A DNA stretch of 50,432 nucleotides from [Collinsella] massiliensis (GTDB lineage: Bacteria > Actinomycetota > Coriobacteriia > Coriobacteriales > Coriobacteriaceae): the NCBI GenBank assembly GCA_000333815.1, contig CAPI01000087.1, positions 1 through 50,432 of the forward strand. Reading direction: 5' to 3'. Each line of letters begins with the position of its first letter. The first letter of the stretch is position 1. Under the pieces are notes generated by a model, which saw only the letters and a list, made by a program, of their open reading frames with translations, did not search any database and was not told the DNA's origin. The position numbers and the translations under genes are program-made. Of this stretch, positions 1 through 50,432 are shown one piece after another.

Positions 1-668
1 GAAGCCCTGCCGGTCGCACGGGCTCGCTCCCGCCGCGCGGCGGGCGTCCGGCAGGATCGGGTCGCGTGCCGCCCCGAGACCCGCGTCGCCGCGGCGGAGC
101 GCCGTCCGGCAGGAACGGTGGCACCGACCCCCGCGTCCTCATCGTCGGCCTCGTCATCATCATCCTGCTTCTCATCGTGATCGTCCTGTTGCTGCTGCGC
201 GGGTGCGCGCCGGCGGCGTCAACCGATTCCGACGAGCCGGCTACCACGACCGTCACGACCCAGCAGGCGACGACGGGAGCGGACGACGATGCCACGGCCG
301 CGACGACGAACGCCGCCACGAGCCCGGCGACGACCGCGACCACGCCCGCCGTCCCCGATGAGACGGTCGTGGGCGTGAGCGTGGCCGACGGCGGCACCTC
401 GTGGGTCGAGATCAAGCTCGACGGCGTCTCCGTCTTCGCGGACAACGTAATCGGCCCCTTCGAGAAGGAATACACGGTGGAGGAATCCATCGAGATCACG
501 GTGAGCAGCCCGGCCGATGTGAGCGTGACCGAGAACGGCGAGACCGTGGGCTGGGACACGAAGACGGCCGGCGTCGCCAAGGTCACGATCACCGCCCCGC
601 AGCCCGCCACGCCCGCAAGCGACGCGTCCGCCGCCACGGATGAGGACGCCGCGTCCGCCGCAGCATAA
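1..668 (+). CDS. RodZ-like membrane protein, C-terminal part (5' end outside window)
   Basis: The reading frame is open to the left edge (from base 3), so the GTG at 66 is probably internal and the gene starts upstream. From the GTG the protein has a basic Pro/Arg/Gly stretch, one transmembrane helix at about residues 24-45, a Thr/Ala/Asp-rich extracytoplasmic linker (about 50-95), and a beta-rich domain at about 100-180. That domain matches the DUF4115 fold found at the C-terminus of RodZ, with Trp-Val-Glu-Ile-Lys and Gly-Pro-Phe motifs. RodZ links MreB to the wall elongation machinery. The N-terminal HTH_25 domain would lie outside the window and cannot be checked. It ends 31 bp before yajQ. 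Confidence 0.6.
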
Positions 669-699
669 CGACCCGCATACCCAGACCTAGGAGGTACCC

Positions 700-1197
700 A
701 TGGCCAAGGAATCGAGCTTCGACGTCGTCTCGCAGGTTGACATGCAGGAGGTCGACAACGCCTACCAGCAGACCGCGCGCGAGATCTCGCAGCGCTACGA
801 CCTGAAGGATTCCGGCTCCACCATCGACCTGTCCAAGGGCGACCGCACCATCACCATCGTGGCGCCCGCCGACTTCGTCTCGAAGCAGATCACCGATGTG
901 CTCAACTCGAAGCTCATCAAGCGCGGTATCGACATCAAGGCTGTCCGCTGGGATGCGCCCCAGGCCGCGTCCGGCGGGAGCGTCCGCGTGGTGGGTCGCA
1001 TCATCGACGGCATCGACCAGGAGACGGCCAAGAAGATCAACCGCGACGTCAAGGCGCTCAAGCTCAAGTGCAAGATCACGATCGAGTCCGACAAGCTGCG
1101 CGTGACGTCCGCCTCGAAGGACACCCTGCAGGAGGTCATCGGCTTCTTGCGCGACCAGGACTACGGCCAGCCGCTGCAGTTCACGAACTACCGATAG
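700..1197 (+). CDS. yajQ: YajQ family nucleotide-binding protein (DUF520)
   Basis: This is a 165-residue protein of the usual YajQ length. It opens with the family signature (Ser-Phe-Asp-Val-Val-Ser, then Asp-Asn-Ala and Arg-Tyr-Asp-Leu-Lys-Asp) and ends with Gln-Phe-Thr-Asn-Tyr-Arg. Family members have tandem ferredoxin-like folds, and some bind cyclic-di-GMP or nucleic acid. The role in this organism is unknown. The start ATG has a strong AGGAGG box about 6 bp upstream. It lies between the RodZ-like gene and rimO and is probably co-transcribed with them. Confidence 0.95.
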   Translation: MAKESSFDVVSQVDMQEVDNAYQQTAREISQRYDLKDSGSTIDLSKGDRTITIVAPADFVSKQITDVLNSKLIKRGIDIKAVRWDAPQAASGGSVRVVGRIIDGIDQETAKKINRDVKALKLKCKITIESDKLRVTSASKDTLQEVIGFLRDQDYGQPLQFTNYR

Positions 1198-1239
1198 CGA
1201 GCCTTGCGCCCGGTGCGGGCGAAGATGAGGATGGAGACC

Positions 1240-2592
1240 ATGGCAGAAGAGATGCGCGATGCGCTCGGCGCGGTGTACTACGTCACGCTCGGGTGCGCGA
1301 AGAACGAGGTGGACACCGACCGCATGCGGTCGCTTCTCCGCTCGGCTGGCTACGAGGAGGCGTTCGACACCGGTGATGCGGACATCGCGCTCGTGAACAC
1401 CTGCTCCTTCCTCGCCTCGGCGACGGAGGAGAGCATCGAGGCCACGCTCGCGCTCGCCGAGGAGTCCGCCGACGGCGTACGCTCCCTGCCCATCGTGATG
1501 TGCGGGTGCGTCCCCTCCCGTTACGGCGACGACCTCCCGCCCGAGCTGCCCGAGGTGGCAGCCTTCGTCAAGACCGACGAGGAGGACGCGATCGTCTCGG
1601 TCGTGGACGGCGTCCTCGGCGTCGAGCGCGCCACGCCGCCTTTCGTGCCGGATGTGAAGCGCACGGTCGAGGGCTCCGTGGCCTACGTGAAGATCTCCGA
1701 CGGCTGCGACCGCTTCTGCAGCTTCTGTGCGATCCCCTACATCCGCGGCCGGTATCGCAGCCGCGCTTGGGAGGACATTCGCTCCGAGGTAGTCGACCTG
1801 GTGGGGGAGGGCGTCCGCGAGATCGTGCTCATCGGCCAGGACACGGGCATCTGGGGCGAGGACTTCGCCGAAGACGTCGCCGGTCCGCGCACGCTCGCGC
1901 AGCTGCTCGTCGCCGTCGCGGAGGCGGTGCGCCCCGAGCGCGTCTGGGTGCGCGTGCTGTACCTGCAGCCCGAGGGCATGACCGACGAGCTCATCGCCGC
2001 GATCCGAGACACGCCCGAGGTCGTCCCCTATATCGACATCCCCGTGCAGCACTGCTCGGCCCGCGTGCTCAAGGCCATGAACCGCACCGGGTCGGAGGAG
2101 GAGCTCGACGCGCTCTTCGCGCGCCTGCGCCGTGAGATCCCCGGCATGATCCTGCGCACGACCTACCTCGTGGGCTTCCCGGGTGAGACCTTCGAGGAGC
2201 ATGAGCGCATGCTCGCCTTCATGGATCGCAACGGCTTCGACTACACGAGCGTCTTCGCGTTCTCGCCAGAGGACGGCACGCGCGCGGCGAAGATGGACGG
2301 GCAGCTCGACGATGACGAGAAGCTCGAGCGCACCCAGGCCGCCCAGGACCTCGCCGAGGCCCTTGGTTTCGCCGCGACCGCCGCGCACGTTGGCGAGCGC
2401 GCCGAGGTGATCGTCGACGGCATCGAGGAGACCGACGAGGGCGTCGAGCTCATCGGCCATGCCTGGTTCCAGGCGCCCGATTCGGACGGCGCCGTCCATC
2501 TCGATGCGACCGAGGCGACCGTTGGTGATATCGTAGAGGTCGAATTCACAGACAGTTTCTGCTACGAGCTCGTCGGGCACGTGGTGGGATAG
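1240..2592 (+). CDS. rimO: Ribosomal protein S12 methylthiotransferase RimO
   Basis: RimO adds a methylthio group to an aspartate of ribosomal protein S12. The 450-residue product has the N-terminal UPF0004 cysteines (Thr-Leu-Gly-Cys-Ala-Lys-Asn near residue 18, Asn-Thr-Cys-Ser, Cys-Gly-Cys). It then has the radical-SAM Cys-x3-Cys-x2-Cys motif at residues 156-163 with the following Pro-Tyr-Ile-Arg-Gly, and a C-terminal TRAM-like domain. The Leu-Gly-Cys-Ala-Lys-Asn-Glu-Val pattern separates it from MiaB. The frame opens upstream at 1204, but ATG 1240 has GGAG/GAGG sequence in front and is preferred. A second methylthiotransferase, miaB, lies about 6.5 kb downstream. Confidence 0.93.
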   Translation: MAEEMRDALGAVYYVTLGCAKNEVDTDRMRSLLRSAGYEEAFDTGDADIALVNTCSFLASATEESIEATLALAEESADGVRSLPIVMCGCVPSRYGDDLPPELPEVAAFVKTDEEDAIVSVVDGVLGVERATPPFVPDVKRTVEGSVAYVKISDGCDRFCSFCAIPYIRGRYRSRAWEDIRSEVVDLVGEGVREIVLIGQDTGIWGEDFAEDVAGPRTLAQLLVAVAEAVRPERVWVRVLYLQPEGMTDELIAAIRDTPEVVPYIDIPVQHCSARVLKAMNRTGSEEELDALFARLRREIPGMILRTTYLVGFPGETFEEHERMLAFMDRNGFDYTSVFAFSPEDGTRAAKMDGQLDDDEKLERTQAAQDLAEALGFAATAAHVGERAEVIVDGIEETDEGVELIGHAWFQAPDSDGAVHLDATEATVGDIVEVEFTDSFCYELVGHVVG

Positions 2593-2602
2593 CGAGGGGA
2601 AC

Positions 2603-3229
2603 ATGGAATCGAAGACCACCGCGCCGCAGGCGGACCAAGCGGGCATCTGGACGCCGGCGAACATCGTCACCTGCGTGCGCATCGCGTTCATCCCGGTGTT
2701 CATGGTGCTCGCGAAGCTCTCCTGCGTGCAGGCGGGCGCCGTGTACCTGCAGGCGCCCGCGATCGCCGCGTTCGCGCTCTACGTGCTCTTGAGCTTGACC
2801 GATAAGCTCGACGGGTACCTCGCCCGCTCGCGCGGCCAGATCACGGATTTCGGCAAGTTCCTCGACCCCATCGCCGACAAGCTCCTCGTCTTCTCGGCGC
2901 TCCTCGTCCTGCTCGAGCAGGGCTTGGTGAGCGTGTGGTTCGTGTTCATCATCCTGCTCCGCGAGTTCCTCGTGAGCGCGCTGCGCATGGTGGCGGGCGC
3001 CAAGGGCATCGTCATCGCCGCGGACACGCTCGGAAAATGGAAGACCGCGGTGACCATGGTGTCGCTGTGCGGCTACTTCCTGGCGATCGCGTTCGCCGCC
3101 TCGGGCGGGGTGTACGTCGCGGCATGGATCCTCATCGCGGCGCAGGTGCTCATGGTCGTCGCGGTGGTTCTGACGGTCGTCTCCGGTATCCAGTATTTCT
3201 GGAACGGCCGGGACGTCATCTTCTCGTAA
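2603..3229 (+). CDS. pgsA: CDP-diacylglycerol--glycerol-3-phosphate 3-phosphatidyltransferase
   Basis: The enzyme makes phosphatidylglycerol phosphate from CDP-diacylglycerol and glycerol-3-phosphate in the membrane. The 208-residue product carries the CDP-alcohol phosphotransferase motif in full: Asp-Gly-Tyr-Leu-Ala-Arg, then after about eight residues Gly-x3-Asp-x3-Asp. It has about five or six hydrophobic helices. It begins 10 bp after rimO with a GAGGGG box. A second family member lies at 23677-24396. This copy has the closer match to classical PgsA in order and size, so the gene symbol is given here. Confidence 0.88.
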   Translation: MESKTTAPQADQAGIWTPANIVTCVRIAFIPVFMVLAKLSCVQAGAVYLQAPAIAAFALYVLLSLTDKLDGYLARSRGQITDFGKFLDPIADKLLVFSALLVLLEQGLVSVWFVFIILLREFLVSALRMVAGAKGIVIAADTLGKWKTAVTMVSLCGYFLAIAFAASGGVYVAAWILIAAQVLMVVAVVLTVVSGIQYFWNGRDVIFS

Positions 3230-3239
3230 AGGGGCGCAC

Positions 3240-3731
3240 ATGTCCGATCTTGAAGCCAGGGCAGAGGAGCGTGCGCGCGAGCTCGTCGAGCGCTGCACGG
3301 CGCGCGGGGTGACCGTCGCCACGGCGGAATCGTGCACCGCGGGCATGGTGGCCTCGACCATCGCCGACATCCCCGGTGCGTCGTCGGTGCTGCGTGGCGG
3401 GGCCGTGACCTACGTCGACGAGGTGAAGCACGAGCTCATCGGCGTTGCCACCGAGACGCTCGAGCGGTTCACCGCCGTGTCGGATGTGTGCGCCGCCGAG
3501 ATGGCGCAGGGTGCGCGCGAGCGCTTCAAGGTGACGTGCGCGGTGAGCACGACGGGCTATGCGGGGCCGGACGGCGGTACCGCGGACGATCCGGTGGGCA
3601 CCGTGTACTTCGGCCTCGCGACGCCCGACGGGGTGCGCACCGACCGCCGGTGCTTCGAGGGCGGTCGCCAGGATGTGCGCCGCGCCGCGTGCTGCCACGC
3701 GCTCGAGTTGCTGCTCGACGCGATCGGATAA
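3240..3731 (+). CDS. pncC: Stand-alone CinA C-terminal domain, nicotinamide-nucleotide amidohydrolase
   Basis: The 163-residue protein is the CinA/PncC amidohydrolase domain without the N-terminal MoaB-like domain of full CinA. Visible signatures are Thr-Ala-Glu-Ser-Cys-Thr-Ala-Gly near residue 27, a Ser-Val-Leu-Arg-Gly-Gly-Ala segment, Thr-Gly-Tyr-Ala-Gly-Pro-Asp-Gly-Gly, and Pro-Val-Gly-Thr-Val-Tyr. The domain deamidates nicotinamide mononucleotide in NAD salvage. The position directly before recA is the classical cinA-recA neighbourhood. A separate recA promoter follows, so the two need not be co-regulated. Confidence 0.9.
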   Translation: MSDLEARAEERARELVERCTARGVTVATAESCTAGMVASTIADIPGASSVLRGGAVTYVDEVKHELIGVATETLERFTAVSDVCAAEMAQGARERFKVTCAVSTTGYAGPDGGTADDPVGTVYFGLATPDGVRTDRRCFEGGRQDVRRAACCHALELLLDAIG

Positions 3732-3892
3732 GGCGGTCGCTGTTTTGCGTGCGCATCGGGGAGCGCTTCGGCCTCTTGTCGGCCTCGCCTGCCGTGCATG
3801 ATGTGCTTGCGCTGGAGATTTCGCCCGGGTGGTTCGCACTGGTATGGGTTCCTTGACGCGATAAGGCTCCGTTTGCCCAGGATCGTGCCGGT

Positions 3893-3958
3893 GTGCCAGC
3901 CCCGTGCAAGGTTCGGGCAAGGTTGGTGCAAGGCTTGTGCCAGGTTCCTGTCAGGTCG
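3893..3958. repeat. Six-unit tandem repeat of 11 bp upstream of the recA promoter
   Basis: Six head-to-tail units of exactly 11 bp begin at 3893, 3904, 3915, 3926, 3937 and 3948. Four of them fit KGGCAAGG/GTGCMAGG followed by a pyrimidine-rich spacer, and the first and last are degenerate. The 309-bp gap between cinA (ends 3731) and recA (4041) contains this array and the recA promoter. I see no gene in it. The array ends 25 bp before the -35 hexamer. An 11-bp period places every unit on about the same face of the helix, as in direct-repeat sites for winged-helix activators, but no binding protein is known. Confidence 0.75.
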
Positions 3959-3983
3959 CCTGTGTATGATGCACGTAATCCGC

Positions 3984-4012
3984 TTGACGGCGAACAGCTG
4001 TTCGCGTATGAT
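3984..4012 (+). promoter_or_regulatory. recA promoter with embedded LexA (SOS) box
   Basis: The hexamers TTGACG (3984-3989) and TATGAT (4007-4012) are separated by 17 bp. The spacer contains a perfect Gram-positive-type SOS box, CGAAC-AGCT-GTTCG, at 3991-4004. LexA bound there would cover the space between -35 and -10. The lexA gene itself is in this window at 13596-14234. A ribosome-binding site GAGGAGG follows at about 4030-4035. Confidence 0.92.
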
Positions 4013-4040
4013 GGCAGCGGCAACCTAAGAGGAGGATTCC

Positions 4041-5156
4041 ATGGCGAAGAGCTCAGGCCCGGTCAAAACCATCCACGAACGCACCTATGGCGAGGAGCGC
4101 GATAAGATGATCGACGCCACGAAGGCGGAGATCGAGAAGAAGTTCGGCACCGGGTCCATCATGCGGTTCGGTGACGGCGGCCCGGAGATGGAGATCGAGG
4201 CCATCCCCACCGGCGCGCTCTCCCTCGATGCCGCGCTCGGCATCGGCGGCGTCCCGCGCGGGCGCATCATCGAGATCTACGGCCCCGAGTCCTCGGGCAA
4301 GACCACGCTCTCGCTTGAGATCCTTGCCGAGGCCCAGGCTGCGGGCGGCGTCGTGGCGTTCATCGACGCAGAGCACGCGCTCGACCCCGCCTACGCCGCG
4401 CGCATCGGCGTCGACATCGACGAGGTGCTCATCTCTCAGCCCGATACGGGCGAGCAGGCGCTCGAGATCTGCGACATGCTCGTGCGCTCCGGTGCCATCG
4501 ATGCCGTCGTGATCGACTCCGTCGCCGCGCTCGTCCCGCGCGCCGAGATCGAGGGCGAGATCGGCGATTCCTCCGTCGGCCTGCAGGCGCGCCTCATGAG
4601 CCAGGCGCTCCGCAAGCTCGCGGGCTCGCTCGCGAAGTCGAACACCACCTGCATCTTCATCAACCAGCTGCGCGAGAAGATCGGCGTCATGTTCGGCAAC
4701 CCCGAGACCACGACGGGCGGCCGCGCGCTCAAGTTCTTCTCGTCGGTCCGCATCGAGATCCGCCGCATCGAGAGCATCAAGGTCAAGGATGACATCGTCG
4801 GCAACCGCGTGCGCTGCAAGGTCGTCAAGAACAAGGTCGCGGCGCCGTTCAAGACCGCTGAGTTCGACATCATGTACGGCACGGGCATCTCGAAGGAGGG
4901 CTCGATTCTGGACATGGGCGTGGACTACGGTATCGTCACGAAGTCCGGTGCCTGGTATACGTACGATTCGGAGCGCTTGGGCCAGGGCCGCGAGGCGGCG
5001 AAGGAATTCCTCAAGATCCATCCCGAGCTGAGCGACGAGATCGAGCACAAGGTGCGCATCGCATGCGGCCTCGACTTTTCCGACGAGTCCACGGGGGATG
5101 CCGTGATCGTCGACGAGGACATTGACGCGGCCGATACCGCGTCCGCGCGTAGCTGA
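4041..5156 (+). CDS. recA: Recombinase RecA
   Basis: RecA forms filaments on single-stranded DNA, drives strand exchange, and stimulates LexA self-cleavage. The 371-residue product has the Walker A motif Gly-Pro-Glu-Ser-Ser-Gly-Lys-Thr at 81-88, the Asp-Ala-Glu-His-Ala-Leu-Asp segment, and the loop Asn-Gln-Leu-Arg-Glu-Lys-Ile-Gly. An acidic C-terminal tail follows. It is about 20 residues longer at the N-terminus than E. coli RecA, and no intein is present. It is transcribed from the SOS promoter just upstream and is followed 11 bp later by recX. Confidence 0.98.
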
Positions 5157-5167
5157 GCCTGTTAGAC

Positions 5168-5863
5168 ATGGAACAGCCCGTCTCGGACATCGCGTTCCAT
5201 TTCCCCGATCGCCGCGAGATAGCAGCGGCCGCGTCGAGCGGTAGGGGTCGTCCACGCGCCCAGGTGATCTTTCATCTTGAAGGTGAAGGGGGGCGCGAAC
5301 CCGAGCAGCGCGTGCACTGGGTACCCGCGCGCGTCGCCAGAAGCTTTGAACACGACCACCCCGAGCCCCCCTGTCCGTATCGGGAGGCTCGGGAGGCGCT
5401 CGAGACCCGCGAGAACAAGCTCTGCCTTGCCGCCCTCACCGAGATGCTCGGTCGGCGCGACTACGGCGCGGAGGAGGCGCGGCGCAAGCTACGCCACGCG
5501 GGCTTTCGCGCCTCCGCGATCGATCACGCCCTCGAGCGCGCCCAGGAGCTTCGCTTCCTCGATGAGGAGCGCTTCCTCGTGTCCTATATCGAGGAGCGCC
5601 TGCGCAGGGGGTGGGGGAGGCTCAAGATCGAGGCAGACCTTCGCCAGCGCGGCTCGGACCCCCATATGCTCCCGGGGTATCCCGATCGCTTCTTCTCGGC
5701 CGAAGACGATCTCGAGCGGGCCTGCGCGGCGCTTGCGCGCAAAGCCGTTCCCGAGCGGAATGCCTTCGAGCGGCTCGTCCGCCATCTCATGGGCAAAGGG
5801 TTCCCGTATCGCATAGCCGCGCAGGCAGTTCGCATACGCCTCGATGAGGAGGAATCTGCGTGA
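5168..5863 (+). CDS. recX: RecA regulator RecX
   Basis: RecX binds RecA filaments and limits their activity. The 231-residue protein has an N-terminal part of about 75 residues with no recognisable match, then the RecX three-helix repeats: Leu-x2-Arg-Asp-Tyr-x4-Ala-x3-Leu near 95-105, Phe-Leu-Asp-Glu-Glu-Arg-Phe, and a closing Lys-Gly-Phe-Pro-Tyr-x-Ile. Location directly after recA and inside the same SOS transcription unit supports the call. No strong ribosome-binding site is visible, so translation may be weak or coupled. Confidence 0.87.
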   Translation: MEQPVSDIAFHFPDRREIAAAASSGRGRPRAQVIFHLEGEGGREPEQRVHWVPARVARSFEHDHPEPPCPYREAREALETRENKLCLAALTEMLGRRDYGAEEARRKLRHAGFRASAIDHALERAQELRFLDEERFLVSYIEERLRRGWGRLKIEADLRQRGSDPHMLPGYPDRFFSAEDDLERACAALARKAVPERNAFERLVRHLMGKGFPYRIAAQAVRIRLDEEESA

Positions 5864-5911
5864 GGCGCCGTGTGATCCTTGCGTAAACGCCCCGCGCGCC
5901 GATCGCGTCAA

Positions 5912-5950
5912 TTGACAGGTTCTACATAAATTCGTAGGATGAACTTGTCA
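5912..5950 (+). promoter_or_regulatory. rny promoter overlapped by an inverted repeat
   Basis: TTGACA (5912-5917) and TAGGAT (5935-5940) are 17 bp apart. This is the best sigma-70-type match in the 230-bp gap before rny. A 10-bp inverted repeat overlaps it: TGACAGGTTC at 5913-5922 and GAACTTGTCA at 5941-5950, matching at nine of ten positions around an 18-bp centre. Most of the dyad lies upstream of the expected transcription start, so it looks like an operator rather than an RNA hairpin. The remaining leader to the rny start is about 145 nt, in which I see no other clear element. Confidence 0.65.
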
Positions 5951-6093
5951 TTTGTCTTGCGATGCACACTCATCTTCGATGAGATGCCGTGTTGATAGCA
6001 TAACTTCATATTGGGTGTTCAGACCTTGCAAATGTCAGGGGCGCTACACGCGCCCCGCAATCATGATGAATGCAATGTATAGAGGAGTTTGGC

Positions 6094-7647
6094 ATGGAGA
6101 TCGTTATCGGCATCATCGGCGGCCTCGTGGTGGGCGCCATCATTGCCGTGCTCGCCATGCGCAACGCGAAGAACGGGAGCCTCCGCGAGGCCGACTCGAA
6201 GATCGAGTCGGCGCGCCTTGAGGCGGACCAGATGATCGGCGATGCGCAGCGCACGGCAGAGACGCTCAAAAAGGAAGCGCTGCTCGAGGCAAAGGAAGAG
6301 ATCATCCAGAACAAGCAGGCGGCCGAGGCGGAGGAGAAGCAGCGCAAGCGCGAGCTCCGCACCCTCGAGAACCGCATCATGCAGCGCGAGGAGTCGCTCG
6401 ACCGTCGCAACGACGCCCTCGACAAGCGCGAGCACCAGCTCTCGAGCCAGGCGGGCCAGGTCGAGAAGCGCAGCCGCGAGCTCGACGAGCTCATCGGCAA
6501 GCAGACCAAGGAGCTCGAGCGCATCTCCGAGCTCACGCGTGACGACGCTCATCGCGAGCTGCTCGACAAGGTGCGCGGTGAGGTGACCCACGAGGCCGCC
6601 ACGATCATCCGCGACTCCGAGCAGCGCGTGAAGGCCGAGTGCCAGAAGACGGCGCAGCGGATCCTCTCCACGGCCATCCAGCGCTGCGCGGCGGATCACA
6701 CCGCCGAGGTCACTGTCACCTCGGTGCACATCCCCTCGGACGACCTCAAGGGCCGCATCATCGGTCGCGAGGGCCGCAACATCCGCACGTTCGAGCAGGT
6801 GTCCGGCGTGAACCTCGTCATCGACGACACGCCCGAGACCGTCGTGCTCTCGAGCTTCGATCCCGTGCGCCGCGAGACCGCCCGCGTCGCCCTGGAGAAC
6901 CTCATCGCCGACGGCCGCATCCATCCCGCCCGCATCGAGGAGATGTACAAGAAGGCCTCCGAGCTCGTGCAGCAGCGCGTGCGCGAGGCCGGCGAGCAGG
7001 CCGCCTTCGATACCGGCTTCCATGACCTGCATCCCGAGCTCGTGAAGACGCTCGGCGCCCTGCGCTACCGCACCTCGTTCGGCCAGAACGTCCTCAACCA
7101 CTCCGTCGAGGTCGCCGAGCTCGCCGGCATCATGGCCTCCGAGCTCGGGCTCGATCCCGTGCCCGCCCGCCGTGCCGGCCTCCTGCACGACCTCGGCAAG
7201 GCGATCGACCATGAGGTCGACGGCCCGCATGCCGTGATCGGCGCGGACCTCGCCCGCCGCTACGGCGAGAAGCCCGAGATTGTCCACGCCATCGAGGCGC
7301 ACCACACCGATGTCGAGCCTAACACGGTCCTCGACATGCTCGTCATGGCGGCCGACGCCATCTCGGCCTCGCGTCCCGGCGCGCGCCGCGAGTCCTTCGA
7401 GAACTACGTCAAACGCCTCGAGCAGCTCGAGGCCATCGCGAACGCCCACGAGGGCGTGGAGCGCACCTTCGCCATGCAGGCGGGGCGCGAGGTCCACGTC
7501 ATGGTGCAGCCCGAGAAGATCTCCGACGCCGAGGCCACCGTGCTCGCGCACGACATCGCCCATCAGATCGAGGAAGAGATGGAATACCCCGGTCAGGTGC
7601 GCGTCGTCGTGATCCGCGAGAGCCGCGCCGTCGATATCGCGAAGTAG
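6094..7647 (+). CDS. rny: Ribonuclease Y
   Basis: RNase Y is the membrane-anchored endoribonuclease that starts mRNA decay. The 517-residue product has an N-terminal transmembrane helix (about 3-22) and a long charged coiled coil (about 30-180). A KH domain follows with Gly-Arg-Ile-Ile-Gly-Arg-Glu-Gly-Arg-Asn. Next is an HD domain with the His-Asp pair at 365-366 in Leu-Leu-His-Asp-Leu-Gly-Lys. The frame extends to 6070, but ATG 6094 has GAGGAG seven bases upstream and begins directly with the membrane helix. A GHKL-type ATPase gene follows after 9 bp. Confidence 0.97.
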   Translation: MEIVIGIIGGLVVGAIIAVLAMRNAKNGSLREADSKIESARLEADQMIGDAQRTAETLKKEALLEAKEEIIQNKQAAEAEEKQRKRELRTLENRIMQREESLDRRNDALDKREHQLSSQAGQVEKRSRELDELIGKQTKELERISELTRDDAHRELLDKVRGEVTHEAATIIRDSEQRVKAECQKTAQRILSTAIQRCAADHTAEVTVTSVHIPSDDLKGRIIGREGRNIRTFEQVSGVNLVIDDTPETVVLSSFDPVRRETARVALENLIADGRIHPARIEEMYKKASELVQQRVREAGEQAAFDTGFHDLHPELVKTLGALRYRTSFGQNVLNHSVEVAELAGIMASELGLDPVPARRAGLLHDLGKAIDHEVDGPHAVIGADLARRYGEKPEIVHAIEAHHTDVEPNTVLDMLVMAADAISASRPGARRESFENYVKRLEQLEAIANAHEGVERTFAMQAGREVHVMVQPEKISDAEATVLAHDIAHQIEEEMEYPGQVRVVVIRESRAVDIAK

Positions 7648-7656
7648 CAGCGTCCT

Positions 7657-8739
7657 ATGGCGGAGCAAGACAATCTCATCTCGTTCATCGCCTCGATGAC
7701 CGGCGAGGGGAACCTCCGGGTGGAGGAGAACCTCGGTGAGGGCTATGTCCGCCTGCGCGTGGCCGAGGCCGAGCGCAGGCAGGCAAAGCATGATATCCAG
7801 CATGTCGAGGACATCGTGATCGAGATGCTGCGCAACGCCCGCGACGCACATGCCACGGCGCTCTATGTCGCCACCGTGAAAGAGGGGGGTCAGCGCACCC
7901 TCCTCTTTCTTGATAACGGCTGCGGCATCCCGCGCGATATGCATGAGCGGATCTTCGACGCCCGCGTGACCTCGAAGCTCGAATCCATGAAGATGGACCG
8001 CTGGGGTGTCCACGGCCGCGGCATGGCGCTCTACTCCATCCGCGAGAATACGCAGGAGGCCTGCGTCATGACCTCCGCGCCCGGTCTGGGCTCCGCGTTC
8101 CGCGTCCTCGTCGACACGAGCGAGCTGCCCGAGCGCGCCGACCAGTCTACCTGGCCGCAGGCGGCGCGCGACGAGGAGCGCAAGTGGGCCTGCGTGAAGG
8201 GGCCGCACAACATCATCCGCACCGTCTGCGAGTTCGCCCTCGAGGAGGAGCCGGGCTGCGAGGTGTACCTTGGGAGCCCTGCGGAGATCGCCGCGACGCT
8301 CTATTCCCATGCGTCGGGATTGCTCGACACCCAGCAGCTGCTCTTCGTGGATTCCGAGTCGTCGCTGCCCGTCGTCTCACGGCTTGCGTTCGCTGCCGAT
8401 GCCGCGGATTTCATGCGCATCGCCGCCACGCTCGGCATCCAGATCTCGGAGCGCACGGCGCACCGGATCCTGAGCGGATCCATCAAGCCCGTCCGCAGCG
8501 TCTCTTCCCGGCTGCTTCGCCGCCGGAAGCCCCAGACAGCCCCCGCGACCGTCGATCTCAGCCGTGACCGCCGCGGCCTCAAGATCGCCCCGGACGACCT
8601 CGGGTCGTTCTCGCGCGCACTCGAGCGCGATTTCGGGGACCTCGCCGAGCGCTACTACCTCACGCTGTCCGCCGATCCCAAGATCCGCGTCGGACGCGAT
8701 GCGATCACCGTGACCTTCCCGATCCAAAACGCCGAATAA
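7657..8739 (+). CDS. Stand-alone GHKL (HATPase_c) ATP-binding protein of unknown role
   Basis: The 360-residue protein has a Bergerat ATP-binding fold without any kinase, sensor or DNA-topology domain. Visible motifs are the N box (Glu56, Asn60, Asp63 in a Met-Leu-Arg-Asn-Ala-Arg-Asp-Ala context), the G1 box Asp-Asn-Gly-Cys-Gly-Ile-Pro at 86-92, and a G2-like Gly-Val-His-Gly-Arg-Gly-Met-Ala at 117-124. The C-terminal half has a possible helix-turn-helix around 248-277 followed by a basic Arg-Arg-Arg-Lys stretch, suggesting nucleic-acid contact. It begins 9 bp after rny and precedes spoVS and miaB. A role tied to RNA metabolism is inferred only from these neighbours. Confidence 0.75.
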   Translation: MAEQDNLISFIASMTGEGNLRVEENLGEGYVRLRVAEAERRQAKHDIQHVEDIVIEMLRNARDAHATALYVATVKEGGQRTLLFLDNGCGIPRDMHERIFDARVTSKLESMKMDRWGVHGRGMALYSIRENTQEACVMTSAPGLGSAFRVLVDTSELPERADQSTWPQAARDEERKWACVKGPHNIIRTVCEFALEEEPGCEVYLGSPAEIAATLYSHASGLLDTQQLLFVDSESSLPVVSRLAFAADAADFMRIAATLGIQISERTAHRILSGSIKPVRSVSSRLLRRRKPQTAPATVDLSRDRRGLKIAPDDLGSFSRALERDFGDLAERYYLTLSADPKIRVGRDAITVTFPIQNAE

Positions 8740-8752
8740 GCTGGATAGCTGC

Positions 8753-8796
8753 TTGCTGCACATACGCCGATACGGTAAAGTCAATTTGCTGCACAT
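8753..8796 (+). promoter_or_regulatory. Probable spoVS promoter with an 11-bp direct repeat
   Basis: TTGCTG (8753-8758) and TAAAGT (8776-8781) are 17 bp apart in the 81-bp gap before spoVS. The 11-mer TTGCTGCACAT occurs twice without mismatch, at 8753-8763 and 8786-8796, with a 33-bp period (three helical turns). One copy covers the -35 hexamer and the other lies at about the transcription start, so a regulator binding both could form a repression loop or clamp. A ribosome-binding site AGGAG follows at 8812-8816. Confidence 0.55.
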
Positions 8797-8820
8797 TTGT
8801 ACCATACACGCAGGAGAACC

Positions 8821-9141
8821 ATGGAATATCTCAAAGTCTCGAGCAAGTCTTCGCCCGCTTCCGTCGCGGGCGCCATCGCCGGCATGGTGAAGGACGGGGT
8901 TCCCGTCAACATGCAGTGCGTGGGCGCCGGCGCGGTCAACCAGGCCATCAAGGCGATGGCCATCGCGCGCGGGTTTCTCATCCCCACGGGGTTCGATATC
9001 TCCTGCTCTCCCACGTTCTCGGACATCCTCATCAACGGTGAGTCGCGCACGGCGATCCGCCTTGCGGTGCTCGTGCATGCCATCTCGGTGAACAGCATGG
9101 ATGTTCCCGAGTATTCCGGACACACGGTGGCGGTGCGATAA
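8821..9141 (+). CDS. spoVS: Stage V sporulation protein S (SpoVS family)
   Basis: The 106-residue protein is a typical SpoVS. It begins Met-Glu-Tyr-Leu-Lys-Val-Ser-Ser-Lys-Ser, has the central Gly-Ala-Gly-Ala-Val-Asn-Gln-Ala segment, and has a hydrophobic C-terminal half. The family has an Alba-like fold and is often found near rny in both spore-forming and non-spore-forming bacteria. It is known to affect sporulation and division in Bacillus. No sporulation gene is present nearby, so the name should not be read as evidence of sporulation. ATG 8821 follows an AGGAG box. miaB starts 1 bp after the stop. Confidence 0.93.
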   Translation: MEYLKVSSKSSPASVAGAIAGMVKDGVPVNMQCVGAGAVNQAIKAMAIARGFLIPTGFDISCSPTFSDILINGESRTAIRLAVLVHAISVNSMDVPEYSGHTVAVR

Positions 9142-9142
9142 C

Positions 9143-10513
9143 ATGGCTTCGAATACGACCCGATCCATCCTTACCGGCAAGACCTATTTCATCCGCACGT
9201 TCGGCTGCCAGATGAACCTGCACGATTCTGAGCGCGTCGCGGGGCTCCTCGACTCATATGGGTGCTTCGCTGCGGCCGACCCCGCGGGTGCGGACATCGT
9301 CATCTTCATGACGTGCTGCGTGCGTGAGGCGGCCGACCAGCGGCTCTACGGCCAGTGCTCCTCGTGCAAGAGCCTGCCCACCCCGCCTTCGGGAAAGCGC
9401 GTCGTGGCCGTGGGCGGTTGCATCGCGCAGCGCGACGGCGAGCGGCTCGTCTCCCATGTCGATAACGTCGACGTCATCTTCGGAACGCAGGCCATCGCGC
9501 ACGTCGCCGACCTCATCGCCGATGCGTTCGAGGACGGCGGGCGCCATGTTGACACCGAGGAAGGCGCCGCCCCCGCCGCCACGACCCTCCCGTGGCACCG
9601 CGAGCAGCCCTTCCATGCCTGGGTGCCCATCATGACGGGCTGCAACAACTTCTGCACGTATTGCATCGTGCCCTACGTGCGCGGTCGCGAGAAGAGCCGT
9701 CCCTTCGAGTCCGTGGTCGACGAGGTGGCCGGTCTCCTGCGCTGCGGCGTGCGCGAGGTCACCCTGCTCGGCCAGAACGTGAATTCCTATGGTCGAGATG
9801 CCTACGGCGCGCCGCGCTTCGCCGAGCTGCTCCGTGCGGTGGGGGAGACCGGCATCGAACGGATACGCTTCACCTCCTCCCATCCGAAGGACCTCCTGCC
9901 CGAGACGATCGACGCCATGGCCGAGGTGCCCGCGGTCATGCCGCACCTCCAGCTTGCCGTCCAATCGGGCTCCACGCGCGTGCTCAAGCTCATGAACCGC
10001 CGCTACACCCGCGAGGACTACCTCGGGCTCGTCGACCGCATCCGCGAGCGCATCCCCGACATCGCGCTCACGACCGACATCATCGTCGGCTTCCCCGGTG
10101 AGACCGAGGAGGACTTCGAGCAGACGCTCTCGCTGGCCGAGCGCGTGGGCTATGCGCAGGCCTTCACCTTCATCTACTCGCGCCGTGAGGGAACCCCCGC
10201 CGCGCGCATCGAGGACCCCACGCCGCGCGAGGTCATCCAAGACCGCTTCGACCGCCTGGTCAAGGTCATCGAGCAGACCGCTCACGACTTCAACCAGCAC
10301 GACCTCGGGACGACCGTCCCCGTGCTCGTCGAGGGCTCCTCGAAGAAGGATGCCCGCGTCCTGCAGGGCAAGAGCCCGAAGAACCAGACCGTGCACGCGC
10401 CGATTCCCGCTGGGATGGACATCGAGAGCCTCGTCGGCCGCATCGTCGATGTCGATGTGGACACCGCGCGGACATGGTACCTCTCCGGCACGGTCGTCGG
10501 CGACCCCCGATGA
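9143..10513 (+). CDS. miaB: tRNA-2-methylthio-N6-dimethylallyladenosine synthase MiaB
   Basis: MiaB adds the methylthio group to i6A37 of tRNA, acting on the product of MiaA encoded next. The 456-residue protein has the UPF0004 domain with Phe-Gly-Cys-Gln-Met-Asn, the Cys-Cys-Val-Arg-Glu segment and Gly-Gly-Cys. Its radical-SAM motif is Cys-Asn-Asn-Phe-Cys-Thr-Tyr-Cys followed by Pro-Tyr-Val-Arg-Gly, and it ends with a TRAM domain. ATG 9143 is chosen because the alternative upstream start would overlap spoVS by about 40 bp. The stop overlaps the miaA start by 4 bp. Confidence 0.96.
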   Translation: MASNTTRSILTGKTYFIRTFGCQMNLHDSERVAGLLDSYGCFAAADPAGADIVIFMTCCVREAADQRLYGQCSSCKSLPTPPSGKRVVAVGGCIAQRDGERLVSHVDNVDVIFGTQAIAHVADLIADAFEDGGRHVDTEEGAAPAATTLPWHREQPFHAWVPIMTGCNNFCTYCIVPYVRGREKSRPFESVVDEVAGLLRCGVREVTLLGQNVNSYGRDAYGAPRFAELLRAVGETGIERIRFTSSHPKDLLPETIDAMAEVPAVMPHLQLAVQSGSTRVLKLMNRRYTREDYLGLVDRIRERIPDIALTTDIIVGFPGETEEDFEQTLSLAERVGYAQAFTFIYSRREGTPAARIEDPTPREVIQDRFDRLVKVIEQTAHDFNQHDLGTTVPVLVEGSSKKDARVLQGKSPKNQTVHAPIPAGMDIESLVGRIVDVDVDTARTWYLSGTVVGDPR

Positions 10514-11430
10514 GCGCGCCCATCATCGCGATTGTCGGACCCACCGCGGTCGGCAAGAGCGCCGTCGCGGATGAGGTCGCTTTGGCGCTCGGGACGGATG
10601 TGCTCTCGGTTGACGCCATGCAGGTGTATCGCGGGATGGATATCGGCACGGCGAAGACCCCACCTGCCGAGCGCCGCGTGCCCCTGAGGCTCGTCGACCT
10701 CGTCGATCCGGAGGAGGCGTATTCCGCGGCGCTGTTTCAGCGCGATGCGCGCGCGCTCATCGACGAGCACGTCGCGTGCGACCAGGCGTGCGTCCTTTGC
10801 GGCGGCACGGGCCTCTATCTGCGGGCCGCACTCGATGACATGCGATTTCCCGCGGGCGAGTGCGCCTCGCCCGCACGGGAGCGCTATGAGCGGTATGAGC
10901 GCGAGCATGGGGCGCATGCCCTGCATGAGCTGCTCGCCGAACGCGACCCTGAAAGCGCGGCAGTGATCCATGAGCATAACGTGCGCAGGGTCATCCGCGC
11001 GCTTGAGATGTGCGACGAGGGCGTTTCCTATGCGGCGCAGAAGGCTGCATTCTCCGAGCCCACGCCGTGCTATGACGCGCGGTATTTCGGGCTCACGATG
11101 GATCGCGCGCGCTTATACCGGCGCATCGACGAGCGTGTGGACACCATGATGGATGCGGGCCTGCTCGATGAGGTGCGGCATCTCGTCTCGACGGGCGCCG
11201 GCCCCGCGCTCACGGCACGCCAGGCGATCGGATATAAGGAGCTCATCGAGTACCTGAATGGCGCGCTCTCGCTCTCCGAGGCTGTAGAGCTCATCAAGCG
11301 CCGCTCGCGCCGCTATGCGAAGCGGCAGCTCTCGTGGTTCCGTCGCGACCTCCGCATTGAATGGATCTCGATGGATGAGCAGGGCGTCGATGGCGCTGCG
11401 CACCTCATCCTGGAAGGGGTCGATGCCTGA
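10510..11430 (+). CDS. miaA: tRNA dimethylallyltransferase MiaA
   Basis: MiaA transfers a dimethylallyl group to A37 of tRNAs reading UNN codons. The 306-residue protein begins with a P-loop (Gly-Pro-Thr-Ala-Val-Gly-Lys-Ser) and has Asp-Ala-Met-Gln-Val-Tyr-Arg-Gly-Met-Asp-Ile-Gly-Thr-Ala-Lys, Gly-Gly-Thr-Gly-Leu-Tyr, and a C-terminal Ala-Ile-Gly-Tyr-Lys-Glu motif. ATG 10510 overlaps the miaB stop as ATGA, so translation is probably coupled. The dimethylallyl donor comes from the MEP pathway, whose genes dxr, ispG and ispH also lie in this window. Confidence 0.96.
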   Translation: MSAPIIAIVGPTAVGKSAVADEVALALGTDVLSVDAMQVYRGMDIGTAKTPPAERRVPLRLVDLVDPEEAYSAALFQRDARALIDEHVACDQACVLCGGTGLYLRAALDDMRFPAGECASPARERYERYEREHGAHALHELLAERDPESAAVIHEHNVRRVIRALEMCDEGVSYAAQKAAFSEPTPCYDARYFGLTMDRARLYRRIDERVDTMMDAGLLDEVRHLVSTGAGPALTARQAIGYKELIEYLNGALSLSEAVELIKRRSRRYAKRQLSWFRRDLRIEWISMDEQGVDGAAHLILEGVDA

Positions 11431-12737
11431 TGCCGCGCTTTCCCTTCGTCTCGACCGATATCGAGCCCGAGCGCGCCCTGCTCGTCGGCGTCGAGCGCCG
11501 CGATGCGACATGGCCGGTCGACCGCTCGCTCGATGAGCTCGAGCGGCTTGCGGAGACGGCGGGCGCCCGTCCCGTTGCGCGGGTGACGCAGCGTCTCGAT
11601 CGCCCGCAGCCAAAGACCTTCATCGGATCCGGTAAGGTCGAGGAGATCTGCGGCATAGTGCATCGCATGGACATCGATGTCGTTATCTTCGACGATGACC
11701 TCACGCCCTCGCAGCAGACCAACCTCGAGCGCGCGGTGGGGGAGCCGGTGAAGATCATCGACCGCACCGCGCTCATCCTCGACATCTTCGGCCTGCACGC
11801 GCAAACGCGCGAAGGGCGGCTCCAGGTGCAGCTCGCCCAGTTGCAATACCTGCTCCCACGGCTGCGCGGCATGTGGAGCCACCTTGCGAAGGAGCAGACG
11901 CGCGGCGGCATCGGCAGCCGATTCGGTCAGGGTGAGAGCCAGCTCGAAGTCGACCGACGGCTCATCCGGAGCCGTATCGCGTCCGTCCGCCGCGACCTCG
12001 AGACCGTCGAGCGCCGGCGTCGCGTGCAATCGAAGGAGCGCACGGCTTCCCCGGCGTTTCGCGTCGCGCTTGCGGGATATACGAATGCGGGAAAGTCGTC
12101 CCTGCTCAATCGCTTGACGGGATCGTCGGTCCTTGCGCAGGACAAGCTGTTCGCCACGCTCGATCCCACCACGCGCTCCTACCGGCTTCCGGGCGGCAGG
12201 CTCCTCACGCTCACCGATACTGTTGGCTTCATCCAGAAGCTCCCCCACGGTCTCGTCGACGCGTTCAAGTCGACGCTCAGCGAGGTGCGCGAGGCTGACC
12301 TGATCCTCAAGGTCGCCGATGCCTCCGACGAGAACCTGTTCCGCCAGCTGCAAGCCGTCGACAAGGTCTTGGACGAGATCGGCGCCGGCACCACACCAGC
12401 CATCGTTGTGCTCAACAAGATCGACTGCATCGATGACCTGCTCCGATGCGACCTGTGCCGCATTTATCCCGATGCGAGCCTTGTCTCCGCGCTCACCGGG
12501 GAGGGTATCGATGCGCTCGTTGAGGCCATCTCGCAGGAGGCGGCTGCGCGCGACCGCATCGTCGATCTGACCATACCCTATGCCCAAAGCGCAACGAGCG
12601 CGCTCGTGCATACGTACGGCCAGGTGATGGTCGAGGAGTTCGGCGCCGATGCGGTGCACATCGTCGCCAAGGTGCCCGCCCGTATCGCTGGCCGGCTCAC
12701 ACCGTATCTCGAGGACGCTCCGAGCACCGACCGCTAG
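11430..12737 (+). CDS. hflX: Ribosome-associated GTPase HflX
   Basis: HflX binds the 50S subunit and splits stalled ribosomes under stress. The 435-residue product has the N-terminal HflX domain (Gly-Ser-Gly-Lys-Val-Glu-Glu near 68-74; a basic Gln-Leu-Pro/Arg-Leu-Arg-Gly segment). It also has a GTPase domain with G1 Gly-Tyr-Thr-Asn-Ala-Gly-Lys-Ser, G3 Asp-Thr-Val-Gly, and G4 Asn-Lys-Ile-Asp. The ATG shares one base with the miaA stop (TGATG). The miaA-hflX order is common; in enterobacteria hfq lies between them, and no hfq-like gene is present here. Confidence 0.96.
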   Translation: MPRFPFVSTDIEPERALLVGVERRDATWPVDRSLDELERLAETAGARPVARVTQRLDRPQPKTFIGSGKVEEICGIVHRMDIDVVIFDDDLTPSQQTNLERAVGEPVKIIDRTALILDIFGLHAQTREGRLQVQLAQLQYLLPRLRGMWSHLAKEQTRGGIGSRFGQGESQLEVDRRLIRSRIASVRRDLETVERRRRVQSKERTASPAFRVALAGYTNAGKSSLLNRLTGSSVLAQDKLFATLDPTTRSYRLPGGRLLTLTDTVGFIQKLPHGLVDAFKSTLSEVREADLILKVADASDENLFRQLQAVDKVLDEIGAGTTPAIVVLNKIDCIDDLLRCDLCRIYPDASLVSALTGEGIDALVEAISQEAAARDRIVDLTIPYAQSATSALVHTYGQVMVEEFGADAVHIVAKVPARIAGRLTPYLEDAPSTDR

Positions 12738-12826
12738 CCCGCGCATCCAGTACCGCGCCAAGCTACCGGGTCGGTGGCAATCAGCGTACCGTATGCCGTC
12801 GTTGCGGCGCGAGGCGGTAGCGCTCG

Positions 12827-13588
12827 CTATGCGTGCCCGATGAGGGTGAAGAGCACGATGAGCAACGGCTGATGGGCGAGGTAGATGAGAAGGCTATGCC
12901 TGCCAATCGCGCTGAGCGGGGCGATCCAATCGCGGCGCATCCAAGCGGGATAGCCTCCCGGCGAGAGCCGATCGAAGAGGCGTGCCCCGAAGGCGCCTGC
13001 CGCGTACAGGAAGCAATAGGGAATGAGCGGATAGTAGTCCCCCGACGTAAAGCCGGGGCCCGGGAGCCCAAGCCAAGCGAGGCCGTCCACTGCATAGAGA
13101 TGACGGGGAACGGTGTACGTCAGCGCAAACAGGCCGAGGGCGATCAGAAGGCCGAGCAGGGGATGCACGCGCTTGAGGGCAGGGGAGAGCGCGGCCCAAC
13201 AGAGCGTGCAGGCCGCCATGCAGTACAGGATACCGAAGGAAATGGCGGTGTCGACGCTCGCCACGCTGGTAACGAGCCACACGATGAGCGCCGAGGCGCC
13301 GTAGAGCGCCGCACGGCGCAGGTTGTTGTGCGAGAAGCGGGTCATCCAGCCGGCGAGCGCAATGAACACCCAGCTGATCGAGCAGCGCCACACATCCTGT
13401 ATGACGGGATCGCGGAACCAAGGAAGGTCGAAGCCGTAGATATACACGGCATCGTATGCGGCATGAAAGCATACCATCGATATGATGGTGATGCCGCGCA
13501 GGATATCAAAGGCGGCCACGCGCGATGTGATGCGGCTGTTCGCTTCAGGTGCCGTGACGGTGGATGACCCGTGATCTCGAGACGCCAT
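12827..13588 (-). CDS. DUF1624 family membrane protein (putative acyltransferase)
   Basis: The 253-residue protein has about seven hydrophobic helices and starts with Phe-Asp-Ile-Leu-Arg-Gly after a short cytoplasmic tail. This is the hallmark of the DUF1624/heparan-alpha-glucosaminide N-acetyltransferase catalytic family, as are His-Ala-Ala-Tyr-Asp shortly after and a C-terminal Gly-Arg-His-Ser-Leu-x-Ile-Tyr-Leu-x-His-Gln-Pro. The family is expected to transfer acyl groups to carbohydrates across the membrane. The substrate here is unknown. It starts 7 bp after lexA ends on the same strand, so it is probably co-transcribed with lexA and may be weakly SOS-responsive. It converges on hflX. Confidence 0.82.
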   Translation of the reverse strand: MASRDHGSSTVTAPEANSRITSRVAAFDILRGITIISMVCFHAAYDAVYIYGFDLPWFRDPVIQDVWRCSISWVFIALAGWMTRFSHNNLRRAALYGASALIVWLVTSVASVDTAISFGILYCMAACTLCWAALSPALKRVHPLLGLLIALGLFALTYTVPRHLYAVDGLAWLGLPGPGFTSGDYYPLIPYCFLYAAGAFGARLFDRLSPGGYPAWMRRDWIAPLSAIGRHSLLIYLAHQPLLIVLFTLIGHA

Positions 13589-13595
13589 GAGCTGC

Positions 13596-14234
13596 CTAGA
13601 AGCGCCTCATGAGCGCGACGACCTTGCCGAGGATCTGGGGGTTGTCCGCGTAGATGGGCTCCATGGTGTCGTTCTCGGGCTGGAGGCGCACCCGTCCGCG
13701 CTCCTTGTAGAACGTCTTCACGGTGGCCTCGTTGTCGATCATGGCGACGACGATCTCGCCGTTCATGGCATTGGGTTGCTCGCGAATGATGAGGTAATCC
13801 CCGTTGAAGATGCCGGCGTTGATCATGGAGTCGCCGTGCACCTCGAGCACGAACGAGGACGCATCGGTCGCGATCTCGGTGGGAAGCGTGAAGGTATCCT
13901 CGACGTTCTGCTCGGCGAGGATGGGCATCCCGGCGGCGACTCGCCCGACGAGCGGGAGGGTGACCGTGCCGCGGCTCGGGGACTCCTTGACTTCAGCGAG
14001 GTTGACGGAGGATCCGTCCTCGTTGAAGAGCTCGAGGGCGCGCGGCTTCGTCGCGTCGCGCTTGATCAGCCCGCGCTCCTCGAGGGCGCTCAGGTGCGCA
14101 TGCACCGTGGAAGGGGAGGAGAGGCCCACCGCGGCCGCCATCTCGCGCACGCTCGGCGGATAGCCCTTCTCTTGCTGATATTCGCGGATGAAGTCGTAAA
14201 TCTGCTGCTGGCGCTTCGAGATCTTCCGTGCCAT
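13596..14234 (-). CDS. lexA: SOS transcriptional repressor LexA
   Basis: LexA represses SOS genes and cuts itself when RecA is active. The 212-residue protein has an N-terminal winged HTH (Pro-Ser-Val-Arg-Glu-Met-Ala, Ser-Ser-Pro-Ser-Thr-Val-His-Ala-His). It has a cleavage site Ala-Ala-Gly-Met, the catalytic Ser in Gly-Asp-Ser-Met, and the catalytic Lys in Glu-Ala-Thr-Val-Lys-Thr-Phe. Two ATG codons stand together (14237, 14234); the second is 5 bp from AAGGAGG and is preferred. Three LexA boxes lie upstream, so it is auto-regulated together with the divergent LysM gene. Confidence 0.96.
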   Translation of the reverse strand: MARKISKRQQQIYDFIREYQQEKGYPPSVREMAAAVGLSSPSTVHAHLSALEERGLIKRDATKPRALELFNEDGSSVNLAEVKESPSRGTVTLPLVGRVAAGMPILAEQNVEDTFTLPTEIATDASSFVLEVHGDSMINAGIFNGDYLIIREQPNAMNGEIVVAMIDNEATVKTFYKERGRVRLQPENDTMEPIYADNPQILGKVVALMRRF

Positions 14235-14251
14235 CATACCCTCCTTGTATC

Positions 14252-14321
14252 CAAACAATTGTTCGATTATTTCTTGACAAGAACAACTGTTCGAAGATAA
14301 TAGTATACGAACATTCGTTCT
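14252..14321. promoter_or_regulatory. lexA-yneA divergent control region with three LexA boxes
   Basis: Three 14-bp sites each differ from CGAAC-N4-GTTCG at one position: CAAAC-AATT-GTTCG at 14252-14265, AGAAC-AACT-GTTCG at 14280-14293, and CGAAC-ATTC-GTTCT at 14308-14321. A plus-strand promoter, TTGACA (14274-14279) with GATAAT (14296-14301) and a 16-bp spacer, points at the LysM gene, and the middle box fills its spacer. No clear minus-strand -35/-10 pair for lexA could be fixed. The sites are spaced 28 bp apart centre to centre. Confidence 0.9.
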
Positions 14322-14389
14322 CACGCCAGAACTTTTTGTCCGGACGCGACGATATACCTAGTTCCACCACATCGAGGGAAGGGGAACAC

Positions 14390-14920
14390 ATGAACACGAA
14401 GCGCACGCTCACCGAAGGCAACCTCGCGCTCTCCCTGTCGCAGACGTCGCGTCGCGAGGAGGCATATCCGTACGAGACGCAGATCATCGCGCTCCCGGTG
14501 CGGCCTGCGCAGCGCCCGCGCGCCGCGTCTCCTCGGCCCGTGCATATCGCGCCCGCCCCTTCGCCCATGCAATCCGAGCGCCGCCGCGCCCGCCAGGTCT
14601 CTTCGCATCAGCCAGGCGTGCGTTCGCTCGTCCGTACAGTCGCAGCCGCGTGCGTGGTGCTCGGGGTGATCGGCATCCTCACCATGGCGCTCTGGTCGGT
14701 GCTCCATGCGGAGTCGAGTGCCTATGCGCAGGCGCTGCAGGAGGCTGAGCGCATCACCATCTCGGTCGCTCCCGGCGATTCATTGTGGTCCATCGCTTCC
14801 GAGCATGGCGTCGATTCCCTGACGACGCGGCAGACCACCGACCTCATCCGCTCGTGGAACGACCTGGATTCCTCCCTGCTTCAGCCCGGCATGGAGTTGC
14901 TCGTGCCCGCCGACCTGTGA
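14390..14920 (+). CDS. yneA: LysM membrane protein, probable YneA-type SOS cell-division inhibitor
   Basis: The 176-residue protein has a long polar, Arg/Pro-rich N-terminal segment (1-80), one transmembrane helix (about 83-104), and a single LysM domain (about 121-174) with Gly-Asp-Ser-Leu-Trp-Ser-Ile-Ala. Divergence from lexA, an SOS box inside its promoter and the membrane-LysM layout match Bacillus YneA and actinobacterial relatives, which delay division during DNA damage. The cytoplasmic tail is much longer than in Bacillus YneA. ATG 14390 has GAAGGGG upstream. The call rests on layout and context rather than strong sequence identity. Confidence 0.8.
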   Translation: MNTKRTLTEGNLALSLSQTSRREEAYPYETQIIALPVRPAQRPRAASPRPVHIAPAPSPMQSERRRARQVSSHQPGVRSLVRTVAAACVVLGVIGILTMALWSVLHAESSAYAQALQEAERITISVAPGDSLWSIASEHGVDSLTTRQTTDLIRSWNDLDSSLLQPGMELLVPADL

Positions 14921-14988
14921 CCTTGGAAGGCGGCTTGTACGCGGCAATTCCCGCGTATTTCGATTGCATCACAACATATTGAACTTTT

Positions 14989-15018
14989 TTCGTCCTCAAT
15001 CACAATCCGTGCTATCCT
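14989..15018 (+). promoter_or_regulatory. Probable nrdR promoter
   Basis: TTGAAC (14989-14994) and TATCCT (15013-15018) are separated by 18 bp in the AT-richer 128-bp gap between the LysM gene and nrdR. A GGAGGAGG ribosome-binding site precedes the nrdR ATG. I could not recognise a convincing pair of NrdR boxes here. Confidence 0.45.
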
Positions 15019-15048
15019 TGTGAAGTTCATTTCACGGAGGAGGGTGCT

Positions 15049-15492
15049 ATGCGTTGTCCGCGCTGCGGCGGGGCTGATACGCGCGTTATCGATTCGCGCA
15101 CGCAGGATGCGAGCAACGCCATCAAGCGCCGTCGCGAGTGCCGTGCGTGCGGCTACCGGTTCACGACCTTCGAGCGCTGCGAGGATCCCATCGAGGTCAT
15201 CAAGAGCGATGGCACGAAGCAGCCGTTCGATCGCAACAAGCTCCTGGTCGGCCTCATGCGCGCGACGTCCAAACGCGATATCGACCTCTCGCAGCTCAAT
15301 GCCCTGATCGACGACATCGAGGCGGAGCTGCGAGCCGGTACGTTCACGAACGTCACCTCGCACGATATCGGGAACATGGTGCTCAAGCGCTTGGAGAAGC
15401 TCGACAAGGTCGCCTATATCCGCTTCGCCTCCGTGTACCGGGACTTCAAGGACATCGATGAGTTCCTCGAGGAACTCGATAAGCTGAGGTGA
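15049..15492 (+). CDS. nrdR: Transcriptional repressor NrdR
   Basis: NrdR senses ATP/dATP and represses ribonucleotide reductase genes. The 147-residue product has the N-terminal zinc ribbon (Met-Arg-Cys-Pro-x-Cys, later Cys-Arg-Ala-Cys-Gly-Tyr-Arg-Phe-Thr-Thr-Phe-Glu) and an ATP-cone domain with Lys-Ser-Asp-Gly and Phe-Asp-Arg-Asn-Lys-Leu. It ends with Ala-Ser-Val-Tyr-Arg-x-Phe. dut follows after 3 bp, so a dNTP-pool regulator and the dUTP-cleaning enzyme are in one unit. Confidence 0.97.
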   Translation: MRCPRCGGADTRVIDSRTQDASNAIKRRRECRACGYRFTTFERCEDPIEVIKSDGTKQPFDRNKLLVGLMRATSKRDIDLSQLNALIDDIEAELRAGTFTNVTSHDIGNMVLKRLEKLDKVAYIRFASVYRDFKDIDEFLEELDKLR

Positions 15493-15495
15493 GCT

Positions 15496-15939
15496 ATGTC
15501 GACCATCTCCGTTGCCATCAAGCGTCTCGATCCCACCGTCGAGCTTCCATCCTATGCCTACGCGGGCGATGCGGGGCTTGACCTACGGGCGCAGGCATCG
15601 GTCGACATCGAGCCCTTCGAGCGCGTGCTCATCCCGACGGGCCTTGCCATCGCACTGCCCGACGGCTACGCCGGGTTCGTGCAGCCCCGCAGCGGCATGG
15701 CGCTCAAGCGCGGCCTTTCCATCGTGAACACTCCGGGTCTCATCGACGCGCATTACCGCGGCGAGCTCAAGATCATCGCGATCAACCTCGATGCCCATGA
15801 GACCATCCATATCGAGCGTGGTGAGCGCATCGCCCAGCTCGTCATCCAAGCGGTACCCACCGTGCAGCTCGTCGAGGTCGATGAACTCGACGAGACCGAT
15901 CGCGGTACCGGCGGATTCGGCTCAAGCGGAGCGGCGTAG
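15496..15939 (+). CDS. dut: Deoxyuridine 5'-triphosphate nucleotidohydrolase
   Basis: dUTPase hydrolyses dUTP to dUMP and keeps uracil out of DNA. The 147-residue trimer-type protein shows the five conserved motifs: Asp-Ala-Gly-Leu-Asp-Leu; Pro-Arg-Ser-Gly-Met-Ala; Gly-Leu-Ile-Asp-x-His-Tyr-Arg-Gly-Glu; Gly-Glu-Arg-Ile-Ala-Gln-Leu; and the C-terminal Arg-Gly-x-Gly-Gly-Phe-Gly-Ser. It is directly downstream of nrdR. Confidence 0.96.
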   Translation: MSTISVAIKRLDPTVELPSYAYAGDAGLDLRAQASVDIEPFERVLIPTGLAIALPDGYAGFVQPRSGMALKRGLSIVNTPGLIDAHYRGELKIIAINLDAHETIHIERGERIAQLVIQAVPTVQLVEVDELDETDRGTGGFGSSGAA

Positions 15940-15991
15940 TCGCTTCCGAGCACATACTGTTGGTGAAGAACATCCAGAGAAAAGGGGAGAA

Positions 15992-17332
15992 ATGGATTCA
16001 TTCTTCAAGCTACAGGCGCGCGGTACGAGTACCGCAACGGAATTCCGCGCCGGCCTCACGACGTTCTTGGCGATGGCCTACATCATCATCGTCAACCCGA
16101 GCATCCTGTCGGCGGCGGGCATTCCCGAGACCGCCGCGGTCACCGCGACCTGCCTGGGCGCTGCGGTGATGACCATCGCGATGGGCGTCTTCTCGAACCG
16201 CCCGCTCGCCTGCGCGTCCGGCATGGGCATCAACTCCATCGTCGCCTTCACGCTGTGCATCGGCATGGGCGTGGGCTGGCAGACCGCCATGGCCGTCATC
16301 TTCGTCGAGGGCATCGCGATTCTCCTGCTCGTGCTCTGCGGCCTTCGTGAGGCGATCATGGACGCGATTCCGGTGCCGCTCCGTCACGGCATCTCCATCG
16401 GCCTCGGTCTCTTCATCGCCATGATCGGCCTCAAGGACGGCGGCGTCATCGTCGCGAACACCGACACGCTCGTCTCGCTCGGCTCCATCGTCGACGCTGA
16501 GGGCGCCCTCAACTTCACGTTCGTCATCGGCGTCATCTCCATCATCCTGACCGTCATCCTGTATTCGATGAACGTCAAGGGCGCGCTCCTGTGGAGCATC
16601 ATCATCTCCGCCATCATCGGCATCCCGCTCGGCGTGACCCCGCTGCCCGACGGCATCATCGCCCCGCTTGACTTCACCACGTTCGCCGCTCCGTTCCAGG
16701 TGAGCGAGCCCTCCGGTGTTATGGGCATCATCGAGGTCATCACCACCCCGACGCTGCTGCTCATGGCCTTCTCGCTCATGATGAGCGACTTCTTCGACAC
16801 CATGGGCACCGCCATGGCCGTGGCCAAGCAGGGTGACTTCCTTACCGAGGACGGCCGTGTCGAGGACATCAAGCCCATCCTTATCGTGGACTCCAGCGCC
16901 GCCATCGCCGGCGGCTTCCTCGGCGCGTCCTCCATCACGACGTTCGTTGAGTCCGCCTCCGGCGCCGCCGACGGCGGCCGTACCGGCCTCACGTCGGTCA
17001 TCGCGGGTATCTTCTTCCTGCTCGCCGCCTTCTTCTCGCCGCTCATCAACTGCATTCCGTCTGCTGCGACCTGCGGCGCGCTCGTCTTCGTCGGCTTCCT
17101 CATGATGAGCGAGGTCTCCGAGATCGAGTGGTCGAACCCCATCGAGGCGTTCCCGGCGTTCATGATCATCGCCGGCATCCCGTTCACCTACTCCATCTCG
17201 AACGGCATCGGCCTCGGCTTCATCACCTACGTCATCGTGGCCGTCGTCACCGGCAACGTGAAGAAGGTGCGCCCGCTCATGTGGATTGCCGCCCTCGCGT
17301 TTCTCGTGTACTTCCTCATGACCATCATGTAG
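15992..17332 (+). CDS. NCS2 family (AzgA-like) purine permease
   Basis: The 446-residue integral membrane protein has about 12-14 hydrophobic helices. It shows NCS2 signatures of the AzgA/GhxP branch: a Thr-Phe-Leu-Ala-Met-Ala-Tyr-Ile-x3-Asn-Pro segment near the start, Met-Gly-Ile-Asn, and Asp-Phe-Phe-Asp-Thr-Met-Gly-Thr. Members take up adenine, guanine or hypoxanthine by proton symport. The exact substrate cannot be told here. The start has GGGGAG five bases upstream. It follows dut by 52 bp and codon use stays typical. apt, for adenine salvage, lies about 4.4 kb further on. Confidence 0.9.
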   Translation: MDSFFKLQARGTSTATEFRAGLTTFLAMAYIIIVNPSILSAAGIPETAAVTATCLGAAVMTIAMGVFSNRPLACASGMGINSIVAFTLCIGMGVGWQTAMAVIFVEGIAILLLVLCGLREAIMDAIPVPLRHGISIGLGLFIAMIGLKDGGVIVANTDTLVSLGSIVDAEGALNFTFVIGVISIILTVILYSMNVKGALLWSIIISAIIGIPLGVTPLPDGIIAPLDFTTFAAPFQVSEPSGVMGIIEVITTPTLLLMAFSLMMSDFFDTMGTAMAVAKQGDFLTEDGRVEDIKPILIVDSSAAIAGGFLGASSITTFVESASGAADGGRTGLTSVIAGIFFLLAAFFSPLINCIPSAATCGALVFVGFLMMSEVSEIEWSNPIEAFPAFMIIAGIPFTYSISNGIGLGFITYVIVAVVTGNVKKVRPLMWIAALAFLVYFLMTIM

Positions 17333-17359
17333 GGAAATCACTGCATACAAGGGCTGTTT

Positions 17360-17393
17360 CGAGGGCATCGGAGCGATTCCGGTGCCCTCGTTT
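17360..17393 (+). terminator. Hairpin terminator after the NCS2 permease
   Basis: CGAGGGCA at 17360-17367 pairs with TGCCCTCG at 17383-17390, with the pairing extended inward across a short loop and one G-T pair. TTT follows. It lies 27 bp after the permease stop. Confidence 0.6.
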
Positions 17394-17418
17394 CATGCGT
17401 GATGGCGGAACTCTATAC

Positions 17419-17447
17419 TTAGGTACCTAATCGTATAGGGGTATGAA
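17419..17447 (+). promoter_or_regulatory. Palindrome and probable trxB promoter
   Basis: TTAGGTACCTAA at 17419-17430 is a perfect 12-bp palindrome, and TATAC / GTATA half-sites flank it on both sides. A weak -10 TATGAA lies at 17442-17447, 17 bp after TTAGGT, so the palindrome would sit on the -35 region. This looks like an operator for a dimeric repressor. Its half-sites TTAGG/CCTAA resemble those of DtxR/IdeR boxes, but the spacing is 7 bp too short for that family. Confidence 0.5.
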
Positions 17448-17517
17448 TGTATAGCATGGTTCAAGACTGGGTAGGCGCTACTACATGAGACGCCACGAGA
17501 ATCGTGAGGAGCAATCG

Positions 17518-18456
17518 ATGGATACCGTAACCCATGTTCATGATGTCGCGATCATCGGCGGAGGGCCGGCCGGCTATGCCGCGGCCATCTACGCGGCGCG
17601 CGCAAGCCTTGATGTGGTGGTGATCGAGCAAGGCATGCCCGGCGGGCAGATCGCCACGACCGAGACCATAGAGAACTACCCGGGCATCGAGCAGATATCA
17701 GGCTTCGAGCTCGGGCAGAACCTGCAAGATCACGCGGCATCGGTGGGCGTCGAGTGCGCCTACGGCGTGGTTTCGGCCATCAGGCGCTGCGAGGACGGGA
17801 GCTTCATCGTCGAGGCGGATCCCGATTCGTATGCCGTCCGCGCCGTCATCGTCGCGACGGGAGCCAAGCCGCGCCATATCGGGTTCGAGGGCGAAGAGCG
17901 CTTCGCTGGTCGCGGCGTGTCGTACTGCGCCACGTGCGACGGGATGTTCTATCGCGGCAAGGACGTCTTCGTCATCGGCGGGGGCACCGCGGCGTGCGAG
18001 GAGGCGCTGTATCTCTCGCGCATCGCGCGCTCCGTCACCATGGTCGTGCGGCGCGACGTATTTCGCGCGCCGAAGGGTGTCGTCGACCGGATGCTCGCTG
18101 CGGACAATATCGAGGTGCGGTTCGAGACCTCGATTACGGCAGTCGACGGTGAGAACGCGATCTCGTCGATCACGTTCCGAGATAACCGCACGGGCGAGGA
18201 ACATATCGAGGAGTTCCCGGAGGGCTCGGTCGGCATCTTCGTGTTCGCCGGCACGGATCCCACGGTCGACCTTGTGCGCGACTTCGTCGATCTGGGTGAT
18301 GATCGCGGTGTCGTGACCGACGAGGATATGGCTACGAGAACGCCGGGAATCTTCTGCGCGGGCGATATGCGTTCGAAGCATCTCCGCCAAGTGATCACTG
18401 CGGCAGCCGATGGAGCCATTGCCGGCATGTCTGCCTACCGCTATATTGTCGGTTAG
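17518..18456 (+). CDS. trxB: Thioredoxin reductase
   Basis: The flavoenzyme uses NADPH to reduce thioredoxin. The 312-residue product has the N-terminal FAD motif Gly-Gly-Gly-Pro-Ala-Gly-Tyr-Ala-Ala-Ala, the redox pair in Cys-Ala-Thr-Cys-Asp-Gly, the NADPH motif Gly-Gly-Gly-Thr-Ala-Ala-Cys-Glu-Glu-Ala, and the C-terminal Gly-Asp-x7-Arg-Gln segment. ATG 17518 follows GAGGAG. A palindrome upstream suggests regulated expression. No thioredoxin gene is adjacent. Confidence 0.92.
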   Translation: MDTVTHVHDVAIIGGGPAGYAAAIYAARASLDVVVIEQGMPGGQIATTETIENYPGIEQISGFELGQNLQDHAASVGVECAYGVVSAIRRCEDGSFIVEADPDSYAVRAVIVATGAKPRHIGFEGEERFAGRGVSYCATCDGMFYRGKDVFVIGGGTAACEEALYLSRIARSVTMVVRRDVFRAPKGVVDRMLAADNIEVRFETSITAVDGENAISSITFRDNRTGEEHIEEFPEGSVGIFVFAGTDPTVDLVRDFVDLGDDRGVVTDEDMATRTPGIFCAGDMRSKHLRQVITAAADGAIAGMSAYRYIVG

Positions 18457-18580
18457 CTATTCAAGATAATATATCTTATGTAAGGTTGTTAAGACGAAGG
18501 CTTGCTGGTTACCTAAGCGTCGTAGCGGTTGTCGCCCCACCGATGGAGCAACATCCACCCTGCTGTGAAAAGGAGCTTAC

Positions 18581-18624
18581 TAAAAACAGACGACGGCTCG
18601 CGGAATTGCTTCTGCGAGCCGTCG
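18581..18624 (-). terminator. Rho-independent terminator of degV
   Basis: The inverted arms CGACGGCTCGC (18591-18601) and GCGAGCCGTCG (18614-18624) form an 11-bp stem with further inward pairing. On the minus strand it is followed by a T-rich run (complement of 18582-18586). No T-run follows on the plus strand, so it mainly serves degV. The remaining 18457-18580 gap after trxB contains a small AT inverted repeat but no gene I can support. Confidence 0.85.
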
Positions 18625-18656
18625 CATATTGTGAAGCGTTGTAGACGGTATACGCG

Positions 18657-19505
18657 TTACCAGCCGTAGCCGATGATGAGGCCATCCTCCTCGGCGTAGT
18701 ACGAGCACAGGCCGCCGCACGGCATGATCGTGACCTCCGCGTCCGGCCAGTCAGCATGGATGCGCGCCTCGAGCTCCTGCGCTGCGCGCTCGTTAAACAC
18801 ATGGTCGATGTAGACCGAGCCTCCGCTGTACCCATCGGCCTTCATCGTCGCGACGATTTTCTCGAACGCCTTGCGCTGCGAACGCGCCGGCCCCACGACC
18901 TTGATGGTGCCCTCGCTGCTCGCGGTGCCGAGGATACGGATCTTGAGCTTGTTCGCGAGTGCACCGGCCATCTTGGGCATGCGACCCGCTTTGGTGAGGT
19001 TCTCGTAGCTAGAAAGCAGGAACAGGACCGTTGATGCCTGCTCCAGGTCGCAGATATGGGCGGTAACCTCATTGAACGTGGCATCGGGGTGCGCCAGGCG
19101 GTACCGGTCGACCTCGACCGCGAGCAGCTCGAGCTTGCCGCCGGCCGCGCGCGAGTTCACGATGAAGATGTTGCGATCGGCATCCTCCTCGAGCACCATA
19201 TCGCGCGCCATGACGGCCGCCTCATAGCTCCCTGAAAGGTTCGCCGAGATGGTGATCGCGATTACGTTGTCCGCGCTCCGGAACAGATCCGCCCATTCAC
19301 CGACGCTCGGGCACGCGCTCGAGGACGCGGATTCCTCGGCAGAGACCTTTCGATTGAGCTCGGCGACGTCGAGCGAGTCATCATCGATGAACTCCTCGCC
19401 CGCGACATTGATCTTGAGCGGCGCAAAGCGATAGATCGTATCGGGTGCCTGCGGCTGGAAGCCGCGAAGGTTGCAACTCGAATCAGCGATTATGGCCCAA
19501 CTCAT
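18657..19505 (-). CDS. DegV family fatty-acid-binding protein
   Basis: The 282-residue protein fits the DegV fold: Ile-Ala-Asp-Ser-Ser-Cys-Asn-Leu at the start, a Thr/Ile-Ser-Ala-Asn-Leu-Ser-Gly-Ser-Tyr motif near residue 87-95, then Gly-Arg-Met-Pro-Lys-Met-Ala-Gly, and a late Cys-Gly-Gly. DegV/FakB proteins hold a fatty acid for phosphorylation by a FakA kinase. No fakA-like gene is nearby, so involvement in fatty-acid activation is only inferred. It has its own strong terminator and diverges from the DUF1836 gene. Confidence 0.88.
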   Translation of the reverse strand: MSWAIIADSSCNLRGFQPQAPDTIYRFAPLKINVAGEEFIDDDSLDVAELNRKVSAEESASSSACPSVGEWADLFRSADNVIAITISANLSGSYEAAVMARDMVLEEDADRNIFIVNSRAAGGKLELLAVEVDRYRLAHPDATFNEVTAHICDLEQASTVLFLLSSYENLTKAGRMPKMAGALANKLKIRILGTASSEGTIKVVGPARSQRKAFEKIVATMKADGYSGGSVYIDHVFNERAAQELEARIHADWPDAEVTIMPCGGLCSYYAEEDGLIIGYGW

Positions 19506-19672
19506 GGTTCGATCCTTTCATGAGGGCTCACCCTACGTACATCCTAGCACGTCGATAAACACATCACGTGGTTTTCAAAACAATATGATACTATATCTTA
19601 CACAAGATGTGCGGTTCGGAGTCCCTGTGACGCGGCAACGCACCCCGATACGACCAAGCGAGGTGGCCGACT

Positions 19673-20305
19673 ATGGCACAGCATACAAAAGTTATCGCGA
19701 TGACGGATAACGGCGGTGCGATCACCCGCGACGACGTCACCCCGACCGTCCTCCCCGACGCCTTCCTCACCTCGGAATTCGCCCAGCAGTTCACGGAGTT
19801 CCACCTCCCCCGCTACCACGAGCTGCCCACGGTGAACCTCTACCGTGACCAGGTGATCGGCATCGTCGAACAGGCGCTCGCCCCGTTCTCTGACTGTATC
19901 GAGGGAGATCTGCTCACGCCCTCCATGGTGAACAATTACGTCAAGGCTGGCCTGATCTCGGCGCCCGTGAAGAAGCAGTACGGGCGCGAGCACATCGCAC
20001 GGCTCATCGTGATCTGCATCTTCAAGCAGGTCCTCTCAATACAGGCCATCGCACGGCTGTTCCGAATCCAGAAGCTCACGTACCTCGTCGACGTCGCCTT
20101 CGATTACGTGGCGACGGAGCTCGAGAACGCGGTGCACACGGCGTTCTCGCTGGGGGACGCCCCCATCCCGGACACCGCCTCGCAGGTCACCCGCGAATCG
20201 CTCCTCGTGCGCAACGCGGTCATGGCCTTCGCCGCAAAGGCGTATCTCATGGGGTACTTGCACTACCTGGGCTTCGATGAGGCGAACGGCAGGGGCAAGG
20301 CCTAA
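19673..20305 (+). CDS. DUF1836 domain protein
   Basis: The 210-residue protein is recognised as DUF1836 from the central region: Leu-Leu-Thr-Pro-Ser-Met-Val-Asn-Asn-Tyr-Val-Lys, then Lys-Lys-Gln-Tyr-Gly-Arg-Glu-His-Ile-Ala-Arg-Leu, then Ile-Phe-Lys-Gln-Val-Leu-Ser-Ile. This resembles a MerR-like winged helix without the usual C-terminal effector domain, so it may bind DNA. The function is unknown. ATG 19673 is preceded by GAGGTGG; ATG 19703 is a possible alternative. The 167-bp gap to degV contains an AT-rich patch (19573-19610) that probably carries promoters, but no clear -35/-10 pair. Confidence 0.75.
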   Translation: MAQHTKVIAMTDNGGAITRDDVTPTVLPDAFLTSEFAQQFTEFHLPRYHELPTVNLYRDQVIGIVEQALAPFSDCIEGDLLTPSMVNNYVKAGLISAPVKKQYGREHIARLIVICIFKQVLSIQAIARLFRIQKLTYLVDVAFDYVATELENAVHTAFSLGDAPIPDTASQVTRESLLVRNAVMAFAAKAYLMGYLHYLGFDEANGRGKA

Positions 20306-20349
20306 GCAGGTTTCTGGGCCGCACTCAGTGAATATCTCGAGATGAATAT

Positions 20350-20386
20350 GCCCGCCCATCAAACGTCGGAACGTCGATGGGCGGGC
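20350..20386. terminator. Bidirectional hairpin between DUF1836 and NlpC/P60 genes
   Basis: GCCCGCCCATC at 20350-20360 pairs perfectly with GATGGGCGGGC at 20376-20386 around a 15-nt centre. It sits between two convergent genes. T-runs are absent on both sides, so it may work as a two-way terminator of the weak type or as an mRNA 3' end stabiliser. Confidence 0.6.
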
Positions 20387-20414
20387 TTCGTGCACAAGAG
20401 ATGCGAAAAATCGC

Positions 20415-21560
20415 CTAGATATTGCCACCGCCGAGCGGGGTGCCGCAGTCGTAGATGCTGCCATAGCCGATACCGCGACCGTAATTCCACGCGCCGTAAA
20501 TCTGCCCGCCGCCCACGTAGAAAGCCACGTGACCCGGATAGAAGACGAGGTCGCCGTACTGCAGCTGGCTGATGTCGGTGGTATAGCGGCCGTTGTTCAT
20601 GACGTACTCGCGCTGCGCGGAGGAGCTGTGCGGCATGTAGACGCCGATCTGCGCATACGACCACGACACGATGCCGGAGCAATCGAAGCCCACGGAGGGG
20701 TCGGCCGCACCGTAGACATAGGGCGCACCCGCCTGCGTGAAGGCGTACTGGAGCGCGGCGCTACCGACCGACGAGGTGCCCGAAGACGAGCCGCCGCCTG
20801 AGTTCCCGGTATCCGAGCCGCCGGTATCGGGCACGGGATCGGGGCCGGGCGTCGGCGTGGGCGCCGGGGTGGAATCATCCGTGGTGTCGCTCGCGGGAGG
20901 CGTGACGACGGGGCTGTCGCTCGTGGAGGCGCTACCGTCCTCGGCGGACTGCATGCCGGCGGCGAGCTGCTCGTTCTGGGCGGCTTCAGCCGCAAGCTGC
21001 TCGCGCATCTCCTCGGAAAGGGAGTTCACGAGCGCCTGGGCGTCCGTCTGGTTCTGCTGGACCTCGGAGACCTTCTGCTCCATCGCGGCGATCTCTTGTT
21101 CCTGCTGCGCCTGCGACTGCTCGAGGTCGGCCTTGAGCGTCTGGACATGCTCGATGGCCTCCGCTTGGGCATCGGATACCTTGTTGGCGTAGTAGACGCG
21201 CGACACGAGGTCGTCGAAGCTCGATGCGCCGAGCACGACGTCGAGCAGCTGCCCGCCACCGCCCTTGTAGTCGTCCGCGGCGCTCTGGGCGAGCGTCTTC
21301 TGGGACTCCTGGAGCTGGGTCTCGGTCTCCTCGATCTCGCCCTTGATGATCTCGAGCTCGCGCGCGGCGTCCGCAAGGTCTTCCTGGAGCTGGGCGTATT
21401 CGGCACCGATGGACTCAAGCTGCGCCTGGGCGCTCGCGAGGTCGGATTCAAGGTCTGCGTAGGCCGGTGCAGCGTGAAGCAACGCCGCGCCAAGGGAAAC
21501 GGAGAGCACGGCGACAGCGGCACAACGGGTCAGAACGCGTCGGGAATCTCTCAAAGACAT
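20415..21560 (-). CDS. Secreted coiled-coil NlpC/P60 peptidoglycan hydrolase
   Basis: The 381-residue protein has a signal peptide (1-35, ending Ala-Tyr-Ala), a long coiled coil (about 37-200), a Ser/Thr/Pro/Gly linker (about 205-265) and a C-terminal NlpC/P60 domain (about 266-381). The overall layout is like CwlO/PcsB/RipA-type endopeptidases that cut stem peptides and are often regulated through the coiled coil. The catalytic Cys is Cys294 in Asp-Cys-Ser-Gly, and the catalytic His is His344 in Gly-His-Val-Ala-Phe-Tyr. The third polar residue expected 12 positions later is Gly356. ATG 21560 is preferred over an upstream start because the signal peptide begins there. Confidence 0.9.
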   Translation of the reverse strand: MSLRDSRRVLTRCAAVAVLSVSLGAALLHAAPAYADLESDLASAQAQLESIGAEYAQLQEDLADAARELEIIKGEIEETETQLQESQKTLAQSAADDYKGGGGQLLDVVLGASSFDDLVSRVYYANKVSDAQAEAIEHVQTLKADLEQSQAQQEQEIAAMEQKVSEVQQNQTDAQALVNSLSEEMREQLAAEAAQNEQLAAGMQSAEDGSASTSDSPVVTPPASDTTDDSTPAPTPTPGPDPVPDTGGSDTGNSGGGSSSGTSSVGSAALQYAFTQAGAPYVYGAADPSVGFDCSGIVSWSYAQIGVYMPHSSSAQREYVMNNGRYTTDISQLQYGDLVFYPGHVAFYVGGGQIYGAWNYGRGIGYGSIYDCGTPLGGGNI

Positions 21561-21593
21561 AGATGATCCTTCGTTTAGGGTACGATTGGCATG

Positions 21594-21599
21594 ATTATA
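21594..21599 (-). promoter_or_regulatory. -10 element for the NlpC/P60 gene
   Basis: A perfect TATAAT reads on the minus strand 34 bp before the start codon. The -35 region at 17 bp (TGTCCC) is poor, so an activator may be needed. The rest of the 197-bp gap up to apt holds no gene. Confidence 0.5.
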
Positions 21600-21757
21600 C
21601 CGTCGCGCATTCGCGCGGGACACGTTTTACGCCAAACGTAAGCAAAACCTCAAAGTGTTTCGATATAACGTTCGCAAGCACGCCGTAAACCGCGATGCGC
21701 GTATGGCGTGCGCAGGGATATACCGTGCGTCTCTTGTCGCAGCGATCGACGTCGGAG

Positions 21758-22291
21758 CTACTGCACCTGCACCAGGCTCACGAACTGTACCGAACCGTCC
21801 TCCTCGAGGAGCGGGCGGGGGTTCAGGAAGGCGAGCTCGAGGATGCAGCCGTATCCGACGAGCTCAGCGCCCATCTCGCGCACGAGCTTGCCCGTGGCGG
21901 CCGCGGTGCCGCCGGTCGCCACAAGGTCGTCGACGATGAGGACGCGGTCGCCCGCGCCGAGCGCGTCGGCATGGATCTCGAGCGTGTCGGTGCCATACTC
22001 GAGCTCGTAGCTCACCGAGACCGTCTCGCGCGGGAGCTTTCCGGGCTTGCGCGCGGGGACGAAGCCGGCTCCGAGCTCGAGCGCGACAGGGACGCCAACC
22101 ATGAAGCCGCGGGCCTCCGGGCCGATGACCTTGGTGATGCCCGCGTTTTGGAACGGCTCGGCGATGGCCTCGACGGCGCGGCGCATCGCCTCGGCATCGG
22201 CGAAGAGCGGCGTGATGTCCTTGAAGACGACGCCCGGCTCGGGATAATCCGGGATGTCGATGATGCGCGATGCGAAGTCGAAATCAGCCAT
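21758..22291 (-). CDS. apt: Adenine phosphoribosyltransferase
   Basis: The enzyme turns adenine and PRPP into AMP. The 177-residue protein has the Apt start (Ile-x2-Ile-Pro-Asp-Tyr-Pro-x-Pro-Gly-Val-x-Phe-Lys-Asp-Ile-Thr-Pro-Leu) and Gly-Pro-Glu-Ala-Arg-Gly-Phe. Its PRPP motif is Val-Leu-Ile-Val-Asp-Asp-Leu-Val-Ala-Thr-Gly-Gly-Thr. It sits downstream of the MerR gene on the same strand with a 14-bp gap. Confidence 0.96.
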   Translation of the reverse strand: MADFDFASRIIDIPDYPEPGVVFKDITPLFADAEAMRRAVEAIAEPFQNAGITKVIGPEARGFMVGVPVALELGAGFVPARKPGKLPRETVSVSYELEYGTDTLEIHADALGAGDRVLIVDDLVATGGTAAATGKLVREMGAELVGYGCILELAFLNPRPLLEEDGSVQFVSLVQVQ

Positions 22292-22305
22292 GGCTCTCCC
22301 CTATC

Positions 22306-23169
22306 CTAGCTGCGGCGCCGTGTGCGCGGCGTCCGATCGGTTCCGGTTGCTGCGGTCGTCGGGGCGGCAGCCTGCTCCGACGCCTCCTTATGCGCCGAAC
22401 GCGCGGCCTCGGCGCGTGCGAGCTCGTCATCGATGGAGTCGACGTCGGCGTCCTTCACGACGACGTTGAGCGACTCGAACACGCGCGCCTTGAGCAGCGC
22501 CGTGTGCAGGCCATCGGTGAGGTCGTGGAGCTTCTTGAAGGCGCGCTCGATCTTGGCGTTGCGGTCCTCGTCGCTATCGTCCAGGCCGAGCATGCCCACG
22601 AGCACCTGCTCGTACATCGTCGACTCGCGGTTCGCCGAGACCACGTACTGGCGCAGGTTGCGCGGCTCGATGTGAAAGCGCGAGAGCTCGTCGCAGAAGC
22701 GGATGATCTCGAAATCGTTGCCATCGATGAGCTCGCGGTTCTTCGGACTCTTGACGATGCGCACGAGGTCGTTCTGCGCAAGCGAGCGCACGAACGAGAT
22801 GCTCACGCCCAGAAGATCGGGCACGTCCTCCAGGGGATGGAGCTTCTGCTTCGTCTCCTTGGGCTGCGCCTTCATGGGCACGTCGGACAGCAGGCCGACC
22901 TCGTAGGCGAGCGTGTGCAGGTCGTCGGCGCTCTCGAGGCGCTGCTTGATCACGTTGAGCGGCATGTAGCGCGTCTTCTGCAGATGCAGGATGACCTCGA
23001 GCCGTTCCACGTCGTCGCGGGAATACTGGCGGTACCCCTTGGGCGTGCGATGCGGTGTGATGAGCCCCTCGTCCTCCAGGAAGCGGATCTTGGAGTTCGA
23101 GAGGTCCGGATTTGTGCCGCGAAGCAGGTTGACGACCTGGCCGATACTGAGGTAGCTGCGATCGGCCAC
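22306..23169 (-). CDS. MerR family regulator, FtsR-like
   Basis: The 287-residue protein has an N-terminal MerR winged helix: Tyr-Leu-Ser-Ile-Gly-Gln-Val-Val, Ser-Lys-Ile-Arg-Phe-Leu-Glu-Asp-Glu-Gly-Leu, and Gly-Tyr-Arg-Gln-Tyr-Ser. A long helical C-terminal part follows. The start is GTG, 2 bp after the FHA gene stop. Size, the Ser-Lys-Ile-Arg-Phe-Leu-Glu motif and the preceding FHA gene match the actinobacterial FtsR (Rv1828-type) regulator, which controls ftsZ. Which genes it controls here is unknown. Confidence 0.85.
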   Translation of the reverse strand: MADRSYLSIGQVVNLLRGTNPDLSNSKIRFLEDEGLITPHRTPKGYRQYSRDDVERLEVILHLQKTRYMPLNVIKQRLESADDLHTLAYEVGLLSDVPMKAQPKETKQKLHPLEDVPDLLGVSISFVRSLAQNDLVRIVKSPKNRELIDGNDFEIIRFCDELSRFHIEPRNLRQYVVSANRESTMYEQVLVGMLGLDDSDEDRNAKIERAFKKLHDLTDGLHTALLKARVFESLNVVVKDADVDSIDDELARAEAARSAHKEASEQAAAPTTAATGTDRTPRTRRRS

Positions 23170-23171
23170 CG

Positions 23172-23579
23172 CTATTCACCCGTCTCGATGCGCTCCGGGG
23201 TGCGCTCGTGGTAGACCAAGGTGAACGTGCCGATCTGCACCGTGGAGCCATCATGGAGCGGCGCGGCGGTGACGATGGCGCCGTCGACCCAGGTGCCGTT
23301 CAGTGAGCCCAGGTCCTCGATGGTCGTACCGAAGGGCGTGCGCACGATCTTGGCGTGCGTGCGCGAGACGGTCATGTCGTTCAGGAAGATGGCGTTCGCG
23401 GGATCGCGGCCGATGGAGGTCTCCGGATCGATGATCTCGAAGGTGTTGCCGGTCTGGGGCCCCTTGATGATCGAGATGACGGGATCGGTGATGCGTGCGC
23501 TCTTCATGAGGTCCGGCGCGGTTGCGTCATCGGTGGGAATGCGGAACACGCGGGTGGAATCGCTTGCGGAATCTACCAT
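23172..23579 (-). CDS. FHA domain protein, GarA/OdhI-like
   Basis: The 135-residue protein has an FHA domain over residues 35-120: Ser-Ile-Gly-Arg-Asp-Pro, Val-Ser-Arg-Thr-His-Ala-Lys-Ile, and Leu-Gly-Ser-Leu-Asn-Gly-Thr-Trp-Val. Its N-terminus, Asp-Ser-Thr-Arg-Val-Phe-Arg, resembles the phosphorylated tail of GarA/OdhI (Thr-Thr-Ser-Val-Phe-Arg). In other Actinobacteria that tail is modified by Ser/Thr kinases, and the protein then controls glutamate and 2-oxoglutarate enzymes. It is co-transcribed with the MerR gene. ATG 23579 follows GGGAG; a GTG at 23594 is possible. Confidence 0.85.
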   Translation of the reverse strand: MVDSASDSTRVFRIPTDDATAPDLMKSARITDPVISIIKGPQTGNTFEIIDPETSIGRDPANAIFLNDMTVSRTHAKIVRTPFGTTIEDLGSLNGTWVDGAIVTAAPLHDGSTVQIGTFTLVYHERTPERIETGE

Positions 23580-23601
23580 GAATTCTCCCAACACACGATA
23601 A

Positions 23602-23618
23602 GCCGAGGCATCCTCGGC
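23602..23618. promoter_or_regulatory. Perfect 7-bp hairpin in the FHA gene leader
   Basis: GCCGAGG (23602-23608) and CCTCGGC (23612-23618) are perfect inverted arms around a 3-nt loop, about 23 bp before the FHA start codon on the minus strand. It could be an operator or an RNA hairpin near the ribosome-binding site. A longer GC hairpin at 23647-23670 lies just downstream of pgsA2 and may end that transcript. Confidence 0.4.
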
Positions 23619-23676
23619 CAGACATCATAGCTCTGCGCCTATTCTACCGCACGGGAACGCCCTCGTGCGGGCGAGC

Positions 23677-24396
23677 TCAGGATACCCCGTCACCCTCCAC
23701 GATTTCCGGGTTGAGGAAATCCTCGTCCTCATCCTCGGGGTGCTCGATGGCGCGCTTGGCCGCGAGGGCGCCCTTCACCGTGTAGATGACGGCCGTGATG
23801 AGCGAGAACGCGACGCCGAGGTACACGAGGTACATCCCGAGGGGCACGGTGCGGCCGTCGAGGCCGGGGAACAGCGGCGCGTAGGCGCCCAGGATGCCGA
23901 GGCCGGGAACCTTCGGCAGGCCGAGCAGCATGAGGGAGAAGCCGGTCATGAGCAGGGCCGTAGCGGCCTTGCCGGTATAGACGACATCGATGGGGCGCTT
24001 GTGGAAGCGGCGCACGATGACGTTGCCGATGGCGAGGTAGACGTCGCGCGCGATGATGACGACGCAGACCCACAGCGGGAGCTCCTGGCGCACCACGAGC
24101 CCGAGCACGCCGGTGAAGAGCAGGGCGCGGTCGACGACGGGATCCATGAGCTTGCCGAGCCAGCTCACCGTATGCGTCTTGCGCGCGATGGTGCCGTCGA
24201 GCCAGTCCGTGCTCGCAGCGATGGCGTAGATCACGAGGCAGACATAGCGATTGACATCGGTGATGAAGAGATAGAGAAAGACGAAGGTGAGGACGAGGCG
24301 GAGCGCGGTGATGAAATTCGAGATCGTGAAGACCTGGTTCGAGGGAAACTCGGACGTGCCGACGAGCTCCCGCTTGACCTTCCTGCGAATTCCCAC
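23677..24396 (-). CDS. CDP-alcohol phosphatidyltransferase family enzyme (second PgsA-like)
   Basis: The 239-residue membrane protein has the catalytic motif Asp-Trp-Leu-Asp-Gly-Thr-Ile-Ala-Arg, then Gly-Lys-Leu-Met-Asp-Pro-Val-Val-Asp. It has five or six hydrophobic helices and an acidic C-terminal tail (about 215-239). It is the second family member in the window. Cardiolipin or phosphatidylglycerol-phosphate synthase activity are both possible. The location before a GarA/FtsR-type pair recalls the actinobacterial pgsA2 locus. It uses a GTG start with GGGGAG upstream. No clear promoter is seen in the 84-bp gap to the tRNA-Pro terminator. Confidence 0.82.
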   Translation of the reverse strand: MGIRRKVKRELVGTSEFPSNQVFTISNFITALRLVLTFVFLYLFITDVNRYVCLVIYAIAASTDWLDGTIARKTHTVSWLGKLMDPVVDRALLFTGVLGLVVRQELPLWVCVVIIARDVYLAIGNVIVRRFHKRPIDVVYTGKAATALLMTGFSLMLLGLPKVPGLGILGAYAPLFPGLDGRTVPLGMYLVYLGVAFSLITAVIYTVKGALAAKRAIEHPEDEDEDFLNPEIVEGDGVS

Positions 24397-24480
24397 GATA
24401 CTCCCCTAGCGAATCAACCTGGCACACACTGCTTTGGATGATACCCAAAGGCAGGAGCGTTAAGCCCGGCGACAGTATAC

Positions 24481-24510
24481 AAAAAGGGCGCCGGATCCAT
24501 CCGGCGCCCT
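24481..24510 (-). terminator. Rho-independent terminator of tRNA-Pro
   Basis: AGGGCGCCGGAT (24485-24496) and ATCCGGCGCCCT (24499-24510) form a 12-bp perfect stem. On the minus strand it is followed by five T residues (complement of 24481-24485). Confidence 0.93.
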
Positions 24511-24518
24511 GAATAATC

Positions 24519-24595
<77 letters not shown>

Positions 24596-24624
24596 TAACC
24601 GTGCTGCATCGCACAGCAAAAGAT

Positions 24625-24653
24625 ACTTTACTCAAGTCGTGCCCATTATGCAA
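24625..24653 (-). promoter_or_regulatory. tRNA-Pro promoter
   Basis: On the minus strand TTGCAT (24648-24653) and TAAAGT (24625-24630) are 17 bp apart, about 30 bp upstream of the tRNA 5' end. The TTGCA type of -35 is also seen in the tRNA-Ala promoters in this window. Confidence 0.75.
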
Positions 24654-24686
24654 GCACGAATTATGAAAACCTTGAAGCGCCGCGGT

Positions 24687-25874
24687 TTAGCTCGCCATGC
24701 GCTGGAGGATCTCGCGCGCGAGCTCAGCCTTCGCAAGGACGGGCAGCTCCTCGACGCCGTCCGCCGTGACCCACCAGGCCTTGTCGGTATCGCTTCCGAA
24801 GCCGGAATCGCTGCGGCTCACGTCGTTCGCGACGATGGCGTCGCAGCCCTTGCGGTCGAGCTTGCGCCGGGCGTACGCCACGGGATCTCCCGTCTCGGCG
24901 GCGAAGCCCACCACGACCCGGTCCCCCTTGCGCTCGGAGAGGGCGCGCAGGATGTCTTCCGTGGGAACGAGCTCGATGGAGGAGAGCGGCTCGATGCCCT
25001 TCTTGAGCTTATGGTCCGCGGGATGCGCGGGGGTGTAGTCCGCGACCGCGGCGGCGCAGATGGCCATCGTCGCCTGCTCGAACGACGTGAGCGCCGCATC
25101 GAGCATCTCCTGCGCCGTCTCGACCCGCTCGACCCGCATGCCGTGGGGCGCCGGCGCATCGCAGGGGCCGAGCACGAGCGTGACCTCGGCGCCCATGTCG
25201 CGCGCGGCGCGGGCGAGCGCGATGCCCATCTTGCCCGAGGAGCGGTTCCCGATGAAGCGCACCGGGTCGATGGGCTCATGGGTGGGCCCGGCCGTGATGA
25301 GCACGCGCTCCCCTGCGAGCGCCTGCGACGCGGCGAGCGCGCGCTCAGCCGCATCGGCGATGAGCTCGACTTCGATGAGCCTCCCCTCGTCGACATCCCC
25401 GCACGCGAGGTAGCCCGAGCCAGGCCCCACCTGCGCGACGCCGCGTTCCCGCAGGGTCGCCATGTTCTCCTGCGTGACCTGCGCGCGCCACATGTTCGCG
25501 TTCATCGCGGGGGCGACCACGATGGGCGAGGTCGCGGCAAGGAGCGTCGTGGAGAGCAGGTCGTCGGCGATACCCGCCGCCATCTTCGCGATGACGTTCG
25601 CGGTAGCCGGGGCGACGATGATGACGTCGGCTTCCTTCGCGAGCGAGATGTGGTGGATGGGATCGCTCGGGTCATCGAAGAGGCCGAGCGCCACGGGCTC
25701 GCGCGTGAGCGCGCGGAAGGTCGTGGGATCCACGAAGTGCGTCGCATGCTCGCTCATGAGCACCTTGGCGCGCGCGCCGCGGCGCTGAAGCTCGCGCACG
25801 AGCTCGCACGCCTTGTATGCCGCGATGCAGCCCGTCACGCAGACGAGCGCGCAGCGCCCCTCGAGCGCGCTCAC
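24687..25874 (-). CDS. coaBC: Bifunctional phosphopantothenoylcysteine decarboxylase/phosphopantothenate--cysteine ligase
   Basis: CoaBC makes 4'-phosphopantetheine from phosphopantothenate and cysteine for coenzyme A. The 395-residue protein has the CoaC flavodoxin-like half, with Thr-Gly-Cys-Ile-Ala-Ala-Tyr-Lys, Pro-Ala-Met-Asn-Ala-Asn-Met-Trp and the lid Gly-Ser-Gly-Tyr-Leu-Ala-Cys-Gly. The CoaB half has Ala-Gly-Pro-Thr-x-Glu-Pro-Ile-Asp-Pro-Val-Arg-x-Ile-x-Asn-x-Ser-Ser-Gly and Lys-Lys-Gly. The GTG start at 25874 overlaps the previous stop by 4 bp and has a GGGGGA box. It is the last gene of the run that starts at the ABC-F gene. Confidence 0.96.
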   Translation of the reverse strand: MSALEGRCALVCVTGCIAAYKACELVRELQRRGARAKVLMSEHATHFVDPTTFRALTREPVALGLFDDPSDPIHHISLAKEADVIIVAPATANVIAKMAAGIADDLLSTTLLAATSPIVVAPAMNANMWRAQVTQENMATLRERGVAQVGPGSGYLACGDVDEGRLIEVELIADAAERALAASQALAGERVLITAGPTHEPIDPVRFIGNRSSGKMGIALARAARDMGAEVTLVLGPCDAPAPHGMRVERVETAQEMLDAALTSFEQATMAICAAAVADYTPAHPADHKLKKGIEPLSSIELVPTEDILRALSERKGDRVVVGFAAETGDPVAYARRKLDRKGCDAIVANDVSRSDSGFGSDTDKAWWVTADGVEELPVLAKAELAREILQRMAS

Positions 25875-26599
25875 GATGCATCCCCCTCGTCGTCCGCATC
25901 GACCACGAGGATGCGGTGGCAATAGGGGCATTCGGTGATCTGCCCGCCGCGCTTGACCTCATCGAGCGACGACTCCATGAGCTTCGTGCGGCAGAGGGTG
26001 GGCGTGTCGTCGCGGAGCGCCTCGACGCCGAGGCCCTTGAACGTGGCGGCTGCCTGCTCATACGCGCGCTGAAGCTCCTCGCCGAGCGCGGCGTGCAGGC
26101 GCTCGCGTTCCGCCTGGGCGGCGGCGATGCGCTCCTGGATGTCGGTCGCGACCTCACGGGCGCGCACCGCCTGCGCCTTGACCTGGCCCTCGAGGCGCTC
26201 GATGGCGGTGGTACCTTTCGCCTCGCGTTCGAGTACGCGGTCAAGTGCCCCCTCGCGCTCGCGCTGGTCGAACGCGACCTTGTCGAGGGCCTTGGCGAGG
26301 TTCGAGAGCTCGATCTCGAGGTCCTGCACCTCGCGGTAGTCCGTGAGCCGCGCCGCCTTCGCCTGCGCGCCCTCGACCTGCTCGCGGTAATAGGCCTCTT
26401 CATCGGCAAGATCCGAGAGATCCGTCTCGATATCCTTGCGGGCGCCCTTCACCTTGAGCATCTCCTCGCGGGCGCGCGCAAGGTGCTTGCGCAGGCGCTG
26501 CAGCTCGATGAGCTCGGGGAGCTTGGAGAGCTCGAGGCGCAGGCGCTGCAGCTCGAGGTCGGTTTCCTGCAGCTTCAGCAGGCGTGCACCATCATTCAT
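25871..26599 (-). CDS. Coiled-coil zinc-ribbon protein (C4-type zinc ribbon/DUF164 family)
   Basis: The 242-residue protein has a long charged coiled coil (about 5-185) and a C-terminal zinc-ribbon region. It is a common neighbour of nif3-like genes, and its function is unsettled. The last zinc knuckle is Cys-Pro-Tyr-Cys-His. The first knuckle has only one Cys (Thr-Leu-Cys-Arg) where relatives have Cys-x2-Cys, so only three of the four Cys are present and the His after the last knuckle may help. ATG 26599 overlaps the nif3 stop as ATGA, and its GTGA end overlaps coaBC. Confidence 0.82.
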   Translation of the reverse strand: MNDGARLLKLQETDLELQRLRLELSKLPELIELQRLRKHLARAREEMLKVKGARKDIETDLSDLADEEAYYREQVEGAQAKAARLTDYREVQDLEIELSNLAKALDKVAFDQREREGALDRVLEREAKGTTAIERLEGQVKAQAVRAREVATDIQERIAAAQAERERLHAALGEELQRAYEQAAATFKGLGVEALRDDTPTLCRTKLMESSLDEVKRGGQITECPYCHRILVVDADDEGDAS

Positions 26600-27414
26600 G
26601 CAAGTCTTCCTCCCGTGTAGGTCCACCATGGGCGTTCTTTCCTCCGCGTGCGCTCCGCGACCGCGATGCGCTCGGGAGCTATCCCCGCGTGCTCGCATGC
26701 GCATGCGAGCACCTGGCAGAAGGGCTCCTCGGAGACGTCGTGCCCCAGCAGCACGACACCGAGGCCGCGCGCGGCCAAATCCTGGCACACATGATACCCT
26801 GCCTCGCCGCAGACGATGGCGTCCGCCCCCGCGCGGAGCGCGAGGTCACCGAAATGGCCGAGGCTGCCGCCCATGAAGGCGACGCGCGTCACCTGGGATG
26901 CGGGCGCGCCCCAGACGCGCAGGTCGACGTCGAGGGCTTCCGCGGCACGCGCGGCGAGGTCGCGCAGGGTGCAGGGTTCAACGTCTGCGATCGCACCGTA
27001 GCCGGGCACCGCGGGATCGTCCGCATGCTCGAGCGAGGTCGCGGACGTGATTCCCAGGCGCGCCGGAAGCGCCTCCCGCGCCGCGAGCGAGCGATCGAGG
27101 TTCGTATGGAACGAGAGCACGCTCACCCCGAGCCGAGCGGCCTCGAAGACCGCTGCGCCCGCCTGGGGGCGGTCGGACGCGAGCGGCGTGAAGGCATCAG
27201 GCGCCTCGATGTAGACGGGATGATGCGCGACGAGGACGTTCGCACCCATCGCATGCGCCGCGCGCACCTCCTCGGCCGTGGCATCGAGCGCCACGCGCAC
27301 GAGGCGCACCTCGTCGGCGGGGTCGCCGACGGAAAGGCCGACATGGTCCCACGCTTCCGCCTGCTCGCGCGGGAAGGCATCGAATAGGGCGGCCTCAAGC
27401 TCGCGCACCTTCAT
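26596..27414 (-). CDS. Nif3-like dinuclear metal center protein
   Basis: The 272-residue protein has the Nif3/YqfO/YbgI layout. His-His-Pro appears at about residues 64-66 with Leu-Val-Ala before it, Phe-His-Thr-Asn-Leu-Asp near 102-107, and a C-terminal Gly-Glu-Ala-Gly-Tyr-His (about 203-208). These residues build a two-metal site in a hexameric ring. The YqfO-specific central domain is absent, as in YbgI. Suggested functions (GTP cyclohydrolase I type 2, metal insertion) are unproven. The start overlaps the cysteine desulfurase stop by 4 bp. Confidence 0.9.
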   Translation of the reverse strand: MKVRELEAALFDAFPREQAEAWDHVGLSVGDPADEVRLVRVALDATAEEVRAAHAMGANVLVAHHPVYIEAPDAFTPLASDRPQAGAAVFEAARLGVSVLSFHTNLDRSLAAREALPARLGITSATSLEHADDPAVPGYGAIADVEPCTLRDLAARAAEALDVDLRVWGAPASQVTRVAFMGGSLGHFGDLALRAGADAIVCGEAGYHVCQDLAARGLGVVLLGHDVSEEPFCQVLACACEHAGIAPERIAVAERTRRKERPWWTYTGGRLA

Positions 27415-28586
27415 GGACGGCTCCCTTCCACGATGTCGAGCAGCGCGTCGGCGAACGCGACAAGGTCATCTGGATCGACGCGGTCATCGAACGAGATACG
27501 GAGCGACCCGTTCGCCGCCTCGCCGGGAAGCCCCATCGCCGTGAGGACATGGCTCGCCTCCGCGCTCGCGCTCGAGCAGGCGGAGCCGGCGGAGACGCAG
27601 AAGCCGCGCTGGTCGAGGCGGAGGATGAGGTCCTCGGACTCGAACCCGTCCACGTACACGGACACGATGCCGCCGAGGCGCTCGGCGGGCACCGGCAGAC
27701 CGAGCGTCGCGTGGATGCGGCTCGAGGTGGTGAGGCGCTCGTAGAGCGCTCCGGAGAGCTCCCGAAGGCGTGTCCAATCGGCCTCAGCGTTCGGGGCGAG
27801 CAGGCGGGCGACCGCAGCGAGGGCGAGCGCGGAGCGCACGTCCTGCGTGCCCGGGCGGCGCCCCGCCTCCTGTCCACCGCCGCGCGCCTGGGGCGAGAAC
27901 GGCGTCGCGCGCCTGAGGTAGAGCGCGCCCACGCTCACCGGGGCGCCGACCTTGTGGCCGGCGAGTGAGAGCGCGTCGACGCCGAGCGCGTCCACGTCGA
28001 TGGGCACGTGGAGATAGCCCTGGATGGCGTCGGTGTGAAAGCGCGCGCCCCTTGCATGCGCGGCCTGGGCGAGCGCGCGGATGGGCTGGAGCGCCCCCGT
28101 CTCGTTGTTCGCGAACATGATCGAAACGAGCGCGACGTCGTCCCCGAGCACCCGCTCGAGGTCATCCGGCTCGATGCGCCCATGGGCGCCCGGCTTCACG
28201 ACGTCAACGGTGAAACCCGATCGCCTGAGCGCGGACAGGTTATCGAGGACGGAATCGTGTTCGATCGCGGAGGTCACGATGCGCGTACGGTTCGGCTCAT
28301 GCGCGCGCACGGCCTCCGCGATGCCCGTGAGCGCGAGCACATTGGCCTCCGTGCCGCCCGAGGTGAAGACGACCTCCTGGGGGCGCACGGCGGTACCGAG
28401 AGAGCGGGCGACGTCACGACGTGCGCGCTCGAGCGCCGCGGCGGCCTCCCTCCCTAGCGAATGGAGCGAGTTGGGGTTCGCGCCCGCGATGCGCGATGCG
28501 TCATAGGCGCGCAGGGCGTCGATGGCTTCCGGGCGAAGCGGGGTCGACGCGGCGTAGTCGAGGTTCACCATGCGAGTCGGGTTCAT
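27411..28586 (-). CDS. Cysteine desulfurase (NifS/IscS family)
   Basis: The PLP enzyme releases sulfur from cysteine for tRNA thiolation or Fe-S clusters. The 391-residue protein has Asp-Tyr-Ala-Ala-Ser-Thr-Pro at the start, Thr-Ser-Gly-Gly-Thr-Glu-Ala-Asn, the PLP lysine in Ala-Gly-His-Lys, and the active cysteine in Ser-Ala-Gly-Ser-Ala-Cys-Ser-Ser. This is the group II-like, long-loop form close to IscS/NifS. No mnmA, iscU or thiI is adjacent, so its sulfur acceptor is open. It overlaps both neighbours by 4 bp. Confidence 0.92.
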   Translation of the reverse strand: MNPTRMVNLDYAASTPLRPEAIDALRAYDASRIAGANPNSLHSLGREAAAALERARRDVARSLGTAVRPQEVVFTSGGTEANVLALTGIAEAVRAHEPNRTRIVTSAIEHDSVLDNLSALRRSGFTVDVVKPGAHGRIEPDDLERVLGDDVALVSIMFANNETGALQPIRALAQAAHARGARFHTDAIQGYLHVPIDVDALGVDALSLAGHKVGAPVSVGALYLRRATPFSPQARGGGQEAGRRPGTQDVRSALALAAVARLLAPNAEADWTRLRELSGALYERLTTSSRIHATLGLPVPAERLGGIVSVYVDGFESEDLILRLDQRGFCVSAGSACSSASAEASHVLTAMGLPGEAANGSLRISFDDRVDPDDLVAFADALLDIVEGSRP

Positions 28587-29263
28587 GAACGGGCGCCCTC
28601 GAGCGCGGCCTTCGCGAGCGCGCGCATGCGGTCGATCTCCGCGTTCGGGTCGGCGGCGCCGTACACGGCGGAACCCGCGACGAAGGTGTCCGCGCCCGCT
28701 GCGGCGACCCGCTCGATGTTCCCCGCGGAGATGCCCCCGTCGACCTCGATGCGCGGGCGGGCGCCGACGCGGTCGCAGAGCGCGGCAAGCCGCTCGATCT
28801 TGGTATAGGTGCCCTCGATGAAGCGCTGGCCGCCGAACCCGGGGTTCACGCTCATGACGAGCACCATGTCGAGGTCGGTCAAGATGTCCTCGAGCGCGCC
28901 CACGGGCGTGGCGGGGTTCAAGACGGCACCTGCCTGGGCCCCGCGCTCCTTGATGTGGGAGACGGTGCGGTGCAGGTGCGTCGAGGCCTCGGCGTGGACG
29001 GTGATGATGTCCGCCCCCGCATCGAGGTACCAATCGATCGTCTCGTCAGGGTTCGAGACCATCATGTGCACGTCGAGCGGGATGTCGGTCACGCGGTTGC
29101 AGGCGGCCACGACGTTCGGCCCGAACGTGAGGTTGCCGGTGAAGTGGCCGTCCATGACATCGACGTGGATGAGGTCGGCATGCGAGATGCGCTCGAGGTC
29201 GCGCGCAAGGTAGGCGATGTCGGCGGAGAGGATCGATGGTGCGATGCGGGGTTCGAAGCTCAT
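28583..29263 (-). CDS. rpe: Ribulose-phosphate 3-epimerase
   Basis: The enzyme interconverts ribulose-5-phosphate and xylulose-5-phosphate in the pentose phosphate pathway. The 226-residue TIM barrel shows Ala-Pro-Ser-Ile-Leu-Ser-Ala-Asp, His-Val-Asp-Val-Met-Asp-Gly-His-Phe, Asp-Val-His-Met-Met-Val, and Asn-Pro-Gly-Phe-Gly-Gly-Gln, plus Glu-Val-Asp-Gly-Gly-Ile. ATG 29263 has AAAGGAA upstream. The stop overlaps the cysteine desulfurase start (ATGA). A 59-bp gap separates it from gpsA. Confidence 0.97.
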   Translation of the reverse strand: MSFEPRIAPSILSADIAYLARDLERISHADLIHVDVMDGHFTGNLTFGPNVVAACNRVTDIPLDVHMMVSNPDETIDWYLDAGADIITVHAEASTHLHRTVSHIKERGAQAGAVLNPATPVGALEDILTDLDMVLVMSVNPGFGGQRFIEGTYTKIERLAALCDRVGARPRIEVDGGISAGNIERVAAAGADTFVAGSAVYGAADPNAEIDRMRALAKAALEGARS

Positions 29264-29322
29264 GTCGTTCCTTTCAGCGTGTATGTCGGAATCGCGATTG
29301 GGGGATGTGCCCGCGGCTACCG

Positions 29323-30330
29323 CTACCGGTCGAGCCCGTAGAACTCCTCGGTGGGCGTGCGCACGATGAGGGCCTCGAGCGCCTCGTCGAGCGTCATGCC
29401 GCGGTAGAGCGCCGCCTCGAGGCAGAACGTGATGGGCGCGTCCACGCCGAGGTGCCGGCAGAGCTCGGCGGTGCTCTTCGCGGCCGCGGCCCCCTCGACC
29501 ACCATGTGTGTGCGCGCCTGGTAGGCATCGAGCGATTCGCCATGGGCGAAGGCGACGCCGAAGGAGCGGTTGCGGGAGTGCTCGGAGGTGCACGTCACCA
29601 CGAGGTCGCCCATGCCGGCAAGGCCCATGCAGGTCATGGGGTCGCCGCCGCGCGCGTGCACGATGCGGCTGATCTCGGCCAGGCCGCGGGTCATGATGAG
29701 CGCAAGCGTGTTGTCGCCGTAGCCCGACCCCGCCGCGATGCCGCAGACGATGGCGATGACGTTCTTCACCGCGCCGCACGTCTCGACGCCCACGACGTCA
29801 GAGGACGCGTAGAGCCTGAACGCGGGCGAGATGAGCAGGTCCTTGAAGAAGGCGACGACGCCCGGGTGCTCGGAGGCCACCACGGCGGCGGCGAGCGTGC
29901 CGCGGCAGATCTCCTCGGCGTGGTTGGGGCCGGAAAGCGCGGCGACGCGCTCCGGGTGGCCGAGCTCCTCTTCCACGACCTCCGTCATGAGCTTGCCCGT
30001 CCCCGGCTCGATGCCCTTCGTGAGGCAGAGCACGGGCACATCGGCGGCGATGTACGGGGCGGCCCCGTGGATGGTCGCGCGGATGAAGGGCGACGGCACG
30101 ACGACGATGACACCCTCGGCGCCCTCGAGCGCCTCACAGAAGTAACCCGTGGCGCGCACGTTATCGGGCAGCGTGTAATCGGTGAGGTAGAGCGGGTTGC
30201 GATGGTGCTCGCTGATGCCGGCGGGCACCGGCTCGTCATGCGACCACAGCATGACCTCGTCGGCCCGCGCGGCCGCGACGCCGGCGATCGCCGTCCCCCA
30301 CGATCCGGCGCCGATGACGGTGACCTTCAC
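29323..30330 (-). CDS. gpsA: Glycerol-3-phosphate dehydrogenase [NAD(P)+]
   Basis: GpsA reduces dihydroxyacetone phosphate to sn-glycerol-3-phosphate for membrane lipid synthesis. The 335-residue protein starts with the NAD fold Gly-Ala-Gly-Ser-Trp-Gly-Thr-Ala and has Thr-Lys-Gly-Ile-Glu-Pro-Gly, Ser-Gly-Pro-Asn-His-Ala-Glu-Glu, and the catalytic Lys in Gly-Ala-Val-Lys-Asn. Gly-Leu-Ala-Gly-Met-Gly-Asp-Leu follows. It is placed 3 bp after plsY, which uses its product. Confidence 0.97.
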   Translation of the reverse strand: MKVTVIGAGSWGTAIAGVAAARADEVMLWSHDEPVPAGISEHHRNPLYLTDYTLPDNVRATGYFCEALEGAEGVIVVVPSPFIRATIHGAAPYIAADVPVLCLTKGIEPGTGKLMTEVVEEELGHPERVAALSGPNHAEEICRGTLAAAVVASEHPGVVAFFKDLLISPAFRLYASSDVVGVETCGAVKNVIAIVCGIAAGSGYGDNTLALIMTRGLAEISRIVHARGGDPMTCMGLAGMGDLVVTCTSEHSRNRSFGVAFAHGESLDAYQARTHMVVEGAAAAKSTAELCRHLGVDAPITFCLEAALYRGMTLDEALEALIVRTPTEEFYGLDR

Positions 30331-30333
30331 GGC

Positions 30334-30996
30334 TTACCCCTCCTTCTTGCTGCCGAAGGACAGCTTCGATTCCGTACCGGCGCGCAGGCGCGCGATGTTC
30401 GCCCGATGCGCCCACACGACCGTCCAACCCAGAAGCGCCCACACCGCGATGACGGCAGGGGAAAGATAGGGCACGAGGATGGAGACGGTGAGCGGGACGA
30501 GCGCCGCCGTCACGATCGAGCCCACGGAGACGTACCGCGTGATCGCGACGAGCATGATGAAGATCGCGAGGTGGATGAGGGCGAGCGGCCAGAAGAACCC
30601 GAACAGGATGCCCACGCCTGTGGCGATGCCCTTGCCGCCGTGGAAGTGCAGGTAGGGCGAGAAGATGTGCCCATAGAGGCAGGCGAGCGCCACGAAGGCC
30701 ACCATGAGCTGGACGCTCACCCCGGGCGCCCAGGAGATCCCCCATAGGACGCCCATGGCGGCCCGCATGCAGATCGTGCCCTTGAGCAGGTCGCAGACGA
30801 GCGTGAGCGCCGCCACCTTGGGACCGGCGACCCGAAGCGCGTTCGTGGTGCCGATGTTGCCCGACCCCTCGTGCTGCAGGTCCTTGTGGCTCATGGCCTT
30901 GGCGAGGATCTTCCCGAAGGGGATCCCGCAAATGAGGTAGGACACGAGCATCAAGCCGAGCGTGGCGTAGACCGCCACATCCACTCCATAGGTCAT
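30334..30996 (-). CDS. plsY: Acyl-phosphate glycerol-3-phosphate acyltransferase PlsY
   Basis: PlsY transfers an acyl group from acyl phosphate to glycerol-3-phosphate. The 220-residue membrane protein has about six helices and the three PlsY motifs: Gly-Ser-Gly-Asn-Ile-Gly-Thr-Thr-Asn, Phe-His-Gly-Gly-Lys-Gly-Ile-Ala-Thr, and the C-terminal Ala-His-Arg-Ala-Asn-Ile-Ala-Arg-Leu. It begins 1 bp after the der stop and is followed by gpsA, so the glycerol-3-phosphate producer and first acyltransferase are paired. Confidence 0.96.
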   Translation of the reverse strand: MTYGVDVAVYATLGLMLVSYLICGIPFGKILAKAMSHKDLQHEGSGNIGTTNALRVAGPKVAALTLVCDLLKGTICMRAAMGVLWGISWAPGVSVQLMVAFVALACLYGHIFSPYLHFHGGKGIATGVGILFGFFWPLALIHLAIFIMLVAITRYVSVGSIVTAALVPLTVSILVPYLSPAVIAVWALLGWTVVWAHRANIARLRAGTESKLSFGSKKEG

Positions 30997-30997
30997 G

Positions 30998-32338
30998 TTA
31001 CTCCCCCGCTTCCTTGCGATCGTGCTTCTTGTGGAAGTACAGGCGGATGGGCGTGCCCTCGAAGCCGAACTCGGCGCGCATGCGGTTCTCGACGTAGCGG
31101 CGGTACGTGTCGTTCACGAGGTCGGGGTGGTTCACGAAGAAGGTGAAGGCGGGCGGGTTCGTGCCGGTCTGCGTCACGTAGTGCATGCGCAGGCGGCGCT
31201 TGCCGTCCACGACGGTATGGCCGAACTCGCGCAGCCCCGTGAGGAAGCGGTTGAGCGCCGAGGTGGAGATGGTCTTGGCGCGCTCGGCGGCCGCGGCGTC
31301 GATGAGCTTCCAGATCTTCTCGACCGAGCGGCCCGTGAGCGCCGAGATGCGCAGGATGGGCGCCCAGGGGGCAAGCGTCATGCGACGGTTCACCGTGTCG
31401 AGGGCCTGCTCGCGCTTGTAGTCGTCGTCGAGGAGGTCCCACTTGTTGAGCAGGATCACGAGGGCGCAGCCGCGGTCGATGGCGAGGTTCGCGACCTTCT
31501 GGTCCTGCTCGGTCATCCCGACGCCGGAATCCACGACGAGCAGCGCCACGTCGGCGCGATCGATGGCACGGAGCCCGCGCACCATGGAGTAGTACTCGAT
31601 GTTCTCGTACACGGTGCTCTTCTTACGGATGCCCGCCGTGTCCACGAGGCGGTAGCGGCGTCCGTCGCGCTCCACGTAGGTGTCGATGGCATCGCGCGTG
31701 GTGCCCGCGATGTCGGAGACGATGGAGCGCTCCGAACCGATGATCTTGTTGAAGAGCGACGACTTGCCCGCGTTCGGGCGGCCGATGATCGCGACGCCGA
31801 GCGCATCGGGATAGGGATCGTCCTCGTCCTCCCCTTCCTCGGGCAAAAGCGACACGACCTCATCGAGCAGGTCGCCCGTGCCGTGCCCGTGGTGCGCGGA
31901 GATGGGACGGGGGTCGCCGATGCCGAGCGAGTAGAACTCCCAGAGGCGCTCGTCCTCGCGGGCGGGGTTGTCGAGCTTGTTCACGAGCAGGAGGACCGGC
32001 TTCTTCACGCGCTTCAGCATGCGCGCGACCGATTCGTCCTCCTCGGTGACGCCCACGGAGCCGTCGACGACGAAGAGGACCACATCGGCCTCCTCCGCGG
32101 CGGCGAGCGCCTGGTCGCGGATCGAGGTGGAGAAGACGTCATCGCTCTTCATGGGCTCGATGCCGCCCGTGTCGACGAGCGTGAACTCGCGTCCGTTCCA
32201 ATCCGCGTCGTGGTACGAGCGGTCGCGCGTCACGCCGCGGCTCTCATGCACGATGGCGTCGTTCGTGCCCGCAAGGCGGTTGACGAGCGTCGACTTGCCG
32301 ACGTTCGGCCTTCCCACGATGGCGACGATGGGTTTCAT
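30998..32338 (-). CDS. der: Ribosome-assembly GTPase Der (EngA)
   Basis: Der is the double-GTPase needed to mature the 50S subunit. The 446-residue protein has two G domains. The first starts Ile-Val-Gly-Arg-Pro-Asn-Val-Gly-Lys-Ser and the second Ile-Ile-Gly-Arg-Pro-Asn-Ala-Gly-Lys-Ser. Each has its own G3 (Asp-Thr-Gly-Gly / Asp-Thr-Ala-Gly) and Asn-Lys-x-Asp motif, and a KH-like C-terminal domain follows. ATG 32338 has AAGGAG upstream and is preferred over an upstream start at 32368. Confidence 0.98.
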   Translation of the reverse strand: MKPIVAIVGRPNVGKSTLVNRLAGTNDAIVHESRGVTRDRSYHDADWNGREFTLVDTGGIEPMKSDDVFSTSIRDQALAAAEEADVVLFVVDGSVGVTEEDESVARMLKRVKKPVLLLVNKLDNPAREDERLWEFYSLGIGDPRPISAHHGHGTGDLLDEVVSLLPEEGEDEDDPYPDALGVAIIGRPNAGKSSLFNKIIGSERSIVSDIAGTTRDAIDTYVERDGRRYRLVDTAGIRKKSTVYENIEYYSMVRGLRAIDRADVALLVVDSGVGMTEQDQKVANLAIDRGCALVILLNKWDLLDDDYKREQALDTVNRRMTLAPWAPILRISALTGRSVEKIWKLIDAAAAERAKTISTSALNRFLTGLREFGHTVVDGKRRLRMHYVTQTGTNPPAFTFFVNHPDLVNDTYRRYVENRMRAEFGFEGTPIRLYFHKKHDRKEAGE

Positions 32339-32374
32339 GCGCACTCCTTCGTATCGGTGCCCTCGCACCGGGTG

Positions 32375-33763
32375 TTAGACGATGTGCTCGCAGGTCGCGA
32401 GGAGGTCGCTCGGCATGGTCGACGACACCGCGACCGTGGCCCCGCGCCCCTCGAGCTCCCCGACGAGACGCATCCGATGATACCCGTCCAGCGTGACGCC
32501 GTCGGCGTTGAAGATGGCGTCCGGCACAATCAACATGACCCGCGCGAGGTCGCCGGGCAGCTGGGCGAGGATGTCGCAGGCGCAGATGAGGCCCGTGACA
32601 TCGACGTTGCCGCCGAAGTAGTCGTTCTTGATGGGCAGGACGAGCCCGCCAAGCCCCGGCTCTCCGACGAAGCGCTCGACGGTCGGCGCGGCCGCGGCGC
32701 CGCTCAAGACCACGAGCTCCAGGCCCGCCGCGCGCAGGCGCTCGCGGAGGCCTTCGATGCGCGCGGCCTCCGCGGAGCGCAGCGCCAGAGCCTCGTCGAG
32801 GTAGCTCCGGATCATGCCGATGCCGTCGTAGTACTGCGGGTAGCCGTCATAGGAGGCGGCCTCGGGCACGGGCAGCCCGGCGTCGAGGTAGAACTCGTCG
32901 GCGAGCTGGAAGACGGTGCGCCCGCGCTCGGCGCGAGCGCGCTCCTGGTAGGGCCGCACCTGCTCGATGACGGCGCGGGCCGATGCGGGGTCGTCCGAAT
33001 ACGATGCGGTGAAGCGGTCCTGGAAGCGGGTATAGCCAAGCGGCACGATGCCGAGGCTCGTCACCTGCGATCGCGCCGCGCACCACGCGAGCGTGCGATC
33101 GAGCTCCACACCGTCGTTCTCACCCGGTACGAGGACGATCTGGGCGTGGATCTCGATGTCCGCCCCGATGAGCCGCTCGAGCACCTCCAAGCCGCGCGCG
33201 GCGTTTCTGCCCATGAGGCGGCGGCGCACGTCGGGGGAGACCGCGTGGAGCGACACGTTCATGGGGCTCAGGCGGTGCGTGATGATGCGCTCCACATCCT
33301 CGTCCGAGAGGTTCGTGAGCGTGACGAAGTTCCCCTGCAGAAAGCTCAGGCGGTAGTCGTCGTCGCGGATGTAGAGCGTGCCGCGCATGTGCGGCGGCAG
33401 CATGCGCATGAAGCAGAACGTGCAGGCGTTCACGCAGGTGCGCATGCCGTCGAAGACCGCGCCGTCGAACTCGATGCCCCAGTCCTCGCCGGGAAGCCGC
33501 TCGAGGTAAGCGGTGTCGATGAGGCCGTCGCGCTCGTCGAGCACCTCGAGCTCGCAGGTCGCGTCGGAGGCCTCCCAGAGCCAGTCGACCATATCGGCGA
33601 GCGGCGCGCCGTTGACGCTGAGCACGCGCATGCCCGGCTCGATCCCGGCGTCGTCGGCGGGGGACTCGGGCGCGACGGCGGTGACGAGGGCTCCCCGGGC
33701 GTCGGCATCGCGCGAGCGGCCGTAATCCGCGCGCTCGCGGGCATAGGGCGGAAGCTCGGGCAT
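32375..33763 (-). CDS. DUF512 family radical-SAM/PDZ protein
   Basis: The 462-residue protein has an N-terminal PDZ-like part (about 20-75, with Ala-Gly-Ile-Glu-Pro-Gly) and a radical-SAM-type core with Cys-Val-Asn-Ala-Cys-Thr-Phe-Cys-Phe-Met (Cys-x3-Cys-x2-Cys). A DUF512 C-terminal half follows. The family is widespread next to der in Firmicutes and Actinobacteria, but its substrate is not known to me. The start is ATG 33763, 8 bp from GGGGAG. A GTG overlapping the ispH stop is less likely. Confidence 0.85.
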   Translation of the reverse strand: MPELPPYARERADYGRSRDADARGALVTAVAPESPADDAGIEPGMRVLSVNGAPLADMVDWLWEASDATCELEVLDERDGLIDTAYLERLPGEDWGIEFDGAVFDGMRTCVNACTFCFMRMLPPHMRGTLYIRDDDYRLSFLQGNFVTLTNLSDEDVERIITHRLSPMNVSLHAVSPDVRRRLMGRNAARGLEVLERLIGADIEIHAQIVLVPGENDGVELDRTLAWCAARSQVTSLGIVPLGYTRFQDRFTASYSDDPASARAVIEQVRPYQERARAERGRTVFQLADEFYLDAGLPVPEAASYDGYPQYYDGIGMIRSYLDEALALRSAEAARIEGLRERLRAAGLELVVLSGAAAAPTVERFVGEPGLGGLVLPIKNDYFGGNVDVTGLICACDILAQLPGDLARVMLIVPDAIFNADGVTLDGYHRMRLVGELEGRGATVAVSSTMPSDLLATCEHIV

Positions 33764-33768
33764 CTCGT

Positions 33769-34620
33769 TCACTCCCCGCTCATGATCTGCTCGATGCGCG
33801 CGCGGACGCGGTCGATATGCTCCTGCGGCGTCGAGGCGCCGGCCGTGATGCCCACCTCGCGGGCGCCCGCGAACCAAGCGGGGTCGAGCTCGCCCTCGGA
33901 TTCAATGTGATGCGTGGACGCGCACGCGGCGGCGCAGATCTCGGCCAGGCGGCGCGTGTTGCCGGAGTTCTTGCCGCCCACGACGATCATGCAGTCCGAA
34001 GCGGCCGCGAGCTCGGCTGCCGCCCGCTGCCTCTCCTCGGTCGCCTTGCAGATGGTGTTCACGACGCGCAGCTCCCGCACGCGCGGGGCGAGCGCGGCGA
34101 CGATCTCGGAGAGGCGCTGGGCGGTCTGGGTCGTCTGCACGACGACGCCGACCTTCGGCTTGAGCGCGAGGCCGGCGACCTCGGAGGCCTCCCCCACCAC
34201 CTGCGCGGGCGCCCCGGCATGCCCGAGGATGCCCTCGACCTCCGGGTGCCCCGCCTCGCCGATCACGAGCAGCTGGTAGCCCTCGCGCGTGAGCTGGGCG
34301 GCCGCGTCGTGCACCTTCTTCACGTACGGGCAGGTGGCGTCGACCACGTCGAGCCCGCGCGCACGGGCGGCGTCGACGACCTCGGGCACCACGCCGTGCG
34401 TGCGGATGATGAGCGTGCCCGCGCGCGCATCGTCGAGCGTCTCGGCGAGCTCGACGCCGGAGCTCGCGAGGTCGCGCACGACGAGCGGGTTATGGATGAG
34501 CGGGCCCAAGGTGTGGACGGGGGGCGTTGCCTCCGCACCGCAGCGACGGGCGAGCTTGAGGGCGCGCTCGACGCCATAGCAGGCGCCGGCGTGGTCGGCC
34601 ACGCGGATGTTCGCGGTCAT
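33769..34620 (-). CDS. ispH: 4-hydroxy-3-methylbut-2-enyl diphosphate reductase IspH
   Basis: IspH is the last enzyme of the MEP pathway, making IPP and DMAPP with a [4Fe-4S] cluster. The 283-residue protein has the three cluster cysteines in Gly-Ala-Cys-Tyr-Gly-Val, Asp-Ala-Thr-Cys-Pro-Tyr-Val, and Asn-Thr-Ile-Cys-Lys-Ala-Thr-x2-Arg-Gln. The active-site Glu is present in Arg-Thr-His-Gly and Thr-Gln-Thr-Thr segments, and a late Thr-Ala-Gly-Ala-Ser-Thr-Pro is seen. Other MEP genes, dxr and ispG, lie about 10 kb upstream on the same strand. It is tightly packed with plsC. Confidence 0.96.
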   Translation of the reverse strand: MTANIRVADHAGACYGVERALKLARRCGAEATPPVHTLGPLIHNPLVVRDLASSGVELAETLDDARAGTLIIRTHGVVPEVVDAARARGLDVVDATCPYVKKVHDAAAQLTREGYQLLVIGEAGHPEVEGILGHAGAPAQVVGEASEVAGLALKPKVGVVVQTTQTAQRLSEIVAALAPRVRELRVVNTICKATEERQRAAAELAAASDCMIVVGGKNSGNTRRLAEICAAACASTHHIESEGELDPAWFAGAREVGITAGASTPQEHIDRVRARIEQIMSGE

Positions 34621-34622
34621 GC

Positions 34623-35348
34623 CTACCGCCTCCCCGGATGCTCGGCGCGCAGCTCGTCGCGGACCGCGTACATGCGGCGGATCGATTCGTCCTCGAGCCA
34701 TTGCAGGCGCTCGCGACGTCCCACGTCCGCAGGGGCGTCGGTGAGCGAGAGGCCCTCACCGCAGCGGATCCACGTCTTGAGCGGCCGCATGATGTGCGAC
34801 CCCTCGGGCGTGATGTCGCGGAAACCGCAGACGGCGATGGGCACGACGCGCGCCTTGGCCATCTGCGCGATGAGGGCGAAGCCGCCGTGCACCTCGACGG
34901 GTTGGTCATCCGAGCGGATGCGCGTCCCCTCGGGGTAGATGAGGACGTCCTCGCCGCGCTTCAGGGCGTGCTGGGCGCGACGGAGCGATTTCATGTCAGC
35001 GGTGCCGCGGTCCACGGGGATGCCGCCCACGCGCGCGAAGAACCAGCGCACGATGGGGTTCTTGTTGAACTCGGACTTCATGATGGGCCTAACGCGGCGC
35101 CCCGTGCGCACGATATGGCAGACGGTCGCCACCACCTCGCCCATCGACGTGTGGTTCGAGATGATGATGGAGCCGGTCTCGCCCTTCGGCAGGAGCTCCT
35201 CGGGACGCTCGACGCGCCAGCGCCAGAAGACCTTCGTGAACGCGTAGAGGATAGCGATGATGACGAGGTAGAGGGCGCGTATCGCCGGGGGGTTCTCGCG
35301 CATGCCGCGGTCGTAGTAGTAATCCTCGTCGTGGAAGAACCGTGCCAT
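34623..35348 (-). CDS. plsC: 1-acyl-sn-glycerol-3-phosphate acyltransferase (PlsC family)
   Basis: PlsC adds the second acyl chain to give phosphatidic acid. The 241-residue protein has one N-terminal hydrophobic segment (about 22-41), the motif Ser-Asn-His-Thr-Ser-Met-Gly-Glu near 64-71, and the glycerol-phosphate binding motif Tyr-Pro-Glu-Gly-Thr-Arg. The first motif should be His-x4-Asp; here it reads His-x4-Glu. The rest of the acyltransferase core is intact, so it may still be active. It starts 2 bp after cmk. plsY and gpsA lie downstream in the same run. Confidence 0.87.
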   Translation of the reverse strand: MARFFHDEDYYYDRGMRENPPAIRALYLVIIAILYAFTKVFWRWRVERPEELLPKGETGSIIISNHTSMGEVVATVCHIVRTGRRVRPIMKSEFNKNPIVRWFFARVGGIPVDRGTADMKSLRRAQHALKRGEDVLIYPEGTRIRSDDQPVEVHGGFALIAQMAKARVVPIAVCGFRDITPEGSHIMRPLKTWIRCGEGLSLTDAPADVGRRERLQWLEDESIRRMYAVRDELRAEHPGRR

Positions 35349-35350
35349 GG

Positions 35351-36028
35351 CTAGCGCCTTTCCTCGATGAGGTGGGCGATGCGGTCGCAGACCTCGTCGA
35401 TGGTGTATGCGGTGGAATCGATCTCGACGGCGTCGGGTGCCTCGACGAGCGGCGCGACCGCGCGGCCGGCATCCGCCGCATCGCGCCGCTCGATCGCAGC
35501 GAGGGTCTCCTCCACCTCGCGCTCGAGCGCCTCGGCATCGGGCGCATCCCCTCCATGGCGCTGGAGGACGCGGCGACGCGCCCGCTCGCGGGGGTCGGCT
35601 GTGAGGAAGACCTTCACGTCGGCGTCCGGGAACACCACCGTGCCGATGTCGCGCCCCTCGGCCACGATGTCATGGCCCTCTGCGACGGCTCGCTGCGGCT
35701 CGAGCATGGCCTCGCGCACGCCGGGATAGGCCGCCACCTTCGAGACGGTCGCATCGACGGCGGGCGTACGGATCTCGCGGCTCACGTCGCGGCCGTCGAC
35801 GGTGATGCGCAGGACTCCCTCGACCGGGGCGAATCGGATGGTGATGGTGCGCGCGAGCGCCTCGACCCCCTGCTCATCGTCCAGGTCGATGCCGCGATCG
35901 GCGGCCGTGAACGCCACCGCGCGGTACATCGCGCCCGTATCGAGCTTCTCGAACCCGAAGCGCTGCGCGAGCTCGCGCGCGATGGTCGATTTCCCCGAGC
36001 CGGCGGGGCCGTCTATTGCCACGATCAT
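35351..36028 (-). CDS. cmk: Cytidylate kinase
   Basis: Cmk phosphorylates CMP and dCMP. The 225-residue protein starts with Ile-Asp-Gly-Pro-Ala-Gly-Ser-Gly-Lys-Ser-Thr and has Leu-Asp-Thr-Gly-Ala-Met-Tyr-Arg-Ala, Ala-Glu-Gly-Arg-Asp-Ile-Gly-Thr-Val-Val-Phe-Pro, and the lid Arg-Ala-Arg-Arg-Arg. ATG 36028 has AAGGA upstream. The order rluB-cmk-plsC-ispH-der is common in Gram-positive bacteria. Confidence 0.96.
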   Translation of the reverse strand: MIVAIDGPAGSGKSTIARELAQRFGFEKLDTGAMYRAVAFTAADRGIDLDDEQGVEALARTITIRFAPVEGVLRITVDGRDVSREIRTPAVDATVSKVAAYPGVREAMLEPQRAVAEGHDIVAEGRDIGTVVFPDADVKVFLTADPRERARRRVLQRHGGDAPDAEALEREVEETLAAIERRDAADAGRAVAPLVEAPDAVEIDSTAYTIDEVCDRIAHLIEERR

Positions 36029-36100
36029 GCAAGTAATCCTTCCGTCACACTTCATACGCGCCCGGGCGGTATGCACGGCGGGCGCGGTCTCATCAGGGTA

Positions 36101-36883
36101 TCACGATGCGTTCGCGGGCTCCTCCCCGAAACCCGCGGCGCGGCGGAGCGCGCGCACCTCGGCGTCGGTCAGGTAGCGCCAGCCACCCTCGGCAAGCCCC
36201 TCGAGCCCAAGCGGCCCGAACCGTGGGCGGTGCAGGGCGAGCACGGGGTGCCCGACGGCGCCGAGCATGCGCTTCACCTGGTTCTTCCGCCCTTCGCGCA
36301 GATGGATCTCGACCACGCTCGTCGAGCCCGCACGTCTGAGCACTCGGCACGGGGCGGGCTGGCAGGGGCCGTCGTTGAGCACGATGCCCGCGCGCAGGGG
36401 CTCGAGCTCGCGGTCGGCGACCCGCCCGTCGACGCGCGCGACGTAGACCTTCTCCACATGGTGCGAGGGGTGCAGCAGCGCCTGGCCGAGGTCGCCGTCA
36501 GTCGTGAAGAGGAGCAGCCCCGTGGTATCGAGGTCGAGCCTGCCCACCGGGAAGAGACCGGGGTGGGCGCCCGTGGGGACGAGCTCCGCCACGCAGGGGC
36601 GGCCCTGCGGGTCGCTCATGGTGGTGAGGTAGCCCGCGGGCTTGTTGAGCATGAGGTAGACCGCGCCGCCATCGAGCTTCACGCGCTGCCCGTCCACCTC
36701 GACCACATCGCGGTCGACATCGACCTTCGTGCCCAACTCGCACGCCACCTCGCCGTTCACCGTCACGCGGCCGGCCGTCATGAGGGCCTCGGAGCCGCGA
36801 CGGCTTGCGACGCCCGCGCGCGCCAGGAAGCGCTGGAGGCGCATCGTGTGCGGGTAGGTGCCCGCCGCCGCGTCGCTAGGCAT
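36101..36883 (-). CDS. rluB: 23S rRNA pseudouridine synthase RluB family
   Basis: The enzyme makes a pseudouridine in 23S rRNA. The 260-residue protein has an N-terminal S4 domain (Leu-Gln-Arg-Phe-Leu-Ala-Arg-Ala-Gly-Val-Ala-Ser-Arg-Arg), then Asn-Lys-Pro-x-Gly. The catalytic Asp lies in Gly-Arg-Leu-Asp-Leu-Asp-Thr-Thr-Gly-Leu, and Arg-Glu-Gly-Arg-Lys-Asn-Gln is also seen. RluB, RluE and RsuA share these features; the S4 domain and context favour RluB. The start is uncertain: ATG codons occur at 36895, 36883 and 36844, and I choose 36883. It overlaps the scpB end. Confidence 0.9.
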   Translation of the reverse strand: MPSDAAAGTYPHTMRLQRFLARAGVASRRGSEALMTAGRVTVNGEVACELGTKVDVDRDVVEVDGQRVKLDGGAVYLMLNKPAGYLTTMSDPQGRPCVAELVPTGAHPGLFPVGRLDLDTTGLLLFTTDGDLGQALLHPSHHVEKVYVARVDGRVADRELEPLRAGIVLNDGPCQPAPCRVLRRAGSTSVVEIHLREGRKNQVKRMLGAVGHPVLALHRPRFGPLGLEGLAEGGWRYLTDAEVRALRRAAGFGEEPANAS

Positions 36884-37601
36884 CGTCACCGTCATCCGTC
36901 GCGTCGCCCACGATCATGAGGTCGTCGTCCTCGTCGAACCCGCCGTCCTCTGCCGCGCCGTCGATGAGCTCGCGCTCCTCCTCGAGGTCCTCGTCGGTTT
37001 CCTCAAGGGTCGATGCGATGGAGCGCCCGGAGAGGCGCTCGCGGATGAACTGGCGCGACTGCTCGTCGGGCGCGAACTGCTCGAGGTCGGGCAGGTCGCG
37101 GGTCGAGCGCAGGCCGAACTTCTCGAGGAAGGCGTTGGTCGTGCCGTAGAGGATCGCCTGGCCGCGCTGGGCGTCGCGGCCGACCTCGCGCACGAGCCCC
37201 TTGTCGACGAGCGAGGAGATGACGCCGTCGGAGTTCACGCCGCGGATGCCCTTCACGGTCTCGCGCGTCACGGGCTGGTGGTAGGCGATCACGGCGAGCG
37301 TCTCGAGGGCCGCCTGCGACAGGCGCTGGGTGTCCCAGGAGAGCACGTAGGCCTCCACCTGGTCGTGGTAGGCGGGGTGCGTGAAGAGTCGCCAGCCGCC
37401 CGCGACCTCACGCAGCTGGAAGCCCCGGTTCGCCTCCTCATATTCCACCTTGAGCTCGGCGAGCAGCGACGCCGCCTCGCCCGGCGTGATGTCGATGGCC
37501 TGGGCGAGCGTGCTCGCGCTCACCGGATCGCTCGACACGAGAAGCAGCGCCTCGAGGGCGCCCTTCGGCGAGAGCGGGCTCAACGGTTCAAGATCGTTCA
37601 T
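36876..37601 (-). CDS. scpB: Segregation and condensation protein ScpB
   Basis: ScpB, with ScpA, forms the non-SMC part of the bacterial condensin. The 241-residue protein has two winged-helix domains. Visible features are Ala-Leu-Glu-Ala-Leu-Leu-x-Val-Ser near the start and Leu-Ser-x-Ala-Ala-Leu-Glu-Thr-Leu-Ala-Val-Ile-Ala-Tyr-x-Gln-Pro-x-Thr-Arg in the second. Gly-Arg-Asp-Ala-x-Arg-Gly-x-Ala-x-Leu-Tyr-Gly-Thr-Thr follows. An acidic tail (about 202-241) is present. scpA precedes it by 11 bp. Confidence 0.96.
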   Translation of the reverse strand: MNDLEPLSPLSPKGALEALLLVSSDPVSASTLAQAIDITPGEAASLLAELKVEYEEANRGFQLREVAGGWRLFTHPAYHDQVEAYVLSWDTQRLSQAALETLAVIAYHQPVTRETVKGIRGVNSDGVISSLVDKGLVREVGRDAQRGQAILYGTTNAFLEKFGLRSTRDLPDLEQFAPDEQSRQFIRERLSGRSIASTLEETDEDLEEERELIDGAAEDGGFDEDDDLMIVGDATDDGDDA

Positions 37602-37612
37602 GCTAGATCCCC

Positions 37613-38449
37613 TTACCTGCTGGACGCGTCCGGCGCGGAGCTGTCGGCATGGTCGTAGTCGTCCTCGAGCGCCTCGCCCGGATGGTACTCGGGCGCGCCC
37701 TCAACGCGGTCGATGCGGATCTCGCCGAAGAGGTCGTCTTGCTCGAGCGTGATGGAGCCGCGCTTCGCGAGCTCGAGGATGGCGAGGAAGGTCGCCACGA
37801 GCTGCTCGGTCGTGGAGTCGGCATCGAGGAGCGCGCGGAACGTGGTGTGCTCGTTGGCGCGCGTGAAGCGGTCCACGGAGGCGACAGTGAGCTCGATGGG
37901 CACGCGCTTCGGCGCCACGTGCTCGGCCTCGAGGAGAAACGTCTCGCGGCGGCTGTCGAGGTCCGCGCAGATCACGGCGAGGCCGCGCAGCGTGATGTCC
38001 TTGAGGTAGTCGGGCATAAGGTTCAAGAACTCGGGGTCGGGGCCGGCCACGCGCGGGTGCATGCGGCTCTCGGCCTCCATGCGGCTGCCCAGGGCGGCGG
38101 CCGCCCCCTTGAACTGCTTGTAGGCGATGAGCCGCTGGATGAGCACCTCGCGCAGCGACGCGGCGTCGAGGCCGGCGTACTCGTCGTCGAGGTCGTCGTC
38201 ATCCGTGCGGACGGGCGCGTCGTCGGGTACGAGCGAGGCCGCCTTGATGTCGAGAAGCGTCGCCGCCACGAGCAAAAAGTCGCTCGCCACATCCAGATCG
38301 AGGGCCTCGATGCGCTCGACCTCGGCGAGGTACTGGTCGGTCACCTCGGCGATGGAGATCGCTCCGATATCCACCTTCTGGCGCGAGACGAGCTGCAGGA
38401 GCAAATCGAAGGGGCCGGTGAACGCCTGCGTGGTCACGCGATAGGACAT
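37613..38449 (-). CDS. scpA: Segregation and condensation protein ScpA
   Basis: ScpA is the kleisin that bridges the two SMC heads. The 278-residue protein starts with Phe-x-Gly-Pro-Phe-Asp-Leu-Leu-Leu-Gln-Leu, the family N-terminal motif. It has Asp-Ile-x2-Ile-Ser-Ile-Ala-Glu-Val-Thr-Asp-Gln-Tyr and Leu-Leu-x-Ile-Lys-Ala, and a C-terminal winged helix (Phe-Leu-Ala-Ile-Leu-Glu-Leu-x-Lys). A polar acidic tail follows. It begins 62 bp after the M50 protease, the widest gap inside this run. Confidence 0.95.
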   Translation of the reverse strand: MSYRVTTQAFTGPFDLLLQLVSRQKVDIGAISIAEVTDQYLAEVERIEALDLDVASDFLLVAATLLDIKAASLVPDDAPVRTDDDDLDDEYAGLDAASLREVLIQRLIAYKQFKGAAAALGSRMEAESRMHPRVAGPDPEFLNLMPDYLKDITLRGLAVICADLDSRRETFLLEAEHVAPKRVPIELTVASVDRFTRANEHTTFRALLDADSTTEQLVATFLAILELAKRGSITLEQDDLFGEIRIDRVEGAPEYHPGEALEDDYDHADSSAPDASSR

Positions 38450-38511
38450 CGCCCCTCCCCTCGAATCGCGGCTTCCCGATTACCTAACCCATATAGTGTA
38501 GCGTAGATGCG

Positions 38512-39183
38512 CTACAGGGCGAACGAGAGCAGCGCGTTCAAGATGGGATAGACCGTGAGGTCGAAGTACCAGCCGATGATGTCGATGCCCGTGAGCGAGG
38601 GCAGCAGGTAGAGCACGATGATGAGGATCGGCATGGCGTAGCGCTGGACCTGGTAATAGGTGCTGAGCGCGTCGCCGTGCAGGAAGGGCACGAGGATGCT
38701 CGACCCGTCGAGCGGCGGCAGCGGGATGAGGTTGAAGAAGGCGAGCGACAGGTTCACCGACATGCAGGTGATAAGGAACGAGGCGATGAGGTTCGAGAGC
38801 TGAAAGGACAGGCCACCCGAAAGGAGCGCCGGCGACGCGAGGGAAAGCACGAGCGCACCCAGGCACGCGATGAGGATGTTCGACACCGGCCCCGAGAGCG
38901 CCACGAGCATCTCATCGCGCTTGGGGTGCTTGAGGTTGCCGAGGTAGACGGGGACGGGTTTCGCGTAAGCGAACACCGGGCCTCCCGCGAGCACCATGAG
39001 CAGCGGGAGGATGACCGTGCCGAAGGGGTCGATGTGGTTCAGGGGGTTGAGCGAGACGCGGCCGCGCGAGCGCGCCGTCGAATCGCCGAGCAGATAGGCG
39101 GTCAGCGCATGGGCGCTCTCGTGCACGACGATGCCGATGATGACCGCGAGGGCGGAGATGAGGATGGAGACGAGACGACCCAT
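38512..39183 (-). CDS. M50 family site-2-type membrane metalloprotease
   Basis: The 223-residue membrane protein belongs to the short M50B/SpoIVFB-like group without a PDZ domain. The zinc motif His-Glu-Ser-Ala-His sits in the first helix (about residues 21-25). The third ligand is the Asp of Pro-Pro-Leu-Asp-Gly-Ser near 168-173, and a Gly-Pro-x-Ser-Asn-Ile segment lies between them. Such proteases cut substrates inside the membrane, often anti-sigma factors, but the substrate is unknown. Location before scpA-scpB is common. A 6-bp inverted repeat spans its stop codon (38498-38515). Confidence 0.9.
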   Translation of the reverse strand: MGRLVSILISALAVIIGIVVHESAHALTAYLLGDSTARSRGRVSLNPLNHIDPFGTVILPLLMVLAGGPVFAYAKPVPVYLGNLKHPKRDEMLVALSGPVSNILIACLGALVLSLASPALLSGGLSFQLSNLIASFLITCMSVNLSLAFFNLIPLPPLDGSSILVPFLHGDALSTYYQVQRYAMPILIIVLYLLPSLTGIDIIGWYFDLTVYPILNALLSFAL

Positions 39184-39191
39184 GTGAGCTC

Positions 39192-39488
39192 CTATCGAAT
39201 CGCGCGCGAGATGCGGGCGCAGGCGAAGTCGAGCAGGAAGAGCACGATGGCCACGGCGAGGAAGTCGAAGCGGAACACCCCGCCGAAGGGCGACACGATC
39301 ACGCCCCAGCCCGCGATGATCGATGGCAGCGCCCGCGAGAGGTCGATGGTGAGGCCCGTGAGCCCCAGCTGGTTCACGACGCCGGGGAAGCACAGCAAGA
39401 TTACGAGGACGCAGAGGGCGATGCCGAGGATGCGGAACGCGTATGCGAGGATGGTGAGCGCGACCGCGGCCGCCTTACGCGCCTCCAT
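39192..39488 (-). CDS. Small two-helix membrane protein of unknown function
   Basis: The 98-residue protein has two strongly hydrophobic stretches (about 7-35 and 60-90), so it is most likely an integral membrane protein with two or three helices. I recognise no family. It overlaps the end of the ABC-F gene by 14 bp and has GAGGAG eight bases before its ATG. It is followed by the M50 protease gene after 8 bp. Its tight position argues for a real gene with a partner function, perhaps for the protease. Confidence 0.7.
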
Positions 39489-41508
39489 GTGCCATCTCCT
39501 CTTCGATCGTCTCGGATAGCTCGAGCCATTCGTCCTCGAGCGCGGGCAGTTCCTGCTTCAGGCTGTTATATTCCCCAAGCGCCTCGTTGAAGCGCGCTTG
39601 ATCGGCATAGAGCTCCTCGCTCGCCATGAGCTCCATAAGCTCGTCATAGCGGGCGCGCTTGCGCTCCAGGTCCTTCTCGACCTGCTTCAAGCGGTCGCGC
39701 GTCTTCTTCAGGCGCTTGTTGAGGGCGGCGCGCGCCTCGGCTTCCGCCCGGCGCTGCTCGCGCGTCTTCTTCCCCTCGCGCGGGGCGGCGTCCTCGGCAG
39801 CGCGATGGGTGCGCGGCGCCTTGGGCGCGAAGGAGGCCTCCGGCAGCAGGGCAGTCGCGGAAGCATCCTCCCCTGCCTGGGCGGCGCGGGCAGCCAGGTC
39901 CTCGCGCTTGAAGAGGTAGTAGTCGTAATCGCCGTCGATGACCGTCATCTTGCCGTCGCGGATGTCGATCACGCGGTTCGCCACCGCGCGCACGAGGTGC
40001 TCGTCATGGCTGATGAGCACGAGCGTGCCCGGGAAGCGCTTGAGCGCGTTCTCGAGCATGTCGACGGAATCGATGTCCAGGTGGTTCGTGGGCTCGTCGA
40101 GGCAGAGCAGCGCCTCGGGCGCGACGAGCATCTTGGCGAGCGCCAGGCGCGCCCGCTCACCGCCCGAGAGCACGCCCACGCGCTTGTCGACGTCGTCTCC
40201 GCTGAAGAGGAACGCGCCCAAGAGGCTCCGCTGCTGGGGAACCGTCCACGTGGGCGCCACGGAATCGATCTCCTGCAGGACGGTGTTGGACTCCTTGAGG
40301 CCCTCGAGCTGGTGCTGGGCATAGTAAGCCACGCCCACGTTCACGCCGAGCTCGCGCGTGCCCTCGTTGGGCGGCTCGATGCCCGCGAGCATCTTGAGCA
40401 GCGTCGACTTGCCCGCGCCGTTGGGGCCCACGAGCGCGACGTGGTCGCCGCGGTAGAGCGTGAGGTCGATGCCGTCGTAGATATGGTGCGCGCCGTAGGA
40501 CTTCGACACGCCCTCGAGCTTGGCCACCATGTCGCCCGAGCGCGGCGGGTCGGGGAACTTGAAGTCCACGTGCTTGTGCCCTTCGGGCAGAATCACGAGC
40601 TCCCGCTTGATCTGCTCGATGCGGCGCATGCGCTCCTGGGCCTGGGCGGCCTTCGTGGGCTTGTAGCGGAACTTGTCGACGAAGACCTGCATGTGCGCGA
40701 TCTCACGCTCCTGCGCGGCGCGCTTGGCGCGCATCTGCTCGAGGTTGTCCTCGCGCTGCTTGAGGTAGGAGCTGTAGTTCCCCGTATACACGGTGATGCG
40801 GCGGTTCTCGAGCGCGGCGACGTGGTCCACGCAGGCGTCCATGAAGGCGCGGTCGTGGCTCACGATGACGACGGCGCCCTCGTAGGCCGCGATGAAGCCG
40901 CGCAGCCACTGCACGCTCTCGAGGTCGAGGTGGTTCGTGGGCTCGTCGAGGAGGAGCAGGTCGGGATGGCGCAGGAACAGCTTGGCGAGGGCGATGCGCA
41001 TCTGCCAGCCGCCCGAGAACTCGGCGCAGGGCTTGCTGAAATCGTCCACGGGAAAGCCGAGGCCGGCGAGGATCTGTCGCGCGTTGCTCTCGAGCTCGTA
41101 GCCACCCAGGCTCTCGAAGCGGTCCTGGACGCGGCCGTACTCGTCGAGCAGGCGCTGCGGCACCTCGCCCGTCTCCCCCGCCTCGGCAATCTCGAGCTGG
41201 AGCTCCTCGGCCCGCTCTCCGAGGGCGCGGATCTCGCTCGCCGCGTTCATGACCTCGTCGATGACGGGCACGTCGGAGGCGAGCTTCGTCTCCTGCTCCA
41301 GGTAGCCCACGTTCACGTCCTTGGCGAACGTGATGGTGCCGGCGTCGGGTGCGTCCAGCCCCATGATGATCTTGAGTAGCGTGGTCTTGCCCGCGCCGTT
41401 GGGGCCCACGAGGGCATAGCGCTCGCCGGGGTTCACCTGGAACGAGGCGCCGCTGAAGAGCGTGCGCGCACCGAAGCTCTTCTCGATCTTATCAACGGAG
41501 AGGATCAT
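39475..41508 (-). CDS. ABC-F type ATPase (duplicated ABC domains, ribosome-associated)
   Basis: The 677-residue soluble protein has two ABC ATPase domains: Walker A Gly-Pro-Asn-Gly-Ala-Gly-Lys in both, signatures Phe-Ser-Gly-Gly-Trp and Leu-Ser-Gly-Gly-Glu-Arg-Ala-Arg. Walker B is followed by Glu-Pro-Thr-Asn-His-Leu-Asp in both. A linker rich in Lys/Arg (about 250-310) and a C-terminal coiled coil (about 585-677) are present. This is the Uup/YdiF type. ABC-F proteins act on ribosomes, and some protect against antibiotics; nothing here marks this one as a resistance factor. ATG 41508 is chosen because the protein core starts at once. The upstream 143-bp gap holds the tRNA-Val terminator and no clear promoter. 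Confidence 0.93.
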
Positions 41509-41614
41509 ACCTTCCCGATGCCTTCCCGCGGCGTGGCCGCATCCCTGGTCGAAGCGGCGCGCACGCGGGCGGGCGCCCGACGTGGCTATAGGGTCGCGTT
41601 CGACCGACTCATAC

Positions 41615-41639
41615 AAAAAAGGTCCGGTAGAACCGGACC
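41615..41639 (-). terminator. Rho-independent terminator of tRNA-Val
   Basis: GGTCCGGT (41621-41628) pairs with ACCGGACC (41632-41639) around 3 nt. On the minus strand it ends in six T residues. Confidence 0.93.
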
Positions 41640-41651
41640 CGTTTCATTCGA

Positions 41652-41726
41652 TGGTGGGCGTTACAAGATTTGAACTTGTGACCCCTTCCGTGTGAAGGAA
41701 GTGCTCTACCCCTGAGCCAAACGCCC
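41652..41726 (-). tRNA. tRNA-Val (anticodon CAC)
   Basis: The minus-strand cloverleaf has acceptor stem GGGCGTT/AACGCCC, discriminator A and an encoded CCA (41652-41654). The anticodon stem CTTCC/GGAAG encloses TTCACAC, giving anticodon CAC. The T-arm is ACAAG/CTTGT with loop TTCAAAT. Confidence 0.95.
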
Positions 41727-41747
41727 ATCTGCTTTTCAGCGATAGCT

Positions 41748-41776
41748 ATACTAACACGACCGCCGCGCCCTGCCAA
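41748..41776 (-). promoter_or_regulatory. tRNA-Val promoter
   Basis: On the minus strand TTGGCA (41771-41776) and TAGTAT (41748-41753) are 17 bp apart, with a GC-rich spacer. The rest of the gap up to the CAU-tRNA terminator (41777-41877) contains nothing I can identify. Confidence 0.8.
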
Positions 41777-41877
41777 GCAGAAATTTTCAATCTCTTCTCG
41801 ATCGCCGATGATATGAGGTGGAGCGGGTGGTTCTCATCATGTTTGGTGAGTGAGATGGTGCTGAAACCTTGGATATG

Positions 41878-41904
41878 CAAAAGGCCAGACGCATGGCCTG
41901 GCCT
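41878..41904 (-). terminator. Terminator of the CAU tRNA gene
   Basis: AGGCCAG (41882-41888) pairs with CTGGCCT (41898-41904) around a 9-nt loop, and four T residues follow on the minus strand. Confidence 0.75.
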
Positions 41905-41914
41905 CAAAAAATGC

Positions 41915-41990
41915 TGGTGGGCCCTGGGGGATTCGAACCCTCAACCCAGGGATTATGAGTCCCCTGCGCTAACCGTTGCGCCAAGAGCCC
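41915..41990 (-). tRNA. tRNA with CAU anticodon (elongator Met or lysidine-type Ile)
   Basis: The minus-strand cloverleaf has acceptor stem GGGCTCT/AGGGCCC, discriminator A and encoded CCA (41915-41917). The anticodon stem GGGGA/TCCCT encloses CTCATAA, giving anticodon CAT. Base 1 pairs with base 72, so it is not an initiator. Whether C34 is converted to lysidine (Ile) cannot be read from the gene. The nearest upstream element on the minus strand is the terminator of tRNA-Ala, only 8 bp away. Confidence 0.9.
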
Positions 41991-41997
41991 GGATATG

Positions 41998-42023
41998 AAA
42001 ACAGCCCCTGTTACCAGAGGCTG
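41998..42023 (-). terminator. Hairpin between tRNA-Ala and the CAU tRNA
   Basis: CAGCCCCT (42002-42009) pairs with AGAGGCTG (42016-42023) with one G-T pair, and four T residues follow on the minus strand. It looks like a terminator but lies just 8 bp before the next tRNA. Confidence 0.7.
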
Positions 42024-42037
42024 CGCATTCACGTGGG

Positions 42038-42110
42038 TGGAGACGAGGGGGATCGAACCCCTGACCTCTTGACTGCCAGTCAAGCGCTCTCCCAGCTGAG
42101 CTACGCCCCC
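42038..42110 (-). tRNA. tRNA-Ala (anticodon GGC), copy without encoded CCA
   Basis: The minus-strand cloverleaf has acceptor stem GGGGGCG/CGTCTCC with the G3-T70 pair that marks alanine tRNAs. The anticodon stem CTTGA/TCAAG encloses CTGGCAG, giving anticodon GGC. The discriminator is A. The next three bases read CCC rather than CCA, so the tail must be added by the CCA enzyme. The mature part is identical to the copy at 42212-42287. Confidence 0.94.
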
Positions 42111-42126
42111 AAGCGGTGCGGGAACT

Positions 42127-42155
42127 ACTATAGGGAATTGCCCCCGCCAATGCAA
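42127..42155 (-). promoter_or_regulatory. Promoter of tRNA-Ala copy 1
   Basis: On the minus strand TTGCAT (42150-42155) and TATAGT (42127-42132) are 17 bp apart. The spacer contains GCGGGGG, as in the promoter of the second copy. Confidence 0.85.
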
Positions 42156-42175
42156 GCAAAAACTTGCGGAAAACG

Positions 42176-42199
42176 AAAACACCCCGCCGGAGCAGGGTG
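42176..42199 (-). terminator. Terminator of tRNA-Ala copy 2
   Basis: CACCCCGC (42180-42187) pairs with GCAGGGTG (42192-42199) with one G-T pair around CGGA, and four T residues follow on the minus strand. Confidence 0.8.
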
Positions 42200-42211
42200 T
42201 CGATGATGCGA

Positions 42212-42287
42212 TGGTGGAGACGAGGGGGATCGAACCCCTGACCTCTTGACTGCCAGTCAAGCGCTCTCCCAGCTGAGCTACGCCCCC
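42212..42287 (-). tRNA. tRNA-Ala (anticodon GGC), copy with encoded CCA
   Basis: The mature sequence is identical to that of the copy at 42038-42110, with G3-T70 and anticodon GGC, but here the CCA tail is encoded (42212-42214). It has its own promoter and terminator, so the two copies are separate units. Confidence 0.95.
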
Positions 42288-42300
42288 AAGCAACGTTGCT

Positions 42301-42329
42301 ATAATACGGAAGTTCCCCCGCGCGTGCAA
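42301..42329 (-). promoter_or_regulatory. Promoter of tRNA-Ala copy 2
   Basis: On the minus strand TTGCAC (42324-42329) and TATTAT (42301-42306) are 17 bp apart, and the spacer contains GCGGGGG. The sequence farther upstream (GTTTTCCG) is shared with copy 1. The promoter lies between proS (ends 42366) and the tRNA. Confidence 0.85.
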
Positions 42330-42365
42330 GCACTTTTTTCGGAAAACTTCGTGAAGCGCCGCGTC

Positions 42366-44084
42366 CTATGCGCGCGCCGCCTCGATGACCTGCACGAGCC
42401 GCTCGACGACGTCGTCGGCGGGCACGTCCTCGCGCTCGCCCGTCGCGCGGCACTTGAGCTCCACGGTGCCGTTCGCAAGGCCGCGCTTGCCCACGATGAG
42501 CTGGTACGGGAAGCCCATGAGGTCGTTGTCGGCGAACTTCACGCCCGGGCGCTCGGCGCGGTCGTCGAACACGACCTCGATGCCCGCAGCCGCGAGCTCC
42601 TCGGCGATCGCCGCCGCGCGGTCGAACGCCTCGCCCTTCTTGTCGAGAGCGATGACCGAGACCTCGTAGGGCGCCACGGAGACGGGCCACACGATGCCGT
42701 GGTCGTCGTGGTGCTGCTCGACGATGGCGGCGAGGGTGCGCGAAATGCCGATGCCGTAGCAGCCCATGTAGAACGGCTGCTCACGGCCGTTCTCGTCGGC
42801 GAAGGTGGCGCCCATCTTGGCCGCGTACTTGTCCGGACCGATCTGGAACACCTGGCCGCACTCGATGCCGCGCCCGCCCTTGAGCGGCGCTCCGCAGTGC
42901 GGGCAGGGGTCGCCCTCCTTGACGGTCACGAGGTCCTCCCACGCATCGACCGTAAAATCGCGGTCGGGGCAGGCACCCGTGTAGTGGTAGTCGACCTCGT
43001 TGGAACCGCACGTCCAGCTCTTCGACGCCTGGAGCGAAGAATCGCACACGAGGCGCACACCGACAGGCAGGCCCACCGGCCCGATGAAGCCCTTGTGCAG
43101 GCCCGTCTGCTCGAGCTCCTCCTCGGTCATGAGGTGGTAGTCGCCGAAGAGCTTGGCGGCCTTGATCTCGTTGAGCTCGTGGTCGCCCGGGATGATGGCC
43201 ACGACGGGATTTCCCTCCCCATCGATGAGGGCGAGCGACTTGCGCGTGCCGTTCTCGGGGAAGCCGAAGAACTCCGCGACGGCCTCGATCGTGCCCAGGC
43301 CGGGGGTCGAGACCTTCTGCAGGGTGCCGTCACCCGGGCCCTCGCTCACCGCGACCGTCGTCGACGCGGCCTCGTCATCGGCCGCGAAGCCGCAGTCGCA
43401 CCACACGAGCGACGCCTCGCCGGCGTCGGCGAGCGCCATGTACTCGATGGAGGAGTCGCCGCCGATCTCGCCGGAATCCGCCGCGACGGGGAGCGCCTTC
43501 AGGCCGCAGCGCTCGCAGTAGCGCGCGTAGGCGCCCTTCATGTCCTCGTAGACCTCCTGCAGGCTCTCCTGCGTGGCGGAGAAGCTGTAGGCGTCCTTCA
43601 TGATGAACTCGCGGCCGCGCATGAGCCCGAAGCGCGGGCGCAGCTCGTCGCGGAACTTGTCCTGGATCTGGTAGAGCGTCACGGGGAGCTGCTTGTAGCT
43701 CCTGAGCTCGTTGCGGACGAGGTCGGTGAAGGTCTCCTCGTGCGTGGGGCCGAGGCAGAACGTGCGGTCGTGGCGGTCCTCGAGGCGCATGAGCTCAGGG
43801 CCGTAGGCGCCGATGCGGCCGGACTCCTCCCAGAGCTCCGCGGGGGTAAGGATGGGCGCGAGCATCTCCTGGGCGCCGATGGCGTCCATCTCGTCGCGGC
43901 AGATGTCCTCGATCTTGCGGATGGAGCGCCAGGCCAGCGGCAGGTAGCTGTACAGGCCCGAGGCGACCTTGCGGATGAGGCCGGCGCGCAGCATGAGCTT
44001 GTGGCTCGCGAGCTCCGCCTCCGCCGGATCCTCCTTGAGCGTGGGCGCATAGAGCGCGGACATCTTCATGACACGGGTGGCCAT
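42366..44084 (-). CDS. proS: Prolyl-tRNA synthetase (bacterial type, with editing domain)
   Basis: ProS charges tRNA-Pro. The 572-residue class II enzyme has motif 2 (Phe-Arg-Asp-Glu-x-Arg-Pro-Arg-Phe-Gly), the Thr-His-Glu-Glu segment, and motif 3 (Gly-Ile-Gly-Ile-Ser-Arg). The central YbaK-like editing insert (about 225-400) carries a Gly-Asp-His-Glu-Leu-Asn motif, and an anticodon-binding domain closes the protein. A Cys-Pro-His-Cys pair near 425 lies in an unusual Cys-rich patch. ATG 44084 has GGAGGAG upstream. The matching tRNA-Pro is elsewhere (24519-24595). Confidence 0.97.
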   Translation of the reverse strand: MATRVMKMSALYAPTLKEDPAEAELASHKLMLRAGLIRKVASGLYSYLPLAWRSIRKIEDICRDEMDAIGAQEMLAPILTPAELWEESGRIGAYGPELMRLEDRHDRTFCLGPTHEETFTDLVRNELRSYKQLPVTLYQIQDKFRDELRPRFGLMRGREFIMKDAYSFSATQESLQEVYEDMKGAYARYCERCGLKALPVAADSGEIGGDSSIEYMALADAGEASLVWCDCGFAADDEAASTTVAVSEGPGDGTLQKVSTPGLGTIEAVAEFFGFPENGTRKSLALIDGEGNPVVAIIPGDHELNEIKAAKLFGDYHLMTEEELEQTGLHKGFIGPVGLPVGVRLVCDSSLQASKSWTCGSNEVDYHYTGACPDRDFTVDAWEDLVTVKEGDPCPHCGAPLKGGRGIECGQVFQIGPDKYAAKMGATFADENGREQPFYMGCYGIGISRTLAAIVEQHHDDHGIVWPVSVAPYEVSVIALDKKGEAFDRAAAIAEELAAAGIEVVFDDRAERPGVKFADNDLMGFPYQLIVGKRGLANGTVELKCRATGEREDVPADDVVERLVQVIEAARA

Positions 44085-44120
44085 AGGGGCTCCTCCTTCG
44101 CAGCATCCAATAACCGCACG

Positions 44121-44129
44121 ATGATACCA
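44121..44129 (-). promoter_or_regulatory. Extended -10 promoter candidate for proS
   Basis: On the minus strand TGGTATCAT fits the extended -10 pattern TG-N-TATAAT (4-5 matches), about 40 bp before the start codon. No good -35 is seen. It lies just inside of the palindromic repeat cluster. Confidence 0.4.
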
Positions 44130-44149
44130 CGCCGAGCGCACCCCTTCGC

Positions 44150-44275
44150 GATGGGTTGGTTGGGGACGTGTTCCCTTCAACCCATCAGGGGATGATCGGG
44201 GACGGGCTCCGTTCAACCCATCACGTCGTCGCCGGGCAAATGGGTTGAACGGAGCACGTCCCCAACCAACCCATC
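44150..44275. repeat. Cluster of three REP-like palindromic repeats
   Basis: Unit 1 (44150-44186) begins GATGGGTTG and ends CAACCCATC, which are exact reverse complements. Its centre (GGGGACGTGTTCCC) is also a near-palindrome, so it folds into one long hairpin. Unit 3 (44239-44275) is the same element in inverted orientation. Unit 2 (44191-44222) is a copy with a damaged left arm. The last bases of unit 3 overlap the ispG stop codon (44274-44276). Between proS and ispG the 189-bp gap is filled by this cluster plus the proS leader. It resembles REP/BIME elements mobilised by a RAYT-type transposase, which is not present here. Confidence 0.85.
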
Positions 44276-45338
44276 AGAGGCGGTCGATTTCCTCCATGAG
44301 GGCGTCGACGATCTCGGATTCCGCGACCTTGCGTACCGGCTTTCCGTGCTTGAAGAGCAGCGCGCTCCCGCGCCCGCAGGCAACGGCCACGTCCGCGTCC
44401 GAGGCCTCTCCCGGCCCGTTCACCACGCAGCCCATGACGGCGACCGAGATGGGCTTCGTGCAGCCCGCGAGCCGACGCTCGACCTCCTGCGCGATGGGGA
44501 TGAGATCGACCTGCGTGCGCCCACACGTGGGGCACGACACGAGCTCCGGGCCCCTGCGGCGGATGCCGAGGCACTCGAGGATGCCCCACGCGACCGGCGG
44601 TTCCTCGACGGGGTCTGCCGTGAGGGAGACGCGCAGCGTGTCGCCGATGCCGTCGGCGAGCAGGGTACCCAGGCCGACGGCGCTCTTGATGGTGCCGGCG
44701 CGCACGGTGCCGGCCTCGGTGACGCCCAGGTGGAGCGGCACCTGCGGGAGCTCCGCGGATAGGGCGCGATACGTCTCGATGGTTGTGGGCACGCTGTGCG
44801 CCTTCGCGGAGAGCACGATATCGGTGAAGCCGCGGTCCTCGAAGTGCTCGACGAAGCGCAGCGAGGAGGCCACGAGCTTCTGGGGCAGCGTCCATCCCGC
44901 ACGTTCCGCGATATCCTGCTCGAGCGAGCCGGCGTTCACACCGATGCGTATGGCGGCACCGGCGGCTCCTGCGGCGTCGATCACCGCATCGACGCGCTCC
45001 CACGACCCGATATTGCCCGGGTTGATGCGGAGCTTCGCTGCACCCGCCTCGATCGCGGCGAGGGCGAGACGGTAGTCGAAGTGGATGTCGGCCACGATGG
45101 GCACGGGGGACGCCTCGCAGACCGCGCGGAAACCGTCGACGGCATCGCGGTTCGGCAGGGTGACGCGCACGATGTCGCAGCCGGCATCCGCGAGCGCGCG
45201 CACCTGCTCGAGCGTTGCCTCCACATCCGCCGTAGGCGTGCAGGTCATGGACTGCACGACGACGGGCGCCCCACCCCCGATGACCACATCGCCCACGTGC
45301 ACCCGACGCGTGCGCTCACGCGGAAGGGAACCGTCCAT
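44274..45338 (-). CDS. ispG: 4-hydroxy-3-methylbut-2-en-1-yl diphosphate synthase IspG
   Basis: IspG turns methylerythritol cyclodiphosphate into HMBPP with a [4Fe-4S] cluster. The 354-residue protein has Val-Gln-Ser-Met-Thr in the TIM barrel, Asp-Ile-His-Phe-Asp, and Arg-Ile-Asn-Pro-Gly-Asn-Ile-Gly. The C-terminal cluster site has Ser-Cys-Pro-Thr-Cys-Gly-Arg and Gly-Cys-Val-Val-Asn-Gly-Pro-Gly-Glu. GAGGAGG stands before the ATG. dxr and rseP precede it in the same run, and the coding end touches the palindromic repeat cluster. Confidence 0.97.
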   Translation of the reverse strand: MDGSLPRERTRRVHVGDVVIGGGAPVVVQSMTCTPTADVEATLEQVRALADAGCDIVRVTLPNRDAVDGFRAVCEASPVPIVADIHFDYRLALAAIEAGAAKLRINPGNIGSWERVDAVIDAAGAAGAAIRIGVNAGSLEQDIAERAGWTLPQKLVASSLRFVEHFEDRGFTDIVLSAKAHSVPTTIETYRALSAELPQVPLHLGVTEAGTVRAGTIKSAVGLGTLLADGIGDTLRVSLTADPVEEPPVAWGILECLGIRRRGPELVSCPTCGRTQVDLIPIAQEVERRLAGCTKPISVAVMGCVVNGPGEASDADVAVACGRGSALLFKHGKPVRKVAESEIVDALMEEIDRL

Positions 45339-45351
45339 TCGAGCCTCCTCG

Positions 45352-46722
45352 CTAGATGATGAACCGGATGATGTCGTTTCTGAGCACGTAGACGAAGAGC
45401 GCGATGAACAGCGCGACGCCCACGTACGAGATGATCGTCTGCGCCCTGAGGGGCACCTCGCGGCGCGTGATTGCCTGGATGATTTCGATGAGGAGCTTGC
45501 CGCCGTCGAGCGGTGGGATGGGCAGCAGGTTCATGAGGCCGAGCGAGAACGAGATGAGCGCCGCGAGGGTGAGGAAGGTCGTCGGTCCGGCGGCGGCCGC
45601 CTGAGCCGACATGACCGAGATGCCCACCACCGAGGTCGAGCTATCGAGCATCTGGAGCGTCTGCGCAGGGTTGAAGAGCTGCGCGATGCCGCGAGCCGTC
45701 TCAGCGATGTAGCTCCACGAGAGCCGTGCCGAATCAATCGGGTTCAAGCGCACGCGCTCGTAGGAGACGCTCACGCCGAGCGCCTCATCGGGGTCGAGTG
45801 CGACCTCTACCTGCTCGCGCTCACCATCGTGCCTGAAGACGACCTCGAAGGGCTCCCCGTCCTCGCGGGCGCGGGCAATCGCGTTCACGATGTCCTCCCA
45901 TGTCTCCGTTTCGGTACCGTCGATCGAGTAGACGGTGTCGCCGGGGGCGATGCCGGCCTCCTCGGCGACGGAGCCCGCCTCGACGCCGCCGATGACGTTC
46001 ACGTTCTGCGCGACATCGATCCCGACGAGCGAGTAGATGCTCATGATGAGGACAAAGCCCGACAGAAGGTTCACGAAGATGCCGGCGACGAGCATGATGA
46101 CCCGCGGGAAGAACCCCTTGCCCATATAGGTGCGCGAGCGTTCCGCCGCTAGAAATTCCTCATCCGACATGGGCGGATCCCAGGGTTCGTCCTGGACGGT
46201 CGCCGACGCGCGGTCGAAGTGCCTGCCGTCGAGCAACGTCGCCCCATGCGCATCGCGCGGCATAGCGGCGTAGGTCGTGGCATAGCGCGAGCCGCCCTCG
46301 TACTCCCCCTGCTCCGGGTCGTATACGGGCGCCACGGAGCCCCACTCGGCGAGCTGAATGCAGGCATCGAGCGCCTCGTCCTCGGTGATGCCGAGTTCCT
46401 CGGCCAGCTCCCCCACCGTGCAACTGCCGCGCCGATGCACGAGGCCGAGGACGGCGGCCGCGTATTCGCTCGTGGCGGGATCCATGCCGCAGATCATGGC
46501 ATAGCCGCCCAGGAGCAGTGGCGTCACGCCGAAGCGCGTGCCGTTGCGCTTCGAGACGAAGCTCAGCCGCCAGCGGCACGGAAGCCCGAGGAAATACTCG
46601 GTCACCCGCACACCGAAGGCGCGTGCCGCAAGGTAGTGCCCGCCCTCATGGACGAACACCAGGGCGGACAGGAGCACGAGCCCCCAGAACGCCGTGGTAA
46701 CAAAGGAGATGAGCGCCTGCAT
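45352..46722 (-). CDS. rseP: RseP-type M50 site-2 protease with a large insertion
   Basis: RseP-type proteases cut membrane-anchored regulators and signal-peptide remnants. The 456-residue protein has His-Glu-Gly-Gly-His in the first helix (25-29) and one PDZ domain (about 240-315). Pro-Pro-Leu-Asp-Gly-Gly lies near 403-408, with a final membrane helix. Between Gly-Gly-Tyr (72-74) and the second helix (about 205-228), where relatives have a short loop, there are about 115 extra residues. Residues 86-130 of these read like a small winged helix (Leu-Gly-Leu-Val-His, Thr-Val-Gly-Glu-Leu-Ala, Gly-Ile-Thr-Glu-Asp-Glu-Ala). The dxr-rseP-ispG order is typical. Confidence 0.92.
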   Translation of the reverse strand: MQALISFVTTAFWGLVLLSALVFVHEGGHYLAARAFGVRVTEYFLGLPCRWRLSFVSKRNGTRFGVTPLLLGGYAMICGMDPATSEYAAAVLGLVHRRGSCTVGELAEELGITEDEALDACIQLAEWGSVAPVYDPEQGEYEGGSRYATTYAAMPRDAHGATLLDGRHFDRASATVQDEPWDPPMSDEEFLAAERSRTYMGKGFFPRVIMLVAGIFVNLLSGFVLIMSIYSLVGIDVAQNVNVIGGVEAGSVAEEAGIAPGDTVYSIDGTETETWEDIVNAIARAREDGEPFEVVFRHDGEREQVEVALDPDEALGVSVSYERVRLNPIDSARLSWSYIAETARGIAQLFNPAQTLQMLDSSTSVVGISVMSAQAAAAGPTTFLTLAALISFSLGLMNLLPIPPLDGGKLLIEIIQAITRREVPLRAQTIISYVGVALFIALFVYVLRNDIIRFII

Positions 46723-46750
46723 AGCGACCTATCGTTCGATGTGACTAAAT

Positions 46751-46783
46751 ATGATAAAAACCAGCCTGTCTGGATTTTATCAT
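46751..46783. promoter_or_regulatory. Long inverted repeat spanning the dxr stop codon
   Basis: ATGATAAAA (46751-46759) pairs with TTTTATCAT (46775-46783), and CCAG/CTGG pair inside, so the 33-bp element folds as one hairpin with a mismatch. It sits between dxr and rseP and includes the dxr stop. On the minus strand the inner stem is followed by TTTTT, so it could act as a partial terminator inside the operon. Confidence 0.6.
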
Positions 46784-47931
46784 TTGATGAGGGTGCGGGC
46801 GAAGGAGCGGGCCCAGGCGTCGACCGCGGCGAGCTGCTCGAGCGACTCGACGTCCTCGCGGACATGCGCGTCGAGCGCGCCCTCGACGATGCGGGCGATG
46901 TCGTTGAAGCCGCAGGAGCCGCCGAGGAACGCCTCGACCGCCACCTCGTTGGCGGCGTTGAGCACCGCCGGGCACGTACCGCCCTCCACACCGGCGCGCT
47001 CCGCGAGCGCGAGGCACGGGAAGGCCTTGGTGTCCGGCGCGTCGAAGCTGAGCGAGCCGATGGTACGGAAATCCATGCGCTCGCAGGGCGCCTCCCAGCG
47101 CTCGGGATAGGACAGCGCGTACTGGATGGGAATCCGCATGTCGGAGGTGCCCAACTGGGCGATGACCGAGCCGTCGGAGAACTCGACCATGGAATGGATC
47201 TTCGCCTCGCGCTGGATGAGCACGATGATGCGCTCGAGCGGCATGTGGAACAGGTGCATGGCCTCGATGCGCTCGAGCCCCTTGTTCATGAGCGTCGCGG
47301 AATCGATCGAGATCTTCGGCCCCATGGACCATGCGGGATGCCGGAGCGCCCGCCCGGGCGTGACGCTCTCCAGATCGGTATGGCTCATGCCGAAGAAGGG
47401 GCCGCCGGAGCAGGTGAGCCAGATGGCGTGCACGCGGGAGCGTTGCTCGCCCACGAGGCATTGGAAGATGGCGCCGTGCTCGGAATCGACGGGCAGGAGC
47501 TGATCGCGCGCAGCGAGCGGCATGAGCAGGTCGCCGCCCACCACGAGCGATTCCTTGTTCGCGAGCGCGAGGCGCTTTCCCGCTCGGAGGGCGGCATAGC
47601 TCGCGCGCAGCCCCGCCGCGCCCACGACGGCGTTGAGCACGCAGTCCACGTCATCGCGCTCGCAGAGCTCGATGAGGGCGTCGGGTCCCACCGAGAGCTC
47701 GCAGGAATCCGGGAGCTCGTCGAGGACGGGATCGGCGGCATGGGCGGGGTCGGAGACGCAGACGCTCCGCGCACCGAATGCGCGCGCGGCCTCCACGAGC
47801 CCGTCGGTGCTCCCATGCACCGAGAGGGCGACGACATCGAGCTTGTCGGGGTTCTGCCGGCACACGTCGAGGGTCTGCCGTCCAATGGATCCCGTGCAGC
47901 CGAGCACGACGATGCGCATCCGTTCACTCAT
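46780..47931 (-). CDS. dxr: 1-deoxy-D-xylulose 5-phosphate reductoisomerase
   Basis: Dxr makes methylerythritol phosphate, the committed MEP-pathway step. The 383-residue protein has the NADPH motif Gly-Cys-Thr-Gly-Ser-Ile-Gly, then Ala-Leu-Ala-Asn-Lys-Glu-Ser-Leu-Val, Pro-Val-Asp-Ser-Glu-His, and a flexible loop (Arg-His-Pro-Ala-Trp-x-Met-Gly-x-Lys-Ile-Ser-Ile-Asp-Ser-Ala-Thr-Leu-Met-Asn). The start is ATG 47931, overlapping the cdsA stop as ATGA. Confidence 0.97.
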   Translation of the reverse strand: MSERMRIVVLGCTGSIGRQTLDVCRQNPDKLDVVALSVHGSTDGLVEAARAFGARSVCVSDPAHAADPVLDELPDSCELSVGPDALIELCERDDVDCVLNAVVGAAGLRASYAALRAGKRLALANKESLVVGGDLLMPLAARDQLLPVDSEHGAIFQCLVGEQRSRVHAIWLTCSGGPFFGMSHTDLESVTPGRALRHPAWSMGPKISIDSATLMNKGLERIEAMHLFHMPLERIIVLIQREAKIHSMVEFSDGSVIAQLGTSDMRIPIQYALSYPERWEAPCERMDFRTIGSLSFDAPDTKAFPCLALAERAGVEGGTCPAVLNAANEVAVEAFLGGSCGFNDIARIVEGALDAHVREDVESLEQLAAVDAWARSFARTLIK

Positions 47932-48812
47932 AGCACGCCTCCGATATGCAAGAGGAGCTGCGCGGTGATGCAGCCGAAGATGAGCGAGTCGCAGCGGTCG
48001 AGCATGCCGCCGTGACCGGGGATGAGGTGCCCCGAGTCCTTCACCCCCACCGCCCGCTTGATGCGCGACTCGATGAGGTCGCCGATGACGCCGAGCACCG
48101 CCACGGCGGCACCGCACACGACAGCGAAGAAGGCATCGAAGGTGAAGAGCCCCGTGGCGAAGAGGATGAGCCACACGATGATGGATCCCACGATGCCGCC
48201 GACGAAGCCCTCCCAGGTCTTCTTCGGGCTGATGCGCGGCGCCATCTTATGCCGACCGATCGCCTTGCCCACGAGGTAGGCGAACGAATCGGAAACCCAC
48301 AGGGAGGCACAGACGCCGATGGTGAGGACGGCGCCCGCCCAGCCGGGCAGGGCATCGCGCAGAAGCACGATCGACGAGAGCATGAAGCCCGTGTACACGG
48401 CCCCCATGAGGGTGGCCGCAACATCCGCGATGCGGGCGCGCGGCGTGTACACGTACCAGAGCCCGAGCGAGAGCATGAAGAGGAAGATGAGCGCCGTGAG
48501 CAACACCGAGTCGCCCAGGGCGGCGAGCGGGAAGAGCACGGCCGCGATGTCGCCGATGATCTCGTTGGGCATCTTGCCGTCGCGGCGGACCATCTGGAAG
48601 AACTCATGCGCGCACAGGCCGCTCAGAAGGGCGATGAACAGGGCGCAAGGGATGGTGCCCGCGAGGATGCACCCGATGAACAGCACCGCGTACACCGCAG
48701 CCGATGCGACCCGGACGGATAGCCCTTTGAACGACCGTCGGTCGGCTGCCTCGGAGGGGGTCACCGTCGTGGACTCCCCGCCCTTTGCCATGTCTTCTTC
48801 AGTTGCTGCCAT
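47928..48812 (-). CDS. cdsA: Phosphatidate cytidylyltransferase
   Basis: CdsA makes CDP-diacylglycerol, the substrate for the two PgsA-type enzymes in this window. The 294-residue protein has about seven to eight helices and the C-terminal signature (Ser-Pro-Lys-Lys-Thr-Trp-Glu-Gly, later Lys-Asp-Ser-Gly and Gly-His-Gly-Gly-Met-Leu-Asp-Arg-x-Asp-Ser). An N-terminal polar stretch of about 30 residues precedes the first helix. Two ATGs (48812, 48791) are possible; the first has GAGGT about ten bases upstream. Confidence 0.94.
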   Translation of the reverse strand: MAATEEDMAKGGESTTVTPSEAADRRSFKGLSVRVASAAVYAVLFIGCILAGTIPCALFIALLSGLCAHEFFQMVRRDGKMPNEIIGDIAAVLFPLAALGDSVLLTALIFLFMLSLGLWYVYTPRARIADVAATLMGAVYTGFMLSSIVLLRDALPGWAGAVLTIGVCASLWVSDSFAYLVGKAIGRHKMAPRISPKKTWEGFVGGIVGSIIVWLILFATGLFTFDAFFAVVCGAAVAVLGVIGDLIESRIKRAVGVKDSGHLIPGHGGMLDRCDSLIFGCITAQLLLHIGGVL

Positions 48813-48827
48813 CGTATCGGGTACCTC

Positions 48828-49622
48828 TTACTCGTGGATACCGCCAAACCGGCGGTCGCGACCCTGGAAGGTGAGGATCGCGTCGATGAGGCCCCATCGG
48901 TCGAAATCCGGCCAATAGGTCCTCGTGATGTAGAACTCGGAATATGCAGCCTGCCACAGCAGGTAGTTGGAGAGCCTCAGCTCGCCGGAGGTGCGGATGA
49001 TGAGCTCGGGGTCGGGCAAGCCCGCGGTGTAGAGCTTGCCCGCCACCGCGCACTCGTCGATGTCCTCGGGCTCGATGGTGCCGGCGGCAACGTCCTCGGC
49101 GAGCAGGCGCGCCGCGCGGGCGAGCTCGGCGCGAGCGCCGTAGTTCACCGCGAGCGCGAGCACCATGCCGGTATGGTGCGCCGTCTCGGAAAGGCCGTAC
49201 TCGAAGACCTCGCGCGTGCGCTTGGGCAGCGCGGAGATATCGCCCAAGAAGACCACGCGAACGTTCTCGCGGCGCAAAAGCGGCAACTCGTCCACGAACG
49301 TCTGGGCGAAGAGGTGCATGAGGAGGTTGACCTCGGCCGCGGGGCGCTTCCAGTTCTCCGTGGAAAAGGCGTAGGCGCTCATGACCTCGACACCCAGGCG
49401 CACGCACGCGGTAATGATCTCGCGCAGGGCCACGATACCGGCCTTATGGCCCTCGCCGCGCGAGAGCCCCTGCGCCGTAGCCCAGCGCCCGTTGCCATCC
49501 ATGATGCAGGAGATATGGCGCGGGATTCGCGTGCGGTCGAGGGCGGAGAACTCGAGCCCCGTGGGCGGGTTCGCGAAGAACGTCTCGAAGGTCGAGTCGT
49601 CGTAGATGTGATCGGCTGCCAC
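48828..49622 (-). CDS. uppS: Isoprenyl (undecaprenyl diphosphate) synthase
   Basis: UppS makes the C55 carrier lipid for cell-wall synthesis from IPP and farnesyl diphosphate. The 264-residue protein has Ile-Met-Asp-Gly-Asn-Gly-Arg-Trp-Ala, the His-x4-Gly-x2-Ala-Leu helix, Ser-Ala-Tyr-Ala-Phe-Ser-Thr-Glu-Asn-Trp, and Leu-Ile-Ile-Arg-Thr-Ser-Gly-Glu-x-Arg-Leu-Ser-Asn-Tyr-Leu-Leu-Trp-Gln. An N-terminal tail of about 30 residues precedes the core. It starts with GTG 1 bp after frr, with GGAG inside the frr end. Confidence 0.95.
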   Translation of the reverse strand: MAADHIYDDSTFETFFANPPTGLEFSALDRTRIPRHISCIMDGNGRWATAQGLSRGEGHKAGIVALREIITACVRLGVEVMSAYAFSTENWKRPAAEVNLLMHLFAQTFVDELPLLRRENVRVVFLGDISALPKRTREVFEYGLSETAHHTGMVLALAVNYGARAELARAARLLAEDVAAGTIEPEDIDECAVAGKLYTAGLPDPELIIRTSGELRLSNYLLWQAAYSEFYITRTYWPDFDRWGLIDAILTFQGRDRRFGGIHE

Positions 49623-49623
49623 G

Positions 49624-50157
49624 TCAGATCTCCATGACCTCGGCCTCTTTGGCCTTGAGCATCTCGTCGATCTTCTTGATGTAGGCGTCCGTGTGCTTCT
49701 GCACCTTCGCCTGCTCGCGGCGTACCTCGTCCTCGGAGAGCTCCTCGTCGCGCTCGAGCTTGCCGTTCACGTCGCGGCGGATGTTGCGGATGGAGACGCG
49801 CGCCTGCTCGGCGATCTCGCGGCACTCCTTCACGAGTTCGCGGCGGCGCTCCTCGGTGGGCGCCGGGAACGGCAGGCGGATGACCGTGCCGTCGCTCGAG
49901 GGGGTGATGCCGAGGTCGGAGGCGTTGAGGGCATGCACGATGCCGTTCAGGACGGACTTGTCCCAGGGCTCGATCATGAGCATGTGCGCCTCGGGCACCT
50001 TCACGGCGGCGACCTGCGTGATGGGCGTGGGGACGCCGTAGTAGTCGATGGTGATGTCGGAGAGGATGTTCGCGTTGGCGCGGCCGGTGCGCACCTTGGC
50101 GAACTCATGCGTCAGGCTCTCGATGGTCTTGTCCATGCGTTCGGTGATCTCGGCCAT
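49624..50157 (-). CDS. frr: Ribosome recycling factor
   Basis: Frr splits post-termination ribosomes with EF-G. The 177-residue protein has the family pattern: Arg-Met-Asp-Lys-Thr near the start, then Leu-x-His-Glu-Phe-Ala-Lys-Val-Arg-Thr-Gly-Arg-Ala-Asn, Tyr-Tyr-Gly-Val-Pro-Thr-Pro-Ile, and Ile-Arg-Leu-Pro-Phe-Pro. The two-helix bundle follows with Arg-Asn-Ile-Arg-Arg. AAGGAGG precedes ATG 50157. The pyrH-frr-uppS-cdsA-dxr-rseP order is the standard bacterial one. Confidence 0.98.
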   Translation of the reverse strand: MAEITERMDKTIESLTHEFAKVRTGRANANILSDITIDYYGVPTPITQVAAVKVPEAHMLMIEPWDKSVLNGIVHALNASDLGITPSSDGTVIRLPFPAPTEERRRELVKECREIAEQARVSIRNIRRDVNGKLERDEELSEDEVRREQAKVQKHTDAYIKKIDEMLKAKEAEVMEI

Positions 50158-50158
50158 G

Positions 50159-50432
50159 TTAGTCCTCCTTGACGACGGTGCCGACGGGTTCGCCCATGAG
50201 GGCGCGCTTGATGTTGCCATCGCCCTCGATGTTGAGGACGATGATGGGCATGTGGTTATCCTGGCAGAGCGCCGCGGCCGTGGAGTCCATGACCTGCAGC
50301 CCGCGCACGAGCACCTCGTGGTGCGAGATGGTATCGAAGCGCACGGCGTCGGCGTTCTCCTTGGGGTCCTTGTCGTAGATGCCGTTCACCTTCGTGGCCT
50401 TGATGAGGCAATCGGCGTCGATCTCGCAGGCG
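50159..50432 (-). CDS. pyrH: UMP kinase, C-terminal part (start outside window)
   Basis: The frame stays open to the right edge, so only the last 90 residues are present. The part seen includes Asp-Ala-Asp-Cys-Leu-Ile-Lys-Ala-Thr-Lys-Val-Asn-Gly-Ile-Tyr-Asp-Lys-Asp-Pro-Lys, the family nucleotide-binding segment, and the closing Asp-Ser-Thr-Ala-Ala-x2-Leu-Cys-Gln-Asp-Asn. UMP kinase makes UDP for nucleic acid and wall precursors. The GTG at 50389 is internal. The stop is 1 bp before frr. Confidence 0.93.
   Translation of the reverse strand, partial: ACEIDADCLIKATKVNGIYDKDPKENADAVRFDTISHHEVLVRGLQVMDSTAAALCQDNHMPIIVLNIEGDGNIKRALMGEPVGTVVKED

Follow-up and report, generated by a model that had tools for sequence, protein, structure and literature searches.

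The recA locus

The window, i.e. the whole stretch of 50,432 bp that was analysed, belongs to a draft genome of 2.33 Mb in 135 contigs (G000). It contains the recA gene (371 aa, positions 4041..5156, plus strand), the named relatives of which are from Coriobacteriia, e.g. Collinsella sp. (85%) and Parafannyhessea umbonata (84%). The 5' neighbour of recA is a short ORF of 163 aa on the same strand (3240..3731), called cinA-like here because of its position and following an earlier reading of the sequence alone. Elsewhere in the window, the ORF at 8797-9141 encodes what looks to us like stage V sporulation protein S (SpoVS).

The region between these two genes contains several candidate regulatory signals. 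An array of six 11-bp direct repeats (3893..3958, plus strand) ends 25 bp upstream of the -35 box of promoter P2, as the sequence-only reading had noted. P2 consists of TTGACG (3984-3989), a 17-bp spacer and TATGAT (4007-4012), and occupies positions 3984..4012 of the plus strand. The LexA (SOS) box CGAACAGCTGTTCG (3991..4004), listed as inverted repeat I2, lies within the P2 spacer. A LexA box was recognised by pattern in 98 of 100 recA upstream regions of related genomes (30/30 from the same family and 68/70 others).

The interval between the array and P2 holds an additional -10-like hexamer, TATGAT (3965..3970, plus strand), overlooked in the sequence-only reading. The last heptamer of the array, GTCAGGT (3950..3956, plus strand), is located exactly 8 bp upstream of this hexamer, in the place of a -35 box. 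These two elements form a candidate array-dependent promoter P1, with the LexA box approximately 14 bp downstream of its inferred start near 3977. Two metagenome-assembled genomes (loci L013, L014) have, directly upstream of the recA SOS promoter, the palindrome TTTTGACAG..CTGTCAAAA in the array's stead.

The array of 11-bp repeats

The units start at 3893, 3904, 3915, 3926, 3937 and 3948, so that the six units at exact 11-bp steps described earlier are indeed there. Set in the register that is shared with relatives, the six heptamers are GCCAGCC (3895), GCAAGGT (3906), GCAAGGT (3917), GCAAGGC (3928), GCCAGGT (3939) and GTCAGGT (3950). TRF reports period 11 at 3903-3947. The array is far beyond chance: 39 of 55 positions match at lag 11 over 3893-3958, against a mean of 21.2 and a maximum of 30 in the best 66-nt window of each of 2000 dinucleotide shuffles of the region 3701-4040. 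The next-best 66-nt stretch in the whole window has 28 matches (mean 14.2, sd 3.4).

Conservation in Coriobacteriia

Upstream regions of recA were compared in 30 genomes of the same family, including G000, and 70 other genomes of the class. Loci L171 and L176, with no LexA box recognised by pattern, were left out, and removal of near-duplicates reduced the remaining 98 loci to 90. The period is evident in this divergent set at lags 11 (z 14.0), 22 (z 8.4) and 33 (z 6.1), although z values in all sets are inflated by relatedness of the sequences. Dinucleotides were preserved in the shuffles of the region 3701-4040; all other shuffles preserve base composition alone. Lag 11 is the top lag in the range 5-20 in 46 of the 90 loci and is individually significant (p < 0.05) in 42 of them. 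The unit itself drifts between species (GCAAGGT, GTCAGAT, GTTAGAT, GTCGGAA, GGAAGAT), and the copy number varies. Retention of the period despite differences in sequence and copy number, which the sequence-only reading had named as the mark of a regulatory array, is thus strongly borne out by the 90 divergent loci.

At least two phased units are present in 55 of 76 loci of families f1 and f2 (mean 2.38 against 1.16 in shuffled sequences). An expectation-maximisation (EM) model was applied to these 76 loci, with a single 11-bp unit common to all and an unconstrained -10 box; it places TANNAT 8 bp downstream of the last heptamer. The log-likelihood is 534 for spacer 8 and at most 461 for the other spacers from 4 to 14; the assignment of TATGAT (3965..3970) as the -10 box of P1 follows this model. 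The LexA box lies at a different distance in family f3, where the 8-bp spacing is kept, as judged by eye, in GCTAGAT-N8-TATACT (L179) and GCTGGAT-N8-TATACT (L187). No array was observed at the examined loci of families f6, f11, f13 and f22 (L177, L178, L184-L186, L188), and most of the examined genomes of these families do carry BTAD proteins.

The control regions behave as follows. The cinA side yields z -0.4 at lag 11. Upstream regions of rny yield z -2.4 at lag 11, 4.6 at lag 22 and 5.3 at lag 5. The recA upstream regions from outside the class (n=65) yield z 2.4 at lag 11 and 5.8 at lag 12, so that shared sequence produces some periodicity outside the class as well.

Other genes preceded by arrays

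A sequence-only model of the array, R1, which represents 45 recA arrays out of the 56 selected, was run over 64 genomes of the family and 30 genomes of other families. We examined 50 non-recA loci among the matches listed for the former and 25 match loci for the latter. Matches with E of 0.1-1 include chance ones, and many matches among the examined loci of both runs have no gene assignment or lie inside ORFs. The exact pattern TGTCAGGT-N7-10-TATNAT was found in G000 at recA alone; it is too strict to define a regulon.

The genes downstream of the 50 loci are prmC (4), SpaA-type genes (4), yraN (3), a family of approximately 330 aa (12), and smaller groups and singletons; G000 contributes one locus each to the SpaA-type, YraN and 330-aa groups. 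In all three matched genomes of the family, comM (Mg_chelatase) and dprA come next after yraN. In other families, the arrays were found upstream of yraN-comM (G153, G079), rpsF-ssb-rpsR (G173, G175, G259) and SpaA-like genes (G239, G112, G237), and in G225 a DHH/RecJ-like gene is located further downstream. Most of the remaining loci of the 25 have no gene assignment.

ComEC is encoded in all 64 genomes of the family. Screening of 30 ComEC loci with 1500-bp flanks by R1 produced no matches, as the comEA promoter lies just beyond these flanks. At least three genomes (G008, G014, G022) have R1 matches at the comEA promoter of the comEA-comEC genes, where ComEA was identified by its SLBB and HHH domains. 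We collected comEA upstream regions from 20 loci, namely these three genomes and others picked for spread, and R1 again matched three of the 20. After two near-identical rows were dropped, leaving one row with an R1 match, the 18 upstream regions still show the period (lag 11, z 5.3) and contain 2.06 units on average against 1.19 +/- 0.09 in shuffled sequences. At least two phased units are present in 12 of the 18, and three units can be seen by eye in G000 (L300). No TANNAT was observed at 8 bp from the arrays in the examined comEA upstream regions.

One cis-element is common to recA, comEA-comEC, yraN-comM-dprA and rpsF-ssb, each in a subset of genomes. Among the steps of transformation, these genes cover DNA uptake, protection of single strands and recombination.

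Some R1 matches precede genes not known to be involved in transformation, such as prmC, topA and adhesin genes. Arrays are located directly upstream of prmC, encoding the release-factor methyltransferase, in four genomes (L230, L238, L243, L256). They also precede genes for SpaA/LPXTG pilin-like proteins or thioester adhesins, including one in G000 (L224, L229, L231, L260, L355, L379). R1-type arrays are found at the starts of genes of the 330-aa family (L200, L222, L237, L239, L241, L246, L253-L255, L259, L262, L263, L375). Members of this family have weak matches to AbiEi, the best with E 1e-7 (L254) and others with 0.004-0.02 or none. A link between DNA uptake and defence is therefore possible.

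Candidate regulator

The sequence-only reading had suggested an OmpR/SARP-like activator and a second input at recA in addition to LexA. The promoters and genomes considered here agree with this suggestion. SARP promoters have direct repeats spaced by 11 or 22 bp, the 3' repeat being located 8 bp from the -10 box, according to PMC10936776. The same spacing is seen at recA, both in the window and at lags 11 and 22 of the 90 loci, and so is the 8-bp distance in the recA promoters of families f1 and f2.

Each of the 64 genomes of the family encodes exactly one BTAD protein, of approximately 1000 aa, and at least one is present in 278 of 296 genomes of the class. In G000 the gene is located on contig C84. 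Its 1028-aa ORF has a P-loop at the N-terminus and a C-terminal winged helix followed by BTAD, the domain order of SARP regulators as far as profile scores and modelling indicate. The BTAD score is 22.8 bits (cut-off 22.1); the winged helix scores 20.7 bits, below the cut-off of 26.2. The predicted structure of the C-terminal part, based on 13 orthologs, has pLDDT 88.8, and its best structural matches are AfsR in the transcription complex (8k60/8hvr) and EmbR, with E of about 1e-8.

Several genomes with no recognised BTAD domain nevertheless encode an ortholog. Profile A2 finds it in G137, G173 and G246, where units are present upstream of recA, and in G258 with a weak recA array (E-values from 2e-20 to 9e-42). 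No ortholog was found by profile in G240, G174, G119 and G123.

R1 matches were observed upstream of the SARP gene itself in at least seven genomes (G049, G050, G051, G053, G054, G056, G057), and in every one of the seven the array is on the opposite strand. Reverse-oriented units can be seen just upstream of the ATPase-SARP gene in loci L195 and L233, L225, L257 and L265-L268. SARP upstream regions could be anchored in 10 of 20 cases, and G000 was added as the eleventh. R1 had no part in the choice of these 11 loci, and they show a weak excess: the numbers of units are 1.73 for the opposite strand and 1.82 for the sense strand, against 1.13 in shuffled sequences (lag 11, z 2.0). The association of the arrays with the SARP gene thus rests on the seven R1 matches. 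Taken together, the most likely regulator is this large single-copy protein with a P-loop ATPase part and a C-terminal SARP part.

Alternative explanations

One alternative is a PafBC-type operator, in which the last unit, N8 and TATGAT would form a RecA-NDp promoter with its -26 element, providing a LexA-independent damage input, and the upstream units would be extra copies. It was adopted as the first explanation because of the match GTCAG-N10-TATGAT at recA of the window (3950-3970), an instance of GTCRG-N10-TANNNT, which we take to be the PafBC promoter consensus. Of 69 recA upstream regions (L015-L083), 47 contain the same register, and the WYL genes of G000 are exactly two in number, adjacent to each other and overlapping. 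PafBC, too, acts by sigma adaptation, as stated in PMC11804915. However, the 47 loci, inspected by eye, contain a single element and no array. Moreover, recA upstream regions were compared for seven WYL-negative genomes, and six of these retain the arrays (G057, G153, G217, G248, G264, G304; not G301), and all six carry BTAD. The arrays are thus not confined to genomes with WYL genes of the pafBC kind, the genes that share them are those of DNA uptake, and they stand at the SARP gene as well. The PafBC explanation was dropped because arrays persist in WYL-less genomes and the shared targets are com genes, and we now regard it as unlikely.

Two observations on PafBC are independent of the arrays. 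The presence of GTCRG-N10-TANNNT upstream of recA in the 47 of 69 mostly actinobacterial loci is consistent with wide use of PafBC-type promoters. The overlapping WYL genes of G000 (contig C97; L001, L196) are candidate pafB and pafC genes, convergent with a helicase-like gene that presumably resembles dinG.

The second alternative is an operator of an OmpR/PhoP-type response regulator of phosphate or envelope stress, covering recA too. Regulators of this class are known for 11-bp direct repeats read by winged helices, and nine OmpR-type proteins above the cut-off are encoded in G000, any of which could use such repeats as well. However, no two-component or phosphate gene was found among the array-bearing genes that were identified, many loci being left with no gene assignment, and both the set of com genes and the upstream region of the SARP gene point elsewhere. 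This explanation appears slightly less plausible still. Finally, slippage at replication can create tandem repeats, and the copy number does differ between species. However, the sequence of the units changes, whereas their period, their position and the 8-bp spacing are retained across families, and arrays of this kind are found again at other orthologous promoters. This suggestion of the sequence-only reading, like a functionless chance repeat, is very improbable and, as the sole explanation, already refuted by the comparative data.

Proposed mechanism

The likely function of the repeats, in our opinion, is that of a cooperative operator of an activator-dependent recA promoter, belonging to a competence regulon run by the ATPase-SARP regulator, with recA also under LexA. 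Each 11-bp unit (a heptamer close to GTNAGRT and 4 bp) would accept one SARP winged-helix domain, and the protomers would stack along one face of the helix, tiling the array. The most downstream protomer, 8 bp from the -10 box, would take the role of a -35 box in holding sigma region 4, i.e. by sigma adaptation as solved for AfsR. RNA polymerase held at P1 by the SARP domains would then most probably provide more RecA during DNA uptake. By analogy with AfsR, the ATPase part suggests a switch gated by a ligand or NTP.

Since the same arrays precede DNA-uptake genes, competence appears more plausible than a further damage signal as the second input at recA. In such a regulon, comEA-comEC would serve uptake, and rpsF-ssb, yraN-comM-dprA and recA would serve the handling and recombination of incoming strands; surface and AbiEi-like genes would be included as well. 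As the LexA box is located just downstream of the P1 start, the SOS and competence inputs would meet at recA, and LexA may also block P1.

A wider generalisation is more tentative. It is conceivable that the order Coriobacteriales has a common competence program, in which one ATPase-SARP protein reads long phased arrays, feeds back on itself in reverse, joins SOS and competence at recA, and turns on AbiEi-like defence together with DNA uptake. If so, the cells would arm themselves while importing foreign DNA.

According to PMC12849477, little is known of how Actinomycetota control competence, and even in Micrococcus luteus the cascade is unidentified. In the open-access literature we found no description of such a regulator or of competence control in Coriobacteriia. 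A large SARP-type activator appears to switch on DNA-uptake genes in these mostly gut-dwelling actinobacteria. We offer a candidate regulator, a cis-code and a list of targets for a class with members in the human gut. If the prediction is true, Coriobacteriia are able to take up DNA on command, and induction of the regulator could make them transformable in the laboratory.

Comparison with known systems

Heptamer repeats of the ActII-ORF4/RedD type are characteristic of SARP-dependent promoters. The arrays resemble these promoters, including the afs box of AfsR, in having direct repeats at 11 or 22 bp, 8 bp to the -10 box and helical phasing, and the candidate regulator shares the fold of winged helix and BTAD. 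However, there are up to approximately seven units here and two there, and the unit GTNAGRT is different. In addition, the SARP domain is located at the C-terminus of an ATPase protein, and the targets include DNA-uptake genes rather than antibiotic clusters.

OmpR/PhoP operators also consist of 11-bp direct repeats, but no link to targets of two-component systems was found for the arrays considered here. PafBC/RecA-NDp promoters have an equally spaced element before the -10 box upstream of recA and likewise involve sigma adaptation. However, theirs is a single element, whereas the arrays persist in genomes with no WYL proteins.

The late competence genes of pneumococcus include comEA, comEC, dprA, ssbB and cinA-recA, as listed in PMC6560143, and the array-bearing gene set corresponds to this list. 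The streptococcal ComX regulon is similar in covering comEA, comEC, dprA, ssbB and the cinA-recA locus. However, ComX is an alternative sigma factor with its own promoter box, whereas in these actinobacteria the signal is an array of the activator type, located between cinA and recA.

Follow-up and report, generated by a model that had tools for sequence, protein, structure and literature searches.

A predicted winged-helix domain between the MRE beta segment and TM2 of the site-2 protease RseP in Coriobacteriia

The window analysed here, a stretch of 50,432 nucleotides from [Collinsella] massiliensis, carries on its minus strand a run of genes comprising frr, uppS, cdsA, dxr, rseP, ispG and proS, as read from the list of open reading frames. 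Only rseP was scanned against protein families, whereas the other six genes were named by reading their translations. The rseP gene (45352..46722, minus strand, as are all features given below) codes for a site-2 protease (M50B) of 456 amino acids, which matches Peptidase_M50 with an E-value of 2e-41 and TIGR00054 with 164.8 bits (cut-off 147.55), and is the single RseP match in the source genome. A search of the sequence flanking rseP for sigma-70-type promoters and for terminators gave no hit, a result that carries little weight.

The window RseP contains the parts of a group I site-2 protease, namely the zinc motifs, an MRE beta segment, TM2, one PDZ domain and C-terminal helices. TM1 carries the zinc motif HEGGH at residues 25-29 (46636..46650), and an NLLPIPPLDGG motif, in which PLDGG corresponds to residues 404-408, occupies residues 398-408 (45499..45531). 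In the alignment of RseP orthologues, H25, E26, H29, N398, P401, D406 and G407 are invariant. The MRE beta segment with its GGY (residues 40-77, 46492..46605), which is named by homology (PMC4597795), is made up in the AlphaFold2 model of strands at residues 40-45, 53-56, 63-66 and 73-77. The same model places TM2 at residues 204-233 (46024..46113), and the extracytoplasmic PDZ domain is located at residues 240-315 (45778..46005; Pfam PDZ_6, E 3.5e-9; Z 14.0 to 6icc_A). The protein thus combines HExxH and LDG motifs, an MRE beta segment and a PDZ domain with a TIGR00054 score above the cut-off, as expected for RseP, and its full model aligns with the best-matching RseP structures at Z 22.8-24.8.

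Directly after the MRE beta segment and before TM2, the window RseP possesses around 117 extra residues (residues 80-196, 46135..46485), in columns that hold 8-24 residues in the first-aligned RseP proteins from outside Coriobacteriia, including those of Clostridia, Sphingomonas, Rhodospirillaceae and other outgroups. The original prediction, made from the sequence alone, had placed an extra insert between the beta segment and the second helix at 46135-46480, and the alignment confirms this insert with boundaries that agree within a codon or two. Known RseP topology places the region from the MRE beta segment to TM2 in the cytoplasm (PMC4597795, PMC9672952), from which it would follow that the insert lies on the cytoplasmic side. 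Two AlphaFold2 models, together with fold searches and a profile comparison, point to a winged-helix domain at residues 88-153 (46264..46461). The full-length model, for which an alignment of 48 orthologues was used as input, reached a pLDDT of 91 and a pTM of 0.86, with pLDDT values of 88-98 for the block of residues 88-153, and the same winged helix was obtained when the insert was modelled alone (pLDDT 85, pTM 0.80). The predicted order of elements is a1-b1-a2-a3-b2-wing-b3, with helices at residues 88-98, 103-110 and 114-126 and strands at residues 100-102, 130-133 and 150-153, the wing being located between the last two strands. A winged helix had been anticipated at residues 86-130; the fold was recovered in both models, but the domain is longer because the wing belongs to it. 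The predicted winged helix is confident and is neither disordered nor a simple loop, and a disordered loop or a frame error is ruled out by these models and by the conserved full-length orthologues. The domain is followed by a tail or linker of lower confidence (residues 154-186, 46165..46263; pLDDT 76-79 over residues 161-180), which is shorter in Eggerthellaceae and other orders, and then by a short helix before TM2 (residues 187-195, 46138..46164), which according to the model and per-position counts runs into the conserved E194-R195..T198-Y199.

When the insert alone was used for fold searches, many winged helices were retrieved at Z 6.4-7.7, all below 8, and comparison with a profile of MarR domains from related genomes gave an E-value of 7e-6 and a probability of 84.5. 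Pfam HTH matches were weak and under their curated cut-offs, as for MarR_2, where the insert scored 19.1 bits against a cut-off of 27. Most of the neighbours in fold space are winged helices that bind DNA. The fold is shared with the winged helices of MarR, TrmB, FtsK gamma and SelB, and protein-binding winged helices are also found, namely ESCRT-II in the structural and DDRGK1/UFL1 in the profile searches. No winged-helix family stood out as a specific match in the structure and profile searches, and no paralogue or donor of the domain was detected within the source genome at E 1. Many weak fold matches combined with a similarity to MarR profiles indicate that the fold is well supported and that no single winged-helix family can be named. 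The presence of a predicted winged helix at residues 88-153 of the insert is therefore well supported.

A profile spanning the winged helix and TM2 was used to survey sampled genomes. It matched 249 of the 258 Coriobacteriia genomes, and 228 of the 231 of good quality. As four weak matches from one family (G072, G097, G100 and G103), which were read individually, lack the winged helix, about 245 of the 258 genomes carry the insert. Among the Coriobacteriia matches listed, the alignments run from model position 1 or 2 to positions 137-141; the other E-values in the genome table lie below about 1e-22, whereas matches to TM2 only range from 1e-7 to 1e-11. Among 396 genomes sampled across the phylum, the 38 Coriobacteriia matched over the whole profile, whereas the other actinobacterial matches, among those listed, begin beyond the winged-helix core, at position 63 or further on. 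Few matches came from two further phyla with 299 genomes each, one of Bacillota type and the other that of a Sphingomonas-like genome (Pseudomonadota), and they start at position 83 or later, with E-values of 1e-8. These surveys are samples, which outside the class cover the matches that pass the E-value limits, and among those sampled, none of the RseP matches from other Actinomycetota, the Bacillota-type phylum or Pseudomonadota contains the winged helix. The winged helix in RseP is a class-wide feature of Coriobacteriia, present in nearly all of its members. Genome G042 from the family survey, which is 95% complete and one of the nine genomes that the profile did not match, gave no RseP match at all, probably due to an assembly gap.

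The site itself varies in other ways. One Coriobacteriia orthologue (L209, genome G1212) has an insert of 160 residues, the tail of which contains a repeated Ala-Pro-rich stretch (PAAPAAGSAPAAPA). In other Actinomycetota, L212 (G515) carries at the same site an unrelated insert of around 79 residues without the winged-helix motif, and L213 (G374) and L214 (G536) have acidic linkers of 43-47 residues. RasP of Bacilli has its own insert at the MRE beta-TM2 site, and to our knowledge no winged helix has been reported in that region of RasP. The stretch that links the MRE beta segment to TM2 in RseP appears to be a hotspot for insertions.

Winged helix and PDZ domain are distributed differently within the class. 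The four RseP proteins without the winged helix (family f6: L205, L208, L210 and L211) possess the PDZ domain and have a linker of 18-19 residues in place of the winged helix. In these proteins, low-complexity sequence lengthens the region after the PDZ domain. The reverse is seen in the Slackia-type family f3 (L096-L102, L122-L132 and L209), in which the PDZ domain is missing, with 9-10 residues in its place in the orthologues measured, while the winged helix and both zinc motifs are kept; we refer to this family as Eggerthellaceae, a label that rests on the Slackia records and the shared architecture. One of the Slackia proteins, L102, falls marginally short of the cut-off of the NCBI RseP model (146.9 versus 147.55). 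From a short open reading frame it had seemed that Eggerthellaceae lack the insert, which is wrong, as the PDZ domain is missing instead and the insert is kept. The two families taken together indicate that the two domains are separable. When a phylogeny was built from the protease core, the domain-less genomes fell together with carriers into a clade that comprises 16 members, has 100% support and is nested inside Coriobacteriia. The simplest history is one early gain in the class, followed by one or two losses; since Coriobacteriia as a whole have low support on the single-gene RseP tree (54), other histories are formally possible.

The winged helix is under purifying selection. In a comparison of up to 16 closely related species from a single genus, dN/dS was lowest for TM1 and the MRE segment (0.022), intermediate for the winged helix (0.041) and highest for the PDZ domain (0.080); since synonymous rates vary among the regions, this ranking deserves more trust than the individual values. 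The mean identity among orthologues is 0.36 for the winged helix, similar to that of the PDZ domain (0.34). Among 95 non-redundant orthologues, residue 124 is a leucine in all and residue 127 a tryptophan in 88. W127 and G128 (46339..46344) follow helix 3, and in MarR domains the position that corresponds to W127, immediately ahead of the glycine that ends the helix, is variable.

The original prediction had raised the possibility that the domain senses DNA, RNA or a protein and gates the protease, or recruits a transcription factor. Of these, sensing of a protein or gating may apply, while the analysis gave no specific support for RNA binding or for recruitment of a transcription factor. A fold shared with the MarR, TrmB, FtsK gamma and SelB winged helices and the MarR profile similarity (E 7e-6) are in line with a role in binding DNA or RNA, by which RseP activity would be tethered to the nucleoid or a transcript. 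However, the charge of the domain argues against this. Per-position counts and charge counts identify helix 3 (residues 113-126, 46345..46386) as acidic: it contains on average 4.1 acidic and 0.5 basic (Lys/Arg) residues in 30 orthologues, a net charge of -3.6, compared to 2.0 acidic and 2.3 basic (Lys/Arg) residues and a net charge of +0.37 in 27 MarR_2 domains of related genomes. The net charge of the winged-helix core is -4.7 in the insert and -0.15 in the MarR_2 controls. In addition, the D-R-R type wing, which is found in most of the 27 controls, is absent from the insert, which thus lacks both the basic or polar recognition-helix contacts and the wing of MarR proteins. MarR-type dimerisation helices are not predicted in the insert either. 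The acidic helix 3 and the missing D-R-R wing speak against canonical DNA binding and for contact with a protein or membrane. Measured against the MarR_2 controls from the same bacteria, DNA sensing in the canonical mode is disfavoured, and the near-invariant tryptophan at a position that is normally variable points the same way. Binding of DNA via another face may be compatible with the acidic charge. Overall, we regard a nucleic-acid-binding role as improbable.

We propose, with a confidence only a little above even, that the insert is a cytosolic protein-binding domain, which grips substrates or a partner and adds to or replaces the filter step of the PDZ domain. In such a mechanism, the winged helix grafted between the MRE beta substrate clamp and TM2, presumably in the cytosol, would bind protein, not DNA. 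At the active-site mouth, it could take hold of a regulatory partner or of the cytosolic part of a membrane substrate, such as the cytosolic domain of an anti-sigma factor. The extracytoplasmic PDZ filter would thereby be complemented by a step of selection or gating in the cytoplasm or, in Eggerthellaceae, be replaced by it. While the fold and distribution rest on structure prediction and survey, we infer the steps from fold to binding and from binding to gating. A grip or gate is supported by the position of the insert in the model, directly after an MRE beta strand and before TM2, by the two confident winged-helix models, and by a distribution that covers nearly the whole class and none of the other lineages sampled. 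Further support comes from the acidic helix 3, the conservation of L124 and W127, the low dN/dS, the retention of the domain where the PDZ domain is lost, the protein-binding winged helices among its neighbours, and the precedents of SpoIVFB and RasP described below. Against it, at least four genomes from a single deep family of Coriobacteriia do without the domain, and its fold neighbours, all of them weak matches, are mostly DNA-binding. One might further speculate, more tentatively, that a cytoplasmic gate works beside the PDZ filter, with the PDZ domain replaced in Eggerthellaceae, so that cleavage would be controlled from the inside by a protein signal.

With the MRE beta segment and TM2 as its neighbours, the domain could also be a structural spacer or lid, which sits against the cytosolic side of the protease and stabilises it or shields the mouth of the active site without a separate partner, and the site accepts other inserts, such as the approximately 79 residues in G515 and the acidic linkers of approximately 45 residues in G374 and G536. 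However, a dN/dS of 0.04 and the near-invariant L124 and W127 imply more than a neutral spacer, and a mere lid would not need a winged helix retained throughout the class, so that we consider this explanation doubtful, if clearly less so than binding to nucleic acid. That the domain is simply the relic of one ancestral insertion with no present role could account for genera that lack it and yet retain RseP, but this seems highly unlikely for a domain that is retained in nearly all sampled genomes with a dN/dS of about 0.04 and an identity of 0.36, compared to 0.34 for the PDZ domain. A protein-binding grip or gate is therefore favoured over a structural lid and over nucleic-acid binding.

No RseP with a winged helix was found in the open-licence literature, in agreement with the original prediction that such a protein is undescribed, and neither was a paper treating both RseP and Coriobacteriia; RseP of these gut bacteria, such as Collinsella, Olsenella and Slackia, appears to be little studied. 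MarR, TrmB and FtsK gamma share the fold and a weak profile similarity with the insert, whereas the insert differs from MarR-type winged helices in its acidic helix 3, the lack of a D-R-R wing and its location inside a membrane protease. ESCRT-II subunits and DDRGK1-UFL1, which share the fold, are eukaryotic and score like many unrelated winged helices. The group I protease RasP from Bacillus subtilis, in an integrative model with EcsA (9a6w), is the top structural match of the window RseP (Z 24.8 over 366 residues), tied with Escherichia coli RseP (7w6x; Z 24.1 over 336 aligned residues), and the activity of RasP depends on the ABC transporter EcsAB (PMC7478892). E. coli RseP shares the HExxH and LDG motifs, the MRE beta segment, TM2 and a PDZ region with the window protein, and its MRE beta strand contacts the substrate (PMC4597795). 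However, it contains a PDZ tandem and no described winged helix (PMC10202637), whereas the window RseP has one PDZ domain and the insert. Group III offers a precedent for an added domain in the cytosol, as the cytosolic CBS domain of B. subtilis SpoIVFB contacts, and can be cross-linked to, the soluble part of Pro-sigmaK (PMC9042235). The SpoIVFB domain has a CBS fold, is C-terminal and belongs to another subgroup, and it is by analogy that the winged helix might contact a substrate. A review of site-2 proteases lists extracytoplasmic PDZ domains in group I and CBS domains in group III as extra domains and does not mention a winged helix (PMC10202637). A cytosolic winged helix in RseP throughout a class, kept in one branch after the loss of PDZ, would represent a third arrangement of site-2 proteases, and the PDZ-less branch would provide a natural experiment on the need for a PDZ filter.
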